A stretch of 64,000 nucleotides of DNA from a virus: positions 112,696 to 176,695 of the IMG/VR virus record IMGVR_UViG_3300044627_004527. The stretch is one strand, 5' to 3'. The notes under the pieces were generated by a model that worked only from the letters and a program-made list of their open reading frames with translations, made no database searches and was not told the origin of the DNA. Made by a program: the position numbers and the translations under genes. Positions 1-64,000 of the stretch are shown here, piece after piece (position 1 is the first letter of the stretch; each line of letters opens with the position of its first letter).

Positions 1-839
1 CTGCCCAGCGCCTTGACCAGCCGCTCGTTGTTGGCTGTGATGACGAGACGGTAGTTGGTTGTGAGGTTGTAGACCTGGCGGTTCTTCTCTTCCAGGCTGA
101 TCTGATCAGTGCCGATGAGATCTCGCATGACGTCGAGCAGATCGGCGAACTTTGGCTTCTCCATCTTCTCGTTCGCCCAGATCATCGGGGTCTGACCCAT
201 CATGCTCTGGAAGTTGAGCGCCACCTCTTTCCAGTTTGCAAACCCACCAAACATTGCAGAGAGGCCCGCTGCGAGCAGGTTCTTGCCAACGTCGGGGGCG
301 CCAGCGATATAGATGGCGCAGATGGGACGGCTCAGATCAACGGATCCCGCGAGCCAATTCAGGCCATACTCGATCTGCTGATCCCCGAGCAGCGCCAAGA
401 GCCACTCGGCGACGTCGCGATGCTCTTTGGGTTTGAAGCGCTGGGGCGCGAGCACCGAGATTGTTGCGATTCGATTCTCAAGATCGACATGGCTGCCATA
501 GTTCATCATCTGCATGTTGAACTTCTTCATGCGGGTCATGAAGCGGGTCGAGACCTCTTTGAACGACATGCCAAAGCCGCCATCCTCGTACCATGACTTC
601 ACGCCGTAGAAGATCGTGGGGCAGAAGGAGTTGAGCGCCCCCTCAAGATCGTCCTTGGCATCCCAGAAGATGTAGGTCTCAAGCTTCTCATCCCAGATAT
701 AGAGATCATTCTGACGCGAGCCCTTGAGCAGCAGCAGCTTCATCATCCCTTCTGGTGTCGATGTTGGCTGGCCGACCTTGTGCCACATCGAGGTGAGCTT
801 CGCGAGGCGGCGGTCGTTCATTGGCTCTTCGGATGTCAT
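1..839 (-). CDS. SF3-type AAA+ helicase (D5/P4-like), C-terminus cut by window edge
   Basis: The reading frame is open on the minus strand from ATG at 839 to the window edge, about 279 codons with no stop. A good Shine-Dalgarno (AGGAGC) precedes the ATG. The protein shows a Walker A loop GAPDVGKN near residue 175, then MIWANE as a Walker B-like strand, then LVITANN, the asparagine-bearing motif C of superfamily 3 helicases. This order is typical of phage D5/P4-alpha type helicases, which unwind DNA at the origin and are often fused to a primase. Only the helicase part and its N-terminal flank are visible, so a primase domain cannot be checked. It lies 7 nt downstream of the 160-aa gene and is probably co-transcribed with it, leftward, away from the late genes. 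The helicase class is fairly sure; the exact role is inferred. Confidence 0.75.
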   Translation of the reverse strand, partial: MTSEEPMNDRRLAKLTSMWHKVGQPTSTPEGMMKLLLLKGSRQNDLYIWDEKLETYIFWDAKDDLEGALNSFCPTIFYGVKSWYEDGGFGMSFKEVSTRFMTRMKKFNMQMMNYGSHVDLENRIATISVLAPQRFKPKEHRDVAEWLLALLGDQQIEYGLNWLAGSVDLSRPICAIYIAGAPDVGKNLLAAGLSAMFGGFANWKEVALNFQSMMGQTPMIWANEKMEKPKFADLLDVMRDLIGTDQISLEEKNRQVYNLTTNYRLVITANNERLVKALG

Positions 840-846
840 AGCGCTC

Positions 847-1329
847 CTAGATATTCTTGTTTTTATTATGGTTTAGCAGGTATCGCTGTAATACGAGGGC
901 GTCGATCCGCTTCAGCGTGGAGGCGACCTTCTTCTCGCTGACCTGCCATCGGTCAAGCTGCTCCAGTCGTTCCTCGTCGCTCATGCGACGCTCCAGCCAT
1001 ATAGCCGCATCACGGTCGGTCTGGCAACTGAGAACTTCGTCAATCGACCGCTGGATCGTCGTGACCCAGTAGTCGATCGTTGCTTTTCTTTCACCAGGAT
1101 CATGACTTGCGCTGTGAGATGGCAGATCAATAAATTTAACACGAGGGTGGTTCCACCGCACCTTCCTGGCCTTTCTGGCGATCAGGCACAGGGTGGTCGG
1201 GTCATTCATCGGGTTGCTCGCGTCATCGCGATACAGGGACACTGCGTACTGCAAAATCACAATAAGATCTTGCACTTTAGAGATGGTGGGCTCCTTCAGC
1301 ATGAAGGCCCAGTCATTGGCATCGCTCAT
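847..1329 (-). CDS. hypothetical protein, 160 aa, upstream of the SF3 helicase
   Basis: This ORF starts at ATG 1329 (MSDANDW) with a GAGGTC Shine-Dalgarno about 4 nt upstream. The open frame continues upstream to 1539, but that part runs through the inverted-repeat array and is not typical coding sequence, so the internal ATG is preferred. The protein is charged and mostly helical, with a basic C-terminus, and shows no motif I recognise. It ends in TAG, a stop used by only three genes in this window, so it could in principle be extended if the CUA-anticodon tRNA at 23019 is active. It is the first gene of a leftward operon with the SF3 helicase, which suggests an early or replication-linked role, but no function can be assigned. 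Confidence 0.6.
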   Translation of the reverse strand: MSDANDWAFMLKEPTISKVQDLIVILQYAVSLYRDDASNPMNDPTTLCLIARKARKVRWNHPRVKFIDLPSHSASHDPGERKATIDYWVTTIQRSIDEVLSCQTDRDAAIWLERRMSDEERLEQLDRWQVSEKKVASTLKRIDALVLQRYLLNHNKNKNI

Positions 1330-1387
1330 CTTTGACCTCGTGGTCGTTGGGTTTCTTGTCCAACAGCGGGCGCCTGCCCCTTGTTCC

Positions 1388-1831
1388 TGTGTACCGGGGG
1401 TCGATCCTGGTACTCCAAACGCAGCCCGGTACACACTTAAATCAATGTAAAATATAATGTTTTCTTTATGATGGCGAGAGAACCTCCCGAAGATTCCGCA
1501 AGTGTGTACCGGGTGTGTGTCGGCGCACCCGGTACACACTTAAACGTATGAGATCAAATCTATTATTCTCTGAGTCGAGCGGTGTGTACCGGGGGGTTAG
1601 GCCTTTCTTTCTATATACAAACTCGATCCATAAAGAAACATGGGTGATGCCCGGTACTCGCTCCTTCTTCGTGTTGTAAACATCAAATAAAACAAAACGA
1701 TAGGCGTGTACCGGGCACGTCGACACACGCCCGGTACACGCCTCAAGCCAAAAAAATTCTTCGGTAGTAAAATCAAAACGATAGGTGTGTACCGGCTAGT
1801 TTATGTTGCGGCTCTGAGCCATCGGTACACA
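1388..1831. repeat. inverted-repeat array A (GTGTACCGGG ... CCCGGTACAC), five units
   Basis: Five stem-loop units share the arms GTGTACCGGG and CCCGGTACAC. Unit 1 has arms at 1388-1398 and 1425-1435. Unit 2, at 1501-1515 and 1526-1540, is a perfect 15-bp stem with a 10-nt loop. Unit 3 is degenerate (arms near 1587 and 1650). Unit 4, at 1702-1716 and 1729-1743, is again a perfect 15-bp stem. Unit 5 has arms near 1786 and 1823. Units 1 and 2 are followed by ACTTAAA. A submotif GTGTGTCGGC sits inside unit 2. The array lies between the leftward helicase operon and the rightward late operon. A paralogous array occurs at 37231-37673 and nowhere else in the window. Role unknown: regulator binding sites, RNA processing hairpins or an origin are all possible. 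Confidence 0.9.
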
Positions 1832-1998
1832 GTGACATGTCAAATAATTGTCTCATGCCGAGGAAATAAAACGCACCATTCACTGCGTTATCTTCGATGC
1901 CTAACGCCAACGTCCCATTTTCTTATGGGCGACTTTACAAATTTAATAGAACGGCTCCGCCCCACTATTATATCTATTAACTATTCTTTTTTTCTACG
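1832..1998. other. AT-rich gene-free spacer
   Basis: This stretch has no convincing ORF on either strand. It is clearly richer in A and T than its surroundings, especially 1915-1998, and includes a small palindrome GACATGTC just after the last repeat unit. I see no exact promoter hexamers. It could hold a phage-specific promoter or an easily melted region, but nothing decisive is visible. Confidence 0.5.
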
Positions 1999-2041
1999 AA
2001 AAAAAGGGTATACGCACTCCACTTCGTGGAGCGCATATACC
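1999..2041 (-). terminator. Rho-independent terminator acting on the minus strand
   Basis: Arms at 2007-2022 and 2026-2041 flank a 3-nt loop. Read as minus-strand RNA the 16-bp helix is complete, because the two non-Watson-Crick positions become G-U wobbles; on the plus strand the same positions are C-A mismatches. The helix is followed on the minus strand by C and then seven U (plus-strand A at 1999-2005). Both facts show that it works leftward, although no protein gene lies upstream on that strand. Confidence 0.85.
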
Positions 2042-2209
2042 AGAGGCTCGTTCTGAAGACAGTTTTGACATGGTTTTCGCGATGTTAAAGGGAAAGTTAC
2101 GATGCGGTTTTGACGGGGAAACAGCCTGCGGCAGTATCTTGAAGTGATAATTGAACTGAAAGGAAGACCACCTCCCCCAGTTCCGCTGCCCCCCTCCCGC
2201 CGTACATCA
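1999..2209 (-). ncRNA. candidate small RNA of about 200 nt
   Basis: The unit is bounded by a minus-strand promoter (TTGACA, plus coordinates 2242-2247) and by the minus-strand terminator at 1999-2041. No credible ORF fits between them. Transcription would begin near 2209 and run leftward, next to and divergent from the terminase operon, giving an RNA of roughly 200 nt that ends in the 16-bp hairpin. Partners are unknown; it may regulate the late operon or the repeat array. The 5' end is an estimate from hexamer spacing. Confidence 0.5.
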
Positions 2210-2216
2210 GCCCACA

Positions 2217-2247
2217 AATATAAATGAACTCCGATGTTTGCTGTCAA
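2217..2247 (-). promoter_or_regulatory. sigma70-like promoter on the minus strand
   Basis: The minus strand reads TTGACA (plus 2242-2247) and, 19 nt on, TATATT (plus 2217-2222). A 17-nt spacer gives the weaker TTTATA. The -35 box is exact, but the spacing is not ideal. It lies just upstream of the terminase start and points the opposite way, toward the candidate small RNA. Confidence 0.45.
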
Positions 2248-2267
2248 ACACGGCTCAGGAGGTCCGC

Positions 2268-3032
2268 ATGGCCAGCAAGATCCCAACACTACCACAGCAA
2301 GCTCCAGGCGCTTCTCTGAACTTGAAGCAGCGCCAGTTCTGCCAGATGATGGTCCGAACGACCTCTTTGTCAGACGACGATCTGTCTCGCCTCCTCGGGG
2401 TGCCAGACACCAGCATCCGCCTGTGGCGCAAAAACAAACACTGCAAGGCTTACATCGAAGCGCTGACCGAGGAGGTCGTGTCCGATCGTGAGTTCATGGA
2501 GCGAGCGAAGCAGACGACTTATCGTTTGTATGAGAAGCAGGCTGTCGAGCTTGAGAGCCGCTTCGACGAGCCGGACATGGAGCATTACAAGGGGCTGCCC
2601 GATGCAGCAGCAAGGCAGGCGTATCTGGACCGCTTCGCTCGCATGGCGTCTTACAAGGACACCGTCAGAGCTTTTGAGGCCATCAACAAGTCCACGCGCC
2701 TCATGATGCCGACCGAGATCGAGTCCGAGACGGTGATGTCTTTCCAGGACATGACCGAGAAGATCCGCTCCAACTACGAGCTCACCGTTCAGCGCCGCGC
2801 CGACTTCGAGAAGCGCTTGCTGCGCGGAGAGGTCGAGAAGCAGTCGAACCCGATCGGCGAGCTGTTTGACTACAAGAAGCAGATGGCCCGACGTGCAGAG
2901 GGGCGCCAGCAGGTGCTCGACCGCCAGAAGCTCGGTATGCCCGACGCCATCATTGACTCAGATGAAGACTCCACCGAAGATTTGATGGAAGTCACAATCA
3001 AGACCAAGACGACCACGAGAGGCCCGAAATGA
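2268..3032 (+). CDS. putative terminase small subunit, 254 aa
   Basis: The start is ATG 2268, placed by a perfect AGGAGG at 2257-2262 with 5-nt spacing; an upstream in-frame start at 2238 lacks this. Residues about 18-50 (LKQRQFCQMM then LSRLLGVPDTSIRLWRKNK) look like a helix-turn-helix of the kind that small terminase subunits use to bind packaging sites. The rest is helical and charged with an acidic patch near the C-terminus. It is the first gene of the rightward late operon and lies one small gene upstream of the large terminase, the usual position. The stop overlaps the next start (ATGA). Small subunits diverge strongly, so the call rests on the HTH and the position. Confidence 0.65.
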   Translation: MASKIPTLPQQAPGASLNLKQRQFCQMMVRTTSLSDDDLSRLLGVPDTSIRLWRKNKHCKAYIEALTEEVVSDREFMERAKQTTYRLYEKQAVELESRFDEPDMEHYKGLPDAAARQAYLDRFARMASYKDTVRAFEAINKSTRLMMPTEIESETVMSFQDMTEKIRSNYELTVQRRADFEKRLLRGEVEKQSNPIGELFDYKKQMARRAEGRQQVLDRQKLGMPDAIIDSDEDSTEDLMEVTIKTKTTTRGPK

Positions 3033-3322
3033 GCGATCAAGACGATCTGACCCCTATCAACTTTGAGCTGCTGCTCGACGATGCGGCTGAGACCGCCGTA
3101 GACGCTCCAGGAGCGGTTGCAGAGCTCGGCCTGATGGAAGAGACCAACCCACTGCCTCCAGCCCCTCTGAAGGCCTCTGACAAGCCTGTCGAGAAGAAGG
3201 GCGCCATGAGCAAGGACAGCGCGCTTGTCGACATGGAGCCGACCGAGCGCAAGTATGAGCTTGCGAAGAAGGGCATGGACAAGAGCTGCCGCCCTTACTT
3301 TGGCCACGGCTGGCGAGCGTAA
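3029..3322 (+). CDS. hypothetical protein, 97 aa, between terminase genes
   Basis: This ORF overlaps the putative small terminase by 4 nt (ATGA) and ends 1 nt before the large terminase ATG, so it is almost certainly translated as part of the packaging operon. The N-terminal half is acidic and rich in Ala and Pro; the C-terminal half is basic (ERKYELAKKGMDKSCRPYF). No domain is recognised. It might be an accessory packaging factor or a linker in the terminase complex, but this is only inferred from position. Confidence 0.7.
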   Translation: MSDQDDLTPINFELLLDDAAETAVDAPGAVAELGLMEETNPLPPAPLKASDKPVEKKGAMSKDSALVDMEPTERKYELAKKGMDKSCRPYFGHGWRA

Positions 3323-3323
3323 C

Positions 3324-5258
3324 ATGAGCAAGATCATCCAGAGCAAAGTGATCGAGAGCCTGGATGGGGAGGCCGGAGGCAGACAACCCACGCGCAGAGG
3401 CATCCTGGAGTCTACGGCGCATGGGCCGCTGATCGTTGTGCCAAGGCAGATCGAGAAGCAGGATCTACCAAAGATCGTCAAGCACATCGCTGACAGCGAG
3501 TCTGACTTCGCTGACATCCTGTTCGATCAGGAGGCGCTCGACCGGATGAACCGCCTCGGGCGCAAATGGGAGTGGGAGCCTTATCAGCGCTTCTACTTCG
3601 ATCTTGTGATGGGGATGATCACCAACAAGCCTCGCCAGGTCGGTCTGAGCCTCGCCGCTGCCGTGAAGTATTTCATCGTCGCGATGATGAGCAATACGAC
3701 CTTCACGGCTATCTTTGTATCCTATAAAAAGGAAGAGGCGATCAACAAGATCAACTATGTGCGGCAGATTATGGACTGTCTGCCGCCCGAGTTCCGCAAG
3801 CCGATCAGCCGCGACCCCCTCCAGATGATCGAGTGGATCAACCCATCAAACGGCACCAAGGCTCGCATCATGAGCCACGCCCAGAAGCCGATTCGTGGTC
3901 TGACCGCCAACAAGATCCTGTTCGACGAGTTCGCGTTCTTCACGCTCGCCAACACCATCTACGAGTCGGCGGTTCCTGCTCTCGGCCAGACTCGCGGTAC
4001 AATGGACATCATCTCTACGCCGTTCGGCAAGGGTGGACTGTACCACGACATCTTGTCTCTTGAGTCGCAGTATCCAGACTTTCACCGTATGCACCTCAAC
4101 TGGTGGAACTGTCGAATCTACCTTGAGGATTCGAGCCCAGAGGGCATGGCGCTTGCGGCTGAGCAGGCCGAGCACATGACAACCGAGGAGCGCGTCGAGG
4201 CATTTGGCAGCGACATCCTCAAGAAGCAGTGGCGTGCGGCCATCAGCACAGACTCTTTCCGCCAGGAGTTTGAGGGCGAGTTCCTTGATGAGGAGGCTGC
4301 GTTCTTCCACAAGGAGCTCATCTTCGACTGCATGTTCGATCTGCCGACCGATATGGAGACTGACTACCAGCCCGATGATCAGGACGACTGGATCGATCCA
4401 AAGACTGGCGCGGCCATGACGGCTGAGCAGGTCTTCGACGATATGCAGGAGGGTATGTCTGGCCAGATCGACCTGCTTGGCATCAACAGGGTGCGCTATA
4501 CTCGCATCGAGGATCTGTTGCTCGGGGTTCACCAGGGTATTGTTGGAAGATACCTGTATGCTGGTTACGACGTGGGCGCGACGCACCACAGCGCTGTGCT
4601 GGTCGTCCTGGAGGAGTTCAGGATGCCAGACGGCGCCACCTTCCAGATCGAGCGCCTGAGAGAGAAGTTTGATGGCCTTCTGCTCAAGGAGCAAGAGGCG
4701 AAGCTTATGCAGCTCATGAGCTACGGCATCATCCGAAAGCTCAATATCGACGCCACCGGCATCGGTATGCAGATGGCTCAAAATCTGAAGAAACGCTACC
4801 GCAGCAACGTGGAAGAGTGGCAGATGGGCGGCACCGCCAAGAAGAAGGAGCTGCTCGCCACAAACTTCAAGATCCGAATGGAGCATCAGACGATCGGCAT
4901 CTTCTTCGACAAGGAGACGGTCGATCAGCTCTACGCGATCAAGCGAAAGGTCCGCGCGAACAAGACGGTCGTGTATGAGGCTGACGAGAAGGTTCGTCAC
5001 CACTCAGACATCGCCTGGGCGTTGATGTTTGCCAGCCTGGCTGGAACAAAGGCCTCAGCGCAGAGGTTGACGGTGAGTCGCAACATCTTCAGGCCTCAGA
5101 TCGAGAAAGAACGAGACACGAAGCCCAACATCTTCGGCAAACCTGCTCGCAAAGCAGGCCCTCTGGATGCGGTCCTCGCAACTCCTCTCGGTAAAAGCCC
5201 CGGTGGCTTGGCGCCCCAAATTCATGGTCAAGGCCTAAAGAACCCCTTCAGTAGGTGA
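3324..5258 (+). CDS. terL: terminase large subunit (ATPase and nuclease), 644 aa
   Basis: This is the motor that pumps DNA into the prohead and cuts concatemers. The N-terminal ATPase has the atypical Walker A KPRQVGLS (about residues 102-109, in place of GKS/T) and Walker B ILFDEFAF (D201, E202). The C-terminal RNase H-like nuclease shows three acidic motifs: YAGYDVG (D416), LNIDATGIG (D476) and HHSDIAWAL (D562). The order and length fit the family. The start at ATG 3324 is preferred over an upstream in-frame ATG at 3225, which would overlap the previous gene by 98 nt. The gene is followed after 3 nt by the portal gene. The Walker A variant ending in G-L-S is unusual but known types with degenerate loops exist. 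Confidence 0.95.
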   Translation: MSKIIQSKVIESLDGEAGGRQPTRRGILESTAHGPLIVVPRQIEKQDLPKIVKHIADSESDFADILFDQEALDRMNRLGRKWEWEPYQRFYFDLVMGMITNKPRQVGLSLAAAVKYFIVAMMSNTTFTAIFVSYKKEEAINKINYVRQIMDCLPPEFRKPISRDPLQMIEWINPSNGTKARIMSHAQKPIRGLTANKILFDEFAFFTLANTIYESAVPALGQTRGTMDIISTPFGKGGLYHDILSLESQYPDFHRMHLNWWNCRIYLEDSSPEGMALAAEQAEHMTTEERVEAFGSDILKKQWRAAISTDSFRQEFEGEFLDEEAAFFHKELIFDCMFDLPTDMETDYQPDDQDDWIDPKTGAAMTAEQVFDDMQEGMSGQIDLLGINRVRYTRIEDLLLGVHQGIVGRYLYAGYDVGATHHSAVLVVLEEFRMPDGATFQIERLREKFDGLLLKEQEAKLMQLMSYGIIRKLNIDATGIGMQMAQNLKKRYRSNVEEWQMGGTAKKKELLATNFKIRMEHQTIGIFFDKETVDQLYAIKRKVRANKTVVYEADEKVRHHSDIAWALMFASLAGTKASAQRLTVSRNIFRPQIEKERDTKPNIFGKPARKAGPLDAVLATPLGKSPGGLAPQIHGQGLKNPFSR

Positions 5259-5261
5259 GCT

Positions 5262-6917
5262 ATGCAAGAAAATGATCTGAAGCTGTTGAGCCTGTATTGT
5301 GGCTCGCAGAGCTGGCTCACCCCGGAGGTCGCGACGAATCACTTCGTCAGCGTCTCCGGCGATCGTGACGTCAAGGGTCCAATGGATGCCCTCTTTGATG
5401 CCATGAGCCCGAACGGTTTGCTTCGCAAGAAGCGAGTCGTCAAGAAGACGGCTTACGATCTCAACGATCCCAAGCCGTCTGACATGCGCGAGCGCGCTGT
5501 CAACAATCGTGGCACCAGTGAGCCCGAGCTGGAGATCTACAACCCTCTCCGCTACGATCTCTACACTTACAATGAGATGATCGATGATGACACCATCCGG
5601 TTGTCAACTCAGATCATCGTGGGCTTCATCAGCAAGCTTGGTTTCCGTGTGCGCAGCTCTGACCCTCGCGTCGCCGCTGTCGTCCGAGCAGCCTTGGAGC
5701 CTGTGTTCGCTCAGCTCATTCGAGACATGGTCCGAGAGGGCCTGAAGAACGGCTTCATGTTCTCTCAGAAGGTCTGGGGCAGAAAGCGGGTGACCCTGAC
5801 TGACAAGTCATCTCAGGAGAAGGAGATCATCTATCAGGGCTACATGGTATACCCTGAGAAGATCAAGACCCTGAACCCGAACAATCGCTTCAGGTTCTAC
5901 CTTGACACAGTGGCTGATGAGATCGTCCGCGTCGAGCAGAACGTGGGCATGACCAATGAGACGTTCTGGCGGCACCAGCTTGTCTGGTTTGCTCTCGACA
6001 GGACTTACTCTGGTGTCTGGGGCAACTCTCGATACAAGAGCGCCTACAAGCCCTGGTTCTACTTCGGGGCGACGATGATCGCGCTCCTGCAAAAGCTCGC
6101 CAAGACCGGTGATCCGCCCGTAGTCGTCGAGTTCCCACCGGGCGAGACCGATACGTCTGATGGCCCACGCCAGAATGACGAGATCGCGCTGGACATCCTT
6201 GAGCAGGCGATGACCAACAAGGCAGTCGCTCTCCCGAGCGAGCGCGACGAGAAGTCTGGCGAGCCGCTCTGGAACATCAAGTTCCTTGAGATCTCGAATG
6301 CTGATGTCAGCAACTATATGACAGTGCTGGATCTTCTGGAGAAGCAGAAGGCCCAGTCTCTCGGTGTATTCGGTGCATTTGTCGGCAAGTCCAACTTCTC
6401 TGAGCTCGATGCGAAGGAAGATCTGGTCATGATCACGGTCGAGGACATCGTCGATCAGATCGAGCAGGTGGTCCGTGTTGACGTCGTCAACCAGATCATC
6501 GCCTACAACTTCGGACCGAAGCGTATTGACGAAGTTGAATTTGAGATCGATCGCAATAGTCTTGGTAGATCCAAGATGATCAAGGAGATCCTCAAGTCGT
6601 CCATGCAGATTCAGTCGAGCTATGCGGCTCTTGGCTACATGGCTGACGCAATGCCGGACATCAAGGCCATGTGCAGCGACCTCGGGATTCCGTTCCGCAG
6701 CCAGCTCTCTCAGCTTGAGGAGCGTTCCAGCTCGACCATTGAGGCTGAGAAGCAGAAGCAAGCCGAGAAGCAGCAGCAGGCTCAGGCGCAAGCCAAGCAG
6801 GCTGCTCAGAGCCAGGATCAGCGCAACGAAGCCTCCAACGATCCAGACAAGCGGACGCCTCAAAAGCGTGATCGAGTCCGCGACGCAAAAGATAAAGACA
6901 TCACGGAAGGTGAGTGA
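5262..6917 (+). CDS. portal protein, 551 aa
   Basis: The portal forms the dodecameric ring through which DNA enters and to which the tail attaches. The call rests on position right after terL, on length, and on sequence features: a helical N-terminal clip/stem region around residues 90-160 (TRLSTQ-type start, REGLKNGFMFSQKVW), a central wing-like region (WGNSRYKSAYKPWF), and a long Gln/Ala/Lys-rich coiled-coil tail at about residues 485-540. It resembles the DUF935/Mu gp29-like portal group. A weak AGGTGAG precedes the ATG. The stop overlaps an alternative GTG of the protease gene. I did not see any split or frameshift. Confidence 0.8.
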   Translation: MQENDLKLLSLYCGSQSWLTPEVATNHFVSVSGDRDVKGPMDALFDAMSPNGLLRKKRVVKKTAYDLNDPKPSDMRERAVNNRGTSEPELEIYNPLRYDLYTYNEMIDDDTIRLSTQIIVGFISKLGFRVRSSDPRVAAVVRAALEPVFAQLIRDMVREGLKNGFMFSQKVWGRKRVTLTDKSSQEKEIIYQGYMVYPEKIKTLNPNNRFRFYLDTVADEIVRVEQNVGMTNETFWRHQLVWFALDRTYSGVWGNSRYKSAYKPWFYFGATMIALLQKLAKTGDPPVVVEFPPGETDTSDGPRQNDEIALDILEQAMTNKAVALPSERDEKSGEPLWNIKFLEISNADVSNYMTVLDLLEKQKAQSLGVFGAFVGKSNFSELDAKEDLVMITVEDIVDQIEQVVRVDVVNQIIAYNFGPKRIDEVEFEIDRNSLGRSKMIKEILKSSMQIQSSYAALGYMADAMPDIKAMCSDLGIPFRSQLSQLEERSSSTIEAEKQKQAEKQQQAQAQAKQAAQSQDQRNEASNDPDKRTPQKRDRVRDAKDKDITEGE

Positions 6918-6919
6918 CG

Positions 6920-8743
6920 ATGGGTATGAATAAGGACAAGCGCAAGGGACCAGCCAGGGGGCCAAAGTCCATTGTGCAGCTCAACAAGGGCGGCATCCAG
7001 CTCCCCGACGACGCACCACTCTCCATCAACCCTGGCGAGACGTATCCGGTTGAGATCGAGATGCTCCGCACAGGCGTCTACCAGTATTGGTGGCGAGAGA
7101 TCAAGCTCGGTCGTCAGCAGCTCCAGCAGATCGTCGACAACCGCAACGCTGGCCGTCCGCACACCCCACTCTCGTTTGATCTGGATCACAACCCAGGTTC
7201 TGTGGGTGCGGTGGCGTGGCTCGATGATGCAGACGACGCGCTCTACATCCGCAACAAGACGTACACCGATCCTGATGGCGTGGCGCGCACCTGTTATGTG
7301 CTGGTCGGCAAGGTCAATCTGAACTCGCTCGGCTACGCGCTGGTCAAGGACCGTCGCTACAAGTTCTTCAGCGTCGAGATGGCGCTCCAGTACCAAAGCC
7401 AGGAGAAGGTGCGCCGCAGCAGACAGATCAGCCCAGAAGATGACACTTCTGAGTACGAGATGGAAGATCCGAAGGGGTATTGTCTGTTGTCAGGAGCACT
7501 CACAAACCGTCCGTTCATCCCGGACCTCGCGCCCATCAGCCTCTCGGTAGATGGCGCAGCTCCTGTCGAGATGTCTGGTCTCGTCGGTATCGACGATGGA
7601 TCCGACTTCGTCACGTTCGTTCGCGAGAACAAGAAGAGCTCCAAGCCAAAGGGCGCGGCGAAGGCTTCTGATCCGGGTGACGAGGAGGAGGGCGACGAAG
7701 ATGAGATGCCGGACCTTGAGCCGGAGCCTGGTGATGATGAGGACGAAGAGTACAGCGACGTCGCGGCCAGCGAGCCCATCAACCCGCCTATTGGCAACGA
7801 TTTGAATAACCCCCCGGTCAATTTGTCAAAAAACGACATTGACCCCCTGGCCACGCCAGCAGAAGAGAAGGAAGACAAGATGAAGTTCATGCAACTGTTC
7901 GTGACGCTCAGCGCCCTCGCAACACCGGCAGAGCAGCTCGCCAAGATGGACGAGCTCTCGGCGACCTTCTCGACCGATGTCGAGGACCAGAAGCAGATCG
8001 CTGGTTATCGCAAGATGCTGGAGCTCTCGATCGCCAACGACCGCCTCGCCCGCGAGCAGACAGCCAAGGCTTCGATGCTCCAGACCGAGAAGGCCCGTCT
8101 GGAGTCTGAGCAGGTCGAGCTCCGCAAGAAGGCGATGGAGAACGCGCAGCTCAGCTATCAGCAGAGCATCGATCTCTTCGCTCAGGCGCTGCGCACCGAT
8201 GGTCACCACGAGGCGCCAATCAAGGCCATGAGCGAGCTGTTGCTCTCGGTCCACCCCGACGCGCACACCCTGAAGTTCTCGACGGTCACCGGCGACAAGC
8301 AGTTTGAGCTGAAGGATCTGGCCAAGGCCATCTTCGACTCGCTGCCCAACGAGGCTCGTCTCGGCAAGCCTGTGGATGAGACCAAGGTCGCTGAGGTCAC
8401 CCCTGTGGCTGCGCCGACCCCAGAGCAGGTCAAGGCAAGCGAGGTCACCCCGCTCGATCCGTCGAAGCCTGACACCTTCCGCACCCGCTTCAGCGCTGAG
8501 CAGCAGACGCAGATGTTCTCTGCGAACCGCCAGTGGCTTGAGGAGCTGTACGGTCAGAAGTTCAGCCAGGCCTCCGAGATCCCTGTCAGCTTCTGGCAGC
8601 GCTGTGACGACAAGGGCAACTTCCAGAAGAAGGTGCTCGCGCCGGTCGCGCCTCAGCAGGCCGCTCCTACGGGTGAGCCTCCTGTGAAGGCTTCGAGCCT
8701 CAAGGGCCGTCCCGCAGAGCCTGGCATCAACCCCTGGTACTGA
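6920..8743 (+). CDS. prohead protease fused to scaffold (Mu gpI-like), 607 aa
   Basis: The N-terminal 210 residues resemble Mu-type gpI maturation proteases: SFDLDHN (His90), KFFSVEM (Ser151 as likely nucleophile) and SGALTNRPFIPD (about 191-202). A very acidic linker at about 230-290 follows, then a helical scaffold region from about residue 320, rich in Glu, Ala and Gln. The protease cleaves scaffold and capsid precursors during maturation, inside the prohead. The start at ATG 6920 is favoured over GTG 6914 because GGAAGG (6905-6910) is then 9 nt away. The gene sits between portal and decoration genes, the normal order. An internal start at 7880 probably makes the scaffold alone. Confidence 0.85.
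   Translation: MGMNKDKRKGPARGPKSIVQLNKGGIQLPDDAPLSINPGETYPVEIEMLRTGVYQYWWREIKLGRQQLQQIVDNRNAGRPHTPLSFDLDHNPGSVGAVAWLDDADDALYIRNKTYTDPDGVARTCYVLVGKVNLNSLGYALVKDRRYKFFSVEMALQYQSQEKVRRSRQISPEDDTSEYEMEDPKGYCLLSGALTNRPFIPDLAPISLSVDGAAPVEMSGLVGIDDGSDFVTFVRENKKSSKPKGAAKASDPGDEEEGDEDEMPDLEPEPGDDEDEEYSDVAASEPINPPIGNDLNNPPVNLSKNDIDPLATPAEEKEDKMKFMQLFVTLSALATPAEQLAKMDELSATFSTDVEDQKQIAGYRKMLELSIANDRLAREQTAKASMLQTEKARLESEQVELRKKAMENAQLSYQQSIDLFAQALRTDGHHEAPIKAMSELLLSVHPDAHTLKFSTVTGDKQFELKDLAKAIFDSLPNEARLGKPVDETKVAEVTPVAAPTPEQVKASEVTPLDPSKPDTFRTRFSAEQQTQMFSANRQWLEELYGQKFSQASEIPVSFWQRCDDKGNFQKKVLAPVAPQQAAPTGEPPVKASSLKGRPAEPGINPWY
7880..8743 (+). CDS. nested scaffold protein from an internal start, 287 aa
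   Basis: ATG 7880 is in frame with the protease-scaffold gene (codon 321) and is preceded by AAGGA with 7-nt spacing. The product (MKFMQLFVTL...) starts exactly where the acidic linker ends and the helical scaffold region begins. Separate scaffold made from the 3' part of a protease gene is well known (lambda C/Nu3, Mu I/Z). Here it is inferred from the ribosome binding site and domain boundary; no direct proof is possible from sequence. Confidence 0.6.
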   Translation: MKFMQLFVTLSALATPAEQLAKMDELSATFSTDVEDQKQIAGYRKMLELSIANDRLAREQTAKASMLQTEKARLESEQVELRKKAMENAQLSYQQSIDLFAQALRTDGHHEAPIKAMSELLLSVHPDAHTLKFSTVTGDKQFELKDLAKAIFDSLPNEARLGKPVDETKVAEVTPVAAPTPEQVKASEVTPLDPSKPDTFRTRFSAEQQTQMFSANRQWLEELYGQKFSQASEIPVSFWQRCDDKGNFQKKVLAPVAPQQAAPTGEPPVKASSLKGRPAEPGINPWY

Positions 8744-8772
8744 TCCTACCTCGGTCTTCTCAAGAAACAACA

Positions 8773-8788
8773 GGGCGCCATAGCGCCC
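8773..8788 (+). other. intercistronic hairpin before the decoration gene
   Basis: GGGCGC and GCGCCC form a 6-bp stem with a 4-nt loop (CATA). It lacks a U tract, so it is more likely an RNA-stability or partial-termination element than a full terminator. Similar hairpins follow the decoration and capsid genes. Confidence 0.6.
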
Positions 8789-8805
8789 ATGACAAGGTGA
8801 TATGA

Positions 8806-9228
8806 ATGGCACGCACAAACACGGCTGAGGCAGTCAGCATCGAGCGCTACGGCGTCGTCCCCAATCAGAACGAGCGCGGCACCTGCACCGTCTTCATCGA
8901 CGCCAGCGTCGCTGCTGATGCAGTCGGTGGCCACACGCCGACCACAACGCTGCGCGCAGGCCTCGTCCTGACACGCATCAGCGCTTCGGGCCTGTACGCC
9001 CACTTCGACTCGTCCGCCGTCGATGGTCGCGCGAACGAGGAGCACGCTGTGGTCTTGCAGTATGACATCGACCTGACGCGCTACGGCTCGTCCAACGACA
9101 TTGAGGCCGGTGTCCAGTATTCCGGTCCCGTGTCGCTCGCTCAGCTCCTGGTGGGCTCGGGCTTCGTGACCGCAGATGCCAAGAACCTGACGTTCGTCCC
9201 GAACGCCAACCTCGACAGCATCGGCTGA
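8806..9228 (+). CDS. head decoration protein (lambda gpD-like), 140 aa
   Basis: A small beta-rich protein directly upstream of the major capsid gene. The pattern TLRAGLVLTRISASGLYAHF followed by a stretch around HAVVLQYDIDL matches the lambda gpD-type decoration family, whose members have G-x-V-L-x-R-x-x-x-G-K-Y and a later A-x-x-L motif. Such trimers sit on capsid threefold points and stabilise the expanded shell. AAGGTGAT lies 5 nt upstream of the ATG. Hairpins flank the gene on both sides, consistent with a highly expressed single-gene message segment. Confidence 0.8.
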   Translation: MARTNTAEAVSIERYGVVPNQNERGTCTVFIDASVAADAVGGHTPTTTLRAGLVLTRISASGLYAHFDSSAVDGRANEEHAVVLQYDIDLTRYGSSNDIEAGVQYSGPVSLAQLLVGSGFVTADAKNLTFVPNANLDSIG

Positions 9229-9236
9229 CATTAACT

Positions 9237-9257
9237 GGGCGCCGCAAGGCGCCCTTT
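9237..9257 (+). terminator. GCAA-tetraloop hairpin after the decoration gene
   Basis: GGGCGCC and GGCGCCC form a 7-bp stem closed by the stable GNRA loop GCAA, followed by TTT. It may be a leaky terminator or a 3' stabilising structure that raises decoration and capsid mRNA levels. Confidence 0.6.
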
Positions 9258-9309
9258 GGCAGTACAACCAACAAGTCTTCAAAGCCCAAGTGGCAGACAA
9301 GGTGAATAA

Positions 9310-10602
9310 ATGAGCGCTCTGATCAACGCCCCACACTTCCGCACCGACAATATCGACGGCATCATGCAGCGCTGGCAGGCGTTCAACCCACGCTTCCTGT
9401 TCTCGCCGATGATCCCGGTCAACCAGTACGACAAGGACCGCATCGAGATGGAAATCGTGATGCAAGACTTCGGTGGTATGACACCGCTGTCGAGTATCGG
9501 AGCGATGGCTGACGCGATTCGTACATCGAATCGTCGCAGCAAGGTCGAGTCCGAGATCCCCGTCTGGAAGGAGAAGGTCGGCACCTCGCACATCGAGATC
9601 TACGATCGTCGTAAGGTCGGCACCTATGACGCCCTGACGGCGCTCGATGAGCTCCATGCAGCGAAGGAGCGCAAGCTCATGTATCGTCTGGCAGTCCGCA
9701 AGGAGCAGATGATCCGTGACGTGATCTTCTACAACCGCGTGGTCGGTCAGCTCAAGACGGCTGGTCAGTCGGTCCAGTGGGACTACCTGAACCACTCGCC
9801 TGACTTCGAGGTGCAGGCCCAGGTCTCGTGGGACGACAACGCCAACGCCAAGGTTGTCGAGGACATCGCGAACTGGACGAACCACTATCGCAAGCACTCG
9901 GACTACACCCCGTCGAAGCTGCTCCTCCCGAACAGCACATGGATGAAGCTGCGCACGCACGACTTCTTCCAGCAGTTCGCTGTGAACAACTACCAGGCGT
10001 TCAGCGGCAACAACCCGTCTGTCGCGGCGTTCATCCGCGACTACATCGGCGACCTGGAGATCGTGGAGTCGTATGACCGTCTGCCAAGCGTGACGTACAT
10101 CACGGCGACAGTGTCGGCTGGCGCTTCGACGGTCACCGTCCAGAACCCCTACGACTGGGCTGCTGGTGATCAGGCTCGTCTGGTCCGCATCTCGGACGGC
10201 GCGAACGAGATCGTTGAGATCGCGTCCGTCTCTGGCCGCACCCTGACGCTGACTGGCGTGACGACCCTCGCGTATGCGATCGGTGACGACGTCCACGTCA
10301 ACAAGTACACGGTGCCCGAGGGCCTCGGCGTCATCCTGGGCACCAACCCAGAGGCTCCCTTCGACCTCGGTCTGGAGGCGCAGCCTGACGGCGAGCTCCG
10401 CGAGAACTGGCTGGAGATCGTGTCGACCCGCGCGCTCGACTCCATCACCAGCGCTCAGCGCGATCCGAAGCCTGGCCTGTTCATGCAGACGATCGATGAG
10501 CTCGACAAGGAGACGAAGATGCTGTGGACCCTCATGGGTATCAACATGCTGCCTCGCCTCAACGTCGGCAACGCGCACATGGTCTGTGAGCTCTTCTACT
10601 GA
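9310..10602 (+). CDS. major capsid protein with inserted beta domain, 430 aa
   Basis: It belongs to the phage capsid E (lambda E-like) type: position after gpD, and a characteristic start where the protein contacts FSPMIPVNQYDKDRI and then an R-rich E-loop region (about 60-95). The final segment ends in MLPRLNVGNAHMV. Residues about 261-331 form a separate Thr/Val-rich beta domain (VSGRTLTLTGVTTLAYAIG) of a kind often found in surface-exposed phage proteins; it interrupts the P domain before YTVPEGLGVIL. The start is ATG 9310 with AAGGTGA upstream. A UUCG hairpin follows the stop. The capsid assignment is firm; the surface role of the insertion is inferred. Confidence 0.9.
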   Translation: MSALINAPHFRTDNIDGIMQRWQAFNPRFLFSPMIPVNQYDKDRIEMEIVMQDFGGMTPLSSIGAMADAIRTSNRRSKVESEIPVWKEKVGTSHIEIYDRRKVGTYDALTALDELHAAKERKLMYRLAVRKEQMIRDVIFYNRVVGQLKTAGQSVQWDYLNHSPDFEVQAQVSWDDNANAKVVEDIANWTNHYRKHSDYTPSKLLLPNSTWMKLRTHDFFQQFAVNNYQAFSGNNPSVAAFIRDYIGDLEIVESYDRLPSVTYITATVSAGASTVTVQNPYDWAAGDQARLVRISDGANEIVEIASVSGRTLTLTGVTTLAYAIGDDVHVNKYTVPEGLGVILGTNPEAPFDLGLEAQPDGELRENWLEIVSTRALDSITSAQRDPKPGLFMQTIDELDKETKMLWTLMGINMLPRLNVGNAHMVCELFY

Positions 10603-10625
10603 GCTTGAGGCCCGAGTCTAACCCA

Positions 10626-10647
10626 GGGGGCGCTTCGGCGCCCCCTT
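10626..10647 (+). terminator. UUCG-tetraloop hairpin after the capsid gene
   Basis: GGGGGCGC and GCGCCCCC form an 8-bp GC-only stem closed by UUCG, followed by only two T. The stem is strong enough to pause polymerase and protect the 3' end, but the short U tract suggests readthrough into the following genes. Confidence 0.7.
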
Positions 10648-10667
10648 ATCTGTCTAAAGGCATGTAA

Positions 10668-11231
10668 ATGAGCAAGAAGTACATTCAGATCCTCGCTGGC
10701 AAGAACCTGATCGTCGCAGGCTGCAACCTGAAGATCGGTGATGTCATCAGACCAGATCACCCGCGCTATGATCAGATCCTGCGCGGGATCCCTGTTGCGG
10801 CGTCGCACGTCGCTCAGAGCGCAGCAGAGATCAACAAGCGCACCCGCATCCTCGTTTGTGACGAGGCCGATCTCCAGGACGTGAAGCACCAGACCCTGGA
10901 GGATCGCTTCCCGAATCTGAACAAGCCTTCGCCGTCTGACCTGTTGGCAATCGAGAGGCGCCGCAACGAGGATCTGGCCCACGGCGTCCCGCATGTGGTG
11001 GCAGAGGAGGAGGCCCGTCTGGCCCGTCTCAAGCTTGAGATGGAGGGGCCGAAGACGCGCCCACAGGGCACAGTGAGCGAGCCACGGCTCGTCGATGCCC
11101 CGGAGCCCGTTCAGGTGGCGGCTGACCCCGCTCCTGAGCTCGATGCGGTTGAGGCGCCAGCGAAGCGCAAGGGAGGCCGTCCCCGCAAGGAGGCTGCCGC
11201 AGACAGTGATGACAGCCCCAAGGGCGACTGA
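10668..11231 (+). CDS. hypothetical protein with basic RGRP-like tail, 187 aa
   Basis: This gene follows the capsid gene and its hairpin. The N-terminal 60 residues are compact (YIQILAGKNLIVAGCNLKIGD); the middle is a helical Arg/Glu segment (about 95-125); the C-terminus is Pro/Ala/Glu rich and ends with KRKGGRPRKEA, similar to an AT-hook, which could touch DNA. No family is recognised. Its place matches where some phages encode a head-fibre or capsid accessory protein, but the role is unknown. Confidence 0.65.
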   Translation: MSKKYIQILAGKNLIVAGCNLKIGDVIRPDHPRYDQILRGIPVAASHVAQSAAEINKRTRILVCDEADLQDVKHQTLEDRFPNLNKPSPSDLLAIERRRNEDLAHGVPHVVAEEEARLARLKLEMEGPKTRPQGTVSEPRLVDAPEPVQVAADPAPELDAVEAPAKRKGGRPRKEAAADSDDSPKGD

Positions 11232-11233
11232 CA

Positions 11234-11253
11234 CCCTCTTCGAGAGGGGGAGT
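11234..11253 (+). promoter_or_regulatory. hairpin overlapping the holin-like gene's ribosome binding site
   Basis: CCCTCT (11234-11239) pairs with AGAGGG (11243-11248) across a 3-nt TCG loop. The right arm overlaps the GAGGGGGAG Shine-Dalgarno of the gene starting at 11259. It may therefore limit translation of the holin-like protein. Confidence 0.45.
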
Positions 11254-11258
11254 AAAAA

Positions 11259-11645
11259 ATGGAAACCATCCTCAGCTACCTCTCTCAGCTAGGAGAGCTT
11301 CAGAAGGCTCTCACAGCAATCCTCGGCTTCGATCCCATCCTCGGGCTTCCTGTTCTGATGGCGGTGTCGATCCTGAGGAGCCTGTTCGACATGAAGGTCC
11401 ATGCTGGAGCAAAGAAGACCTTCCTGACAATGTCGAGCCTCGTCGCATCGTTTGCCATGCACCTGCTGACCTCTACGGGGCAGGACTGGCAGACGATTGT
11501 CAAGCACTCTCTGGTGCTCGCGGCGCTGGTCTCCTTCTCTTACAACGCCCTCAAAGGCATCATCCAGTGGGCCATCGACAAGACCTTCCAGCGTCTTGAG
11601 GCATCCACTGGTAAGAGCTACGACGAGCCGGAGAATCCGCTATGA
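11259..11645 (+). CDS. holin-like membrane protein, 128 aa
   Basis: Three hydrophobic segments are visible at about residues 24-43, 53-71 and 82-101, with a short charged C-terminus. The size and three-span pattern resemble class I holins, which permeabilise the inner membrane. It is followed by two small membrane-anchored proteins that resemble spanins, which supports a lysis role. Against this, no endolysin gene is seen in the window, and the place between capsid and connector genes is unusual. The start has a strong GGGGGAG site partly inside a hairpin. The stop overlaps the next ATG. Confidence 0.5.
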   Translation: METILSYLSQLGELQKALTAILGFDPILGLPVLMAVSILRSLFDMKVHAGAKKTFLTMSSLVASFAMHLLTSTGQDWQTIVKHSLVLAALVSFSYNALKGIIQWAIDKTFQRLEASTGKSYDEPENPL

Positions 11646-11989
11646 TCGACACAGAACAGATCCAGACCCTTTGGGGCCAGATCCGCTGGTTTGTCTTGTT
11701 CGCCTTCTGTGCAGTCCTGGCCTACGTCGCGCGCGGCTTTGGGTCAAGCTCCAAGCAGGAGAAGTACAAAGAGACGCTGGACCAGTATCGAGACAAGAAG
11801 CTTGATGACATCCTTGTTCGCGAGCAGATCGTCATCGAGCAACGCGACAGCAAGGTCCAGGCTCAGGCCGAGGAGGCGCTCGCCAGAGTCGCAGAGAAAG
11901 AGCTCGACATGGTGCGACTCGACAATGAGCGGCGAGCGAGGGTGCGGGGGATGACCCCACGAGAGATCAGCGAGGCTCTCAACAAATGA
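11642..11989 (+). CDS. membrane-anchored coiled-coil protein (i-spanin-like), 115 aa
   Basis: One N-terminal transmembrane segment (about residues 15-33, WFVLFAFCAVLAYVA) is followed by a long charged coiled coil rich in Lys, Glu and Gln (about 38-105). This is the layout of Rz-type inner-membrane spanins, which bridge to the outer membrane at lysis. The gene overlaps both neighbours by 4 nt. Other membrane-anchored coiled-coil proteins would look alike, so the spanin role is an inference from architecture and neighbours. Confidence 0.5.
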   Translation: MIDTEQIQTLWGQIRWFVLFAFCAVLAYVARGFGSSSKQEKYKETLDQYRDKKLDDILVREQIVIEQRDSKVQAQAEEALARVAEKELDMVRLDNERRARVRGMTPREISEALNK

Positions 11990-12447
11990 AGATTGATACA
12001 GTGAGGGTCGTGACGGCAGTGGTCGTCACGACCCTTCTGGCTTTTGCAGCCGACGCCGACACAAAGAAGCGCATCTATAAAGACGTGTACGACGACAAGG
12101 GTATCGTCCCACTGGCCGTTGAGCTGGACGGCGAGATCTACGTCCTTGTCAGTGAGGACAAGGCCAGGGAGCGAGAAGGCGAGCTGTCCGAGTGTCGTCT
12201 CAAGATGCCATATCAGCGAGACATCATCGATCAGCAGCGCATCGCGATCGAGAAGCTCAGTGAGCTGGCGGCTGATCGTAAACAAGATCTCTCTGTCTGC
12301 GTCGAAGACAGGCGACAGGCTCACCGAGAGCTTTCAAAGCTCGCTCAGAGGGAGCAGCCTTTTTTCGAGAAGACCCAGGTAAACCAGGCGCTGGGTTTCG
12401 CTGTATGCGCGGCAACATTCGCTGTCTGGCAATGGAGTGATCAGTAA
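11986..12447 (+). CDS. exported protein with N-terminal signal and C-terminal membrane segment, 153 aa
   Basis: The N-terminus (about residues 6-24) is a signal-like hydrophobic stretch ending in AFAADA. A mixed domain, a coiled-coil segment with paired Cys (ECRLK, SVCVEDRR), and a C-terminal hydrophobic stretch (about 130-148) follow. No lipobox is seen, so it is not a standard o-spanin. It is translationally coupled to the coiled-coil gene upstream (ATGA) and to the next gene (TAATG). A part in the lysis complex is plausible; an unrelated virion or membrane role is equally possible. Confidence 0.5.
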   Translation: MKIDTVRVVTAVVVTTLLAFAADADTKKRIYKDVYDDKGIVPLAVELDGEIYVLVSEDKAREREGELSECRLKMPYQRDIIDQQRIAIEKLSELAADRKQDLSVCVEDRRQAHRELSKLAQREQPFFEKTQVNQALGFAVCAATFAVWQWSDQ

Positions 12448-13337
12448 TGCCTACATATTGCACGTTGAACGACGTAAAGAAGATCCTTCGCTCCTCGGGA
12501 CGCGAGGGTGTTCGCTTTAGCGAGAACGCCTTCAAGCGAGTGACAGTCGAGATGCGCGCTGACGTCGCAGCGGGCAATCAGTTCCGAAACAACCAGAAGG
12601 GCGCGACGGACTTTGTTGGCGGCTTCAACTGGGCTGTCCTGACCTATGCCTCATCGCTGGCGGGCCGAGTGCAGCTCCAGATTGTCTTCAGCTCGCCGAC
12701 AGACTTCGATGTATACCACAACCGATGGACGCTGGATGGTTACGATGAGCGCCAGATCCTTTACGGCTCGGGCTCCATCGGCGCCTCTTTTGATTACCAG
12801 GGGCTCATCACGATCCCGAGTACGGCATGGATCGGCACCTTCCAGAGAGGATCTGTCGTGAAGATCGACTTCGAGGTTGACATCTCGAACGACGACGCAG
12901 AATACTTCCTGGAGAACACCGAGATCGACATCGACAACATGTGCGCTGGAGGTCGTCTACACTACCTCCAGCCAGGTGAGGACCGTCTGTTCGTATCGCC
13001 AGACATCCCGCCAGCGATCAAGATGGTCGCCGAGTTCTTGTCGGCGTATTACATCTACTCGGGTGTCTTTGCCTCTGAGGTTGCGGATAAGACTGGCAAT
13101 GGTCAGGCGCACTTCTCTGAGCGATGGAAGGCAACCGCGCTGCGAACGCTCGCCACCTACATCGCCCACAAGACAAGGCTTCCTCCATCGACAAGAGCGA
13201 TTGGAGACAAGCTCCAGGACAACATGCTCACTCTGGTAAGAGAGTGGAACACTCGACGTATGCTGTCACCATGTGACTTCAAGAAGATCTACCCTTGCCC
13301 CGATACCTGCCTTACAGAGGATCCCGATCATGGCTAA
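12447..13337 (+). CDS. putative head-tail adaptor/completion protein, 296 aa
   Basis: The N-terminus (YCTLNDVKKILRS) resembles the opening of phage gp6/DUF1320-type connector proteins, which form a ring under the portal. The centre is expanded by a beta-rich segment (about 65-165), and the C-terminal part is helical (about 190-270), as in those proteins. The position after capsid genes and before the tail terminator fits a head completion role. It starts within the stop of the previous gene (TAATG) and overlaps the next start by 8 nt. The family match is weak, so the call depends on position. Confidence 0.45.
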   Translation: MPTYCTLNDVKKILRSSGREGVRFSENAFKRVTVEMRADVAAGNQFRNNQKGATDFVGGFNWAVLTYASSLAGRVQLQIVFSSPTDFDVYHNRWTLDGYDERQILYGSGSIGASFDYQGLITIPSTAWIGTFQRGSVVKIDFEVDISNDDAEYFLENTEIDIDNMCAGGRLHYLQPGEDRLFVSPDIPPAIKMVAEFLSAYYIYSGVFASEVADKTGNGQAHFSERWKATALRTLATYIAHKTRLPPSTRAIGDKLQDNMLTLVREWNTRRMLSPCDFKKIYPCPDTCLTEDPDHG

Positions 13338-16296
13338 GAAGGCTGGCAGTGCCTCGAAGTCTACAAGTGCCTCGAAGGAGACGGCGATCAAGAACCGCCT
13401 CCAGGGCATTGATCGAAAGCTTGCGAATCTGGCCAAGAAGGTCAAGTCGCACGCGACAGATCCGCTCAGCTCTGTCAGCCCCAAGGCGATCCGAGCTGTG
13501 TTTGAGAACGAGTTTGGTATTGTGATCAGCGCTCACCGTGCGAACGTGCATGGCCAGCTCATCAACAACAAATTCTTCGAGTACAAGCAAGACGCTGCTG
13601 ACGGCATCGTCAAGGTTCAGGCTGGCATCAACGACCTCAAGGCGTTTCTCTCTATCCAGAGCTCGGCGTTCCAGACTGTGACCTCCTTCACAGTGATTAC
13701 TCTCCCTGTGGAGCTCACATACCTTCGTCGCTTCAACGAGATGTACGAGACGATCGTACAGCGCCTTGATTCTGTAAAGTTCGAGGTCGCTTCGGATCGT
13801 GGCGGCGATCGTCGCTTCTATGCAAACAGCTTCACACAGAAGGATCAGTCTGGTCAGGCCTTCATCACGCGAGACAAGGTCAACGACTACTTCGCAGCGA
13901 TGTCCCAGAACCTGCTCGGTGGAGAGGGGCTTGAGAAGGCGACTGAGAACCTTGCCCAGCACGTCGATCCAGATTTCCAGGCGCTCTCGCGTATCGTTCA
14001 GGCGCTGTCTGGCGATGCAGAGGGGACTGGTGGCGGTGACCTCTTTGGTACAGGACTGGATCGATCGGCTGTGATCACTGACGCTCTGGATAAGATCCAG
14101 ACTGTGATTGATCTGGCTGACGCGCCGCTCGCCGAGAGAGAGGCAGCCTTTGCAACACTCAAGACTGAGATGGATGCTCGTGTGCTTCAGTCCAAGTGGC
14201 TTCAGGACATTGACATTACCATGACCGGATCTGGTGTCATGGTGCGATCTCCCGCCGACGCTCACAAGGTCAAAAAGTCCAGAGACACATTGAATATCGG
14301 AGAGTTCCTGAAGCTGTTCAACGATGATCCGAAGAAGCAGGTTCAGCAGCTCAAGACCTTGGCTCACAAGTTCAAGAACAATCCAGTTGACATCGCTGGA
14401 TACTACTTCATGAACGCCCGAGGAACCAACCTGCCGACGCCATACGACAAGGACTCCAGAGAGTACAAGGAGGCAGTCGAGCTGCGCCATCTCAGGGGCA
14501 AGGCTGGTGAGTCCCGCAAGATGGCGCGTGACTCAAAGGACATCCTGAAGGACGTTCACCTGATCATGGCAAACGGATCCAAGGAGTCGATCTTTGATGA
14601 CACCGATCTCTCAACCATCTCAAAGCTGCTCTTTGCAGCGTTCGTCGACATCCCTGACGTGTCCTTCAGGGCCAATCAGGCTGCCGTCAACGACATCTTC
14701 AAGGATGGAGCATATTCTCGTGCGTTGACCACACAGTCTCGACTGCTGATGGTCAAGAGCCTGGAGGGCATGATCCGCGATCGACTCACGAAGAAGACTG
14801 CGCAGGTTGACATCCAGAACCTCGTCGTCCCCATGTCGATCTATGGACGCGGTGACAAGACATCAGAGCGACTTGTCTTTGGGTCTGGCGATTCGATGGA
14901 GCGAAAGGTCAACGACATCCTCTACTCGATCTTGCCAGCAGAGTTCTCAAGGGATATGACCTTATTTTATGAGATGGAGCAGCGGTTCCTCGTCAAGGGT
15001 AAGGATGGACAGACCCTCCAGGCTGTCTACGACCGCAAGGACGTGCGCCAGGACGAGAGGTTTGTCGGAGTCAACTCCAACCTCGTCCCCATCCTGAGAA
15101 ACCCTTCACAGGGCTTTGAGAGCCCTCAGGGAGACCACGTCAACGCATACGTCCGAGCTGGACAGACGCTGCCTCAGAACCTGCTCGCCGTTACAGGCTC
15201 CCTCAACGCCTCGAAGCGTGACAGCGAGGCAGGTCTCGATGAGATGATGCTGCTCGCGCGCACGCTCAACGAGATCTTTGCGACTGACAACGAGGACATG
15301 CGATGGACCTATCGCTACCAGCAGAGTCAGGCGGTCAAGTCTGCCAGAGAGGCTCAGGCCGCTGTGCCAGCTCGAAAGAGCGGCCCGACAGCCATCCGCT
15401 TCCCGGCTGACGAGATCAAAGAGTTCTATCGCGAGCGCAAGCTGTGGAACCGCAGCTCCCGAGTCTTCAAGCGAAGCGGTGGTGCAAGGCTCAAGACATA
15501 TCAAGAGCATGTCTCTCAAATCACCAATACAATCGCCAAGACTTACGCTGATTTGAGAAAGATGAACTATCACCTTTCTCAGGCCAACGGACGCATTCAG
15601 TCGCGCGTTCTCCAGATGGTCAAGGAGCATCAAAAGAACCACGAGCACTACGCTGCCGCTCTGGCTGAGATCAGGCAGGATGTCGAGAAGCTCAACTCCA
15701 ACTACAAAGTCAAGAACCTGACTCTGGTCAGAGATAAGAACAATGTCGCCTTCCGTATCAAAAAGCTTTATCGCTCCTTGATCGACAACCTTGATGCGCT
15801 GGAGAAGGACGTCGAGCTGTCACCAAAGATCCTCGGGCGTCGCGCGGCTGATGCGCTGGTTGATGTCGCCAATGCAGTATACAAGGAGCCAGCAGAGCAG
15901 ATTGAGAAAGCCTACGACAAGGCCCTTGTGGGCGCCAAGCGAGAGCTTGGAGGCCTTGTGCGCCTGTTCGCCATGTCCAAGGCAGAGGGCGGCAGAGGAC
16001 GCCTCAACGCGCAAACCAACGCGGCCAGAGCAGGACTGACAGCGAACTACCGTCGCACATCCGTGGGCTCAGTGAACCCCATGACTGGTGGCTTCGACTT
16101 CGCCATTGACATCGAGCAGAACATCACTGACTACCAGCGCGAGATCGGTGAGTACAAAAAGAACCAGGCGTTCCACCGCGTGTTCGCAAAAGAGAGATCT
16201 CCAGAGGGCGCATCCATTGAAGACGAATTGAATAAGTTTTTGAAGGGGGCGGTAGAACTTGGAGAATTTTCGCTCTTCAGCGAATACTTTAGGTGA
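13330..16296 (+). CDS. large protein of unknown function in the head-tail joining region, 988 aa
   Basis: The start is ATG 13330 (MAKKAGSAS), with AGAGGA upstream; an upstream in-frame ATG overlaps the previous gene much more. The protein begins with a Lys/Ser-rich segment, is helical and charged throughout, has a likely coiled coil at about 770-850 and an acidic C-terminus. I see no enzyme motif. Its size is far above usual connector proteins (100-200 aa), and the long helical content suggests a structural protein, perhaps an internal head or neck protein. It is followed closely by the tail terminator candidate. No function can be assigned from sequence alone. Confidence 0.75.
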   Translation: MAKKAGSASKSTSASKETAIKNRLQGIDRKLANLAKKVKSHATDPLSSVSPKAIRAVFENEFGIVISAHRANVHGQLINNKFFEYKQDAADGIVKVQAGINDLKAFLSIQSSAFQTVTSFTVITLPVELTYLRRFNEMYETIVQRLDSVKFEVASDRGGDRRFYANSFTQKDQSGQAFITRDKVNDYFAAMSQNLLGGEGLEKATENLAQHVDPDFQALSRIVQALSGDAEGTGGGDLFGTGLDRSAVITDALDKIQTVIDLADAPLAEREAAFATLKTEMDARVLQSKWLQDIDITMTGSGVMVRSPADAHKVKKSRDTLNIGEFLKLFNDDPKKQVQQLKTLAHKFKNNPVDIAGYYFMNARGTNLPTPYDKDSREYKEAVELRHLRGKAGESRKMARDSKDILKDVHLIMANGSKESIFDDTDLSTISKLLFAAFVDIPDVSFRANQAAVNDIFKDGAYSRALTTQSRLLMVKSLEGMIRDRLTKKTAQVDIQNLVVPMSIYGRGDKTSERLVFGSGDSMERKVNDILYSILPAEFSRDMTLFYEMEQRFLVKGKDGQTLQAVYDRKDVRQDERFVGVNSNLVPILRNPSQGFESPQGDHVNAYVRAGQTLPQNLLAVTGSLNASKRDSEAGLDEMMLLARTLNEIFATDNEDMRWTYRYQQSQAVKSAREAQAAVPARKSGPTAIRFPADEIKEFYRERKLWNRSSRVFKRSGGARLKTYQEHVSQITNTIAKTYADLRKMNYHLSQANGRIQSRVLQMVKEHQKNHEHYAAALAEIRQDVEKLNSNYKVKNLTLVRDKNNVAFRIKKLYRSLIDNLDALEKDVELSPKILGRRAADALVDVANAVYKEPAEQIEKAYDKALVGAKRELGGLVRLFAMSKAEGGRGRLNAQTNAARAGLTANYRRTSVGSVNPMTGGFDFAIDIEQNITDYQREIGEYKKNQAFHRVFAKERSPEGASIEDELNKFLKGAVELGEFSLFSEYFR

Positions 16297-16300
16297 TCAC

Positions 16301-16846
16301 ATGGCTCACGTTGTATCTCCGAACGAGAACGCGCTTCGGATGGGCAAGGGCTGGATGACGGATCTGGTGGCGAACGTCACCGACATCTGTCTGGAGGCCT
16401 TCACGTCCATCCCTGAGCTCCGGGAGTTTTATCCATCGACCAACTACTGCTACGCACCAGATGTTGGTCCGATCGAGTCGCTCCCTTCGCTGCATGTCTG
16501 GGTGAACCGTGTGACGTTTGATACTCCAGCTCTCGGGCAACAGACCCCTGGCGTCACCTTCAGAACTCACCAGCTTGCTTTTGTGAATATCCAGTACATT
16601 CACAGCTCAAATACGTCTCAGCAGACACGAGTTGATCTCATGACAGTGGCTTCGTTCCTGACGGACCATGTGCGGCGCAACCAGAACCTCAACGGGCTGG
16701 TCAATGGCGCAAACATTCATGAGGTTCTGGTTGTCGATAAACACTATGCTGTCAAGCAGATGCTCCTGACGCAAACCGCCATCATTCACGCAGCTTATAG
16801 TCGTGAGATGGTCGACTACACATCCACGGTCCCCTACAAGGTGTAA
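16301..16846 (+). CDS. putative tail terminator/completion protein, 181 aa
   Basis: The start is ATG 16301 with TAGGTGAT upstream; the earlier in-frame ATG at 16259 lies inside the previous gene. It is directly before the tail tube gene, the standard place of the protein that caps the tube and joins it to the head (lambda gpU type). The size and mixed alpha/beta pattern (a central strand region LHVWVNRVTF and a helix TRVDLMTVASFLTDHV) are compatible. No clear signature is visible; the call is mainly positional. Confidence 0.5.
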   Translation: MAHVVSPNENALRMGKGWMTDLVANVTDICLEAFTSIPELREFYPSTNYCYAPDVGPIESLPSLHVWVNRVTFDTPALGQQTPGVTFRTHQLAFVNIQYIHSSNTSQQTRVDLMTVASFLTDHVRRNQNLNGLVNGANIHEVLVVDKHYAVKQMLLTQTAIIHAAYSREMVDYTSTVPYKV

Positions 16847-16849
16847 CAA

Positions 16850-19093
16850 ATGGGTAAGCTCACTAACGCAGCGGCTGGCGCGCGCTCGCAGTTCAAGTTC
16901 GGTCAGGAGAGCCAGTTCGGTGTCTTCGTCAAGCCGACGCACCGCCTGGAGCACCTGTCGGAGTCGCTGGGCTCGACAGAGAACGTCCTGGAGTCCGAGG
17001 GCATCAACGGCTTCCGCGATCGCAACGACGTGCTGCCTGGCACGTTCGATGTCGGTGGCGACGTCGAGTTCGAGCTCGGCCCAGATGGCGCTGGTATGCT
17101 CTACTACAACGCTCTGGGCGACTATCAGCTCATTGAGCGCTGTGACGGCGGCTACCATGCACGTCTTGAGGGCGAGAACGTCATCACCACGATCCCCGTC
17201 GTCGGCACCAACCTCGTGCGCTACATCCACGAGTTCCTCCAGGAGACGCCGATCCGCTTCCCACAGGAGGGCGACGAGGACTACACGACGCTCGATCCTG
17301 CGATCGCTTACGTCTACCGCAGCAACGGCCTCCTGACGCTCGTCGATCTCGATGGCGGCCAGCCGATCCGTTACCAGCGAAGCAACCCACAGGTCGTGAC
17401 GTACATCACCGCTCTGGGCGTCTCCAGCACCACTTCGCCGAACTCCGCAGCGCCTGCTCTCCGCGTTCGCCTCCAGCGCATCACAGGCCCAGGTGGTCTG
17501 CTGGTGAACCCGCCGCTGGCGACAGAGGGTATCGCCTATGTCGGTCCCAATCGTGTCCGCGTCCGCTACTACCAGGCTGATGACCAGCCTGCATCGGGTA
17601 ACGGCACCGACATTTGGCTGCTCCAGGCTGACTGGGCTGCTGACAACGCGACGGGTCTGCCCGCTGCTGCTCTGGCTGTCGGTGATGCTGTCATCATCGC
17701 ACCTTCGATCAACCGTGACAGCACGACGTTCCCTGTCATCGCTGGTATGCAGAAGGGCGCATGGGTCCTGCGCAAGCTCGATGCGGCGAACTTCCCTGGC
17801 GATGAGTACGAGATCTTCACTCACTTCATCGACGGCGGACGCACACAGCCCCCAGGTCTGACGCTGGAGGCTGACAAGGATGCGGTCGTGATGACCAACT
17901 CCGGTCAGAAGATCGGTCAGCTCGTCACGAACTTCGAGCAGCAGGCGATCCTCACAGCCAGCGCCTCGTTCATGGGTCGTCGCGAGTATGCCTCGGGTCG
18001 TCTCGTGGCTGACGTGGCGCCTGACGCTGCGTCGATCCTCGTGAAGGAGGCCGACCAGTTCGTCCAGCTCGTCCCGGCGTATGCGCTGGGCGTGCAGATC
18101 GATCTGGAGTCTCCAGCGATGATCACCATCAAGAACGAGACGAACATCCAGGTCAACTCGATCATGGTGAACGCAGACGGCACCGTCCGCCTGTATGTCA
18201 ACCAGCTCGCTGACGACGCCACCGGTGACACCTCGATCACTCGTCTGCACCTGCGCAACGAGAACGTCGATCTGCGCACGAGCCTCGCATGGGCAAACCT
18301 GGGCAGCCGCACCTACACGATCACCATCGCTGGCACGGCTGCGAACCTCCAGGAGTACGATGTCGAGATCGATGGTCGCGCGTACCAGTTCGTCGCCTCG
18401 GGTGCCGACACCAACACGACGATCGCCGCAGGCGTCGCAGCGCTCATCGCTGAGGACCTGTCTGTCGAGAGTGCTGTCTCGGCCCTCGGTGTCATCACGG
18501 TGGTGCTGGCGTATGGCGCAAGCCCAGAGATCGTGGTTGGTGCAACTGGCACCGGTACGTCGACGCTGGCGCTGACTGAGGACTTCGCTGTTCAGGGCAT
18601 CGTCCAGCCGCAGCTCGGAGCGCTGGTTCAGCACCAGTCGATCATCTACATCGACGGCGAGATCGAGGAGGTGCTGTCGAGCTCTCTGACGATCGCCAAC
18701 ACGATGGAAGAGGGCAAGTACGTTCACGGTGATCAGTATCGCGCCGAGCTCCCTGAGCAGTCGCGCGATGTCGATGCGACCCTGAACGTAGAGTTCGACA
18801 ACGGTGCCAACCACACCAAGTTCAAGAACGGCACAAAGTTCGCCATCGAGTGGCGCTGTGCTCAGCCCATCGAGCAGTCGTGCGAGGGCGTCGACCTGAC
18901 TGGCATCCCCAACCAGGCCTACTTCTTCTGCCCCCGCTGCCGCTACACCGGCTCGACACCGGCAATCGAGGGTCGCGACTCGATGGTCACCCATGACCTC
19001 CCGATCATGGCGATGATCGACAAGTGCTACAATGGCTCGGCTCTGACGGTTCTCTTCGTCAACCGCTCACGTTACGACGTGGTCGCTCCCTGA
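16850..19093 (+). CDS. major tail tube protein with large inserted domains, 747 aa
   Basis: The N-terminus (GQESQFGVFVKPTHRLEHL, then GINGFRDRNDVLPGTFDVGG) matches phage tail tube proteins: a conserved segment followed by the pattern v-x-G-x-v-x-x-E-l (VGGDVEFELG). The C-terminal part (SSLTIANTMEEGKYVHG, then NVEFDNG) also fits. Normal tube proteins have 150-350 residues; here the extra length lies between residues about 120 and 580 and includes a beta domain (YDVEIDGRAYQFVASGADT) similar to surface domains in other phage proteins. It forms the stacked rings of the tail. AAGGTGT is upstream of the ATG. A strong terminator follows the stop. Confidence 0.75.
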   Translation: MGKLTNAAAGARSQFKFGQESQFGVFVKPTHRLEHLSESLGSTENVLESEGINGFRDRNDVLPGTFDVGGDVEFELGPDGAGMLYYNALGDYQLIERCDGGYHARLEGENVITTIPVVGTNLVRYIHEFLQETPIRFPQEGDEDYTTLDPAIAYVYRSNGLLTLVDLDGGQPIRYQRSNPQVVTYITALGVSSTTSPNSAAPALRVRLQRITGPGGLLVNPPLATEGIAYVGPNRVRVRYYQADDQPASGNGTDIWLLQADWAADNATGLPAAALAVGDAVIIAPSINRDSTTFPVIAGMQKGAWVLRKLDAANFPGDEYEIFTHFIDGGRTQPPGLTLEADKDAVVMTNSGQKIGQLVTNFEQQAILTASASFMGRREYASGRLVADVAPDAASILVKEADQFVQLVPAYALGVQIDLESPAMITIKNETNIQVNSIMVNADGTVRLYVNQLADDATGDTSITRLHLRNENVDLRTSLAWANLGSRTYTITIAGTAANLQEYDVEIDGRAYQFVASGADTNTTIAAGVAALIAEDLSVESAVSALGVITVVLAYGASPEIVVGATGTGTSTLALTEDFAVQGIVQPQLGALVQHQSIIYIDGEIEEVLSSSLTIANTMEEGKYVHGDQYRAELPEQSRDVDATLNVEFDNGANHTKFKNGTKFAIEWRCAQPIEQSCEGVDLTGIPNQAYFFCPRCRYTGSTPAIEGRDSMVTHDLPIMAMIDKCYNGSALTVLFVNRSRYDVVAP

Positions 19094-19115
19094 CCGAAGA
19101 TAACCCGCCCGTGAA

Positions 19116-19184
19116 AAACGCGGGCTGCCGAGACAAAAAACACCTCAGGGTGAATAAAGTCTCGGCAGCCCGCGTTTGCTTTTT
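19116..19184 (+). terminator. strong Rho-independent terminator after the tail tube gene
   Basis: Arms at 19116-19134 and 19159-19177 form a perfect 19-bp helix (centre CGGGCTGCCGAG). The loop contains a smaller hairpin CACC-TCAG-GGTG. The right arm is followed by GC and five T (19180-19184). This is the strongest terminator in the window and closes the head/tube operon before the tRNA island. Confidence 0.92.
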
Positions 19185-19311
19185 CGACAGCAGCACCCGC
19201 CTCTGCCAATGCGTGAGGGCTTGGCATACGGGACTGCGCGGAGCGACGATTTGCGACCCACACCAAAGAGGCCCTCACAGCCTTGGGACAATATGGCGCG
19301 CTCCGTTTTTT
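19185..19311. other. leader segment before the first tRNA
   Basis: No ORF or tRNA is seen here. GTGAGGGC (19213-19220) and GCCCTCAC (19271-19278) can pair over a 50-nt loop. A run of six T lies at 19306-19311. It could be a remnant of a further terminator or a processed leader. Confidence 0.4.
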
Positions 19312-19383
19312 GTCGGCATAGGTTATATGGTAAACCTCGGCCCTCTCAAGGCCAAGAACCGGGTTCGATCCCCGGTGCCGATA
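19312..19383 (+). tRNA. tRNA-Glu(CUC)
   Basis: The acceptor stem GTCGGCA/TGCCGAT has one G-U pair. D arm GGTT/AACC, anticodon loop CTCTCAA giving CTC, T arm CCGGG-TTCGATC-CCCGG, discriminator A. One mismatch lies at 27-43. It decodes GAG. CCA is not encoded. Confidence 0.88.
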
Positions 19384-19484
19384 CTGTCTGCTCCAGGATG
19401 AGCCCTCGAACCTAAAAAATTCGGCGGCTTACAAATCGAATTCAGCGGTGCAGACGTCCCAGTGTAAAAATCTTCTCTTTCTCG

Positions 19485-19513
19485 TTGACGGCTGCGATGG
19501 CCTCGACTAGAAG
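19485..19513 (+). promoter_or_regulatory. weak sigma70-like promoter in the tRNA island
   Basis: TTGACG (19485-19490), a 17-nt spacer and TAGAAG (19508-19513) lie 29 nt upstream of tRNA-Phe. The flanking TTTCTCGTTGAC is shared with the stronger promoter at 23760, which supports the call. Confidence 0.45.
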
Positions 19514-19542
19514 AAAGAAGTCGGCTGCGAGAGCGGCTGTTC

Positions 19543-19613
19543 GCCAGATTAGCTCAACAGTAGAGCGTCGGCTTGAAACCCCGAATGAAGTGGTGCGACT
19601 CCACTATCTGGCA
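19543..19613 (+). tRNA. tRNA-Phe(GAA)
   Basis: Acceptor GCCAGAT/ATCTGGC, D arm GCTC/GAGC, anticodon loop TTGAAAC, T arm AGTGG/CCACT. The anticodon stem has a C-C mismatch at 31-39, a feature shared with the CUA tRNA at 23019. Discriminator A. Confidence 0.88.
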
Positions 19614-19615
19614 CT

Positions 19616-19686
19616 GTGTTCGTAGCTCAACAGAAGAGCACCTGCCTGTGAAGCAGGTCGTCCCGGTGCGACTCCGGGCGGACACC
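19616..19686 (+). tRNA. tRNA-His(GUG)
   Basis: Acceptor GTGTTCG/CGGACAC with one wobble, D arm GCTC/GAGC, anticodon loop CTGTGAA in a perfect stem CCTGC/GCAGG, T arm CCCGG/CCGGG. Discriminator C, as expected for histidine tRNA; the encoded -1 base is T. Confidence 0.92.
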
Positions 19687-19690
19687 CCAA

Positions 19691-19763
19691 GGGCCTTGAG
19701 TAAGCTGGGGAATACGGCTGCCTTGCAAGCAGTTTTTGATGGGTTCGATTCCCATAAGGTCCA
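19691..19763 (+). tRNA. tRNA-Ala(UGC)
   Basis: Acceptor GGGCCTT/AAGGTCC with a G-U at pair 3, anticodon loop CTTGCAA, T arm ATGGG-TTCGATT-CCCAT, discriminator A. The D stem is short (GTA/TAC). The alanine G3-U70 identity pair is present. Confidence 0.92.
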
Positions 19764-19835
19764 TGCCGGTTAGCTCAGCGGAAGAGCAGGTGCCTTACAA
19801 GCACAAGGTCCTCGGTTCAATCCCGAGACTGGCAA
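19764..19835 (+). tRNA. tRNA-Val(UAC)
   Basis: It starts immediately after tRNA-Ala with no spacer. Acceptor TGCCGGT/ACTGGCA, D arm GCTC/GAGC, anticodon loop CTTACAA, T arm CTCGG-TTCAATC-CCGAG, discriminator A. The outermost anticodon-stem pair is mismatched (G-A). Confidence 0.9.
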
Positions 19836-19935
19836 TTGTGGCGGAAGGATGTTTCCCACGTTAAATAAAGAAGTCATCCGGTCAGAATGTTTGTGGAGGT
19901 TGACGCCCTTCACGTTAAAAGTGCAAGCGTTCGAC
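19836..19935. other. 100-nt spacer in the tRNA island
   Basis: No tRNA fold or ORF is seen. TTGACG occurs at 19909-19914, but no -10 box follows at a proper distance. Confidence 0.4.
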
Positions 19936-20009
19936 GCCGCTTTAGCTCAGTTGGTAGCAGCAGCGATTTTGTAAATCGCAGGTCCTGAGTTCGATTCTCA
20001 GAGGCGGCA
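19936..20009 (+). tRNA. tRNA-Thr(UGU)
   Basis: Acceptor GCCGCTT/AGGCGGC, anticodon stem GCGAT/ATCGC with loop TTTGTAA, T arm CTGAG/CTCAG, discriminator A. The D stem is GCT/AGC. It decodes ACA and, by wobble, other ACN codons. Confidence 0.92.
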
Positions 20010-20018
20010 TGTTCGTGA

Positions 20019-20089
20019 GGCTGGTTAGTTTAGTGGTAAAACGTCTGCTTGATAAGCGGTTAATGGCAGTTCGATTCTGCCACCAGCTA
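20019..20089 (+). tRNA. tRNA-Ile(GAU)
   Basis: Acceptor GGCTGGT/ACCAGCT with a G-U end pair, anticodon loop TTGATAA, T arm GGCAG-TTCGATT-CTGCC, discriminator A. The outer anticodon-stem pair is a T-T mismatch. Confidence 0.9.
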
Positions 20090-20097
20090 TGTGTCTT

Positions 20098-20171
20098 GTT
20101 CTGGTAGCTCAGTTGGATAGAGCGGATGGCTACGAACCATCAGGTCGGGGGTTCAAGCCCCTCCCAGAACA
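20098..20171 (+). tRNA. tRNA-Arg(ACG)
   Basis: Acceptor GTTCTGG/CCAGAAC, D arm GCTC/GAGC, anticodon stem GATGG/CCATC with loop CTACGAA, T loop TTCAAGC, discriminator A. A34 would normally be deaminated to inosine by the host to read CGU, CGC and CGA. Confidence 0.93.
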
Positions 20172-20172
20172 C

Positions 20173-20256
20173 TGGTCGAGGCCTGCTAAGCGGCAGGGTC
20201 CGTATTTTATGCGGTGGCGTGTGATGCGCCGCCAGGTGCGATTCCTGGGCGACCAA
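20173..20256 (+). tRNA. irregular class II tRNA-like gene, apparent anticodon UUU
   Basis: Acceptor TGGTCGA/GCGACCA (one A-G mismatch), D arm CCTGC/GCAGG, T arm CCAGG-TGCGATT-CCTGG and a variable arm GGCG/CGCC are visible, 84 nt in all. A long variable arm is typical of Leu, Ser or Tyr tRNAs, yet the loop ATTTTAT places UUU (Lys) in the anticodon position. The stem can close to a 3-nt loop (CCGTAT/ATGCGG). Identity is uncertain. Confidence 0.5.
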
Positions 20257-20262
20257 CCATGA

Positions 20263-20340
20263 CGGCGTCATGCTCGATGGACGAGCTGCGGACTGTAACC
20301 CCGCCGCGAAAGCAACTGAGTTCGATTCTCAGGGCGCCGA
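20263..20340 (+). tRNA. tRNA-Tyr(GUA)
   Basis: Acceptor CGGCGTC/GGCGCCG, D arm GCTC/GAGC, anticodon loop CTGTAAC, short variable arm around GCGAAAGC, T arm CTGAG/CTCAG, discriminator A. The pair 31-39 is an A-C mismatch. Confidence 0.88.
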
Positions 20341-20372
20341 TGTTCGAGGTCAAAAGATTCTGACAAAATCTG

Positions 20373-20401
20373 TTGACAGGTTCCAGAGCAGTTGTTATAG
20401 T
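20373..20401 (+). promoter_or_regulatory. strong sigma70 promoter in the tRNA island
   Basis: TTGACA (20373-20378), an exact 17-nt spacer and TATAGT (20396-20401) lie 26 nt upstream of tRNA-Gly(GCC). This is almost consensus for the host housekeeping sigma factor and implies early, host-polymerase transcription of the downstream tRNAs. Confidence 0.85.
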
Positions 20402-20426
20402 CTGCTCATCGCTCGATAGAGCGAAC

Positions 20427-20499
20427 GCGAGTGTAGCGCAATTGGTAGCGCGCCACCCCGCCACGGTGGAGATTAAGGGTTCGAGTCCCTTCACTTGCT
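20427..20499 (+). tRNA. tRNA-Gly(GCC)
   Basis: Acceptor GCGAGTG/CACTTGC, D arm GCGC/GCGC, anticodon stem CCACC/GGTGG with loop CCGCCAC, T arm AAGGG-TTCGAGT-CCCTT, discriminator T. Position 33 is C rather than the usual T, also seen in tRNA-Gly(UCC) at 23809. Confidence 0.9.
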
Positions 20500-20573
20500 T
20501 GCGGTGTAGAGGAGTAGCCGTCCTCGCAGGCCTCATAAGTCTGAGATCGTGGGTGCGAATCCCACCACCGCTA
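20500..20573 (+). tRNA. tRNA-Met(CAU), possibly initiator-like
   Basis: Anticodon stem CAGGC/GTCTG with loop CTCATAA, T arm GTGGG-TGCGAAT-CCCAC, D arm GAGG/CCTC, discriminator A. The first acceptor pair is T-T, and pair 11-24 is A-T, both like initiator tRNAs. The three G-C pairs of initiator anticodon stems are absent. CAU could also be modified to read AUA. Confidence 0.85.
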
Positions 20574-20658
20574 CTGCCTGGCCTCACAGCGATCACTCAC
20601 GAGTGTGACCTTTACAGCTCAGGCAAAACTGGTAAGCCATCCAGCAAAAATGGCGATC
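20574..20658. other. hairpin-containing spacer
   Basis: TGCCTG and CAGGCA (near 20576 and 20623) can pair around an inner hairpin CACTC-AC-GAGTG. No T arm is visible, so it is not called as a tRNA. Confidence 0.35.
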
Positions 20659-20725
20659 GCCAGGGTAGTGTAAGCAGCACACTAACGCGGAGTTGGTGGT
20701 GATGGTGCAAGTCCATCTCCTGGCA
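20659..20725 (+). tRNA. short tRNA-like gene, possible Pro(CGG)
   Basis: Acceptor GCCAGGG/TCCTGGC and T arm GATGG-TGCAAGT-CCATC are good, but the gene is only 67 nt, with a 5-nt D loop. The anticodon stem ACTAA/TTGGT holds loop CGCGGAG, giving CGG with G33. It may be a minimal or decayed tRNA. Confidence 0.45.
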
Positions 20726-20844
20726 TCCCACACTGTCACAGGTGTGCGGTACGCTGGTAACGGCCAGTTGGGTAATGTCGACCAAGCCCAACAAGCTCCA
20801 GTCAAGGCAGCCAGTCCTTGTAAAAAGACTCTGGCGAAAATTCC
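20726..20844. other. hairpin-rich spacer
   Basis: Small stems such as CTGG-TAACGG-CCAG and GCCAG...CTGGC (20808-20834) are present. No complete tRNA fold or ORF is seen. Confidence 0.35.
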
Positions 20845-20938
20845 CGCCAGGGAGCTCTAGGGTAGAGCATCAGATCAGACTCGTCTCCTACTAGAGAAGA
20901 GCGAACTGAAGGTTGTGGTTCGATGCCACACCTGGCGA
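20845..20938 (+). tRNA. tRNA-like gene with expanded anticodon loop
   Basis: Acceptor CGCCAGG/CCTGGCG, D arm GCTC/GAGC and T arm TGTGG-TTCGATG-CCACA are all normal, and the anticodon stem TCAG/CTGA is in its usual place. The loop, however, holds about 30 nt instead of 7 and contains its own hairpin (CTCGTCTC/GAGAAGAG, loop CTACTA). The anticodon cannot be assigned. Confidence 0.55.
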
Positions 20939-20948
20939 CTGTTCGATG

Positions 20949-21029
20949 GCCGGAATAGCTCAGTTGGTAGAGCGGCCCACGTTCCGCTAGGGCAAGGGCA
21001 GGTCAGTGGTTCGAGTCCACCTTCTGGCA
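20949..21029 (+). tRNA. tRNA-like gene, anticodon unclear
   Basis: Acceptor GCCGGAA/TTCTGGC, D arm GCTC/GAGC and T loop TTCGAGT are clear. The anticodon stem GCCC/GGGC encloses either 11 nt or 17 nt, so no normal 7-nt loop exists. Length 81 nt. Confidence 0.5.
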
Positions 21030-21030
21030 T

Positions 21031-21106
21031 CGTTGACTTCTCGCCGGTGAGCGAGCGCGAGACCTTCGGGTCTGGGAGCAGGGTGAGAGTCCCTTCACGT
21101 CGACGA
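21031..21106 (+). other. tRNA-like fragment with UUCG arm
   Basis: CGTTGAC and GTCGACG can form an acceptor-like stem over 76 nt. Inside are CTCG/CGAG and AGACC-TTCG-GGTCT, the latter like a class II variable arm. A standard anticodon arm is missing. It may be a decayed tRNA. Confidence 0.3.
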
Positions 21107-21133
21107 AGGTTAGCCTTCCTTAAAAAGGCACAT

Positions 21134-21289
21134 GGCAGGGTAGTTCATGAGGTAGAACGCTCTGATCGTATCGCTCTGATTGAAGAGACGGGTAGGCCGA
21201 CCGCTGAGCCGGAAGTAGGCGCGAGTGTCCCGTCTTGGATTCATCGCTGAGATGATAGAGAGAACGTGGTTCGATTCCACGCCTTGCCC
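21134..21289 (+). tRNA. tRNA-like gene with 86-nt insertion in the anticodon loop
   Basis: Acceptor GGCAGGG/CCTTGCC, D arm GTTC/GAAC and T arm CGTGG-TTCGATT-CCACG frame a normal tRNA body. The anticodon stem CTCT/AGAG encloses about 93 nt. The insertion contains AGACGGG/CCCGTCT (7 bp) and a direct repeat CGCTCTGAT. It is much shorter than known group I introns. The anticodon is not determinable. Confidence 0.45.
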
Positions 21290-21291
21290 TT

Positions 21292-21377
21292 GGTTGAAGG
21301 GCCGTGTAGTAGCGGAGGCCTCGCGGACGAGGCGGCGTCTGTACAAACGTCAGCAGGTGCGAATCCTGCATCAACCA
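21292..21377 (+). tRNA. class II tRNA-like gene, anticodon unclear
   Basis: Acceptor G1-A6 of GGTTGAA pairs with ATCAACC, D arm CCG/CGG, T arm GCAGG-TGCGAAT-CCTGC, and a variable arm around GGCGT/ACGTC are visible, 86 nt. The anticodon stem GCCTC/GAGGC closes only 6 nt (GCGGAC), so the anticodon is uncertain; a serine type is possible. Confidence 0.5.
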
Positions 21378-21439
21378 TCAGCTCATCTACCAAGTGTAGA
21401 AGGAGTAGAGCCGACCGATTAAAACCCGGTCGGCAGCAT

Positions 21440-21512
21440 CTGGGTGTTACGTTAGTGGTCAACGGCTGGTTTTGGGAACCAGAACACGCAGGTTCGAGTC
21501 CTGTCACCCAGA
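21440..21512 (+). tRNA. tRNA-Pro(UGG)
   Basis: Acceptor CTGGGTG/CACCCAG, D arm CGTT/AACG, anticodon stem CTGGT/ACCAG with loop TTTGGGA, T arm GCAGG/CCTGT, discriminator A. It decodes CCN by wobble. Confidence 0.92.
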
Positions 21513-21537
21513 CTGGTTCTAAAAAACAAGGAGTCCC

Positions 21538-21813
21538 ATGAGTCATCTGCAACCGCTCCGCGATCGTATCCTCGTTCGCCCCATCCCCTTCGAGTCGAAG
21601 ACTGAGGGTGGCATCCTCCTCGCTGCGCCCATGTACTCCGACGTTCGTCAGGGCGAAGTGCTGGAGATCGGACCCGGCGTCAACAAGGATCTGGTCCATC
21701 AGGGCGACGTCGTCCTGTACCCGGTCCACACTGGCAAGGAGATCACCTTCCAGGGCGTCGACACTGTCCTGCTCGATGAGTATGACTGCCTCGCGGTAGT
21801 CTGCAAGCACTGA
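21538..21813 (+). CDS. groES: GroES-like co-chaperonin, 91 aa
   Basis: The sequence LQPLRDRILVRPIPFESKTE, then GGILLA, then GEVLEIGPG and a final strand EYDCLAVV match Cpn10/GroES over its full length. GroES caps the GroEL chamber; phages that need to fold a difficult capsid protein (T4 gp31) bring their own. A strong AAGGAG lies 7 nt upstream of ATG 21538. It lies inside the tRNA island between tRNA-Pro and tRNA-Ser, so it is probably transcribed early from the promoter at 20373. The residues between the mobile loop ends (FESKTEGG) are short, which may tune it for host GroEL. Confidence 0.92.
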   Translation: MSHLQPLRDRILVRPIPFESKTEGGILLAAPMYSDVRQGEVLEIGPGVNKDLVHQGDVVLYPVHTGKEITFQGVDTVLLDEYDCLAVVCKH

Positions 21814-21824
21814 CGTCGTCAAAA

Positions 21825-21906
21825 GGAAGAGCGGAAACTGGCGCATCAAGCGACTTGCTAAGTCGTCGCCCGTCAAGGGCTGTGGGTTCGACCCCCACCT
21901 CTTCCT
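21825..21906 (+). tRNA. tRNA-Ser(GCU)
   Basis: Acceptor GGAAGAG/CTCTTCC, anticodon stem GCGAC/GTCGT with loop TTGCTAA, long variable arm GCCC/GGGC, T arm GTGGG-TTCGACC-CCCAC, discriminator T. Class II tRNA that decodes AGC and AGU. Confidence 0.92.
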
Positions 21907-21911
21907 CTTTT

Positions 21912-21986
21912 GTGTGGGTAGCTCAGCTAGGTCAGAGCATGGGATTCTTAATCCTGGGGTCGAGGGTTCGATTCCCTCCCTACACA
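21912..21986 (+). tRNA. tRNA-Lys(CUU)
   Basis: Acceptor GTGTGGG/CCTACAC, D arm GCTC/GAGC, anticodon stem TGGGA/TCCTG with loop TTCTTAA, T arm GAGGG-TTCGATT-CCCTC, discriminator A. It decodes AAG, the common lysine codon in these genes. Confidence 0.93.
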
Positions 21987-22047
21987 CTGTAACCTGCGCC
22001 CGACACCAGGACGCCATTCCAACACATCGCCAACCGAAGGTAATGCG

Positions 22048-22983
22048 ATGAATTTGTAGACGAAGTTCTATGTGATCGTTCGAGAGGATCTCGGTTCTGT
22101 GGGCTATCAGACGGCTCAGGCAACTCATGCCGCCATCGACTACTGCATGATGGAGCAGCCCACTGAGTGGTGGAAGCTCTCCAACAGGCTCGTGGTCCTG
22201 ACGGTGGCTGATGAGGCCAAGCTCTTCGCGCTGTATGATCAGTGTATGAAGCTCGGTCGCAAAGCCATCCTCTTCTGTGAGCCCGATACTGGCTATCAAG
22301 CCACCTCGCTCGCTATCGAGCCCTCAGACGTGCCGGGACCCGATCTTGGCCGTCTGCCCTTGGTTGGTAAACGAGTGGCTCCTGAGGCTCGCCAAGAGGT
22401 CAGAGAGGCCCTGTGTAAGAAGATGGAGACTGCTCGCCAGAACGACAAGCAGACCATCATGGCGCACGGTGTGTCGGTCAAGGACCGAGCCTTCTCGATC
22501 GTCTCGGCGCTCTCGACTGGAGAGCATGGCATCTGGTCTGAAGTCCTCCCCGAGTCGATGCTGACTGGCAAGTTCGGTCAGTATCTTCTCGACCATCGTC
22601 ATCCGGCGCAGACGATCTGGAACTACACTCTGTTCCACGACTGCGGAAAGCCGGACTGCATGGTGCTCGACGATGATGGCCGCAGACACTTCCCGGAGCA
22701 CGAGAAGGTCAGCAGCCAGGTCTGGCAGGATCTCGGTAGCGGCGACGAGGTGCGGCTCATGTCCCTGGACATGACGTTGCACAGGATGAAAGCTGATGAG
22801 TTCGACAGCTTCATCAAGTCCGCAAATAAGCAAGACATCTGCACGCTTCTGTTGGTGTCTTATGCTGAGATCGTCGCCAACGCGCTTGATAACGATCCGC
22901 TCGGTCTTGAGAGCGTCTCTTTCAAGATCAAGAAAAAGCACCTGGATCGGTTGACAAAGAAGATCGAACGGTGCTATATGTGA
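22048..22983 (+). CDS. PTH2-type peptidyl-tRNA hydrolase fused to HD domain, with in-frame TAG at codon 4
   Basis: From ATG 22048 the frame reads M-N-L-TAG-T-K-F-Y-V-I-V-R-E-D-L. A good GAAGG Shine-Dalgarno sits 7 nt before this ATG. After the TAG the frame is open to 22983 (308 codons). Residues after the TAG match PTH2: KFYVIVREDL, then the helix TAQATHAA and the strand region KLGRKAILFCEPD; these enzymes free tRNA from stalled peptidyl-tRNA. The C-terminal half has an HD motif (FHDCGKP, then HFPEHEKVS), a metal-dependent phosphohydrolase fold. If the TAG is not read through, translation could start at GTG 22072, losing most of the first strand. It lies among the tRNA genes, 36 nt upstream of the CUA tRNA. 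The domains are convincing; the recoding is an inference. Confidence 0.75.
22951..22980 (+). promoter_or_regulatory. sigma70-like promoter at the end of the PTH2-HD gene
   Basis: TTGACA (22951-22956), an 18-nt spacer and TATATG (22975-22980) lie at the 3' end of the coding sequence, 39 nt upstream of the CUA-anticodon tRNA. It would give that tRNA its own transcription start. Confidence 0.65.
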
Positions 22984-23018
22984 GTTCTGGATGCGACGGT
23001 ATCAAAGCCGTCGCGCGA

Positions 23019-23089
23019 TCCTGGCTGGTGTAATGGCAGCGCAGAGGCTTCTAACCCCTCTAGTGCCGGTTCGACCCCGGCGCCAGGAA
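23019..23089 (+). tRNA. amber suppressor tRNA, anticodon CUA
   Basis: Acceptor TCCTGGC/GCCAGGA, D stem GTG/CGC, T arm GCCGG-TTCGACC-CCGGC, discriminator A. Anticodon stem GAGGC/CCCTC (23044-23048, 23056-23060) encloses the 7-nt loop TTCTAAC, so CTA at 23051-23053 is the anticodon, with the normal T33 and A37. Pair 31-39 is C-C, as in tRNA-Phe here. The D arm (TGGTGTAATGGCAGC) closely resembles tRNA-Gln(UUG) at 23420, so it may insert glutamine at UAG. Confidence 0.85.
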
Positions 23090-23099
23090 TGTTCTGTTC

Positions 23100-23172
23100 G
23101 GCTCGTTAGTGAAGTGGTCATCACGCCAGCCTGTCACGCTGGAGATCGCGGGTTCAAGTCCCGCACGAGTCG
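23100..23172 (+). tRNA. tRNA-Asp(GUC)
   Basis: Acceptor GGCTCGT/ACGAGTC, D arm GTGA/TCAC, anticodon stem CCAGC/GCTGG with loop CTGTCAC, T arm GCGGG-TTCAAGT-CCCGC, discriminator G as expected for aspartate. Confidence 0.93.
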
Positions 23173-23173
23173 C

Positions 23174-23345
23174 TGGTCATCACGGCCTTGGTGTAGTTGG
23201 GAGCATGGGAAGACCGCAGCCAGACTTCGATCCGTGGAGATACCACGAGGCGCCTCAACGGGCGCTGGCCGCAAGGCCTCGGATGAAGGTTGTTGCTGTT
23301 TGGTCGCCTGGGCCGGTTCGAGACCGGCAGTGTTCGTGATGGCCT
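23174..23345 (+). other. tRNA-like element closed by a 10-bp long-range stem
   Basis: GGTCATCACG (from 23175) pairs with CGTGATGGCC (near 23335-23344). Inside are a T-arm-like hairpin GCCGG-TTCGAGA-CCGGC (23312-23328), a small stem CGTGG-AGATA-CCACG and GGCCTT/AAGGCC. A full cloverleaf with a 7-nt anticodon loop cannot be drawn. It may be an interrupted or decayed tRNA. Confidence 0.35.
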
Positions 23346-23347
23346 GT

Positions 23348-23419
23348 TCGGGAGTAGCTTAATGGCAAAGCACTTGGCTCTGGACCAAGATACTGTGGGT
23401 TCGACTCCCACCTCCCGGT
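23348..23419 (+). tRNA. tRNA-Gln(CUG)
   Basis: Acceptor TCGGGAG/CTCCCGG with a terminal T-G pair, D arm GCTT/AAGC, anticodon stem CTTGG/CCAAG with loop CTCTGGA, T arm GTGGG/CCCAC. It decodes CAG. Confidence 0.92.
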
Positions 23420-23491
23420 TCGCGACTGGTGTCAATGGCAGCATCCTGGCCTTTGAAGCCAGAGGTCTGGGTTCGATCCCCAGGTTGCGTA
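23420..23491 (+). tRNA. tRNA-Gln(UUG)
   Basis: It abuts tRNA-Gln(CUG) with no spacer. Acceptor TCGCGAC/GTTGCGT with a T-T first pair, anticodon stem CTGGC/GCCAG with loop CTTTGAA, T arm CTGGG-TTCGATC-CCCAG, discriminator A. Its D arm (GTGTCAATGGCAGC) is close to that of the CUA tRNA, its likely relative. Confidence 0.88.
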
Positions 23492-23493
23492 TC

Positions 23494-23574
23494 GCTCAAG
23501 TGGTGTAACTGGTAGCCACGCCGTCCTCAGAAGGCGGTGCTTCGTGCGTGTGGGTTCGACTCCCACCTTGAGCA
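23494..23574 (+). tRNA. tRNA-Leu(CAG)
   Basis: Acceptor GCTCAAG/CTTGAGC, anticodon stem CCGTC/GGCGG with loop CTCAGAA, variable arm TGCTTCGTGCG, T arm GTGGG/CCCAC, discriminator A. Class II, decodes CUG. Confidence 0.92.
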
Positions 23575-23576
23575 TG

Positions 23577-23665
23577 GTCGGAGAAGAGAAGAGATAGGTT
23601 CGAGTCCTTGTCGCCAGCGGAGCAATCTGCTGGCATGGTGTTACAGGCGCACACTCTTCTCTGAC
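23577..23665 (+). other. tRNA-like element with 12-bp closing stem and early T-arm
   Basis: GTCGGAGAAGAG pairs with CTCTTCTCTGAC (one G-U). A T-loop-like AGG-TTCGAGT-CCT lies near the 5' side instead of the 3' side. A central hairpin GCCAGC/GCTGGC has GCA in its loop. The arm order looks rearranged. It could be a permuted or decayed tRNA, or another structured RNA. Confidence 0.35.
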
Positions 23666-23669
23666 TTGT

Positions 23670-23751
23670 GTGGTCGTGGTGGAATTGGCAGACACGCTGG
23701 AATGAGAGTCCAGAGCCTTCGGGTGTGAGGGTTCGACCCCCTCCGACTACA
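23670..23751 (+). tRNA. tRNA-Leu(GAG)
   Basis: Acceptor GTGGTCG/CGACTAC, anticodon stem CTGGA/TCCAG with loop ATGAGAG, variable arm with CCTTCGGG, T arm GAGGG-TTCGACC-CCCTC, discriminator A. Class II, decodes CUC and CUU. Confidence 0.92.
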
Positions 23752-23759
23752 CTTTCTCG

Positions 23760-23788
23760 TTGACAGCTCTGACGAGCTGCCTTATAGT
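23760..23788 (+). promoter_or_regulatory. strong sigma70 promoter in the tRNA island
   Basis: TTGACA (23760-23765), an exact 17-nt spacer and TATAGT (23783-23788) lie 21 nt upstream of tRNA-Gly(UCC). Same hexamers and spacing as the promoter at 20373. Confidence 0.87.
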
Positions 23789-23808
23789 CTTCCTCACGGT
23801 GGACGAAC

Positions 23809-23880
23809 GCAGCACTAGTTCACTGGTAGAACGATGGGCCTCCGTCCCAGATGTACTCGGTTCGATTCCGAGGTGCTGCT
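23809..23880 (+). tRNA. tRNA-Gly(UCC)
   Basis: Acceptor GCAGCAC/GTGCTGC, D arm GTTC/GAAC, anticodon stem TGGG/CCCA with loop CCTCCGT, T arm CTCGG-TTCGATT-CCGAG, discriminator T, as in the other glycine tRNA. C33 replaces T33. Confidence 0.9.
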
Positions 23881-23883
23881 TGA

Positions 23884-23957
23884 GCGTCGGTAGCTCAGCT
23901 TGGTAGAGTACGGGATTTTTAATCCCAGGGTCGTCGGTTCGATCCCGACCCGACGCA
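23884..23957 (+). tRNA. tRNA-Lys(UUU)
   Basis: Acceptor GCGTCGG/CCGACGC, D stem GCTC/GAGT, anticodon stem GGGA/TCCC with loop TTTTTAA, T arm GTCGG-TTCGATC-CCGAC, discriminator A. It decodes AAA and AAG. Confidence 0.92.
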
Positions 23958-23960
23958 TGT

Positions 23961-24033
23961 GTCTGGGTAGCTCAATTGGTAGAGCAGTTGATTCCAAATC
24001 AACAGGTTGTAGGTTCAAGTCCTACCCCATTCG
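23961..24033 (+). tRNA. tRNA-Trp(CCA)
   Basis: D arm GCTC/GAGC, anticodon stem GTTGA/TCAAC with loop TTCCAAA, T arm GTAGG-TTCAAGT-CCTAC, discriminator G. The acceptor GTCTGGG/CCCATTC has two mismatches (pairs 2 and 3). A CCA end follows at 24034-24036, the only encoded CCA noticed among the canonical tRNAs. Confidence 0.88.
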
Positions 24034-24039
24034 CCAAAC

Positions 24040-24110
24040 GGTTCCGTAGTCTAGTGGTAAGACACATCATTGCAAATGATGAGGCCCTGGTTCGATCCCA
24101 GGCGGAACCT
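24040..24110 (+). tRNA. tRNA-Cys(GCA)
   Basis: Acceptor GGTTCCG/CGGAACC, D arm GTCT/AGAC, anticodon stem CATCA/TGATG with loop TTGCAAA, T arm CCTGG-TTCGATC-CCAGG, discriminator T, as expected for cysteine. Confidence 0.94.
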
Positions 24111-24296
24111 TGGAGCCCGAGAGGGTGATCCGGTTGTCACAGTGAAGACAACGTCACACAAAAAAACGATCCGAGCTCCCAGACGGATCGCGCACGAAGT
24201 TGCATCATGCCTGAGTCTGGGCCAGAAGTGTGATGCCTGTCCGCTGATGACAGAAAAAACCAATCAGTCGTAACCGGACCGCGTGAGAGTCCGCTT
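24111..24296. other. structured spacer with possible tiny ORF
   Basis: Successive stems occur: GTTGTC/GACAAC (24134-24153), CGATCCG/CGGATCG (about 24168-24191), GCATCA/TGATGC, and GGAC/GTCC. A frame from GTG 24142 to TAA 24273 would encode 43 aa with a CDAC pair, but it lacks a clear ribosome binding site, so no gene is called. Confidence 0.35.
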
Positions 24297-24370
24297 GACT
24301 GTGTAGCATCAATTGGCAGTGCGGCACCCTGTTAAGGTGTTGGTTGTAGGTTCGAGTCCTACCACAGTCG
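24297..24370 (+). tRNA. tRNA-Asn(GUU)
   Basis: Acceptor GACTGTG/CACAGTC, D stem GCA/TGC, anticodon stem GCACC/GGTGT with loop CTGTTAA, T arm GTAGG-TTCGAGT-CCTAC, discriminator G as in bacterial tRNA-Asn. Confidence 0.93.
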
Positions 24371-24580
24371 TACCGCTGCTGTCTGCGGTTGCCAGTGGTC
24401 TAACCATCACTGGCAAATGACAGCTTCGTCGCTCCAGTTTCTACTGTCTGGCACCAGGTCCCTTGCTGTTGTGCTGACGCTGGAGAAAGGTGGCTGATCA
24501 CCACCAAAAGGCCGGTCCTGTTGAGGGCTGGCGTTCATCGGTCCTATGCAATGTAGGCCAGCCGGTGAGTCCGACGAGAG
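24371..24580. other. hairpin-dense segment without ORF
   Basis: Nested stems GCTGTC/GACAGC around GCCAGTG/CACTGGC (about 24375-24424) enclose a loop with GTCTAAC. Further on, GGCTGGC/GCCAGCC (about 24520-24559) can pair. No T arm is visible, so these are not called as tRNAs. Confidence 0.35.
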
Positions 24581-24643
24581 AGTAGGCTGGTGCCACCTCG
24601 ATACGAGGGAGAGGTTGAGGGTTCGATTCCCTCCTGCTCTTTG
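24581..24643 (+). other. short tRNA-like element (63 nt, no clear D arm)
   Basis: AGAGTAG/CTGCTCT forms a 7-bp acceptor-like stem and GAGGG-TTCGATT-CCCTC a perfect T arm. There is room for only one further arm (around CCTC/GAGG), so the D arm seems missing. Probably a truncated tRNA. Confidence 0.4.
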
Positions 24644-24660
24644 GCCTTCGGGCCAAGTTT
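24641..24660 (+). terminator. UUCG hairpin terminator-like element
   Basis: TTGGCC-TTCG-GGCCAA is a 6-bp stem with a stable tetraloop followed by GTTTG. It may end or trim the tRNA transcript. Confidence 0.5.
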
Positions 24661-24825
24661 GACTGTGTTGTGATCTCGCTAAAACTCGCGTCTTGGACGG
24701 AGCTGCCAGATACACTGAAAAACAGATAGCCTGACCAGCGTCTGTCATCGGTGTAGGCAGTCGGATCCAGAGACGCCTGTAAGAGACGCGGCACAGTTGG
24801 GACGCTGATTGGTCTCAGCGAAAAA
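24661..24825. other. gene-free spacer
   Basis: No ORF or complete tRNA fold is seen. GACTGTG and CACAGTT (near 24661 and 24792) could pair, and CGCTGA/TCAGCG (24803-24820) forms a small hairpin followed by seven A. Confidence 0.35.
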
Positions 24826-24899
24826 AATCGCCTGGTGTAACTGGCAGCACAGCCACCTAGATACGGTGGAAGGTTTGGGGTCGAAGCCCAATGCGATTC
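24826..24899 (+). tRNA. tRNA-like gene, possible Ile(GAU)
   Basis: Acceptor AATCGCC/TGCGATT (one mismatch), D stem GTG/CAC, anticodon stem CCACC/GGTGG with loop TAGATAC, T arm TTGGG/CCCAA. The loop gives GAT, but position 33 is A and the T loop (GTCGAAG) is atypical, so function is doubtful. The D arm resembles the Gln/CUA group. Confidence 0.55.
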
Positions 24900-24919
24900 T
24901 TTATGTGACGAGGTTTGAC

Positions 24920-25096
24920 ATGACAGAAGACGAGCGGAAGCGTCGAGACGAGATCGTGAGACAGCTCGAAGTGCTGAGGACCAAGTCGATCCTTGCATCC
25001 AATGGGCTTGGAGAGCCTGTCGCCAAGATGTCGCCCATCAACAAGCCGACCACTCGGCACGAATGCAAGTGTCAGTGTCGATGCAAAAAGTCATAG
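24920..25096 (+). CDS. small Cys-rich protein, 58 aa, ending in TAG
   Basis: ATG 24920 follows a GAGG site. The protein is a charged helix (MTEDERKRRDEIVRQLEVLR) followed by a Pro-containing linker and an unusual tail HECKCQCRCKKS, with four Cys and one His in 12 residues, which suggests metal binding. It ends in TAG; readthrough by the CUA tRNA would add 11 residues (NTSRSSQSESS). It lies right after the last tRNA-like gene. No family is recognised. The steady coding pattern and ribosome binding site support a real gene. Confidence 0.6.
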   Translation: MTEDERKRRDEIVRQLEVLRTKSILASNGLGEPVAKMSPINKPTTRHECKCQCRCKKS

Positions 25097-25290
25097 AATA
25101 CATCGCGCTCATCCCAGAGCGAATCTTCTTGAGGCTGGCCATATGGTTGCATTGCCTCTCTTTTTTTCTCTGGGAGAGGGTCAAGCACAAGCGCTCTGGA
25201 ATAATGGCGCTGGCGTGGAAGTTTAGGATGAGAACCCTGGGCTGGGCCTTATCAGAGGCCAAGTCCTACAACGACATCACAGGTGAAGAT

Positions 25291-25746
25291 ATGGCACGCA
25301 CGCGCGCACAAGCTCTGATGACTTATGACTACGTCCTGATCTCGGATCGCAAGACTGCGAAGAACGAGCAGACGATCTTCCGCTTCCGTGACCTCGACAA
25401 CATCGAGGTGACCAAGGTCAAGGACAGCCTCCTCGGCCTCGGGCAGCCTCGTGGTGAGAGCGAGCAGCGTGACGGTCTGCGCATCAGCCAGATCAACCTC
25501 CAGACCATGTCCCTCAACATGATGCTGGCACGTCTGGTCGGCTGGGAGCGTCTGATGAGCTCCAACGGCAAGGAGATCCGCTTCCCGCGCACCAACGACA
25601 CCATCAAGGACATCCTGGGGTCGCTGGAGGTCGCCGACTACGAGGAGCTGATTCGTGTGTTCGGCACGCCTGATGGTCGCGGCAAGAACGAGGTCGACGA
25701 GAAGCTCGAAGAGCCCGCTGACGACGCGGATGCAACCCCGTTCTGA
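25291..25746 (+). CDS. putative tail assembly chaperone, 151 aa
   Basis: The start is ATG 25291 (MARTRAQ) with AGGTGAAG upstream. A longer in-frame ORF begins at 25063, but its first 76 residues lack a ribosome binding site and run through a non-coding gap with a T-rich hairpin. The protein is mixed alpha/beta with an acidic tail. It lies two genes before the tape measure, where tail chaperones (lambda gpG type) that coat the tape measure during tube assembly are encoded. It is acidic and of the usual size. No family signature is visible; the call is positional. Confidence 0.5.
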   Translation: MARTRAQALMTYDYVLISDRKTAKNEQTIFRFRDLDNIEVTKVKDSLLGLGQPRGESEQRDGLRISQINLQTMSLNMMLARLVGWERLMSSNGKEIRFPRTNDTIKDILGSLEVADYEELIRVFGTPDGRGKNEVDEKLEEPADDADATPF

Positions 25747-25764
25747 TCTGCTCTGAGCCCCAAT

Positions 25765-25798
25765 GAAGACCCTGCTGGTTCACTCCCGCAGGGTCTTC
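25765..25798 (+). other. 11-bp hairpin between the tail-chaperone candidates
   Basis: GAAGACCCTGC (25765-25775) and GCAGGGTCTTC (25788-25798) form a perfect 11-bp stem with a 12-nt loop and no U tract. It may attenuate expression of the second gene relative to the first. Confidence 0.7.
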
Positions 25799-25815
25799 TC
25801 GATCAAGGATCTGCC

Positions 25816-26736
25816 ATGACGAATCCCATCCTCTCCGACCTTGTTCAGGAGCTCGTGATCAACAACGTGACATTTTATGTCAGAGGCTTGAGCACCAGCG
25901 AGATTCTGCATCTCAACATCCGGGTGGGACCAAAGGGAGCGATCGGGCAGGTCGAGTTCGTGACCATCGGCAAAGACTGCCTGGTTGGATGGTCTGGTCT
26001 GCGCTTTGAGAGACGTGGCGTGCTTCATGAGCTGAAGTTCTCGCCCTCGAACATCGACACATTGCCAGCCGCTGTCCTCTATCAGATCGGTGAGTTTGCG
26101 TACACTCAGCTCTCAATGCTGAGCGAGACTGAGGCCCAGCAGCTCAAAGGGTACATCCGGTTTTCGAGCTATCTGTCCGATGAAAAGAACAAGGCTCAAG
26201 AGAAGACGTATGACTGTGACGCCTGTATCAAGGGCGGCTACTACATGAACAGGCTGTGCGGTCTGCCAAACAAGCAGGCCCTCATCGACAAGTATCATCC
26301 GCCGACGCCTGCGCCTCTGGTGGTCCCAGAGGTACCAGAGAGGAAGAAGAAGAGCCGAGCGAACATCATGAGCTCCTACACGGTCAAGCGCAGCCGCGCG
26401 GCACCGATGGACCTTCCAGGTGTACCGCAGGCGCCAGAGCCCGAGCCTGAGCCAGAGATCAAGGAGGCGCCTGTCTTCAAGATCCCAAAGGTCAACTTCT
26501 CCTATCCAGAGTGCCCGGTCTCATGGATCCCATCTCCTGTGAAGATGCTGGCGAACTTCATGTACTCTTCTGGCAAAGCCAACATGCCATTTTACAATGG
26601 CGGTGTCGGCGATCAGCCTTACAAGATCTACACAGCACAGCAGATCGTGCTCTCAGAGTCCTCAAAGATCGAGATTGAGCGAATGGACGAGGAGCGTCGT
26701 CAAAGCTCCAGCGGCAGCAAAAAGAGAGGTAGGTAA
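25816..26736 (+). CDS. putative second tail assembly protein with Cys cluster, 306 aa
   Basis: It lies directly upstream of the tape measure, overlapping its start by 1 nt. The N-terminal half is alpha/beta, followed by a Cys cluster (YDCDACIKGGYYMNRLCG, about residues 134-151) that could bind zinc, a Pro/Glu-rich linker (PEPEPEPE, about 212-219) and a C-terminal domain. The place and the Cys-containing helical domain match the second tail chaperone (gpT role) in some siphophages, but here it is a separate gene rather than a frameshift product. The ATG follows an AAGGATCTGCC stretch. Confidence 0.45.
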   Translation: MTNPILSDLVQELVINNVTFYVRGLSTSEILHLNIRVGPKGAIGQVEFVTIGKDCLVGWSGLRFERRGVLHELKFSPSNIDTLPAAVLYQIGEFAYTQLSMLSETEAQQLKGYIRFSSYLSDEKNKAQEKTYDCDACIKGGYYMNRLCGLPNKQALIDKYHPPTPAPLVVPEVPERKKKSRANIMSSYTVKRSRAAPMDLPGVPQAPEPEPEPEIKEAPVFKIPKVNFSYPECPVSWIPSPVKMLANFMYSSGKANMPFYNGGVGDQPYKIYTAQQIVLSESSKIEIERMDEERRQSSSGSKKRGR

Positions 26737-29700
26737 TGGCAGTTACAGCCAAGGTCGGGATCGACGTTCAGATGGATTCGCAGGGTGGTGAGACGATCGT
26801 GGCTCAGCTTCGCTCTATGGAGGCTGAGCTCGTCCAGCTCGCGGCGACATCTGAGGGAATCCAGAAGGGCTGGGCCGAGTCCATGCTCCGAGCCGTGCGA
26901 ACATCTCGTGATATGCTCGGCAACATGCGCGCGCTCTCTAACATCTCTCTGACAGCGCTGTTCGATGACGCGAGCGTCAAGATGCTGGAGGACAGCATCG
27001 AGGCGGCTGTCCGCAACGGGGTGATGCAAGGTCTCCAGGGAGGTATCGCAGCAGCTCCACAGCTCGCTCAGGCGGCCCGCCAGCAGGTCGCGAGGGTCAG
27101 AGTAACCCCTGTCGCTCCGGCAGGCTCTGATGGCTCCGCTGTGGCCTTGCTGACGCGATCCATTCAGGACCTGGAGGCGACCATGCGGACGTATACCGTC
27201 TCGGTCGGCGCTCAGGGCATCAAGTCTGGCTCCGCGATCAAGCAGCGCAGTGAGGCGCTGACAGGTCGTCCGCAGTTCAACGTCATGCAGGAGCTCAACG
27301 AGGTCGCCCTGCGCGTCCAGGGCCGAGAGCTCAATACGCAGTCTGAGGGGCTGGTCAAGATGATCGGTGGCCTTGGTCGCGACATGGCTCGCACCAAGAG
27401 CGACCTGTTGCAGTTCGGCGTTCAGCTCCGTGAGCGTCTGGACTTCTCACGCCTCGATCGCGAGTTCGTGCTGCCAGACGAGCTCGGGCAGGGCGGGTTT
27501 GCTCACGTCGCGCGCACAGCCTTTGGCGCTCTTGAGGGACGCTTCAACCTCCAGCTCTTCTCCTCGATGGATCTGTTCCTCGGGGAGCTTGAGCGTCAGT
27601 TCAATGAGGCTCGCGCTCGTGGCGCACAGGGCATGTCTTCGCTCCAGGATGCGCAGGGCCGTTGGCTGACTGAGTCGATCGAGGGCCAGCGCTTCCTTGC
27701 GTCGCTGGCTCAGCAACTCTCGCTGAATGCTCGTGGGGGCACTGGTAACGTCCCTGCCTCGGTCGTCAACCTGCGCGGTCAGCTCGAAGCCTCGCCATCT
27801 GCTGTCAATCTTGGCGCGATGGCTGAAGGCCTCGGAGACAGTGCAGATGAGCAAGAGTACAAGGCCGTCCTGAACATCCTCACGCAGATGTTCCAGCGTT
27901 TTGAGTCGATCAAGGACGCCCGCGAGGTCATGGCAGACCTCAATAACCGTGAGAACGGGCAGCTCGCCCAGCAGCTCCAGACCCTTGAGACGATGCGCGC
28001 CGTCAACCGTGACGAGGTCGCGCTTGCCAAGGAGCTCAATGCTGTCTCCACAAGATACAACTCTGTCATCTCCCAGAACCGTGGTCTCCTCGTGGGGGCC
28101 TCCGACAGCCTGAACGCTGCCATCTCGACTGGCAACTTCAAGGAGCTGTTGAGCCTTCAGCGCCAGTATGAGACACAGGCCCAGAAGAACCTGAACCTTG
28201 TCAAGGAGTTGCAGGTCGTTATGGAGCGCGCCTCGAACCTTGAGACTGGCTATCTGGGCCAGATCCGTGAGCGCGCTACGCAGACTGCGACACAGTTTGC
28301 TCAGGTCATGCCGCGACTGCGCGAGTTCATCGCCCTGACACAGGCCGCTGATGGCCGCTCTCAGCGCTCGGGCGGCAGCGCGACATTCGCTCCGTTCATC
28401 GCACAGCTCCAGGAGGCAGCCTCCGATCCGGCGCTGTCTGGGATCATTGGCCCTCAGATGATCGAGCGCCTGTTCTCTCAGAACAACCGCTCGCAGTTCC
28501 TGCCACCTTCGATGGTCGCGCAGTTCCAGTCTGAGCTCGTCACAAAGCTCAACGAGGCGATCCAGGATCCTGCGACATCCTCGCAGGTCATCCAGGCGAT
28601 CTCTACCCTGATGAGCCGCATTGGCGCTCTTGCTGGTGCTGGTAGCGCGCGCGAGGACCTGCTGTCTGGCGCAGGAGTCGCCGTTGCCCAGGGCATCAGC
28701 GCCATCGCGCCACAGGCCGAGCAGGCCGCAGCTTCTCTGGAGGAGCTGTTCTTCAACCTCATCCGAGTGAAGGAGGCGCGAGAGGAGGCTGGTGTTCGTC
28801 AGAACGATGTGCGTGGCATCTCGACGCAGACCTCGGCTGTACTGGCTGACATCCGCTCCAAGACTCGTGTGACGGAGGAGCCTGCTCGCATCACTGAGAA
28901 GACGCTCAGAGACGCGGAGCGCTTCCGTGTTGCCTTCCTTGAGATTCAGGACACCATCGCAGAGGTCCAGGGCTGGGACGGCCTCATCCTCGATCCATCT
29001 CAGGTGGAGATCGCCAAGAGCCTCGACACTCGTCTGGCTGGCCTTGTCCGTCAGGGCGATCAGCTTGTCAAGCGTCTTGAGATCGCTCGTCGCCGTGAGA
29101 TCGGTGGCATCGACACAGAGGAGGCCAACGCCCGCGCTGGCGGCAGCTCGATCTTCTCGGAGGTCGCTCGTGGCGCTGAGAGCGAGGAGCAGCGTCTGCG
29201 CCTGATCGCTAAGGCTGCCGATGAGGCCCGCAAGGCCAAGAACAAGTATTATGACGACACCATCAAGGGCGTCGTCGAGTCTCAGCGCGTAGAGCGCAGA
29301 GGTCTTGACGGCTCTGTTGTTGTGAGCTCGGCTGATGTCAAGGTCGTTGACGGCATGGTGGATCTGCTTGGCCGTCTCAAGCAGCAGAACACCGATGTAT
29401 CCAGATCTGCAAGCGCAGCCAACATCAAGATCTCGGAGGGGTACAACGACATCGAGAACCAGGTCGAGCAGGCGCGTCAGAAGATTGACCTGCTTGAGCT
29501 TGGCTTCCAGCGCATGTCGAAGACCAAGGTTGCGCCCGAGGATCTTGAGATCCTGTCGTTGCAGTCCAAGAATGCAGTGCAGGAGGCTCAGCAGCTCTTC
29601 CAGAGCCTGAACAAGATCCGCAACGAGGCCAAGGCTGGTCTGAACCTTGCGCAGTCGATGGGCGCGGGCGCGGAGGAGACAGCTCAGCTCCAGATGCAGC

Positions 29701-32700
29701 TCGACCGCGCTGATGCGGCGCTTGCGTCTTTCATGGCTCGTGCTCAGAAGCTGTCGGACATGCGCTTCTCGCCTGAGTTCCAGCAGCAGCAGACCAACGC
29801 TGGATTCGCTGATCGTGGTCGTCAGGCCGCCTTCAACACCCAGACGTTTGACTCGGGCGCCATGCGCCAGCAGCTTGCTGAGATCAACCAGGATCTCAGC
29901 TCGATGGACACGACTCGCCTGGCGATGGCGTCCAACGAGTTCAAGTCTCTGAGGACTGAGCTCCAGGCTGCCTACAATGCAGCGCTCAAGGGCGTGCGCA
30001 GCTTCGATGCTCTTGAGGTGAGCATGGGAGAGCTCACGCAGGAGCAGCAGGTCTACCGCAACGAGCTGCGTCGCACGCTGGTTGAGTCCGAGCGCCTGAT
30101 CGCCACGACAAACCACATGGCCGGGTCTGTGAAGACCGCTGACCTCGTGGTCAACGCGACCAGCACGACATTCAGGGACTATGCCTTCCAGCTCGTGGAG
30201 GGTATCAAGCAGCAGCTCGACTTCGCCATCGGCGCTGGTGCCATGACGGCTGTGCTTGGATCGGTAGGCATCGCCTTCCGAGAGGTCATCAGTGAGGCGC
30301 GCAATATGACGCGAGCATTCACTGTCCTCCAGTCGGACACAAAGAGCTTTGAGGAGATCACTGTCGCTGCAACCGAGGCTGTCCGCTCGGCGGCTGTCCG
30401 CTTCGGTCTGCCTCTGGCGGCTGCCGCTGACGTCGTCAAGGAGCTCGGTTCGGCAGGTCTCTCCACTGAGGAGACGCTGTCCGCTCTTATCCCAACGCTC
30501 AAGACCATTAACTCGACGAACGCTGAGACGACTCAGATCACCCGAGCTGTGGCCGGTATCTACAACGTGTTCAAAAAGAACATGGCTGATGCTGGTGCGC
30601 AGGGCATGGAGTTCGAGACAATCAACAACACGCTCGTTGCCGTATTCCGTAATCACCAGGCCGAGATGGACGAGATGGTCCAGGGCTACAAGTTCGTGAT
30701 CGGTACGGGTCGTGCTGCTGGCTTCACGTTCCAGGAGATGGGAACGTACCTCGCTGTCCTCAACGACAACATGATCAAGAGCGGTATGGCCGGTCGTGGC
30801 CTCCAGACGATCTTCGCTCAGCTCTCCAGCAAGGGCGAGATGCTCAAGAAGATGTTCGGCGTCGAGATCGATCCAAACATGCCGCTCGCTGAGCAGTTCA
30901 TGTCGATCCTTGAGCAGATGAACAAGAAGCTCGCGACGGGCGCCATCTCGGCTGGCGAGCTCAACAAGGTCTTCCAGATCTTCGACCGCGAGGGTGCTCG
31001 TGGCTTCGTGACGCTCGCTCAGAAGTTCCCAGAGGTCCAGAAGGCGCTGCGTCGCATCAAGGATGAGTCGGCAGGCGTGAACGACGAGCTCTCCTCGCTC
31101 GTCACAAAGTCGCTTGATCGCAAGTTTAATCAGATGCGTCAAGCCATCCTCGATCTGATCCGTCAGGGCTTTGACAAGCTCGCGCCGTATGCGATCCAGT
31201 TCCTGGAGTTCATCAAGGGATCGGCGATGGCGATCACCCAGATGAACAACGCGACGGGCGGCATCATCGGCAAGCTGGCCATCTTCGCTTTCGGCGTGAT
31301 CACGCTGGCCAATACGCTCCGCGTCCTCGCGGCTGTTGTGTACGGTCTTGGAGCGCTCCAGAGCCGAGTTCTCATCCAGCAGACAGTTGGCGCCATCGGG
31401 GCTTACGCAAAGTTCGTCATCGCGATCAAGACGAAGACTGTTGCTCAGCAGCAAGAGGCTTATGCAACAGCTCAAGCAGCGGCTGCGCAGGGAGCTCTCA
31501 ACACGTCTGTCACAGCAGGCTTGCCATCGCTGGCGGCTCTTGGCGTCGTCAGCGTCACCAACACGGTTGGTTTCAGGGCGATGGGAGCTGCAATCTGGAC
31601 AAACGTCAAGGCTCTGTACGCCCTGATGGCTCCAATGCTCGCTATCGTGGCCGCTGGCGCCGTCTTCTACGCCTTCTCGACTGGTGCGGCAGAGGCTGCA
31701 TCGTTTGTGGAGAACCTCCAGGGCCGCATTGATGATCTCAACGCATCCCTCTCGAAGACCTCTGCAAAGCAGTCGGCCATGAAGGGAGTTGGCGAGGCGT
31801 TTGACCAGTTCGACAAGATCGCCAACCTCGGCAAGACAGATCCAGAGAACTTCGGAGCAGCGCTCCGTCAGCAGATCACAAAGCTCGGCGACGAGGCTCT
31901 GACCGTCTCAGGCATCACCATGATGTCCAACAAGGAGATCGGTGAGAGCTATCGCTTGCTGGCTCAACAGGTGCGCGGCTACGCCAAGGAGCGCGAGAAG
32001 GCGCTCAAGATCGAGCAGGACGAGCAGCGCGTCGCGATCGTCAAGGGTCTCGCCCTCGATCTCGACCTCCAGTTCGGCGGCGGCAAGTCGATCGACGATG
32101 CGATCACAGAAGCGATCATGTCGCACGAGGACACCTTCATCGGATCGCTCCAGACGCTCGCAGCGGCCTCGATGTCGAGCGACATGTGGGCAGGTATCCG
32201 TGTGCCCATGCGCGCGCTCCAGGGGCTGCCTGACGGTCTCAAGGACAGTATCGAGAAGGACATCGCGAACATCGTCGACCCATCGAGCATGAAGGGCCTG
32301 TTCAAGAAGCTCGATGACGAGCTCGCTGTACAGACAAAGAAGCTCGCAGACGCACAGCGTCAAAACGAGTACGACGTGGTCGCTGGTGACAGTCGTGGCC
32401 AGATGGTCAACGAGAAGAATATGGCTGAGGCGGTGGCAGCCATCAACGACATCAACAAGCGCCGTGAGCAGATGTCTGCTGGTATCCGCTCAGGCGACTT
32501 CTCTCTGATCGATGACAAGTCCTTCAAGGACCAGATCATCACTTCGACCAAGAGAACAGAGGAGTTCGTCTCCTCGGTGATCAAGGCTCGCTCTCGTCTG
32601 CGCACAGCGTTTGCGGTGAAGCCAACAGATCTGGAGGGTCTGAAGAAGATCGATGAGAAGGTCTTCGAGATGACGCGCCTGACAGGCAAGAACCTTGACT

Positions 32701-35700
32701 GGCTCAAGGGCCGCCTCGATGAGTTCAAGGTCTCCATCGCTGACATCCAGGAGGTCGGAGCGCAGGATGCCTTCGCGGCGACCTTCCGCTCGATCGATGA
32801 CCTGCGTGAGCAGTTTGGCGTCCCTCTGGATCCGAAGATGTTCAACTCTGTGATGAGCAACCTGCGCGACATCAACGCTCGCGTCGCTGTATCGAAGCAG
32901 AACTTTGCAGAGTTCCGTCGTCTGGGCTTGCAGTCTCTCAACCAGAGGAAGACTGGAGAGCTGAGCGGTCGCGACTTCTCTGAGCGCGGCTTCCAGCCAG
33001 CCGCAATGCCTGGTGGCCTGAAGGTCGACAAGGCGGGCACTCGTCGTCTGATCGAGGACGCCGTGATGGTCGACAAGGATCTCCAGAAGCGCTTCATCGA
33101 GTCTCTCGGTGGCGCTGATATGGAGGCTGCGATCGAGTCACTGTTCTCGGCATATGACGAGAAGAGCGGCATGGCGACGCTGAGCTCCGAGCAGTTCGTC
33201 AAGGCCATCGAGGTCATGTCTCTGTCGATGATGGACGCATCCACGAGCGCTGATGGATTCACGGAGGCGTTCGACAAGACCATCTCGTCGATCATGGCCA
33301 TCACTCAGAACAAGATCTTGGAGGACACGGCCAGAGAGTTCGAGAGATTCTTCATGGACATCGAGCAGGGCGCCATCCGCGCAGTCGAGTCCAATGCTCT
33401 GATGTCGAAGATCTACAAGCGCAACGAGTTCGCCCAGCAGTTCGATACGACGAGGGAGAAGGTCCGCGAGGCTATCGCCGCTGTCGAGGACTTGAACGCA
33501 GCTCAGAACGGCGGTGCAGCGGCATCGGGCGGCATCGGCCTGTCCGATCAGAAGCGTCTGGCGATGGCTCAGTCGATCCTCAAGATGGAGCGCGACAAGC
33601 TCGTGCTCCAGGAGAAGGGCTTTGCAGAGCAGGCTGCGCAGTCTTCTCTGTCGGAGGAGGCCCAGCAGCAGCGAGAGGAGGGTAACAAGCAGCTCGACAA
33701 GCAAGGCCAGCAGTTTGATTTTATCAACCAGCTTGCGAAGGTCTTGTTCGAGTCACAGGCGAACCGCATCCGCCAGAACCGCGAGATCGCTGCGCAGATC
33801 GAGAAGGAGAAGAATGCCTTCAACGATGCAGCTTTTGCGGCAAAGCAGATCAACACATTCCAGACTGATGGTCTGGCTATCCTCTCGTCCACAGCGAAGC
33901 GCTCTCGACTGATCGTGGAGCAGAAGCTGCGCGAGATGAAGCTTGACCGTGAGCTGCTCGGCAACGGAAAGGAGTCGGTCGCGGCGTACACGCAGATCAT
34001 CAACCTCCAGCAGACGTACCTCAAGGACCGCATCAAGCTCCTTGACACCTATGCCGAGGAGAATGAAATGCTGATGGAAACCTACGGCATCGCAGCTTCC
34101 ATGCTGGCGCCGAAGGGCTTCCGTGAGGTGACGCTCGACATCCTGACGCTCGCATCGAAGCTGCCAGCGATCAATCGCATCCGTCAGCAGATCAACGAGG
34201 TCAACAAGGCCTACGCGAGCGGCGCGACGACTGCATTCCAGATGCAGTCTGAGACAATCCGTCTGTTGAACAAGGAGGTCAAGCTGCTCAAGGATCGAGC
34301 AGACATGCTGGACAAGATCAAGAAGAAGATGGCTGAGGCCATGTTCGATGATCGACGCCCCGAGATCGGCAAGGACTTCATCAAGGCGATCCAGACGGTC
34401 CGTGCGCCGCTTGAGAGCTTCATCAAGAGCGCGATGGGGACAGACATCGCCAGAGCGCCTCTGAAGGCCTCTCTGACGCTCTCCAAGGCTCTGGGCGTGT
34501 CTTTCGGACAGGTCGTCGGACAGACCAGTGAGTTCGCCGACACACTGCTCGATGCGTTGCGCGCTGGCAAGGTGAACATTGACGCACTGCCCGAGCCCAT
34601 CGCTCGCGCGGCCCGAGAGGCGAAGAAGCTCTATGACCTGGAGGCTGAGCGCGAGAGAGTGCTGCTCAAGCTGACACAGCAGCGCATGGACCTCAACGCG
34701 GCGCGCTTCAACGAGTCTATCCGTGAGGGAGACTACGAGGGCGCGAACAAGGCGCTGGCAGACTTCGACAAGGACTTCGTCGAGATGGCCTCCCGCACAA
34801 ACGCGGCTGGCCTGGCAGCTCTTGACACGCTGCGTATGCAGATGGACGAGCAGGTCAGAGGCCTGGAGAAGGCAGCCAAGAACGAGATGCTGATCTCTGT
34901 CGGCTTCCGCAACATGGATGTCTTCAAGAGGGACGCAGCGCTCATCCGTGATGAGCTGCGCTCCATCATGAGCATCCTTGGCCCGATGATGGGCGATGGT
35001 AACATGGATCTGGCCGCTGCCCTCAAGGGCGAGGGGTCGTTCCGTCTGCCTCAGATCGAGAAGGACTTCGAGGTCAACCTTGACTTCCTGTCTAACGAGA
35101 TCACTCGACTCCAAAACATCGTCGACAGCTTCGCTGCGCTCCAGAGTCAGACTACAAAGTCTGGTAGGGCGGCGGCCAAGAAGAACCTTGCCGCGAACCT
35201 CAAGACTGAGACAGGTGGTTACAGATCGAATCCTGATGTCTCGGATCTGCGCAACAGTGGCGTCGCTGCGGCGGCGGGAGCTGGTGCAAGCCTTGGCACA
35301 TTCATTGGCCGAGCAGCCGAGCTCTATGAGGAGCAGGCTGTGACCATGAGCTCTGCCCTCAAGGTCGCGGCAGACTACACTCTTGGCAAGGCTGAGGAGG
35401 CTGCAAAGCTCGCAGGCGATCAGGCTGCGGCTCGTATGCTCACGCGCGTCATCGGCGTAGGCATCGAGAACACGATGGAGCGTGCGACGAGCAAGGCCGT
35501 GGCTGATGCCGCGATCGGTGCTCAGCAGTCGCAGGTCGATCGTGAGCGAGAGGCCAAGCTCATGGAGATCACCTACAAGAACACTCCTCTGGCTGTCAGG
35601 GAGGCGTTCCTGAAGGGTGTCGATGAGATGATGAACACAGCGATGGCAGAGGGCTCATGGAAGGGCCTCGCAGCCGCGCTGGTGAAGCGAATCCCGTCGA

Positions 35701-37214
35701 TGTTCGCGTCCATCACAACGGGGCTGACGCCTGCGCTTGAGGCGATCGGTAACATCGAGTATGCGGTCTCCAATGCTCAGTCGTTCGAGCAGCTCATCGA
35801 GGACATCAAGACTGCAAGCCAGGAGTTCGCTTCGAGCGTTCAAACGGCCAACGATGGTCTTGCTCGAAATGAGAACAGCTACTACGACTACATCAACTCG
35901 ATTCAGGATGCTGAGCGTACTCGATATGAGGCGCTGATGGCCGCTGAGAAGACATACCAGGATGCGCTCATGCGCACTGGTCAGGTCTTCAAGGACAACT
36001 TCCTCGGTCCTGCTGTCGAGAACATCGGCGCTGGATTCAGCAATGCGCTGGCTGGTCTCCAGGAGCTTGAGGTGTTCACTGCGCCCCTCGGCGCGCTCAA
36101 CACCAAGAACAACCTCGGGACGTTGTTCGATGGCCTCACTGGTGGAGCCCAGGTTGGCGGATCGGATATGCTGGATGCTGGACTCGGGCTTGTCGGCGCA
36201 GGAGGCATCTCGCTCGCGACGACAACGATCTCGGCGATCGGGACAGTGTTCGGTATGGTCTTCAACTCGGCGTTGACAGGCCAGAGCGAGTATCTCATCG
36301 ACTTCATCAAGAAGTTTGCAAGTGAGCTGCCGAACACCATCAAGACTGTCATGAAGGAGGTCGGACCGCTGTTCAAGGAGATCTTCCTGATCCTCGTGGA
36401 CGACGTCTTGCCGAACGTGCTGACAGCGCTGGTCGAGGTGCTGCCAGGCCTCCTGAGCGAGGTGATCGTGACGGTGGTTCAGAAGTTCCCCGAGATCATC
36501 TCCATGATGCTCGGCGCCCTGTTCCAGCTCATCCGCCCGCTCATTGGTGTGGTCTTCGAGATGGCAGGCGCGCTGCTGCCCAACCTGGCGAACCTCATCG
36601 CTGAGCTCACGGCGGTCATCCCAACGCTGGCGGTCCTCATGATCGTTGGCCTTGTGGAGAACCTCCCAATGCTCATCGCTCGACTCATCCCAGCTATCAT
36701 CGGCGCCGTCATCGGCATCGTGCCGGATCTCATCCTGCGCACCATCGGTGGTATCTCGAAGGGGCTCACAGGCACGGACATCACCAAGGGCTTCTCGGTC
36801 ACAAAGACGATCACCAACGCGCTTGGCGGTGCCCTCGGGCTGGACAAGTTCCACGAGGGTGGTCTTGTGCCGGGCAGAGGTGAGCGACCAGCGATGCTGC
36901 TCGGCGGTGAGGCGGTGCTCACTCGTGAGGCGGTGGCGATGCTCGGTGGCGTCAAGGCCATCAACAACATCAACGGCGGTCAGTTCATCCCTGACTACCA
37001 GCGTGCAGCCACATCGTCCACTCCCATGTCAGCGCCGTCTCGCGTCAGCGCGGCTCCTCAGACCTACAACACCAACAACCAGAAGACGCAGACGTTCAAC
37101 CTCACTGTCAATGCCGCCAGCGGCACAAGCAGAGATGAGACGCTGCGCAACAGCAGGCTGATGGTGGCTGAGCTCCGCAAGAAGATGAAGCAGGCCGACA
37201 AGAACCGCGAGTGA
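26736..37214 (+). CDS. tape measure protein, 3492 aa
   Basis: This protein sets tail length and is ejected with the DNA. It is almost entirely helical with long coiled coils. Hydrophobic segments lie at about residues 1500-1540, 1625-1650 and 3210-3345. The C-terminus carries the common tape-measure motif FHEGGLVPGRGE (about 3370) followed by LLGGEAVLTREAV. At 0.15 nm per residue the tail would be about 520 nm, far longer than lambda (853 aa, 135 nm). The gene uses the same codon style as its neighbours and has no internal stop, even though 10.5 kb long. No lysozyme or peptidase motif was noticed. Confidence 0.95.
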   Translation: MAVTAKVGIDVQMDSQGGETIVAQLRSMEAELVQLAATSEGIQKGWAESMLRAVRTSRDMLGNMRALSNISLTALFDDASVKMLEDSIEAAVRNGVMQGLQGGIAAAPQLAQAARQQVARVRVTPVAPAGSDGSAVALLTRSIQDLEATMRTYTVSVGAQGIKSGSAIKQRSEALTGRPQFNVMQELNEVALRVQGRELNTQSEGLVKMIGGLGRDMARTKSDLLQFGVQLRERLDFSRLDREFVLPDELGQGGFAHVARTAFGALEGRFNLQLFSSMDLFLGELERQFNEARARGAQGMSSLQDAQGRWLTESIEGQRFLASLAQQLSLNARGGTGNVPASVVNLRGQLEASPSAVNLGAMAEGLGDSADEQEYKAVLNILTQMFQRFESIKDAREVMADLNNRENGQLAQQLQTLETMRAVNRDEVALAKELNAVSTRYNSVISQNRGLLVGASDSLNAAISTGNFKELLSLQRQYETQAQKNLNLVKELQVVMERASNLETGYLGQIRERATQTATQFAQVMPRLREFIALTQAADGRSQRSGGSATFAPFIAQLQEAASDPALSGIIGPQMIERLFSQNNRSQFLPPSMVAQFQSELVTKLNEAIQDPATSSQVIQAISTLMSRIGALAGAGSAREDLLSGAGVAVAQGISAIAPQAEQAAASLEELFFNLIRVKEAREEAGVRQNDVRGISTQTSAVLADIRSKTRVTEEPARITEKTLRDAERFRVAFLEIQDTIAEVQGWDGLILDPSQVEIAKSLDTRLAGLVRQGDQLVKRLEIARRREIGGIDTEEANARAGGSSIFSEVARGAESEEQRLRLIAKAADEARKAKNKYYDDTIKGVVESQRVERRGLDGSVVVSSADVKVVDGMVDLLGRLKQQNTDVSRSASAANIKISEGYNDIENQVEQARQKIDLLELGFQRMSKTKVAPEDLEILSLQSKNAVQEAQQLFQSLNKIRNEAKAGLNLAQSMGAGAEETAQLQMQLDRADAALASFMARAQKLSDMRFSPEFQQQQTNAGFADRGRQAAFNTQTFDSGAMRQQLAEINQDLSSMDTTRLAMASNEFKSLRTELQAAYNAALKGVRSFDALEVSMGELTQEQQVYRNELRRTLVESERLIATTNHMAGSVKTADLVVNATSTTFRDYAFQLVEGIKQQLDFAIGAGAMTAVLGSVGIAFREVISEARNMTRAFTVLQSDTKSFEEITVAATEAVRSAAVRFGLPLAAAADVVKELGSAGLSTEETLSALIPTLKTINSTNAETTQITRAVAGIYNVFKKNMADAGAQGMEFETINNTLVAVFRNHQAEMDEMVQGYKFVIGTGRAAGFTFQEMGTYLAVLNDNMIKSGMAGRGLQTIFAQLSSKGEMLKKMFGVEIDPNMPLAEQFMSILEQMNKKLATGAISAGELNKVFQIFDREGARGFVTLAQKFPEVQKALRRIKDESAGVNDELSSLVTKSLDRKFNQMRQAILDLIRQGFDKLAPYAIQFLEFIKGSAMAITQMNNATGGIIGKLAIFAFGVITLANTLRVLAAVVYGLGALQSRVLIQQTVGAIGAYAKFVIAIKTKTVAQQQEAYATAQAAAAQGALNTSVTAGLPSLAALGVVSVTNTVGFRAMGAAIWTNVKALYALMAPMLAIVAAGAVFYAFSTGAAEAASFVENLQGRIDDLNASLSKTSAKQSAMKGVGEAFDQFDKIANLGKTDPENFGAALRQQITKLGDEALTVSGITMMSNKEIGESYRLLAQQVRGYAKEREKALKIEQDEQRVAIVKGLALDLDLQFGGGKSIDDAITEAIMSHEDTFIGSLQTLAAASMSSDMWAGIRVPMRALQGLPDGLKDSIEKDIANIVDPSSMKGLFKKLDDELAVQTKKLADAQRQNEYDVVAGDSRGQMVNEKNMAEAVAAINDINKRREQMSAGIRSGDFSLIDDKSFKDQIITSTKRTEEFVSSVIKARSRLRTAFAVKPTDLEGLKKIDEKVFEMTRLTGKNLDWLKGRLDEFKVSIADIQEVGAQDAFAATFRSIDDLREQFGVPLDPKMFNSVMSNLRDINARVAVSKQNFAEFRRLGLQSLNQRKTGELSGRDFSERGFQPAAMPGGLKVDKAGTRRLIEDAVMVDKDLQKRFIESLGGADMEAAIESLFSAYDEKSGMATLSSEQFVKAIEVMSLSMMDASTSADGFTEAFDKTISSIMAITQNKILEDTAREFERFFMDIEQGAIRAVESNALMSKIYKRNEFAQQFDTTREKVREAIAAVEDLNAAQNGGAAASGGIGLSDQKRLAMAQSILKMERDKLVLQEKGFAEQAAQSSLSEEAQQQREEGNKQLDKQGQQFDFINQLAKVLFESQANRIRQNREIAAQIEKEKNAFNDAAFAAKQINTFQTDGLAILSSTAKRSRLIVEQKLREMKLDRELLGNGKESVAAYTQIINLQQTYLKDRIKLLDTYAEENEMLMETYGIAASMLAPKGFREVTLDILTLASKLPAINRIRQQINEVNKAYASGATTAFQMQSETIRLLNKEVKLLKDRADMLDKIKKKMAEAMFDDRRPEIGKDFIKAIQTVRAPLESFIKSAMGTDIARAPLKASLTLSKALGVSFGQVVGQTSEFADTLLDALRAGKVNIDALPEPIARAAREAKKLYDLEAERERVLLKLTQQRMDLNAARFNESIREGDYEGANKALADFDKDFVEMASRTNAAGLAALDTLRMQMDEQVRGLEKAAKNEMLISVGFRNMDVFKRDAALIRDELRSIMSILGPMMGDGNMDLAAALKGEGSFRLPQIEKDFEVNLDFLSNEITRLQNIVDSFAALQSQTTKSGRAAAKKNLAANLKTETGGYRSNPDVSDLRNSGVAAAAGAGASLGTFIGRAAELYEEQAVTMSSALKVAADYTLGKAEEAAKLAGDQAAARMLTRVIGVGIENTMERATSKAVADAAIGAQQSQVDREREAKLMEITYKNTPLAVREAFLKGVDEMMNTAMAEGSWKGLAAALVKRIPSMFASITTGLTPALEAIGNIEYAVSNAQSFEQLIEDIKTASQEFASSVQTANDGLARNENSYYDYINSIQDAERTRYEALMAAEKTYQDALMRTGQVFKDNFLGPAVENIGAGFSNALAGLQELEVFTAPLGALNTKNNLGTLFDGLTGGAQVGGSDMLDAGLGLVGAGGISLATTTISAIGTVFGMVFNSALTGQSEYLIDFIKKFASELPNTIKTVMKEVGPLFKEIFLILVDDVLPNVLTALVEVLPGLLSEVIVTVVQKFPEIISMMLGALFQLIRPLIGVVFEMAGALLPNLANLIAELTAVIPTLAVLMIVGLVENLPMLIARLIPAIIGAVIGIVPDLILRTIGGISKGLTGTDITKGFSVTKTITNALGGALGLDKFHEGGLVPGRGERPAMLLGGEAVLTREAVAMLGGVKAINNINGGQFIPDYQRAATSSTPMSAPSRVSAAPQTYNTNNQKTQTFNLTVNAASGTSRDETLRNSRLMVAELRKKMKQADKNRE

Positions 37215-37225
37215 CTCGTGAGTCA
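37212..37225. repeat. palindrome TGACTCGTGAGTCA at the tape-measure stop
   Basis: The arms TGACTC and GAGTCA are perfect; only the central GT breaks symmetry. It includes the tape-measure stop codon. A related perfect palindrome lies at 37679-37692, so the two bracket array B. Confidence 0.85.
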
Positions 37226-37230
37226 GTGAA

Positions 37231-37673
37231 GTGTGTACCGGGCGGACGGGTCGGAAGGCCTTGATGCCCGGTACACACTTAAACATTTGAATCGGCTCGT
37301 TTTTACAGGCGCTGACCGTGTATGTGTGCAAGCGTGTGTCGGCAAGGCCCGGTACACGCTTTTCTCTTTATTTACCAACTACTTAATGACAAGAGCAATG
37401 GCGTGTACCGCCACTCTGGTCTCTTTCTTTATATGTTCTAAGAGAAAACAAGAAAAGAGCACGCCCCCCGGTACACGCCCATTCCAAAGAGAATAAAAGA
37501 CATACGCCATATTGATTTAAGTGTGTACCGGGCACCGCTGCACACGGCTTGCACACACCCTGATTGGCCCGGTACACCGAAGCTCTCAGATGGTGTTTAA
37601 GCACCTGAGTCCAATAGGTAAAAGCGTGTACCGGCCCTCCCTTTCCGCTGTGTGTCGGCACCATCGGTACACA
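37231..37673. repeat. inverted-repeat array B (GTGTACCGGG ... CCCGGTACAC), five units
   Basis: Unit 1: perfect 13-bp arms at 37231-37243 and 37266-37278, followed by ACTTAAAC as in array A. Unit 2: AGCGTGT/ACACGCT (37331-37360), followed by a T-rich tract, terminator-like. Unit 3: 11-bp arms at 37400-37410 and 37469-37479. Unit 4: arms at 37521-37533 and 37566-37577. Unit 5: arms near 37626 and 37665, ending in CCATCGGTACACAGCGAC, nearly the same as the end of array A (CCATCGGTACACAGTGAC). The array fills the gap between the tape-measure gene and the tail-tip operon. Function unknown. Confidence 0.9.
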
Positions 37674-37678
37674 GCGAC

Positions 37679-37692
37679 TGACTCGCGAGTCA
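37679..37692. repeat. perfect palindrome TGACTCGCGAGTCA
   Basis: All 14 bp are self-complementary. It closes array B and matches the imperfect copy at 37212. It resembles a dimeric-protein binding site. A further hairpin CACCACT/AGTGGTG (37691-37715) follows directly. Confidence 0.85.
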
Positions 37693-37730
37693 CCACTTCG
37701 GTCAGTGTAGTGGTGGTCTGAAAATAAAAA

Positions 37731-37913
37731 ATGAAAGACTCAGCCGGACCAGCGCCACGGAGAGGCCATACTGTGGCCAGCACAACGACACTCGCTTTGG
37801 AGGCCTCTAGCAGGCTTCAGGAGACGTTCGTTCGTCGACTGCGAGTGAAGAGCCGTCCAACGCCACCGAAGGCCTCTGAAGCGACGCCAGACGGTCTGGC
37901 GAAAAAGGAATGA
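37731..37913 (+). CDS. small basic protein, 60 aa (tentative)
   Basis: The ORF runs from ATG 37731 to TGA 37913, between array B and the tail-tip operon. The product is basic in its second half (ETFVRRLRVKSRPTPPKAS) and its codon choice agrees with neighbouring genes. There is no good Shine-Dalgarno, so translation is doubtful. If real, its charge suggests nucleic acid binding, perhaps to the adjacent repeats, but this is only a guess from location. Confidence 0.35.
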   Translation: MKDSAGPAPRRGHTVASTTTLALEASSRLQETFVRRLRVKSRPTPPKASEATPDGLAKKE

Positions 37914-37958
37914 ACCCAGGCCTCATGTCGTTTGACTTCAGCCCACCAAGGAGAAAAA

Positions 37959-40900
37959 ATGTACAAATTTAAGTCTTTGACGAATCCCTCGACGAACATC
38001 ATCCAGGGGCGCAGCGCAGGCTTTGCCATTGAGGCGCAAGGCACGCCAGTCTTCGACCAGACCGAGTGCTACGGTCTCTCCGAGCAGACGCCTTTCGTGA
38101 CCGACGTGACAACGAATGCTGTGGTCAAGACAGGTCCGCATCGCTTTGCGCTGGAGGGGACTGGCTCGGGCGTTCACCAGGAGCGCTACACCTTCGCTGG
38201 TGACGAGACACGAATCCTGTCCGTTGAGTATGCGCTTCGCCACAACTTGAATGAGCTGTCAACATCAGGGCAGGTCCTGAGGGTCCTCGTCTCGGATGCG
38301 GAGGTGCGGATCGCCAAGCTGGCTTCAGGCAAGTACACAGTCACATTCTTTACATACAGCGATCCAGCGGTGGCGATGACGCTCTCGTTGCCAGACACAC
38401 TTGTGTTCCGCTTCACGAGAACGCCAGACGATCAACTTGTGCCATGCCTCTTCCACGAGGGTCGCTGGATCTCCGGCCTGAGCACCCCCACAGCAGGCAT
38501 CAGCCAAACAGGCGCCTTCTCGCTGACCGTTCGTTTGGCAGGGACGTCCACCGCTCCTGGCAATGGAGAGGTGACGCCGATCCATCTGCACACCTTCCCG
38601 GTCTTCTGGCATCCGCACTGGTACGACGGACACCCTTCGACCCTGCCTATCTGCCTGTCGATGACAGATCGTGCAGCCGTCTTCATGTCCGACAACCTGT
38701 GCTATGGAGAGTTCACAGGCGCGCTCCTCTATGGTTGTGGCGCTGGTCTTGGCGATACGGCGGTGATCGAGGACTTCACGAGCCTTCGCCCTGATCGCAA
38801 TGGAGATGAGCTCGCTCTCGTCACGTCTCTCACAACGCAGATCTATTCTGACAGCAACCCTCCTGCCGTCTGCCCGCTCAGAGGTCTTCCATCAGAAAAT
38901 AACAGAGGCAATACAGAAGCTTACAACACTTGCTTTGATGATGGTTCGCCTCAGGACTTGACGACAGCCACATATGAGGTGCGCACGGCTGGCTCGATCC
39001 AGCCCGAGGCGGCTCTTCCAGGCTTCTCCATGCGCATTGACGGAGCCCGTCTCGGCTGCAACCATGTGTTCCAGAAGAACATCAGCCTGACATCAGAGCT
39101 GCTGAGTCCATTGCGCACAGCTTATAGCAGGACGCTGGCGCTGACCAATGGAGACGTTCTCTACTATGGCGTAGAGGGCGGCGCCGGAGTCGACGATTAT
39201 GATGAGAGCGCTCAGCATCGTCTCCAGTTTACAATTTTTGTACAACCTGGCGGACCTGGTGTGCCTGACATGGCCCACCGCCTGAGAGTCTTCCGAATTG
39301 GGGACGACACCCCGATCTACTCTCAAAGCTTTGTAACAGCGCCATCGTCAAGCGAGACAGGCAACCTCCTGTTGACCATGCCGCGCGGCCACTACTACGT
39401 TGAGCACGAGGTCACCAACTACAACGCAGGTCGAGGGGCTGACTTCGAGTGTCAGATTGACTATGTCGATCCAATCTCTTCATTCGAGTATCCTGTCGCG
39501 TATGTAAACAAACAAAGCCTGGCTGATAGAGCAGATCCAGGTCTGACTCGACTTTACTTTGACTACAACTATTTTGCAAAAGGCAAGTTTTTCGCCTACT
39601 TGCATGACGTAAGCGCAAATTCTTTTGTAGCTATCGACGTGTCAGGATCTGAGCGCCTTGCAGATCTGACAACCAAGTCTATCAGCGCATTTGAGGGCGC
39701 GAGCGGCTTGTTGCACTTCTGCTATCTTGAGACCAACCTGGATCTGAGGGACAGCCTGAGACCTGTGAACCAGCCGATCATGGTGTCAACATACGACCCC
39801 GAGACGGATGTCATCCAGCGTGGTAACGAGCTGCACCTGCCGTCTGTCGCTCAGGGCGATCAGATCTGGTCGTTTGACGCTTGCGTTCTCAACAGCCAGC
39901 TTCACGTCTACTACACGGTCGCTCAGAAGCGCAACAACCGCTACACAAGGAAGGCGCTCCAGGTGGCGGACAGGGACATCTATGGTCGCTCGACCAACGA
40001 GTATGTCGACGTTCCGCTCGCCATCTCCAGCTTCCCGCACCTGACGAGAACGCTCAAGATTGCGACGTTGCCACTCAATGAGGTGACGCTGTTCGCCAAT
40101 GGTCTCTCAAGATGCTACATGTCCAACGCCGTGGACTACGCGGTCTCGTCGCTGGAGGTCGCGCTTCAGATGCGAGAGTTCTGGACCTTCAACGAGGCTG
40201 AGCTCGCGACGGTCGCGTATCGAGAGTTTGGCTACTATGCTGGCGCTCAGGAGATCAAGTGCCAGGCAAGCTCTGATCACAACTCGATCGTCGTATCGGT
40301 CATCGAGCAGTCGAGGCGCCTGCCCTTCATCCTCGCAGGTTCTGGCAAGACGCTGAAAGAGGTGTGCCTGCCGCCATTCTTCGACATCGCTTACAACGAC
40401 ATCAACCAGATGCGCCCCATCGAGAGCCTTGAGGCGTGCTGGAACATCGACGGCGACATCGTGGCGCTCGCGACGACGATCCAGCTTGAGAACATGCAAG
40501 ACTTCGCCAGTCAGCCAGATCAGCCTCATGCTGAGCTCATGAGCCTCGACGCATCGATCCTCCGCTCCAACAGAGATCGATTCTTTGAGTTTGATATGGG
40601 CTCCAACTGGGTTGGCAACTGGCAACTGGTCAATGCCTATCAGCCTGCGCGTCGCTTCGAGGCGGTGCCTGTCTTCAACGCCCATCACGACAAAGCGCTG
40701 AGGACTTTCACTTACTCATACAACATTGTGCCAGAGGTGACCTTCAACACTTATGAGGATCGCCCCGAGATGCCAGCGCGCTTCATGGACAATCTGTCGC
40801 TGACGCGCGACAAGCACTTCCTGCGCGTCAGCGCTTCAGGCAGCGCTTATGAGGAGCCAGCCTTCTACCACTCTCAGTTTGCCGATTCGTTCCCGTTCGG

Positions 40901-42848
40901 GATCCCTGCGCACACAGTCTACCACCCGAGCTTCCTGAACACCACACCAGCTCTTGTGCAATCAGATCTCGTCACCAACAGCTCGACAGGTGCCACAACC
41001 ATCAACTCCAGCGGTTTCCTCATTGACGCGCTGGGTGTATCAAAGAAGCTTCGACTGAGAAACTTTGAGGGCAATAGAGGCTGTCGCGCACGCTTTAGCT
41101 TCGTCCTGCCAAGCCTCTCTTCTTCTGTCGATGAAGACGGGATGGAGATTGTGTTGCATGACAACACAAGCAATCCTGATGGCTCTGGCACGACGCTTGA
41201 GAGCCTGCTCAGGGCTCGAATCACAAAGCCGACGACAGCCGACGTCTATGAGCTGCGCGCACAGTACATGGACGCAGGCACGCTGGCGTATGTGACGTTC
41301 GCCACAACAGAGCTTCTACCGGGAGTTCTCTACGATCTCGACCTTGCTTGCAAGCAGGCGGCCCAGGGCAAATCTGACTATATGGTGATCATCAAGCCGC
41401 GCCTCAGCGAGACTGGAGTGGTTTACAGCCAGTCGTATGCGCCAGCATCTCTCATGTTCAACGCCAGCGCCAAGGCTTCGCTCTCAGACGGCGACATCGA
41501 GCTCTACTATCGGATCAGCAGCTTTGGCGGTGATATGACGATGGATGTCTGGGAGGTCCAGCTCGGCGACCTCATCTTTGACAATGGCCCAAGGGAGCCT
41601 GTCGATGGAGCATTTGTGGACTATGGAGCAAACCCATTCATCGGAAGCTCTTCGATGCCACGCAACGACACCCCGACGTTCGCGCTTCAGGATGGTCACG
41701 CGCGCACCCAGTGGATGCTTGCAGCGACGTCTGGCAACGTGTCGTGCGAACTCTACTACCCCCAGGGCTTCAAGACAAGGTTTACCGGGACGAGCAACCT
41801 CACAGGCGACTCTTTGACGCTGACGCGATCGGTCGTCACGAGCCCCAACAACATGCTGTCAAGCAAGCTGCATGGCTTTTGGCGAGCCTCAAGCTCCACC
41901 GCAGTCATCTGGGCTGACGCACAGGACAGCGGGCTGACGAGCTTTGTCTTTGACACCATCCTCTTGAAGGGCAAGAATTTCAAGGACTACCAGGTGATCG
42001 TGCGAGACAGCGTGAGTGATCCCTGGCAGGTGGTCGCGACCGTCAACAGCTCGCACACGAGATACCGCGCGCTGGCCAATCTGTCCTTCCCAAACTCAAG
42101 GATCCTTGAGGCGGACATGAAGATCTATCCAGATCACCACGCCATGCTTGATCGCAGATCATGGGTTCAGTCGCTGGACACGTTGGAGCTGCTCGCGCTC
42201 GACGACGAGGCGATGGTCTGCGCTCCTCCGACAACACAGGTCATCAACCAGATCCTGTCGCCCTTCACCGAGTCCATCAGGCTGCCCACGCCGACACTGG
42301 CGCTGCCAGTACGCTACCAGGACGTCCCAGACGCCCCAGGAAGCTCGTTTGACTTCGATGCACAGGTATACTCGTCTGACCACTTCCATCGCCTCAGCGA
42401 GCCTCTGCGTGCGCGGTACGCTGGCATTAGAGTCTCATCCTCCACGCCTCTACCAGGCGGCGCGGTCGAGCTTGAGAGCTTTGACCTTGGATACGCTTCG
42501 GATCTGATTGATACACTGCCAGACAACGGCAGAGGTTTCCAGTACGAGTACGCCTCTGACGTGCAGTATGTGCTGAACAACCAGGTGTCTGAGTCCAACG
42601 TCAAGAACGTCAGCAAGCAGTACAACCTGAGCTACGGCGTGACAAAGAGCTCGACAGCCCACAAGATCGAGGCGATCCTGTCCAAGATCTCGTTGAATGC
42701 AAAACCGATCTGGGTTATTGAAGATGTCAATGATCCAGACTCATGCCGCTTGTGTCTGTGTGACGGCGAGGCGACAAGAGAGCTACTGGTCGACAAGGTC
42801 GAGGCCAGAGCATACTCGATCACTCTGAAGCTCAAGGCAGTAGAATAA
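37959..42848 (+). CDS. very large tail-tip/receptor-region protein, 1629 aa
   Basis: The start is ATG 37959 with AAGGAG 7 nt upstream; the ATG at 37932 lacks such a site. The protein is beta-rich and aromatic, rich in Ser, Thr, Asp and Tyr, typical of phage tail-tip and fibre proteins. Its C-terminal 100 residues (KNVSKQYNLSYGVTKSS, then IWVIEDVNDPDSCRL) look like a compact domain resembling a distal-tail-type fold. It is the first of three giant genes after the tape measure, where distal tail and hub proteins are encoded. No enzymatic motif was found. The exact part (distal tail or side fibre) is uncertain. Confidence 0.6.
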   Translation: MYKFKSLTNPSTNIIQGRSAGFAIEAQGTPVFDQTECYGLSEQTPFVTDVTTNAVVKTGPHRFALEGTGSGVHQERYTFAGDETRILSVEYALRHNLNELSTSGQVLRVLVSDAEVRIAKLASGKYTVTFFTYSDPAVAMTLSLPDTLVFRFTRTPDDQLVPCLFHEGRWISGLSTPTAGISQTGAFSLTVRLAGTSTAPGNGEVTPIHLHTFPVFWHPHWYDGHPSTLPICLSMTDRAAVFMSDNLCYGEFTGALLYGCGAGLGDTAVIEDFTSLRPDRNGDELALVTSLTTQIYSDSNPPAVCPLRGLPSENNRGNTEAYNTCFDDGSPQDLTTATYEVRTAGSIQPEAALPGFSMRIDGARLGCNHVFQKNISLTSELLSPLRTAYSRTLALTNGDVLYYGVEGGAGVDDYDESAQHRLQFTIFVQPGGPGVPDMAHRLRVFRIGDDTPIYSQSFVTAPSSSETGNLLLTMPRGHYYVEHEVTNYNAGRGADFECQIDYVDPISSFEYPVAYVNKQSLADRADPGLTRLYFDYNYFAKGKFFAYLHDVSANSFVAIDVSGSERLADLTTKSISAFEGASGLLHFCYLETNLDLRDSLRPVNQPIMVSTYDPETDVIQRGNELHLPSVAQGDQIWSFDACVLNSQLHVYYTVAQKRNNRYTRKALQVADRDIYGRSTNEYVDVPLAISSFPHLTRTLKIATLPLNEVTLFANGLSRCYMSNAVDYAVSSLEVALQMREFWTFNEAELATVAYREFGYYAGAQEIKCQASSDHNSIVVSVIEQSRRLPFILAGSGKTLKEVCLPPFFDIAYNDINQMRPIESLEACWNIDGDIVALATTIQLENMQDFASQPDQPHAELMSLDASILRSNRDRFFEFDMGSNWVGNWQLVNAYQPARRFEAVPVFNAHHDKALRTFTYSYNIVPEVTFNTYEDRPEMPARFMDNLSLTRDKHFLRVSASGSAYEEPAFYHSQFADSFPFGIPAHTVYHPSFLNTTPALVQSDLVTNSSTGATTINSSGFLIDALGVSKKLRLRNFEGNRGCRARFSFVLPSLSSSVDEDGMEIVLHDNTSNPDGSGTTLESLLRARITKPTTADVYELRAQYMDAGTLAYVTFATTELLPGVLYDLDLACKQAAQGKSDYMVIIKPRLSETGVVYSQSYAPASLMFNASAKASLSDGDIELYYRISSFGGDMTMDVWEVQLGDLIFDNGPREPVDGAFVDYGANPFIGSSSMPRNDTPTFALQDGHARTQWMLAATSGNVSCELYYPQGFKTRFTGTSNLTGDSLTLTRSVVTSPNNMLSSKLHGFWRASSSTAVIWADAQDSGLTSFVFDTILLKGKNFKDYQVIVRDSVSDPWQVVATVNSSHTRYRALANLSFPNSRILEADMKIYPDHHAMLDRRSWVQSLDTLELLALDDEAMVCAPPTTQVINQILSPFTESIRLPTPTLALPVRYQDVPDAPGSSFDFDAQVYSSDHFHRLSEPLRARYAGIRVSSSTPLPGGAVELESFDLGYASDLIDTLPDNGRGFQYEYASDVQYVLNNQVSESNVKNVSKQYNLSYGVTKSSTAHKIEAILSKISLNAKPIWVIEDVNDPDSCRLCLCDGEATRELLVDKVEARAYSITLKLKAVE

Positions 42849-45800
42849 TGGCCAGAACAGCACTGATTAACCCGATCTCCTTCTCGCTACTCTACGCCAA
42901 CCTGGTGACGGGTGGCAAGCGCAGCATGGTCACGTCTGTCGATCCTGGCTATCAGATCGAGGTCACAAGGCAGGGGCTGTCGCTTAATAGCAGCCAGACG
43001 CACCTGCATACGGTTGTTCTGTCTGGGCCGGTGGGAGGGAACTCTGGCCGCACCATCACACGCCCGCCACAGTCTGGCATCACACCATCGGATCTTCTGG
43101 AGCCGTTTGAGCTTTACCACAGCTTTGACTCCACGCCGCCAGATGGCAATGGCCACTTGATCGGCCAGCACAGCTACGCAGTCAAGGAGTATGTCGCGCT
43201 CAAGATGGCGGATACTGGTGATGCGAGCTCCACGATCGGCCTGATCAGCCCGCGCATCCAGAGCTTCAATGGCAGGATCTATATGAGCGGCGAGAGGGTC
43301 ACCGCTGGCTCTCAGGGCGTGTCTTCCCACGCGGTAATCTATCGTCGCAACGACGCCGGGAATCTTGAGCTCGTTCGCCGCTTTGATGACGAGCCGATCT
43401 CGACCAGGAACTTTGACAACGAGGTTGGCAGTCCAGCCATGTGCGTGCATGAGGGCCGTCTGTATCTGGCTTACAGATCGGTTGAGGCGAGCACCAGTGA
43501 GAACAGGCTGCTTGTCTGGCGATCAGACGACAATGGCTTGACATTTGAGATGATCGCAAAGATCCAGTTGCCAAACCACCCAGATCCACAGGGCAACTAC
43601 GCCTCCTACCGGCTGCGTCTGGCCAGCTCGGGCGATACGATCATGCTTGTGAGCTACGGCGTGGCACCTGTGACCCGCGATGGTCTCTCGAACCTGTATC
43701 GCGTTCGTGACGCTCGCGTGTACATCTCCTACAACGATGGCTTCCTTTTCGAGTCTGCATCGAATGATCACAGGCCATTTATCGTTGAAAGCCAGGGATC
43801 TATCTACGCAAAGAGATCTGACGCAAACTTCTCAGCGATGTTTTTCATGGCATCAGATGGCGTCGACGAGGATGACTTTTTGCGCGCCACGGTCAACTTT
43901 GATCTCTACTTTGACCAGATCATGGGCCAGTTCATCATCCTCAAGGGAGGAGATCCGACCTTCCTGATCGGTGATGCCGATCTGCCGCCAGCTTCTTCTG
44001 GCAACAACAGGCTGATCGGTATCTGCGCCTCCCCCGAGGATCCGAACACATGGTCCGCTTGCATCGCCCTGAACCTCGACGCCACGACGATGGGATACCA
44101 GGTGAGCGAAGATCCATACGATGTGCCTGCGGTCACCGACCCAGGTGATACGGATCGCGACTACAACTTCTGGATCTATGATCTGGCTGTCTGCACAAAT
44201 GGCACTGAGAGCTTCATCATGATGACTGGCCAGTCCACGAATCGTGATGGCTTGAGGAGCTCAGAGAGTGTGTTTACGCGCTTCCAGATGACGCCAGTTC
44301 AGCAGCTCCCAAAGGGTTTCCATGACAAGATCATGGCCTACGGTTCGTCTGTCCACGCTGACTTCTCTTTTGTCTGCGATGCCTTCGACGCAGCGCAGTC
44401 AGGCGTCTATCATGCCGGAGACTATCGCAGCACAAGCAACCTGTTGAACCTTGAAGACCCTGCCTTGGCAATGCACAACCATGAGGTGTGGTCGACGGTG
44501 CGTTTCGCCGACCCCGACTTCCCTTTGTTCGAGGAACAGGTTCCGTGTTTCATTGTGCATGGCGCTCAGTCTGCGCTCGGTGAGGACTATGGGTACGAGA
44601 TGTCATGGACGCACTATGCGGGCGATCCAACGCTGGGAGGACTCGATGTAACATCGACAGGATCGATGGACACGACGCTCACTGGAGAAGGCTACGAGTT
44701 CGACACCTCGGTTGACGGTGACACTGGCTATTTTGAGTCGGTAGAAGTGCTGCTGTCTGTGCCAGAGCGTATTGTTCTCAATAGAGACGATTTCTTCTCG
44801 TTCAAGTCAAGGATCAAGCTGGAGCTCACCACACCGAGCGGATTGCTTGAGTTTTGGCGGCTGCACCTGCTTGGCGAGAGCGCTGGTATCTCGCTGAGGC
44901 TGTCACTCACCTCTACCAGAGACCTGTCTTTCACGGACTCAGCAGGGACCACTTTGACCTCGACTGGCAGCTTTGTGGTGCCAGAGGGCATGGTCGAGTT
45001 CTTGATCTACAATGGGTTTGGCCGTTTGAGCAATAGCTCACAGACATACGGAGCGTGGGTCTTTGTGAGAGCGGAGGGCGACCGTACCTGGGTCGGGCCG
45101 TGGGTGGTCGACACGATCAGCTCCAGCTCACCAGCGTCGACGCAGTTCGCTGTGGGCGTGGTCAGCTATGACATTCACGGCACAGGTCATACTGCCACGG
45201 TGGCAGACGTTCGGCTCTCCTCGCTGGGGCAGGGCTATCGTCCATTCATGCGCTCTGCTGAACTGGCTGACGCGCCGGAGGAGCCACTGGGTCAGGTGCT
45301 TGATGAGACCAAGCTGCCGTCAAGACCACTGAGGGCCTATTCAAACAAGATCGAGCTGCCAGATGGAGTCGCGCTGAGCTTCTACGGTGGCTTGATCACT
45401 GAGCGCGCACCCGCTGACTTCTCGTATGATCGGGTGAGCGCCAACAACATTGCGTCCAACCTGCTGGTGCCAATCTCCAACCTTGTCCACGACGTGACGC
45501 CTCTCTACGACAGCTTGAACCCGCCGTTCTATGTCTTTGAGAACACAAGGCGACAGAGCTTCAACGCCATCGGCTTGAGCAACGTCGTGGGCGTCACCAA
45601 GTTCTCCATCGCAGCCGGGACTTTTGACACGACAACGAACACCTTCTCCAGCATCGTGGCGAGCCAGGTCATGCAGGCCCCATTCATGCCGCTCATCATC
45701 GCGGAGCAGGATGGCGCGATCCTGACGGTGCAGGAGCTGCCACTGGAGACGCATCGCCTACTCAACCAGTATGCCTACGTCTACAACACCGATACTGGCG

Positions 45801-46645
45801 CGTTCAGGACACCGCAATATCGAGTGATCGACAACTTTGATGACGTCATCGTTCTCGATTACTCGCCAGTTCTTCTGGCCAACGAGACGATCGCGCTGAC
45901 CTATCACAGCTTCACATTCTCGGTCCCAGACGAGGTTGGCCGCGCGCGAGCTCCACACATCGGCCTCGTGATGGAGGCGCCTGACGACACAGGCTTGCAG
46001 CTCGTGACGATCGGCAGCGTGGTCTTTGGCGATTTTCTGGAGATCAGCCAAACAGCTATGGGACTGTCAGAGGCGATCGACTCTTCATCAAAGATCGTGA
46101 CCTCTGCGAACAACTTCTCTCACACAAGGTCTGTCAGCGACAAGCCGCTCCAGTACAAGACTTCGTTCGACATGTACCTGCCGACGACCTCTATCCATAG
46201 AACGCTGTCTGCGCTTGCAGATCTCAAGCAGCGGTCTGTCTATACTGCGCTGGTCTATCAAGACTCAGAGCAAGACTACACGAGCTTTGGCCAGCTCACC
46301 GAGCTCGACATCTCAAGCATCGCGTATGACAAGACGGGGCGCCTCACGTTCACCTCTCAAGACTATCAGCTCCAGCGGCTGCCACTGGAGCCGGATCAGG
46401 CTTACATCGAACTGTCAGCACCCTCCGAGCTGTTTGAGGTCGGTGAGAGCTACACTTTGTCGATCAACGTGATCACGACGAACACCTCAACGATCGCCTG
46501 GGACTTTGGCGACGGTTCAACGGGTTCTGGCTCTTCAGTGATCCACACCTGGACGAACCCAGGTCGTTACAGGGTCGTCGCAACGGTTGACTTCGGCGAA
46601 AATTATATCGAGACAAGATCTATCCTCATCACGGTGACGCCATGA
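42848..46645 (+). CDS. large tail protein with BNR-like repeats and C-terminal PKD domain, 1265 aa
   Basis: It starts 1 nt within the stop of the previous gene. Residues about 150-260 contain sialidase-like BNR segments (WRSDDNGLTFEM) and a beta-propeller-like pattern (GRLYLAYRSVEAS). The C-terminal 80 residues form a PKD domain (WDFGDGSTGSG, then HTWTNPGRYRVV), an Ig-like module common in surface-binding proteins. A segment at about 1090-1160 resembles the C-terminal domain of the neighbouring 1629-aa protein, suggesting shared ancestry. It probably binds sugars at the host surface. No catalytic residues of a sialidase could be confirmed. Confidence 0.6.
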   Translation: MARTALINPISFSLLYANLVTGGKRSMVTSVDPGYQIEVTRQGLSLNSSQTHLHTVVLSGPVGGNSGRTITRPPQSGITPSDLLEPFELYHSFDSTPPDGNGHLIGQHSYAVKEYVALKMADTGDASSTIGLISPRIQSFNGRIYMSGERVTAGSQGVSSHAVIYRRNDAGNLELVRRFDDEPISTRNFDNEVGSPAMCVHEGRLYLAYRSVEASTSENRLLVWRSDDNGLTFEMIAKIQLPNHPDPQGNYASYRLRLASSGDTIMLVSYGVAPVTRDGLSNLYRVRDARVYISYNDGFLFESASNDHRPFIVESQGSIYAKRSDANFSAMFFMASDGVDEDDFLRATVNFDLYFDQIMGQFIILKGGDPTFLIGDADLPPASSGNNRLIGICASPEDPNTWSACIALNLDATTMGYQVSEDPYDVPAVTDPGDTDRDYNFWIYDLAVCTNGTESFIMMTGQSTNRDGLRSSESVFTRFQMTPVQQLPKGFHDKIMAYGSSVHADFSFVCDAFDAAQSGVYHAGDYRSTSNLLNLEDPALAMHNHEVWSTVRFADPDFPLFEEQVPCFIVHGAQSALGEDYGYEMSWTHYAGDPTLGGLDVTSTGSMDTTLTGEGYEFDTSVDGDTGYFESVEVLLSVPERIVLNRDDFFSFKSRIKLELTTPSGLLEFWRLHLLGESAGISLRLSLTSTRDLSFTDSAGTTLTSTGSFVVPEGMVEFLIYNGFGRLSNSSQTYGAWVFVRAEGDRTWVGPWVVDTISSSSPASTQFAVGVVSYDIHGTGHTATVADVRLSSLGQGYRPFMRSAELADAPEEPLGQVLDETKLPSRPLRAYSNKIELPDGVALSFYGGLITERAPADFSYDRVSANNIASNLLVPISNLVHDVTPLYDSLNPPFYVFENTRRQSFNAIGLSNVVGVTKFSIAAGTFDTTTNTFSSIVASQVMQAPFMPLIIAEQDGAILTVQELPLETHRLLNQYAYVYNTDTGAFRTPQYRVIDNFDDVIVLDYSPVLLANETIALTYHSFTFSVPDEVGRARAPHIGLVMEAPDDTGLQLVTIGSVVFGDFLEISQTAMGLSEAIDSSSKIVTSANNFSHTRSVSDKPLQYKTSFDMYLPTTSIHRTLSALADLKQRSVYTALVYQDSEQDYTSFGQLTELDISSIAYDKTGRLTFTSQDYQLQRLPLEPDQAYIELSAPSELFEVGESYTLSINVITTNTSTIAWDFGDGSTGSGSSVIHTWTNPGRYRVVATVDFGENYIETRSILITVTP

Positions 46646-49600
46646 CAAACATGACAAGAGACATCATCACATACGCATTCAAGTTTGACAATGGCTACAA
46701 CGCTGTGAGGATCGCCACACGCCGAGCGCAGATCCTGGAAGACATCTCGGGAGATCTGATCCAGCTCTCTTACGAGCCTCGCGTCATCGCCTTCGATCCC
46801 ATGATGTTCGAGATCGGCTTTGAGGCGGCCCCTCCGATCCCATCTGCCGCAGTCCAGATCTCCGATCCTGAGAAGCTGTTCCAGGACTTTGCTCAGCAGA
46901 CCACGACAGGACAGGTGCTCGTCAATGTCTACGCTCTCGTGAACAACCAGCCGCTGTACCGCTTCGACGCAGTCATCAGCGATGTGAAGTGGAGCGACGG
47001 TGTCGCAACCGCTGACATCCGCCTGCCAGAGGATCTGCTCCAGCAGGACTTCATGCGGTTCTTCACTGCATCAAGCTTCCAGTATGTCAAGGCATTGACG
47101 CCAAGATCTGTCAGGATGTCCGCTTCCTTTGATAGAGGCCCCGATGTCAAGTGGCAGATCTACCATGCCGCGTTCCGAAAGGCCGCGATCGCGGGCAACC
47201 AGAACTACAACGGGGCGATCGCGCCTGTTGTCGGCTTCGGATCGCCGCTGGACAATCCGCCAAACTACGACTCTCTTGACCCGAACGCCTATGCCAATGG
47301 TGGCAAAGGAGTGGCTCGCATCAAGGTGACGCATCCGTATCGAAACACAATCATCGAGTCTGATTTTGACTTCAATGCGGTCAACAACCAGGTCTATCTC
47401 TATGAGCTTCCAGAGACCGATCAGACCAGCGAATACCTCTTCCAAAACTACACAAGTGATCACTGGAACTTCTTGACGAATCAGAAGATCACCACAAACG
47501 GTGTGACACACTACTATGTAGATAGCGCCAACGAGGGCCGAGGACCCTTTAGCCTGATCGCTGAAGCCAGCTACACGCCAGCGACGGGCGACGTGCTGCT
47601 GGATCTGGTCGAGACGACAACAGGGCAGGAGCGTCTTGTGCAAGGCCTGTCGGACTATGCCTATGCTCAGGTGGGCGATCCATGCCTGACCGAGAACGCT
47701 GAGGTTGTGGCTTACTCCGTCTCAGGGAAGGGCCGCTTCTTTTACAGCTTGAGCCCAACGCCAGATCGCCATTGCTGGCAGATTGAGACCAGCCACTACC
47801 TCTCGGGGATCCCAATCCTGAACGCGATCCCAGCGCTCGCCAACCCACTGTCAGCGGCCATTGACACGACGCCATACGCTCTGAAGAGGCCCCACGGCAT
47901 CGGCGAGAGCGTTGCGCCATGTCGCATCAGCGAGACGCAGCCGAACGCGCCTACGGACACCGTTGACACCTTGTACGTCAAGGCTAACGGCTTCACTCCA
48001 GATCCAGAGGACCCGGAGTTCGGGGCGGGCTTCATGTACCTCGGTCAGAAGCTGCCGATGCGCACCCAGATTCTTGAGGACGGGACCGAGATCACATTCC
48101 TCGATCCGCTCTTCTACAAGCTGTTCACTCGATTCAAGATCGAAGACTACGTTGAGGTCGTTGATGCTTTCAACGTCGGTGATCTGTCCAACCCAGTCTT
48201 CAAGGGCACCTTTACCCCTGATCCCAACGACCCGTCCACGCCTCCTCTTGTACAGACTGTCGCGGTGGCGCGGCTGTCCATCCAGGATCGCTTCTTCGAC
48301 TACAACCAGCCCTTCTCTTTTGCAGGCCCACCCGAGACCTCTGGTAGCCTGCCAGACTTCACGATCAGTGATCGGACGAATACAAACCTCAAGCCGTTCG
48401 ACCTCATGTCGAAGTTCAGAGAGCACCCTGTTGAGATCTTCACGTTCCAATGGATGGTGGGTCAGATGGATGTGTTCGTCGACAACCTCGATGAGTCGAC
48501 TCGACAGGCTTTGATCGCGAGCTCCTCCTTGCGAGACCAGCTCAAGAACCGTCTCAGAGGGCTGAGACTTGACATGATCAAGGACTACCAGCAGCTCGCC
48601 GTCGACATCACGCGCGCCAGTCGCGGAGGGGACACTTCTTCGGCAAGCCAGGAGAACGCTGCAATCGTCAACAACGCAACTTCTCGCTTCGCAGTGATCC
48701 AGTCCTCTGAGATCGTGGTGGAGCCTGCTGACGATTATGACCGCGTCATCGAGCGCTTGACATTCTTCGTGCCAGGTGAGTCGTCCCTCACAGTCCTGAG
48801 CGACAGCCCGAAGTATGACTCGACGACTGAGGCTGAGGCTTCAAGCCCATATCGTATTGCAATCACCAAATCGCAATACAAGCAGTATTCTAACTACATG
48901 ACATATAAGCCGTCTTTTGACTCTGCATCAGATCAAGAGTCACCAGAGTTCTTCATTAACCGCGATCACAGACGCCGTGACGCTGAGCGGTTCTTCCTCC
49001 AGAACCGTTATCGCATCATCTATGATCCTGTGCCCGAGAACTCTGACGATCTTGGCCGCTACTTCCCGATTTGCTACGGCAACATCTGGCGCGCGCCGCT
49101 GATGCAGGTGATCTCGAAGAAGACCCTGATGGAGGACAAGACCACAGCGGGAGACGATCTCTACATCTATGCTTCGCACCCATGTGCGGTGAGAAGCGCG
49201 CAGGACATCGTCATTGAGCACTTCGAGGACAACAGCGACGGCGTGAAGTCTGATGAGCAGGAGTTTCAGAGAACGAGAGGAGGCTTGTACGGCAAGATCG
49301 CCAAGAACCCGTTCCCGAACTTTGAGGATGGGCACGTTGAGCTGTTCAACGGCCAGCCAACCTTCAGAGGTCAGATCCAGACACCGTATCATGCCCTGGA
49401 GGAGGCGGTCTCATTGGACAACCGGACCTATTATGGGATCAGGCTCCAGGGCGCTCTATGGGAGCCCACAGCAGGCGTAGCAGACAAGCGCTACCCTGTA
49501 CGCAACGGCTTTGGCACAACGCCTCTCTACGGCTCTTTCTCGGGCTACACGGACAGCAATGGACTGATTACGGGAGAGGTTGGTCGCATGATCGAGCACC

Positions 49601-50316
49601 CTCTCGACGTGGTGATCCACTACTTCGCGCAGTATGGGCGCTATCCGTACAATCTGTCGATCCTGGACCTTGACTCGATCGCATTTGTCAAGGCCTCGAC
49701 CTCGTTCTATCGAGCGAGCATCCTGATCGATCAGCCGATGAAGATCGAGGAGTTCCTTGAGAAGATCTGCAAGCAGTTCTGCCTCTTCAGATCTTTCAAG
49801 GATGGCAAGATCACGTTCCATCGTATCGACACCGACAGGATCGAATGGACCAAAAAAATCTCCGACAACTACAATCTGCTCGGCGAACCCAAGGAGATCG
49901 AGGACGGCTACCGTCCAAACTACACTGAGGTGGTGTACAATTTTGCGCTGAACCGCGTCAACGACAAGCTCAGCAAGACGATCCACAAGCACTCAGCCAA
50001 CAACGCCCAGCTCGCCCGCACGAGTCGCGCCTTCCAGGGTAAGGAGCCTCTGATCGTCGACGCAGACTGGGTGCTGGACCAGCGCACAGCGCGCGATGTC
50101 ACCAGCCGCATCGTGAAGGTATTCTGCTCGAAGCGCCGTCAGTATGAGATTGAGGTCAAGCGCTTTGGTGATGAGCGTGACGCGCAAGTGGGAGATCGCA
50201 TCCCATTCACATGTGCAGAGCTTGGAATAACAGAACTTCCATGCGTTGTTATGGGTCTACGTTCACAGGAGAACGAGCGAAACGAGCTCAAGCTCATGGC
50301 CCTGGAGATTGAATGA
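46642..50316 (+). CDS. putative central tail hub protein, 1224 aa
   Basis: It overlaps the previous gene by 4 nt (ATGA). The C-terminal third (KIEEFLEKICKQFCLFRSF, then DGKITFHRID, then AQVGDRIPFTC) is typical of tail hub proteins of the gp27/J type, in which a hub domain is followed by a strand-rich domain. The N-terminal 600 residues are beta-rich with long insertions, perhaps decorations of the tail tip. Such trimers open at infection and form the channel end. The stop overlaps the start of the helicase gene, an unusual coupling of structural and replication genes. Confidence 0.55.
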   Translation: MTNMTRDIITYAFKFDNGYNAVRIATRRAQILEDISGDLIQLSYEPRVIAFDPMMFEIGFEAAPPIPSAAVQISDPEKLFQDFAQQTTTGQVLVNVYALVNNQPLYRFDAVISDVKWSDGVATADIRLPEDLLQQDFMRFFTASSFQYVKALTPRSVRMSASFDRGPDVKWQIYHAAFRKAAIAGNQNYNGAIAPVVGFGSPLDNPPNYDSLDPNAYANGGKGVARIKVTHPYRNTIIESDFDFNAVNNQVYLYELPETDQTSEYLFQNYTSDHWNFLTNQKITTNGVTHYYVDSANEGRGPFSLIAEASYTPATGDVLLDLVETTTGQERLVQGLSDYAYAQVGDPCLTENAEVVAYSVSGKGRFFYSLSPTPDRHCWQIETSHYLSGIPILNAIPALANPLSAAIDTTPYALKRPHGIGESVAPCRISETQPNAPTDTVDTLYVKANGFTPDPEDPEFGAGFMYLGQKLPMRTQILEDGTEITFLDPLFYKLFTRFKIEDYVEVVDAFNVGDLSNPVFKGTFTPDPNDPSTPPLVQTVAVARLSIQDRFFDYNQPFSFAGPPETSGSLPDFTISDRTNTNLKPFDLMSKFREHPVEIFTFQWMVGQMDVFVDNLDESTRQALIASSSLRDQLKNRLRGLRLDMIKDYQQLAVDITRASRGGDTSSASQENAAIVNNATSRFAVIQSSEIVVEPADDYDRVIERLTFFVPGESSLTVLSDSPKYDSTTEAEASSPYRIAITKSQYKQYSNYMTYKPSFDSASDQESPEFFINRDHRRRDAERFFLQNRYRIIYDPVPENSDDLGRYFPICYGNIWRAPLMQVISKKTLMEDKTTAGDDLYIYASHPCAVRSAQDIVIEHFEDNSDGVKSDEQEFQRTRGGLYGKIAKNPFPNFEDGHVELFNGQPTFRGQIQTPYHALEEAVSLDNRTYYGIRLQGALWEPTAGVADKRYPVRNGFGTTPLYGSFSGYTDSNGLITGEVGRMIEHPLDVVIHYFAQYGRYPYNLSILDLDSIAFVKASTSFYRASILIDQPMKIEEFLEKICKQFCLFRSFKDGKITFHRIDTDRIEWTKKISDNYNLLGEPKEIEDGYRPNYTEVVYNFALNRVNDKLSKTIHKHSANNAQLARTSRAFQGKEPLIVDADWVLDQRTARDVTSRIVKVFCSKRRQYEIEVKRFGDERDAQVGDRIPFTCAELGITELPCVVMGLRSQENERNELKLMALEIE

Positions 50317-51878
50317 AAAAGAAGATTACACTGCATGTCGATCCGTCCAGGACGAAGATCAGGCCCTGGGACAGCACGCTCAAAGAGGTGCTCTCGGAGG
50401 TGCTGAGCTACGAGACTCCGAAGAAGGGTCGCGTCTTCGCGCGCCAGATGGCCAAGGCAAAGGGCTTCGCTCCACCACCTGATCGCCAGTCGCTGGTGCA
50501 TGGCACAGGCAGCTTCAAGACTGGTCTGCTCAGCCAGGCCGTCGAGGTCCTGAACACAGACCCACGGCTGGCCAACTACGAGTATGAGATCGACAACCTC
50601 GTGCCTCATCCTCCTCTGGACGTTGATGCGGCAGCCAAGAGGCTTGAGGCGATCCCGTTCGTGCCGCGCGATTACCAGTATGACGCGATCTTCACTGCGA
50701 TCGAGCAGGGCCGTGGCGTCATCGCCATTCCTACGGGTGGTGGTAAGTCCGTCGTGCTGGCTGGCGTCGCAGCCGCGCTCAACCTCAAGACCCTGATCGT
50801 GGTAGACTCAGAGGATCTCGCCAAGCAGCTCAAGCGCGAGATCGAAGAGGCCACAGGTGTCTCCACCGGGCGCCTCTGGACAGGCACACCCGCCAAAGAG
50901 ACCGAGTGTCAGTTTGTCGTGTGTCTGCGACAGACGCTTGTCAACCGCATCGCTGGCGACAATGCACCCATGAGCAAGTGGGCCAAGACGATCGGCTGCA
51001 TTATCGTTGACGAGTGCCATCACGCGACAAGTGATGGGTATGACAAGATCTTCTCATCGCTGCCAAACGCGACATATCGCTTTGGCTTCACTGCTACGCC
51101 AGAGGGATCCTCTTACGACGGCGATGAAGATCTGGCCTCCAATACGATCCTCATCAAAGCGAACATCGGTCCTGTGATCTATGAGCTCAAGATGAAGCAT
51201 CTCATCGAGCAGGGCTGGCTCTCCCGCCCGGTCATCAAGCTCATCCAGAACGAGATCATCGTCACAGACTTCACCACGGACTATGGGCTTGAGACCGAGC
51301 TGCACCTCGTCAATGGCGAGGCCCGCAACCGCATGGGGTGTCAGATCGCGCTTGAGGCTTACCACAAGGGCGAGAACGTCATCATCTTCGTCAAGCGCGT
51401 GGCCCACGGCCTGATCGTCAGAGACATGCTGATTGATATGGGCGTCCACAAAGACCAGGTCGCCTACATCAACGGCACCACCGAGGGCAGCAAGAGGTCA
51501 GAGGCGATCGAAAACTTCAAGCAGGGCACGACCAAGATCCTCATCGGCACTGTCTTGACGGAAGGCTTGAACTTTGTCGTCTCAACGGGCGTGAACCTGG
51601 GTGGTGGCCGCTCCGGCAGGTACATCGTGCAGGCGCTCGGGCGCGTCCTCCGCAAGCCAAAGAGCGAGGGTCAAGATGTTGTGAAAAGTGACGTGCGTCA
51701 CGTCGCGTTCTATGATATGCTTGACAGCGGTCACGTTGGCCGAGCCCCCAAGGGCGTGGTCCACCACCCAATGTTCCGAAAGCATGGCCGCTTGAGACGT
51801 GAGCGCTACGAGCAAGAAGGCCATCAGATCATCATGTTGCAGCCAAGCGTTGCATCAAATGGAGACTACTCAATATGA
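50313..51878 (+). CDS. SF2 DNA/RNA helicase (UvsW/XPB-like), 521 aa
   Basis: All main superfamily 2 motifs are seen: Walker A IPTGGGKS (139-146), DECH box VDECHH (232-237), FTATP (259-263) and QALGRVLRK (about 442-450). An N-terminal extension of about 110 residues precedes a Q-motif-like FVPRDYQ (116-122). UvsW-type helicases unwind branched DNA and R-loops and support recombination-dependent replication. It starts within the stop of the tail hub gene (ATGA) and is coupled to the next small gene in the same way. The helicase call is certain; the branch-migration role is inferred from family likeness. Confidence 0.92.
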   Translation: MKKKITLHVDPSRTKIRPWDSTLKEVLSEVLSYETPKKGRVFARQMAKAKGFAPPPDRQSLVHGTGSFKTGLLSQAVEVLNTDPRLANYEYEIDNLVPHPPLDVDAAAKRLEAIPFVPRDYQYDAIFTAIEQGRGVIAIPTGGGKSVVLAGVAAALNLKTLIVVDSEDLAKQLKREIEEATGVSTGRLWTGTPAKETECQFVVCLRQTLVNRIAGDNAPMSKWAKTIGCIIVDECHHATSDGYDKIFSSLPNATYRFGFTATPEGSSYDGDEDLASNTILIKANIGPVIYELKMKHLIEQGWLSRPVIKLIQNEIIVTDFTTDYGLETELHLVNGEARNRMGCQIALEAYHKGENVIIFVKRVAHGLIVRDMLIDMGVHKDQVAYINGTTEGSKRSEAIENFKQGTTKILIGTVLTEGLNFVVSTGVNLGGGRSGRYIVQALGRVLRKPKSEGQDVVKSDVRHVAFYDMLDSGHVGRAPKGVVHHPMFRKHGRLRRERYEQEGHQIIMLQPSVASNGDYSI

Positions 51879-52183
51879 GTGAAGAGAAGCCAAAGATCGA
51901 TTTCAAAGATCCAATCAGACAGATCCTCAACGAGGAGGAGATCATCAACCTGCTCGGGGACGCCTATGCCAGCAAGGGCTACAAGGTCTGTCAAGGAGTG
52001 CTTGACAACTGGCAGGATCAGGGCGAGAAGACAGCCACGCTGATCATCTGCGGCAACAACATCGCCTGCGCGTGTGAGCGCGTCAAGGCTGAGCAGGCCG
52101 CCAACGACGAGGCGATCAACAAGGCGATGAACCAGCCGCGTATCATCCAGGCAGATCCAGGCGACTCAGTGTTTGAGGACTGA
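51875..52183 (+). CDS. hypothetical protein, 102 aa
   Basis: It overlaps the helicase stop by 4 nt. The protein is acidic, with a helical N-terminus (DPIRQILNEEEIINLLGDAY) and two close Cys (ACACERVK). No domain is recognised. Its place in the replication operon suggests a helper role, but nothing more can be said. Confidence 0.65.
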   Translation: MSEEKPKIDFKDPIRQILNEEEIINLLGDAYASKGYKVCQGVLDNWQDQGEKTATLIICGNNIACACERVKAEQAANDEAINKAMNQPRIIQADPGDSVFED

Positions 52184-52186
52184 TCC

Positions 52187-52546
52187 ATGAGCAAGATCAA
52201 GAGTGAGCAGAAGGAGATCGTGTACGAGGCGATCGAGCGCTGCTGCTGGGAGGCCATCAAGCAGCCGCTCAACCTCACCGGGAAGAAGACGCGCGCGTCC
52301 AAAATTCTCGTTGCGTTTTTTGTGATCGGCGGGTACGACACTGATCGAGATCCTGACGGGTCTCTGGCCGCCTTCATCGAATACTGCGAGACCAGCGCTC
52401 AGGCGTTTGGCAGGTGGAGCGAGGCGTGCTCTGATAACTGGCTAGGGTATCTTGAGAACGCAGACAGGATGAGAAAATGGCAGAGACGCAAAGACGTGAC
52501 GCCGGAGATAACAGGCAAGAAGAGCAAGGAGACGTACTCCTGCTGA
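52187..52546 (+). CDS. hypothetical protein, 119 aa
   Basis: It begins 3 nt after the previous stop. The protein is helical with paired Cys (ERCCWEAIKQ) and a basic C-terminus. The last 70 nt overlap the start of the helicase loader in another frame, a rather long overlap. No family is recognised. Confidence 0.65.
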   Translation: MSKIKSEQKEIVYEAIERCCWEAIKQPLNLTGKKTRASKILVAFFVIGGYDTDRDPDGSLAAFIEYCETSAQAFGRWSEACSDNWLGYLENADRMRKWQRRKDVTPEITGKKSKETYSC

Positions 52547-53310
52547 AGCGTGTCAACGAGGTTGTCTACAAGCTGCTGGTCCAGCACGAGCGAGAGTACG
52601 AGCATTATGAGCGTCTGCTCAAGCTCAAGGTGGCCAACCCTGCCGAGCGCTCGGTCTATCTTGAGCTCGGCAAAAAGTATATCGCTCAGGGAATCCCATC
52701 GACCTACACCTGGGGCTTGCTCAGTGGTGAGATGCGCCCCCTGCCGAAGACGGTCTACCAATACTCTCACGCAGCCAAGAAGCTTGAGAAGCGAGAGCTG
52801 TCGGCGACAAAGCACATTCTGATGCCCTACTTCGCTGCGCTCGATGAGCACCTCGGGTTTGGGCACAGCTTTGTCTTCTTCGGCTTCAACGGCTCTGGGA
52901 AGACCTTCAGCGCGCTCCTCATCCAGTATGAGGCGACACGTCAGAACTATGACACCTACTACATCAACGCAAAGGATCTCCAGATCCTGATGAACAAGGT
53001 CTTGTTCTCAAAGGACGTATCGTTCTATGAGCGCCTGGAGATCGAGCATATCGAGAACTGCGATCTGCTGGTGCTCGACGAGCTCGGCAAGGAGTCCTTG
53101 ACTGAGAATGCGCTGTCGCTGTTCGAGCTCCTCCTCAAGAAGCGAACAACAGAGAATCGAGCCACGATCATCGTGACCAACCTCGACATGGCGAAGCAAG
53201 AGTTCGACAATCGCTACGGTTCGTCGCTCACCAACCTGCTGCATGAAAAATATAGAGTGTATGGCTTCAATCGCGAAGGCGAGTTTCGCAAGAAGACAGG
53301 AGGCTGGTGA
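52477..53310 (+). CDS. DnaC-like helicase loader (AAA+), 277 aa
   Basis: The AAA+ ATPase core has Walker A GFNGSGKT (136-143), Walker B LLVLDELG (197-204) and sensor 1 TIIVTNLD. Arrangement and length fit DnaC/DnaI/IstB-type loaders, which place the DnaB-like helicase on DNA. It lies directly upstream of the helicase gene, which supports this role. AGGATGA lies 4 nt upstream of the ATG, inside the previous coding sequence. The N-terminal 110 residues are helical and would bind the helicase. Confidence 0.85.
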   Translation: MAETQRRDAGDNRQEEQGDVLLLKRVNEVVYKLLVQHEREYEHYERLLKLKVANPAERSVYLELGKKYIAQGIPSTYTWGLLSGEMRPLPKTVYQYSHAAKKLEKRELSATKHILMPYFAALDEHLGFGHSFVFFGFNGSGKTFSALLIQYEATRQNYDTYYINAKDLQILMNKVLFSKDVSFYERLEIEHIENCDLLVLDELGKESLTENALSLFELLLKKRTTENRATIIVTNLDMAKQEFDNRYGSSLTNLLHEKYRVYGFNREGEFRKKTGGW

Positions 53311-54671
53311 TGTCAAGTGAAAAATTGCTGATCGCATCGATCCTCCAGGGCGAGACAGATCTGATCGAGATGGCGGTGCTCGCCAATCTGACAGCAAACG
53401 ACCTCAGCGAAGCGGTGCCCAAAGCGCTGTTCGAGTATTGCTTGAGAGCGCATGATTTGGGAGACACATCTCCCAACGCCATCAGAGCGCTGATCACAAG
53501 TGACAGCATCGACAGCCAGCAGAAGACCCTGCTGCACAACTCGATCTCCTCTATGGAGAAGATGCCTCTTCCAGAGAAGGAGTTCACCATCAACTTCTTC
53601 CGGTCCAAGCAGCGTCAGGCTCGGACTCGTGAGGTCCTGCAAGAGACTGTGGACCGCGTCTGGAAGGGTGACCCGATCGATCAGGTGCTGGATGAGCTCA
53701 AGAATCGGGTGGATGAGCTCACGAGCGGTCGAGTAGAGGTGGAGGTCCACCAGTATCGCAACACAGTGATGGCTCGCGATCGTGATCGGCGAGAGAGAAT
53801 GGAGCTTGCACCAGGGCTTCAATTCATCGACAACCTGGCATACTTCCAGAAGTATTTTCCGTTCGGGATTCAGAAGAAGACGACCGTGGCCATCACAGCG
53901 CCGACCAACCTCGGCAAGTCGATCTTCATGACGAACATGATCCGAATGGCGACCCTGCCAGCAAACCGACACACCGTACTGTATGTTTTCTCCGAAAACC
54001 GTGCAGAGGAGGCGATCGGGCGACTGGATGCTGTGCTGCTCAACAAGCCGTATCTGTCGCTGTACACATCAAATCTGACAGTTGACGAGATGCAAGATCT
54101 GACATCTACAAAGGAGCATTCGGAGATCTTCTACTGTCGCCTCCAGCTCGACAAGTTCAGTGCGACCGACATCAGGGAGGCGATCTCGCGCATCCACCAT
54201 GAGCACAAGATCAAGATCGATTATGTGTTCGTCGACAGCCCTGACCACATGACAGGCAGCACGGCGCGAGAAGACTACTACCTGGACAAGACACAGGCCT
54301 GGATCGACCTCAAGGTGCTGGCTGAGGACCTGGACGTGGGCGTGATCGGGACGCGCCCGATGGACGAGAAGTTCCGTGTGGCCAAGAAGAAGAACGACGT
54401 CGAGAAGCTGACCGCCAGCTCGGGCGCCAACGGCCAGAAGATCACCCGACTGCTCGACGCAGAGATTGCGTTCCACGTCGATGACCTTGAGACAGCAACA
54501 AGTAACCACCGCATCGCGACCATCACCAAGCTTCGTGATGGCGGTCAGGTTGACAACGAGCGCATTCGTCTGCTAGTAACCTCTTCGCTGAGGTTCATCC
54601 ACGAGGATGACTTCGCCCGCCAGTTCGGCAGCAAAGAGAAGACCGCAGAAGAGCTGTTTGATGAGCCGTAA
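53310..54671 (+). CDS. DnaB-like replicative helicase, 453 aa
   Basis: The RecA-fold domain has Walker A APTNLGKS (197-204) and Walker B DYVFVDSPD (about 304-312). A helical N-terminal domain (1-140) resembles DnaB-N. The downstream helices (TRPMDEKFRVAKKK) are like the DnaB loop that contacts DNA. ATG 53310 is chosen because AGGAGG lies 6 nt before it; a GTG at 53307 is less well placed. It unwinds duplex DNA at the fork with the loader upstream and the primase downstream. Confidence 0.85.
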   Translation: MSSEKLLIASILQGETDLIEMAVLANLTANDLSEAVPKALFEYCLRAHDLGDTSPNAIRALITSDSIDSQQKTLLHNSISSMEKMPLPEKEFTINFFRSKQRQARTREVLQETVDRVWKGDPIDQVLDELKNRVDELTSGRVEVEVHQYRNTVMARDRDRRERMELAPGLQFIDNLAYFQKYFPFGIQKKTTVAITAPTNLGKSIFMTNMIRMATLPANRHTVLYVFSENRAEEAIGRLDAVLLNKPYLSLYTSNLTVDEMQDLTSTKEHSEIFYCRLQLDKFSATDIREAISRIHHEHKIKIDYVFVDSPDHMTGSTAREDYYLDKTQAWIDLKVLAEDLDVGVIGTRPMDEKFRVAKKKNDVEKLTASSGANGQKITRLLDAEIAFHVDDLETATSNHRIATITKLRDGGQVDNERIRLLVTSSLRFIHEDDFARQFGSKEKTAEELFDEP

Positions 54672-55692
54672 CCTTCCATTGCCAGAGCAGACACAGGCTG
54701 ACATCCGGGCATTCTTCGATGAATACGTCGAGAACGCCCGCGAAGGATCCTCAAACGGGCAGCACTTCACTGCCCGTTGTCCGTTCTGCGATGGAGGATC
54801 AAAGCGCGTATCAAACTTTTACTTCAATATTACATACGGATACGGCCTGTGCCACCGAGCAACCTGCGGCTGGTCCGGCAAGTTCCCAGCGCTGTATCAG
54901 CAGATCACTGGCCAGCCTTATAGCGGAGACTCTGCATCGGAGCAGCCGTCCGAGCTTGCAACGATGCGCTCCCATCTTCGAGAGCCAGTCCTGCCTGAAT
55001 ACGTCTACCACGATCCGAACGTGGAGATCCCTGGCGCCATCTCGCTCTCCTACTTTACGCCGCCGATGGCCAAGTGGATAGAGTCGAGAGGCTTTGACCC
55101 TACCTGGGTCATTCAGAACTTTCCCTGCTTCTTGCCCCCGGAGCACTTTGGGCGCGTCGGCTTTTACGTCACGACACACGACAACCAGGCCTACCAGCTC
55201 TACTCATATACCGGGCGACACGAGAGGAAGACGCTCAACCCGAAGGCTGAGATCCTGTCTCAGCACCTCTTCAACTACAACAACGTCCTGACCGAGCCAG
55301 ACGTGGTCTTTGTCCATGAGGGTATCTTCGACGTGATCAGATCCACCCAGCGGGAGCTCGCCGCAGTCGCCATCTTTGGCACCAACATCTCAGAGACGCA
55401 GCGCCAACTCCTCGCTGATCTTCCAGCAAAAGAGATCTGTATCTGCCTGGATGGTGACATCGTGACCGCCAAGTTCAAGAAACACGAGACCTCGACGGGC
55501 AAGCAGTTCCACAAGGACGAGTGGTTCGCGTTGACGAACGCCACCGACTGTGGCAAGGTCATCTCCGTCATGAGGCTCCCCGAGGACAAGGATCCCGATG
55601 ACTGCTCAGAAGACGAGTTCGTCGAAGCCTTCAACAGCCGACGAATCTACTCTCCAAACCACCGACTCCATCAGAAGCTGCGAGCCTGCTGA
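54661..55692 (+). CDS. DnaG-like primase, 343 aa
   Basis: The N-terminus carries a zinc-binding site with C40, C43, C64 and C69 (RCPFCDGG, then GLCHRATCGW), as in CHC2-type primases. The TOPRIM domain has VHEGIFD (E220, D224) and LDGD (263-266). A primase lays down RNA primers. The start at ATG 54661 overlaps the helicase stop by 11 nt; the earlier in-frame ATG at 54607 would overlap by 65 nt. No C-terminal helicase-binding domain is evident, so the protein is shorter than bacterial DnaG. Confidence 0.85.
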   Translation: MSRNLPLPEQTQADIRAFFDEYVENAREGSSNGQHFTARCPFCDGGSKRVSNFYFNITYGYGLCHRATCGWSGKFPALYQQITGQPYSGDSASEQPSELATMRSHLREPVLPEYVYHDPNVEIPGAISLSYFTPPMAKWIESRGFDPTWVIQNFPCFLPPEHFGRVGFYVTTHDNQAYQLYSYTGRHERKTLNPKAEILSQHLFNYNNVLTEPDVVFVHEGIFDVIRSTQRELAAVAIFGTNISETQRQLLADLPAKEICICLDGDIVTAKFKKHETSTGKQFHKDEWFALTNATDCGKVISVMRLPEDKDPDDCSEDEFVEAFNSRRIYSPNHRLHQKLRAC

Positions 55693-55816
55693 TGGGCTGT
55701 TCGACCAAGCGCATCCCGAGTGTCAAACATGTGACCTCGCACACCAGAGAGTGTGCAACATGTTCAAGCTCCAAGCTGCACGGTTAGAAACCAAATACGG
55801 AAAGAAAACAACATGA
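55598..55816 (+). CDS. small Cys-containing protein overlapping primase and polymerase genes, 72 aa
   Basis: ATG 55598 follows AAGGA and lies inside the primase gene in another frame; the stop (TGA 55816) overlaps the polymerase start. The N-terminal half is Ser/Thr rich; the C-terminal half has ECQTCDLAHQRVC, which looks like a metal-binding site, followed by a basic helix. The 121 nt between primase stop and polymerase start have no other use, which supports the ORF. It may be a small zinc protein in the replisome. Confidence 0.5.
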   Translation: MTAQKTSSSKPSTADESTLQTTDSIRSCEPADGLFDQAHPECQTCDLAHQRVCNMFKLQAARLETKYGKKTT

Positions 55817-58800
55817 TGTACTCGCTTCAGAACTACACTGCATACTCTCGCGGCTTCGGCACGGCAAACATCAAGGACTGGGCGAAGGCAGCCAAGAAGC
55901 TTGGCTACCCTGCTCTCGGCGTCTGCGATCGTACCACGCTTGCCGGTGCGCCCCGTCTCGTCAAGGCTTGTCGTGAGGCTGGTATCAAGCCCCTGCTCGG
56001 CATGGACGTCTACCTCCACGAGTCAGATGAGCGAGATGAGAACAACAAGCCCATCGCCCGCCTGCTGCTGTTCGCTCTGAACGACGACGGCTATCAGCGT
56101 CTGGTCAAGCTCAACAACCGCTCTCAGGACCGCGAGGGGCTGTTCTACTTCCGCCCTCGCGTCACGATGGAGGCCCTTCTGGGCGCTTGCAAGGATGTGG
56201 CCTGTGTGTTGCCCTACAACGGCGGCGGGAAGCTCTCTACGGCGGTCTTTGAGGGCTCCAAGGGCAAGTTCTCAGGCATCGTCAGCCAGCTCCACAGCAT
56301 GTTCGAGACGCGCTTCTTCATCGGCTGCAATCCGCTGGAGAACCCAGAAGAGATCGAGGCGCTGCTCGACCGTGGCACGATGCCCTATGACGTCGTGTAC
56401 AGCTTCAACTGCACCGGCCCCACCACAGAGGCCGCCGAGGCATCTCGCACCCTCATGTCGCTGATGAAGGAGGACAAGCCGATCTGCAATAACGGCGGCG
56501 TCTACTCTTTGCCAACTCAGGCGCTGGCTGAGTCACGGCTTGGCGAACCAGCTCTCCAGAAGTTCGATTTCGGCATGAAGCGCCTGTTCGACATGGTGAC
56601 TGACTTCTTCGTCGTGGGCGACTACAAGCTGCCCGAGCCTCCCGTCCCTGACCTGCTGGCTTATATGGAGCAGCGGCTGGCTGACGGCTGGCGCCAGAAG
56701 CTCGACCCGACCGTCAAGCCAGGCACGACTCTTCGTCAGATCGCGCAAGACCCAGATCTCGACAAGAAGTTCTCATATCTCCTTGAGAAAGCTGGTGATA
56801 AGTATGCCAACAAGCACACGCTCAAGGAGTACATGGATCAGCTCTTGAACGAGGAGATCCCGCTCATCGTGTCCAAGAAGTTCCTGCCCTACTTCTACAT
56901 CATCGACGACATCTGCGCGCACATCGATCGCGTGGGTCTGGATCGTGGTGTGGGTCGCGGATCGGGCGCAGGCTCTATCTTCAACTATCTGACCAACATT
57001 ACCCAATGCGATCCGCTGCGCCACGGACTGTCCTTCTCTCGATTCCTGTCGAGCGCACGAACGGACCTCCCGGACATCGATCTTGACTTCTCGGACATCG
57101 CTCGTCGAGAGGTCCACCGCTACCTCGCCAGCGTGTATGGGCGTCAGCGCTTGCTCAACATCGGCACCTACAACCGCATGAAGGTCAAGTCGGCTGTGAA
57201 GGCTCTGGCTGCTGCTGCGGCGTACACGATCACGGACAATGATGGAGAAGAGGTCCCCTACGATCCCTACTTCCTGAATCAGATCCTCGACGTGCATACG
57301 ACGCAGACCTCGCGCGGCCAGGATGAGCTCGATGAGATGCTCACCAACGATCGCTTCATGGAGTTCTACGCCAAGCACAGCCGCTTCTTCATGACCAAGG
57401 TGATGCCGCTGCTGGAGTCGATCACCTCCAACGGGATGCACGCTGCGGGCATCGTGATCTGTCTTGGTGACGCCATGAGCGAGCTGCCAGTGCTCTACAA
57501 CAGCACGCTGGAAGGCTACGTCACGCAGTATGAGATGGACGCTGTCGACGATGCTGGCCGCCCAAAGCTCGATCTGCTGGTCATCGAGGCGGTGGACGTT
57601 GTGACCGCTGCGAAGCAGATGCTCAAGGACTACGAGGGTATCACGATCCCTGGCGTCGAGGAGATCAACCTCCAGGACAAGCAGGCTCTGCTGACGTTCC
57701 GTAACGTGCAGACCCACCCGATCTTCCAGTTCGGCACATGGAGCCAGCGCCGCTTCCTTCGCCCGCTGGCGGTGGATTCCTTCGAGGAGCTCGTCGCTGC
57801 TGTCGCGCTCGTGCGCCCAGGCCCCATGCAGGCTGGAACCGACAAGCTCTTCATCGACATCAAGCATGGTCGCGAGAAGCGTCCCGATGATCACGCCTCG
57901 ATCAGTGAGGTGCTGTCGGAGAGTCATGGCCTGATGATCTATCAGGAGCAGATGATGAAGCTGTCACAGGTCATGGCGGGCTTCACCGGCGAGGAGGCCG
58001 AGAAGCTGCGCAAGGCCTGCGGCAAGAAGAAGCCAGAGGAGATGGCAAAGTGGGAGGCCCACTTCAAGACCGGCTCGCGCAAGCGGGGCTATACGGAAGA
58101 CGTCACGAACAAGATGTGGTCTCAGATCGTTGAGTTTGCATCGTACAGCTTCAACAAGTGCTTGATCGGTAATACGATTGTCTATCGAGGTGGTCGCAAC
58201 AGATTCTGTGACACTGTCGAGATGACGATCGAGGAGCTCTATCAGGAGACGCTCAAGCAAGGTCCGAACGGGCGCTCACGCACACACTGGGGCGAGAAGA
58301 TCCTCGCTGGTCGGCAGAAGATCCGGATGATGAGCGCTGATGGCCGCATCCGCCTCGGCCACATCAAGGCGATCACGCAGAACGGCGTTCAGCCGGTCAT
58401 CAAGGTCACGCTTCAGAACGGCATGAGCATCACCGGCACATACAACCACCGTCTGCTCGCTTCCACCGGGTATGTGTGTATCGACGATCTGGAGGTTGGC
58501 GACGAGCTGCTCGTGATGGGCGTCAAAGAGAAGGCGACCAGCCAGTACATTGAGAGGGCGCTGCCATCTGGCTATCACAAGGGCCGCGCGTGGCAGGGTG
58601 AGATGACAGAGGCCGGTTACGACAGGACGGGCGCAGCGAATCCCGCTTTCCTTGATGGCAGAACCAAGGCTCTGAAAGAAGCTCGGGAGGCCTGTATCGA
58701 GCGGGCTCAGGGCAAGTGTGAGTCATGTAATCTCATCGAGCGCGATGATGCACGATTCGAGGTAGCCCACATGGACACCTTCGAGGAGTGTGGTGGAGAC

Positions 58801-60036
58801 TTCCTCAAGTTCCACGCGATCGGGAACGTGCGCTACCTCTGCAACTCATGCCACAAGAGCCTCGACTACCAGAAGGGCGAGCGCAAGAAGGCATGGAGTC
58901 AGGGACTGCCGACAGTCACGAGCAAGATCGTCTCGATCGAGCCTGCTGGCGAGGAGATGACGTATGACATCGAGATGGTCGAGGAGGAGCACAACTTCAT
59001 CGCCAACGGCATCGTCTCTCACAACAGCCACAGCGTTGCGTACACCCTGACCTCGTTCTATCAGGCCTGGATCAAGTCGCGCTACCCGCTCTACTTCTGG
59101 GCAGCCAAGATGCGGTTTGCGAAGGATGATCTCAAGCATCCGAACAACGTGTACGAGCTCAAGCGGTATGCAGAGGAAGAGGGTATCGAGTTCCTGTTCC
59201 CGACCGTGCATGGCTTCTCACAGGACTTCAAGCCTGCTGGAGCTGGCAATCAGGTCTTCTGGAAGATCAGCGCCATCAAGGGCGTCGGCGACAAGGCCGC
59301 CGCGCTCATCACCAACAACGGCACGATCAACAGCTTCCCTGACATGGACAGCTTCATGTCGACGCTCATCCGCAAGAAGGAGGTGATCGACGGTGTGACA
59401 GTCCAGGAGTCGACGGGTCAGGTCATGAACTCGCGCGTCATGACTGCTCTCATCGGAGCTGGCTTCTTTGCGCCTGAGTACACACCGATCGAGGCGATGA
59501 AACGCTATCGAGAGTACATGAGGGTCTTGAACAAGAAGAAGGTCGCAGACGAGCTGCCGCCCGAGTTTCTCAAGACTTTCGTTGACGGCAAGGGCAACTT
59601 CGACCATACTGCTTCTCAGTTCTACTGGGCGAAGCTCCGCAACGAGACGCTCAACTGCCAGGTCGGCAGATGGAAGGAGATCGCTGGTTTCGACCACGAG
59701 AACATCCAGACGTTCACTGAGGCTCAGTTCAACAAGATCGATGACGGCAAGCTCGTGTTCATCGGCGGCGAGGTCAAGCAGGTGTCTTATTACAAGTACA
59801 AGTCTGGCCGAAACGCTGGCAAGAACTGGGCGCAGCTCGTCATCGAAGACGGATCAGAGCGTTACGTTGTCAAGTGCTGGAATGAGTTCTGGGATAATCC
59901 TGCACTCGACCGCACCAGACGGCGCCCCTCTCAAGGAGATCTCATCGAGCTGCGCGGAATCAAGGAGTCCTTCAATGGAAGGAGCTACATCGCGCTCAAT
60001 AAACCCACTGACTACTGCCGGATTGTCGCCAGATGA
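55813..60036 (+). CDS. dnaE: DNA polymerase III alpha subunit (DnaE-like) containing an intein, 1407 aa precursor
   Basis: The N-terminal PHP domain (residues about 1-230) lacks several histidines of active PHP domains. The palm has PDIDLDF (about 419-425), which bears catalytic aspartates. The C-terminal OB-like domain (FIGGEVKQVSYYK, then NWAQLVIEDG) is present. The extein sequence SYSFNK is interrupted before SHSVAYTL by a 289-aa intein (residues 783-1071), so the mature enzyme has about 1118 aa. It copies phage DNA with the DnaB-like helicase and primase. Start ATG 55813 overlaps the small upstream ORF. C-family polymerases are known in large phages. Confidence 0.93.
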   Translation: MMYSLQNYTAYSRGFGTANIKDWAKAAKKLGYPALGVCDRTTLAGAPRLVKACREAGIKPLLGMDVYLHESDERDENNKPIARLLLFALNDDGYQRLVKLNNRSQDREGLFYFRPRVTMEALLGACKDVACVLPYNGGGKLSTAVFEGSKGKFSGIVSQLHSMFETRFFIGCNPLENPEEIEALLDRGTMPYDVVYSFNCTGPTTEAAEASRTLMSLMKEDKPICNNGGVYSLPTQALAESRLGEPALQKFDFGMKRLFDMVTDFFVVGDYKLPEPPVPDLLAYMEQRLADGWRQKLDPTVKPGTTLRQIAQDPDLDKKFSYLLEKAGDKYANKHTLKEYMDQLLNEEIPLIVSKKFLPYFYIIDDICAHIDRVGLDRGVGRGSGAGSIFNYLTNITQCDPLRHGLSFSRFLSSARTDLPDIDLDFSDIARREVHRYLASVYGRQRLLNIGTYNRMKVKSAVKALAAAAAYTITDNDGEEVPYDPYFLNQILDVHTTQTSRGQDELDEMLTNDRFMEFYAKHSRFFMTKVMPLLESITSNGMHAAGIVICLGDAMSELPVLYNSTLEGYVTQYEMDAVDDAGRPKLDLLVIEAVDVVTAAKQMLKDYEGITIPGVEEINLQDKQALLTFRNVQTHPIFQFGTWSQRRFLRPLAVDSFEELVAAVALVRPGPMQAGTDKLFIDIKHGREKRPDDHASISEVLSESHGLMIYQEQMMKLSQVMAGFTGEEAEKLRKACGKKKPEEMAKWEAHFKTGSRKRGYTEDVTNKMWSQIVEFASYSFNKCLIGNTIVYRGGRNRFCDTVEMTIEELYQETLKQGPNGRSRTHWGEKILAGRQKIRMMSADGRIRLGHIKAITQNGVQPVIKVTLQNGMSITGTYNHRLLASTGYVCIDDLEVGDELLVMGVKEKATSQYIERALPSGYHKGRAWQGEMTEAGYDRTGAANPAFLDGRTKALKEAREACIERAQGKCESCNLIERDDARFEVAHMDTFEECGGDFLKFHAIGNVRYLCNSCHKSLDYQKGERKKAWSQGLPTVTSKIVSIEPAGEEMTYDIEMVEEEHNFIANGIVSHNSHSVAYTLTSFYQAWIKSRYPLYFWAAKMRFAKDDLKHPNNVYELKRYAEEEGIEFLFPTVHGFSQDFKPAGAGNQVFWKISAIKGVGDKAAALITNNGTINSFPDMDSFMSTLIRKKEVIDGVTVQESTGQVMNSRVMTALIGAGFFAPEYTPIEAMKRYREYMRVLNKKKVADELPPEFLKTFVDGKGNFDHTASQFYWAKLRNETLNCQVGRWKEIAGFDHENIQTFTEAQFNKIDDGKLVFIGGEVKQVSYYKYKSGRNAGKNWAQLVIEDGSERYVVKCWNEFWDNPALDRTRRRPSQGDLIELRGIKESFNGRSYIALNKPTDYCRIVAR
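58159..59025 (+). mobile_element. intein with HNH endonuclease inside dnaE, 289 aa
   Basis: The element begins with Cys (CLIGNTIVYRG) after FNK and ends with VSHN before Ser, so splicing residues Cys1, His-Asn and Ser+1 are all in place. Block B is GTYNHRLL and block F is DIEMVEEEHNFIANG. The middle part has an HNH-type nuclease (GKCESCNL, then EVAHMD, then YLCNSCHK), which would cut intein-free dnaE alleles and promote homing. The site lies close to, but three residues downstream of, the one used by cyanobacterial split DnaE inteins (before CFNKSH). No break is seen, so it is a full-length cis intein. Confidence 0.95.
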
Positions 60037-60347
60037 TCACAACACCCACAGCGCTGGTCACAGCGTACAGCTCTGCTGAGACCGCCGAGGAGACCATCCT
60101 CCTCGACGAGCTCGACCTCAAGATCAACAAGAAGCTGACCTGGTTGTATGAGCCAGGTAGAATTAACTTTGACTTCGACATCGAGGGAGAGACATACGCC
60201 CTGTTCGATGCCAGGATGGTCAGCCTCGTGCAGGCGCGACTAACCATCGCTGGCTGGACGGGATCGTCTGTGCCATACATCATGCCCAATGCTCCGAGGT
60301 CAAGAAACGCCTATGGTATTCGCTTCGAGCTGGAGCCCACGCCATGA
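60033..60347 (+). CDS. hypothetical protein, 104 aa
   Basis: It overlaps the polymerase stop by 4 nt. The protein is mixed alpha/beta, acidic in its first half, and shows no known motif. It is coupled to the next gene by another ATGA overlap. A role in replication is suggested only by the neighbours. Confidence 0.65.
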   Translation: MITTPTALVTAYSSAETAEETILLDELDLKINKKLTWLYEPGRINFDFDIEGETYALFDARMVSLVQARLTIAGWTGSSVPYIMPNAPRSRNAYGIRFELEPTP

Positions 60348-60595
60348 CCAGAGAAGAAGTCACGACGATCCTGCTCGAAGAGGCCAGGAACCAGGGCACC
60401 TACTACGAGGTGAAGCAGCGCGTCATGGATCGCCTCACTGGAGGCGCAAGGCTGACGGCTTCTGCGATGAGAGACATGGTGCAGCTTCTGAACGAAGCCC
60501 AGCTTCTGCTCCACGTCAAGAACAAGCTCGACGTCAGTCACACCTTTGGCGGACCGCTAAAGTTTGTCGTATACGATCAATCAGAAACAGCATAG
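60344..60595 (+). CDS. hypothetical protein, 83 aa, ending in TAG
   Basis: It overlaps the previous gene by 4 nt. The product is helical (LTASAMRDMVQLLNEAQLLL) and could be a small winged-helix-type or coiled protein. It is one of only three genes with a TAG stop here. Readthrough would add 16 residues before a TAA. No family is recognised. Confidence 0.65.
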   Translation: MTREEVTTILLEEARNQGTYYEVKQRVMDRLTGGARLTASAMRDMVQLLNEAQLLLHVKNKLDVSHTFGGPLKFVVYDQSETA

Positions 60596-60611
60596 ATAAC
60601 AAGGAGTTCCT

Positions 60612-61124
60612 GTGTCATACACGTCGTCGCAATTGAATTTTAACAGGTTTTCGGTCGTCGAAATAAACGACATCCTGGACCTGATTCCAGTTGCAAAGCA
60701 GGAGCCGCACGCTGTATATGAGCAGACGTTGCTCAGGCTGTCAGTGCTCAGTGAGCAAGGTTGCGACTGCGCAGAAGCGCTGATGCAAGCCAAACAAGAG
60801 CTTGAGCAACATCGAGGCGCGATGTACCTGAAGCTTCGCAAGACTGAAGATCCTGCGAACCCGCTGATGGCCGACACAGCCGCAAAGCCGACTGAGAAAG
60901 CCATCGAGGCTTACATCACTGGCGGCCAGGTCTCGACGGCCCTCCAAAGCCGGATCGATGCGCTGACGCTGGCGCGCAAAGTCATCAACCAGCGCTCCGC
61001 TGTCCTGCGTGAGTGTCTGGCGTATCTCAGAATGCTGCTCTCTATTGCGGAGAGCCCCCTCGATTTCGAGGACACAGACGACGACAAGTCGGATGTACAC
61101 AAGGTCTTCTCGACCGAAGACTGA
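60612..61124 (+). CDS. hypothetical helical protein, 170 aa, GTG start
   Basis: GTG 60612 has an ideal AAGGAG 6 nt upstream, which decides the start. The protein is helical, with a probable coiled coil at about 105-145 and an acidic C-terminus (FEDTDDDKSD). It precedes the ssDNA-binding protein candidate by 29 nt. No known domain is seen. Confidence 0.7.
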   Translation: MSYTSSQLNFNRFSVVEINDILDLIPVAKQEPHAVYEQTLLRLSVLSEQGCDCAEALMQAKQELEQHRGAMYLKLRKTEDPANPLMADTAAKPTEKAIEAYITGGQVSTALQSRIDALTLARKVINQRSAVLRECLAYLRMLLSIAESPLDFEDTDDDKSDVHKVFSTED

Positions 61125-61153
61125 CACAACCCAAAAGTCCCAAAGGCACAAAA

Positions 61154-62377
61154 ATGAAAAGCCGTATGAACATCAACCGTGGAAAGGCCAAGACCGCTCA
61201 GGAGCGCGCTGACGAGCTGACGGGAGACAACTCTCGCAGCATCGATCTGCGAGCTGGCCAGACCCTCCTGCTGATGCACCTCCCCTCGACGGATCCCCAG
61301 ATCCATGATCCTGTGCGCTTCCTTCAGGTCCACCACAAGCCCTTCCATGTCTGCCTGACGGGCGACGCTGTGGATGTGGGCACCAAGTTCAAGACCAGCC
61401 TGTCGTTTGACGACTGCCCGCGCTGCAAGCCTGTCTGGGCTGCCTGGCGCGCTGAGGGCTTCACTGGCACGTCCTGGGAGGAGTACGTCAACCATCCGCT
61501 GGACGCCCGCCGCAAGCAGATCGGCGAGGAGAAGTCGAAGATCAAGGGCGTCGCTCAGGTCATCGACGTGACGCCGTTCTTCACGATCGAGGGCGAGGGC
61601 GATGAGATGATGATGACGCCCAGCGATGAGCGCATGGCGCTGATGGATGACTTCGTGTCCATCATGGCTGGCGAGACGCCGAAGACGCCCATCGACAAGC
61701 TCCCCAAGGACTTCGTCGAGGCTGCCAAGCAGGGCATCACCTACCTGACAGGTGCGCAGACGAACCTCAAGCGCCTCGTGTCTGCCCACAAGAAGAAGAC
61801 CGCGTCCTTCCGCCGTGAGCACAAGGACAATGATCTTGAGCCGCTGGAGTACCCTGACAAGGTACTGCTGGAGCTCACCCTGACCAAGACCGGCGAGTAC
61901 CAGGGCAACGACAAGCTGGAGTGGGGCTGCAACTACGTCGATCACTCCAAGGCTGGCTGGACCGTGTCTGACCGCTTCTACGACGTCATGATGGAGCGTC
62001 TCATGAACCTCCACAAGCCGAGCGTGCCCGAGGGTGCCACGGCGGACGACTACAATGCGGTGCTGGCGCCGATGCCTGCGGACATGCTGTCGGCCTACCT
62101 GGCTGAGAAAGCCTGGGTGATGTCTGGCCCTGACGGTGGTCAGTCGCCGCCTGATCGGGATGACGAGGATCCTGGCTATGACCCGGATGCCGATCGCTAC
62201 GCCCCTGCTCCGACCAAGGGCGTGGACTTCAACAAGGCGGCAGCCAACCTGGCTGCGAAGGCTGCCGAGCGCGCGGCTCAGCAGAACCCGCCCGAGGTCC
62301 AGCCAGCCGATGGTTCTGCCCTCCGCAATCGTATGAAGCGCGAGAAGCCGTCCCTGGACGATAACTCGTTCGAGTGA
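61154..62377 (+). CDS. putative single-stranded DNA-binding protein (gp32-like), 407 aa
   Basis: The start is ATG 61154 (AAAGG 7 nt upstream); an earlier in-frame ATG lies inside the previous gene. Residues 60-95 (HKPFHVCLTG, then FDDCPRCKPVW; C88, C91) resemble the zinc-binding region of T4 gp32-type proteins. The C-terminus is long, Ala/Pro-rich and ends in the acidic SLDDNSFE, the kind of tail that SSBs use to bind partners. It is flanked by replication and repair genes, and a strong terminator follows, fitting a protein made in large amounts. The gp32 likeness is moderate. Confidence 0.5.
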   Translation: MKSRMNINRGKAKTAQERADELTGDNSRSIDLRAGQTLLLMHLPSTDPQIHDPVRFLQVHHKPFHVCLTGDAVDVGTKFKTSLSFDDCPRCKPVWAAWRAEGFTGTSWEEYVNHPLDARRKQIGEEKSKIKGVAQVIDVTPFFTIEGEGDEMMMTPSDERMALMDDFVSIMAGETPKTPIDKLPKDFVEAAKQGITYLTGAQTNLKRLVSAHKKKTASFRREHKDNDLEPLEYPDKVLLELTLTKTGEYQGNDKLEWGCNYVDHSKAGWTVSDRFYDVMMERLMNLHKPSVPEGATADDYNAVLAPMPADMLSAYLAEKAWVMSGPDGGQSPPDRDDEDPGYDPDADRYAPAPTKGVDFNKAAANLAAKAAERAAQQNPPEVQPADGSALRNRMKREKPSLDDNSFE

Positions 62378-62401
62378 GCAAGGTCGCCTGAGGGCATGAC
62401 A

Positions 62402-62433
62402 GGGATGGGTGGCAGCACCCATCCCTTTCTTTT
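62402..62433 (+). terminator. Rho-independent terminator after the SSB candidate
   Basis: GGGATGGGTG (62402-62411) and CACCCATCCC (62416-62425) form a perfect 10-bp stem with loop GCAG, followed by TTTCTTTT. The next gene's ribosome binding site follows closely. Confidence 0.93.
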
Positions 62434-62442
62434 GGAGTCACC

Positions 62443-63531
62443 ATGAAAGTCTTCTCAGATCTGCATTTAGACAACAATAACAAATACTTCAGAAGACGTA
62501 ACGACGGGAAGAGCGACCTGCTCGCAGCACAAGAGCAGTTTCTGACAGATCTGTTTGATTCAGCGGCCTACGGCGAGCTGATCGTGTGCGCAGGCGATCT
62601 GACAGATGACAACCTGCTCGACAGCTATGTCTTTGGTGCGGTCATGCACTTTGCAAAGCTCGTCAGGCGCCACGGAGAGCGTGGTGGTCGCGTCGTGCTG
62701 CTTGAGGGCAACCACTGTATCACCGACAGCAAGAATGTCTTCTCTGTGGTCGGTGGACTCTCCAGGATGGGTCTTGAGGCGCTGGTGTGCGTCAACCATC
62801 CCCAGACTCTCATGCTGGAGGACTGTGGTAAGATGGTCGCGATCCGTGCGGTGCCGTACATGGACGATCACAAGGCCATGCTCGATGCGATGGCAGAGCC
62901 GATCCCAGGGTACGAGATCCCGAAGCTGCTCTTCTTTCATGCGGCTGTGCGCAACGCCCTGCTCGACAACGGGTTCCCAAATGACAGGGGAATCGAGTTG
63001 ACAGCCCGAGAGGTTTCACAGTATGACACGATCATTGGTGGCGACTTCCATCGCCACCAATGCTTCGATGTCGCTGGCAAGCAGGTCTATTACTGCGGTG
63101 CTCCCTTCACCCTCAAGGGCGGTCAAGAGTACAAAAAAGGCCATATGTCTGTCGTAGACAAGACCTGTGAATTTCATGAGTGTGTGCTGGATTACCCAAT
63201 TATCACAAGGCGATACGACGAGCTGTCACAGCTCGAATTACCAGATGACTCCAGCCGAATCACACTGAAGGTCCGGGACGTACCGAACCACGAACTCAAG
63301 ACCGATCTCATCGATCAGCTCATCGCCCTGGAGCTGTATAGCTACCACATCGCCATGATGCCATCTCAAGTTGTGGAGACAGAGGAGAGCCTGATTGCAT
63401 ACTCTCCGACGCTCAGCCCCGAGCAGAACGCTCTGCTCGCCATTGACAAGCACGTTGAGGCGTGCGACCCCGACGATCCCCTCAAGAAGCACGAGGGCAT
63501 GGTCAAGACAATCATAGGAAAAACAAAATGA
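62443..63531 (+). CDS. SbcD/Mre11-like metallophosphoesterase nuclease, 362 aa
   Basis: The metal-binding motifs of calcineurin-like nucleases are present: FSDLHLD (4-10), CAGDLTD (49-55), LEGNHC (84-89) and IIGGDFHRHQ (about 197-206). The length and C-terminal cap fit gp47/SbcD nucleases that trim DNA ends for recombination with an SbcC/gp46 ATPase. That partner is not in this window; it may lie downstream. TTGGAG is 6 nt upstream of the ATG. The gene follows the terminator, so it may depend on readthrough. Confidence 0.85.
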   Translation: MKVFSDLHLDNNNKYFRRRNDGKSDLLAAQEQFLTDLFDSAAYGELIVCAGDLTDDNLLDSYVFGAVMHFAKLVRRHGERGGRVVLLEGNHCITDSKNVFSVVGGLSRMGLEALVCVNHPQTLMLEDCGKMVAIRAVPYMDDHKAMLDAMAEPIPGYEIPKLLFFHAAVRNALLDNGFPNDRGIELTAREVSQYDTIIGGDFHRHQCFDVAGKQVYYCGAPFTLKGGQEYKKGHMSVVDKTCEFHECVLDYPIITRRYDELSQLELPDDSSRITLKVRDVPNHELKTDLIDQLIALELYSYHIAMMPSQVVETEESLIAYSPTLSPEQNALLAIDKHVEACDPDDPLKKHEGMVKTIIGKTK

Positions 63532-64000
63532 TCGACAAGCAGAAGAAGTTCCATTACACCCCCGAGGAGCGCGAGCAGGCCACGAAGGACCTCGCCGAGT
63601 TCGTCGAGGACATGGTCTGCGCCTTTGGTGGCTTCGCAGACCTCCCGAAGACGCCCGTCAAGATCACCGAGGACCCCCGGTGCCTCCGCGTCAAGATCCC
63701 CATCGAGCGCCACGGTGACATGGGTGTCGTGTTCGGACCGAACGGCAGCAACGTGATCTCTCTGCTGCACTTCATCCGCAACCAGCAGATCCTGAAGCAC
63801 AACAAGATCCTCCACCTGTCATTCGAGACGATGATCGCCAATGGCACCATCGTCGCCTTCCAGGTTGACGACTACTGGGTGTTCACGAACACAGGCGCAA
63901 CGATTCCGAACAACGACTACCATGTTGGTCGAGGCGCCATCCCACCTCACATCAAGGCAGACAAGATCGACCTCTACCGTGTCGAGGCTTCTGACGGGGA
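63528..64000 (+). CDS. hypothetical protein, C-terminus cut by window edge
   Basis: This frame begins at ATG 63528, overlapping the nuclease stop by 4 nt, and stays open to the window end (157 codons). The N-terminus is helical (TPEEREQATKDLAEFVED); the rest is beta-rich (RCLRVKIPIERHGDMGVVFG). It does not look like the start of an SbcC ATPase, since no Walker A motif is seen. Function unknown. Confidence 0.65.
   Translation, partial: MIDKQKKFHYTPEEREQATKDLAEFVEDMVCAFGGFADLPKTPVKITEDPRCLRVKIPIERHGDMGVVFGPNGSNVISLLHFIRNQQILKHNKILHLSFETMIANGTIVAFQVDDYWVFTNTGATIPNNDYHVGRGAIPPHIKADKIDLYRVEASDG

Follow-up and report, generated by a model that had tools for sequence, protein, structure and literature searches.

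The gene under study lies on the plus strand of the window (the whole 64,000-nt stretch of viral DNA that was analysed) and is followed by a tRNA gene. Read through an in-frame amber codon close to its start, it would encode a protein with a PTH2 (peptidyl-tRNA hydrolase 2 fold) domain and an HD domain. The features at the locus are these:

22036 to 22040, plus strand: Shine-Dalgarno sequence GAAGG, 7 nt upstream of the ATG at 22048, from the sequence
22048 to 22050, plus strand: ATG, start codon of the putatively gated gene, from the sequence; homologues share the position
22048 to 22983, plus strand: PTH2-HD frame with readthrough, 311 codons including the TAG; the real stop is the TGA at 22981-22983
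22057 to 22059, plus strand: in-frame amber TAG, codon 4, followed by A (ACG), from sequence, conservation and context
22063 to 22326, plus strand: PTH2 domain; Pfam PF01981, E 3.5e-7; fold match to 2zv3 and 3erj
22072 to 22074, plus strand: GTG inside the first PTH2 strand, an alternative start, rejected; homologues have no start there
22384 to 22980, plus strand: HD domain; profile match to PDB 3wfo, E 1.6e-4, and fold match
23019 to 23089, plus strand: suppressor tRNA with anticodon CUA at 23051-23053; Rfam tRNA, 46 bits, and alignment with CUA phage tRNAs

From 22048 the window reads ATG AAT TTG TAG ACG AAG TTC TAT GTG (M-N-L-TAG-T-K-F-Y-V), and the frame 3' of the TAG is open over 307 codons and ends in TGA. 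The initial annotation had placed the amber codon correctly, but it passed directly from there to KFYV and omitted the threonine between TAG and lysine. Its claim that the best ribosome binding site points to ATG 22048 is borne out by the position of the GAAGG, as GTG 22072 has no comparable Shine-Dalgarno sequence. In the AlphaFold model of the product (mean pLDDT 93), the first PTH2 strand is formed by residues 3-8 after the TAG; GTG 22072 is residue 5, and a start there would lose half of the strand. The RNA structure at the start codon was nothing unusual (z -0.21), and a search near the PTH2-HD gene found no promoter-like site. Within the tRNA array of the window, positions 21538-21813 hold a 91-aa open frame that by eye resembles a GroES-type co-chaperonin.

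The PTH2 domain matched PF01981 with 30.9 bits against a cut-off of 23, and Foldseek matched it to archaeal PTH2 structures, with a probability of 1.00 for 2zv3. The HD domain is closest to that of A-adding tRNA nucleotidyltransferase by both profile and fold match (3wfo), and the metal-binding pattern H...HD...D is present, with H43, H100-D101, H121, D144 and H148 invariant in A1. In the profile alignment, the GKGK of 2zv3, which is the canonical PTH2 catalytic lysine motif, aligns with a stretch that has no conserved Lys. The canonical catalytic lysine is therefore not evident, and PTH2 hydrolase activity stays putative. Because the folds of both domains (PTH2 and tRNA nucleotidyltransferase-like HD) point in this direction, we infer that the product handles tRNAs, presumably by peptidyl-tRNA hydrolysis and/or tRNA 3'-end phosphohydrolysis. 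Its two folds are those of archaeal PTH2 and of the tRNA nucleotidyltransferase HD domain, but the phage proteins differ from both in that the domains are fused or adjacent, no canonical PTH2 lysine is apparent, and there is no nucleotidyltransferase domain.

The tRNA gene begins 35 nt 3' of the PTH2-HD stop codon. ARAGORN labels it Arg(UCU), which would make it the second UCU tRNA in the genome of the window by that program (two tct calls in total). The Rfam alignment puts CUA at positions 34-36, with one non-standard stem pair, and locus L066 has a CUA phage tRNA with the identical GGCTTCTAACCCC loop; a covariance model search also supports a CUA suppressor. The earlier proposal of a CUA tRNA close behind the gene thus holds on the Rfam alignment and the L066 loop.

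Homologues were collected by tblastn, which found relatives in 24 phage records, and by an alignment scan of viral contigs, which found 80 loci; the resulting set comprised 96 loci, or 65 clusters at 80% identity. When the locus itself was compared with phages by megablast, nothing matched, and scanning viral contigs with a single protein turned up one relative only, while the PTH2 alignment was too poorly conserved for contig scanning. The homologues are fused PTH2-HD genes, fused HD-PTH2 genes or split genes, and nearly all contain an in-frame stop, usually at codon 3-5 after the ATG. Where the start has a strong Shine-Dalgarno sequence, the stop is codon 3 in 27 genes, codon 4 in 31, codon 5 in 10, and codon 6-8 in 6.

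Comparison with related phages, the check suggested with the initial annotation, found the early TAG across the homologues, including every one from the cultured GenBank phages pT24, BF, CBB, GAP32, XacN1, ME3, Arash, RAS14, XbC2 and Kaldavass. The gene of Tenacibaculum phage pT24 starts ATG AAA TAG and that of Serratia phage BF starts ATG ACG CAC TAG, with another TAG inside the separate HD gene of BF. In XacN1 and RAS14 the domain order is reversed (HD-PTH2), and the genes nonetheless start M-K-TAG. Fused genes have one early stop each, and split genes often have one per gene (for example L038, L043, L047, L057, L079, L100 and L101), as in the L038 pair with ML-TAG and MS-TAG. A second, internal TAG at codon 47 of the HD gene (L010, 4441-4443) is conserved in BF, GAP32, CBB, XbC2 and Kaldavass. 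In a 735-kb phage (L175, LR756501), the PTH2 gene at 5001-5300 has MS-TAG as well as an internal TAG, and there are two CUA tRNAs; wider TAG recoding is possible in this phage. Two PHROG families correspond to fragments of the homologues cut at in-frame stops: phrog_34073, of 77 aa, and phrog_26054, of 46 aa. Both are apparently annotation artefacts, which would amount to a systematic misannotation of these proteins.

Early TAGs are more frequent than other frames would lead one to expect. We counted ATG codons with a strong Shine-Dalgarno sequence that are followed by a stop no more than 8 codons on and then by 60 or more open codons. The PTH2/HD family yielded 74 TAG, 4 TGA and 0 TAA; the remaining frames at these loci, pooled with the other parts of the window's genome, yielded 10 TAG, 32 TGA and 5 TAA. 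In these statistics related genes count separately to some degree, kinship being only partly corrected. One of the 10 TAGs outside the family belongs to a divergent PTH2 gene (L070). An early TAG without an alternative start was found in none of 903 neighbouring frames, and the window's genome contained no other convincing gene with an early in-frame TAG. Within the family, TAG is the first stop after the domains in just 2 of 122 cases. Of the 83 early-TAG genes, 65 have A directly after the UAG and none has U, compared with A after 37 of 139 terminal TAGs (p 4e-14, uncorrected for the tree); 36 of the UAG-A cases read TAGATT, in PTH2 and HD genes alike. An A after UAG raises amber suppression (PMC6266110). 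The PTH2 genes of phiM12, Baka, Sandalphon and SCTP-2 have no in-frame stop before the domain, and no CUA or UCA tRNA was detected in these phages.

ARAGORN called CUA tRNAs in 55 of 94 loci. Further tRNAs came from pattern searches across whole records, from manual reading and from a covariance model based on 46 CUA tRNAs, which brought the clusters with a matching suppressor tRNA to 53 of 65. The tRNA often lies no more than a few kb away, and for 35 of these 53 it is an ARAGORN call inside the fetched locus. No suppressor tRNA was found for the other 12 clusters, of which 5 are short contigs and the large ones include L020, L023, L071 and L077. CUA tRNAs with shortened D arms lie just upstream of the gene in L032, L033, L035, L039, L043, L051, L057 and L064. 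Those of L032, L033, L035, L039 and L051, which have odd or short D arms and lie some 200 nt ahead of PTH2-HD, were missed by ARAGORN, as was the one of L064 (5847-5919), whose D arm is likewise shortened or odd. In L129, from the phage of L067, the CUA tRNA at 1417-1542 has an insertion of about 50 nt in the D-loop region, possibly an intron.

Three independent lineages, namely L097, L072 with L091, and Agrobacterium phage Atu_ph07, have TGA instead of TAG. In L097 the TGA occupies codon 4 in the PTH2 gene and codon 5 in the HD gene, whereas in L072 and L091 it is codon 3 of HD. Full scans of these three metagenomic records (L097, L072 and L091) found 2, 2 and 1 UCA tRNAs, respectively, and no CUA among their 104 tRNAs, and all three retain Trp-CCA. 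Each TGA lineage has a TAG relative with CUA (L098, L101 and Phosso), and in a quick PTH2 tree of few columns the TAG/TGA state changes three times.

Atu_ph07 provided a fresh test, its PTH2 genes having been inspected after its UCA suppressor tRNA was known from a paper in which the target was only guessed (PMC6102473). One of them reads AAAGG-7 nt-ATG ATT GGC GAA CAC TTT TGA ATT and lacks any alternative start; the phage does have the UCA tRNA. In its relative, Sinorhizobium phage Phosso (74% identity), the gene starts ATG AAG TAT TAG, and there are two CUA tRNAs and no detected UCA tRNA. Both phages agree with the pairing. Comparison across these lineages thus shows that the stop codon tracks the suppressor anticodon, UAG with CUA and UGA with UCA.

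Exceptions to the pattern are L074, L166, L167 and L023. In L074 the HD gene contains no stop at all and the PTH2 gene lacks its N terminus (5480-6010); the contig has two CUA tRNAs, and the system is possibly a decayed one. The HD genes of L166 and L167 have no early stop, and no CUA tRNA was seen in the fetched loci; of these two homologues, one sits in the record of a Pseudomonas megaplasmid and the other in a Crocinitomicaceae MAG. In L090 an ATG directly follows the TAG. Mycobacteriophages of the Bxz1 group (about 190 hits), represented by LRRHood (L173, GQ303262, 2483-2863), and Myrna (L174, 2474-2836) have ATG/GTG-TAG-GTG ahead of PTH2, and a CUA tRNA lies 130-310 nt downstream. Gating is ambiguous in LRRHood and Myrna because the Shine-Dalgarno spacing fits the GTG just after the TAG. 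A search for HD in Atu_ph07, LRRHood and Myrna found none.

Suppressor-tRNA gating of the PTH2-HD gene is, with high probability, the best explanation of these patterns, judged from sequence comparison. The initial annotation had itself named a sequencing error and a start at GTG 22072 as alternatives. An error or pseudogene might be suspected in a metagenomic record, but the same feature recurs in cultured phages and dozens of contigs and the frame is intact for 307 codons after the TAG, so that the chance of either is negligible. Translation beginning 3' of the TAG, with the upstream ATG-TAG as a leader or chance occurrence, is very unlikely. A GTG does exist at 22072, LRRHood and Myrna offer a well-spaced one, and GenBank annotation uses internal starts, for example in pT24; but relatives contradict this reading, as 73 of the 83 early-TAG genes have no ATG, GTG or TTG between TAG and domain. 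Moreover, the Shine-Dalgarno sequence precedes the ATG, the GTG would delete half of strand 1, and the TGA/UCA pairing would be unexplained. The claim that a full-length product needs UAG readthrough is accordingly upheld by the conserved TAG, the absence of alternative starts and the joint change of stop and anticodon.

A change of code across the whole genome, with TAG (code 15) or TGA (code 4) reassigned, is conceivable, given that code-15 jumbo phages with CUA tRNAs exist (PMC13037316, PMC9523058) and that LR756501 has its second, internal TAG. It is nevertheless most improbable, since of the 167 long frames that the window's genome contains 23 end in TAG, TGA terminates 38 of 123, 55 of 209 and 201 of 362 in the TGA phages, and early stops elsewhere are at chance level. 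Relatives, intact frames and ordinary TAG and TGA stops thus led us to reject error, pseudogene, GTG start and recoding. A neutral ratchet, in which the suppressor exists for another reason, TAGs drift in and the tRNA becomes indispensable, would give readthrough without regulation. That codons 3-8 accept any residue and that some copies have an internal TAG instead would suit it. Drift, however, predicts scatter over many genes, whereas the stops are restricted to one gene or operon, occur in both genes when these are split and whatever the domain order, stand in a favourable UAG-A context and switch together with the anticodon. We consider the ratchet unlikely, though the least so of these alternatives. 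Selection of the early stop as a feature of one gene or operon, decoded by the phage's own suppressor tRNA, is strongly supported by the genomic comparisons.

Under gating, ribosomes would start at ATG 22048, reach the UAG at codon 4 and stop there unless the phage CUA tRNA encoded 35 nt downstream has been transcribed, matured and charged, in which case the PTH2-HD enzyme would be made. As the early stop is decodable by the phage's own tRNA only, the enzyme is apparently made only when that tRNA works. The gate would hold back the enzyme until the set of phage tRNAs has become active, and would tie its dose to the charged suppressor tRNA, possibly creating negative feedback on tRNA or peptidyl-tRNA stress. 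With two or three codons before the UAG, di- or tripeptides would be released and failed attempts should be cheap. The purpose of the gate would then be timing or feedback. Of the feedback switch suggested initially, the dependence on the phage suppressor tRNA has gained support from conservation, missing alternative starts and matched stop/anticodon changes, while the loop back onto the tRNA pool is only plausible.

In code 15 phages (crAss-like and jumbo), a phage CUA suppressor likewise decodes in-frame UAG, but there many genes have many TAGs, whereas here TAG and TGA are ordinary stops and a single one lies by the start of a tRNA-handling operon. Pyrrolysine and selenocysteine decoding also uses a dedicated tRNA to read a stop codon in few genes; the inserted residue is functional, whereas the phage stop stands near the N terminus, at a position that varies, tolerates different residues and precedes more than one kind of domain. 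Viral programmed readthrough is a regulated bypass of a stop codon that usually relies on near-cognate host tRNAs and adds a C-terminal extension, unlike a virus-encoded cognate suppressor with nearly the whole protein after the stop. In engineered suppressor-tRNA feed-forward loops, a nonsense codon (UAG or UGA) makes the target depend on the suppressor tRNA (PMC7969014; PMC13276491). Those loops are synthetic and transcription-induced, whereas the phage case is natural and conserved and its target is itself a tRNA-handling enzyme. The open-access literature that was searched yielded no natural precedent of such single-gene control.

Suppressor tRNAs have been reported in many large phages, and the authors describing XacN1 (PMC5852040) and Summit (PMC9022506) sought a target and found none. 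A CUA suppressor is also described for Ralstonia phage RsoM2USA (PMC8504454). The XacN1 gene has TAG at codon 3, and its annotated start lies downstream of that stop, which is why it was overlooked. The suppressor target is now likely identified for XacN1 and Atu_ph07. There may be an even chance that this is a widespread natural switch, in which, through a nonsense codon by the start, the synthesis of a tRNA quality-control enzyme reports how much of a dedicated suppressor tRNA is charged and acts back on the pool of tRNA or peptidyl-tRNA, and a main reason why many large phages carry suppressors. The gated gene would be a natural counterpart of engineered suppressor-tRNA circuits and would couple the state of the phage tRNA pool with the translation of a tRNA-handling enzyme. 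It would give phage suppressor tRNAs a concrete job and make their role directly testable.
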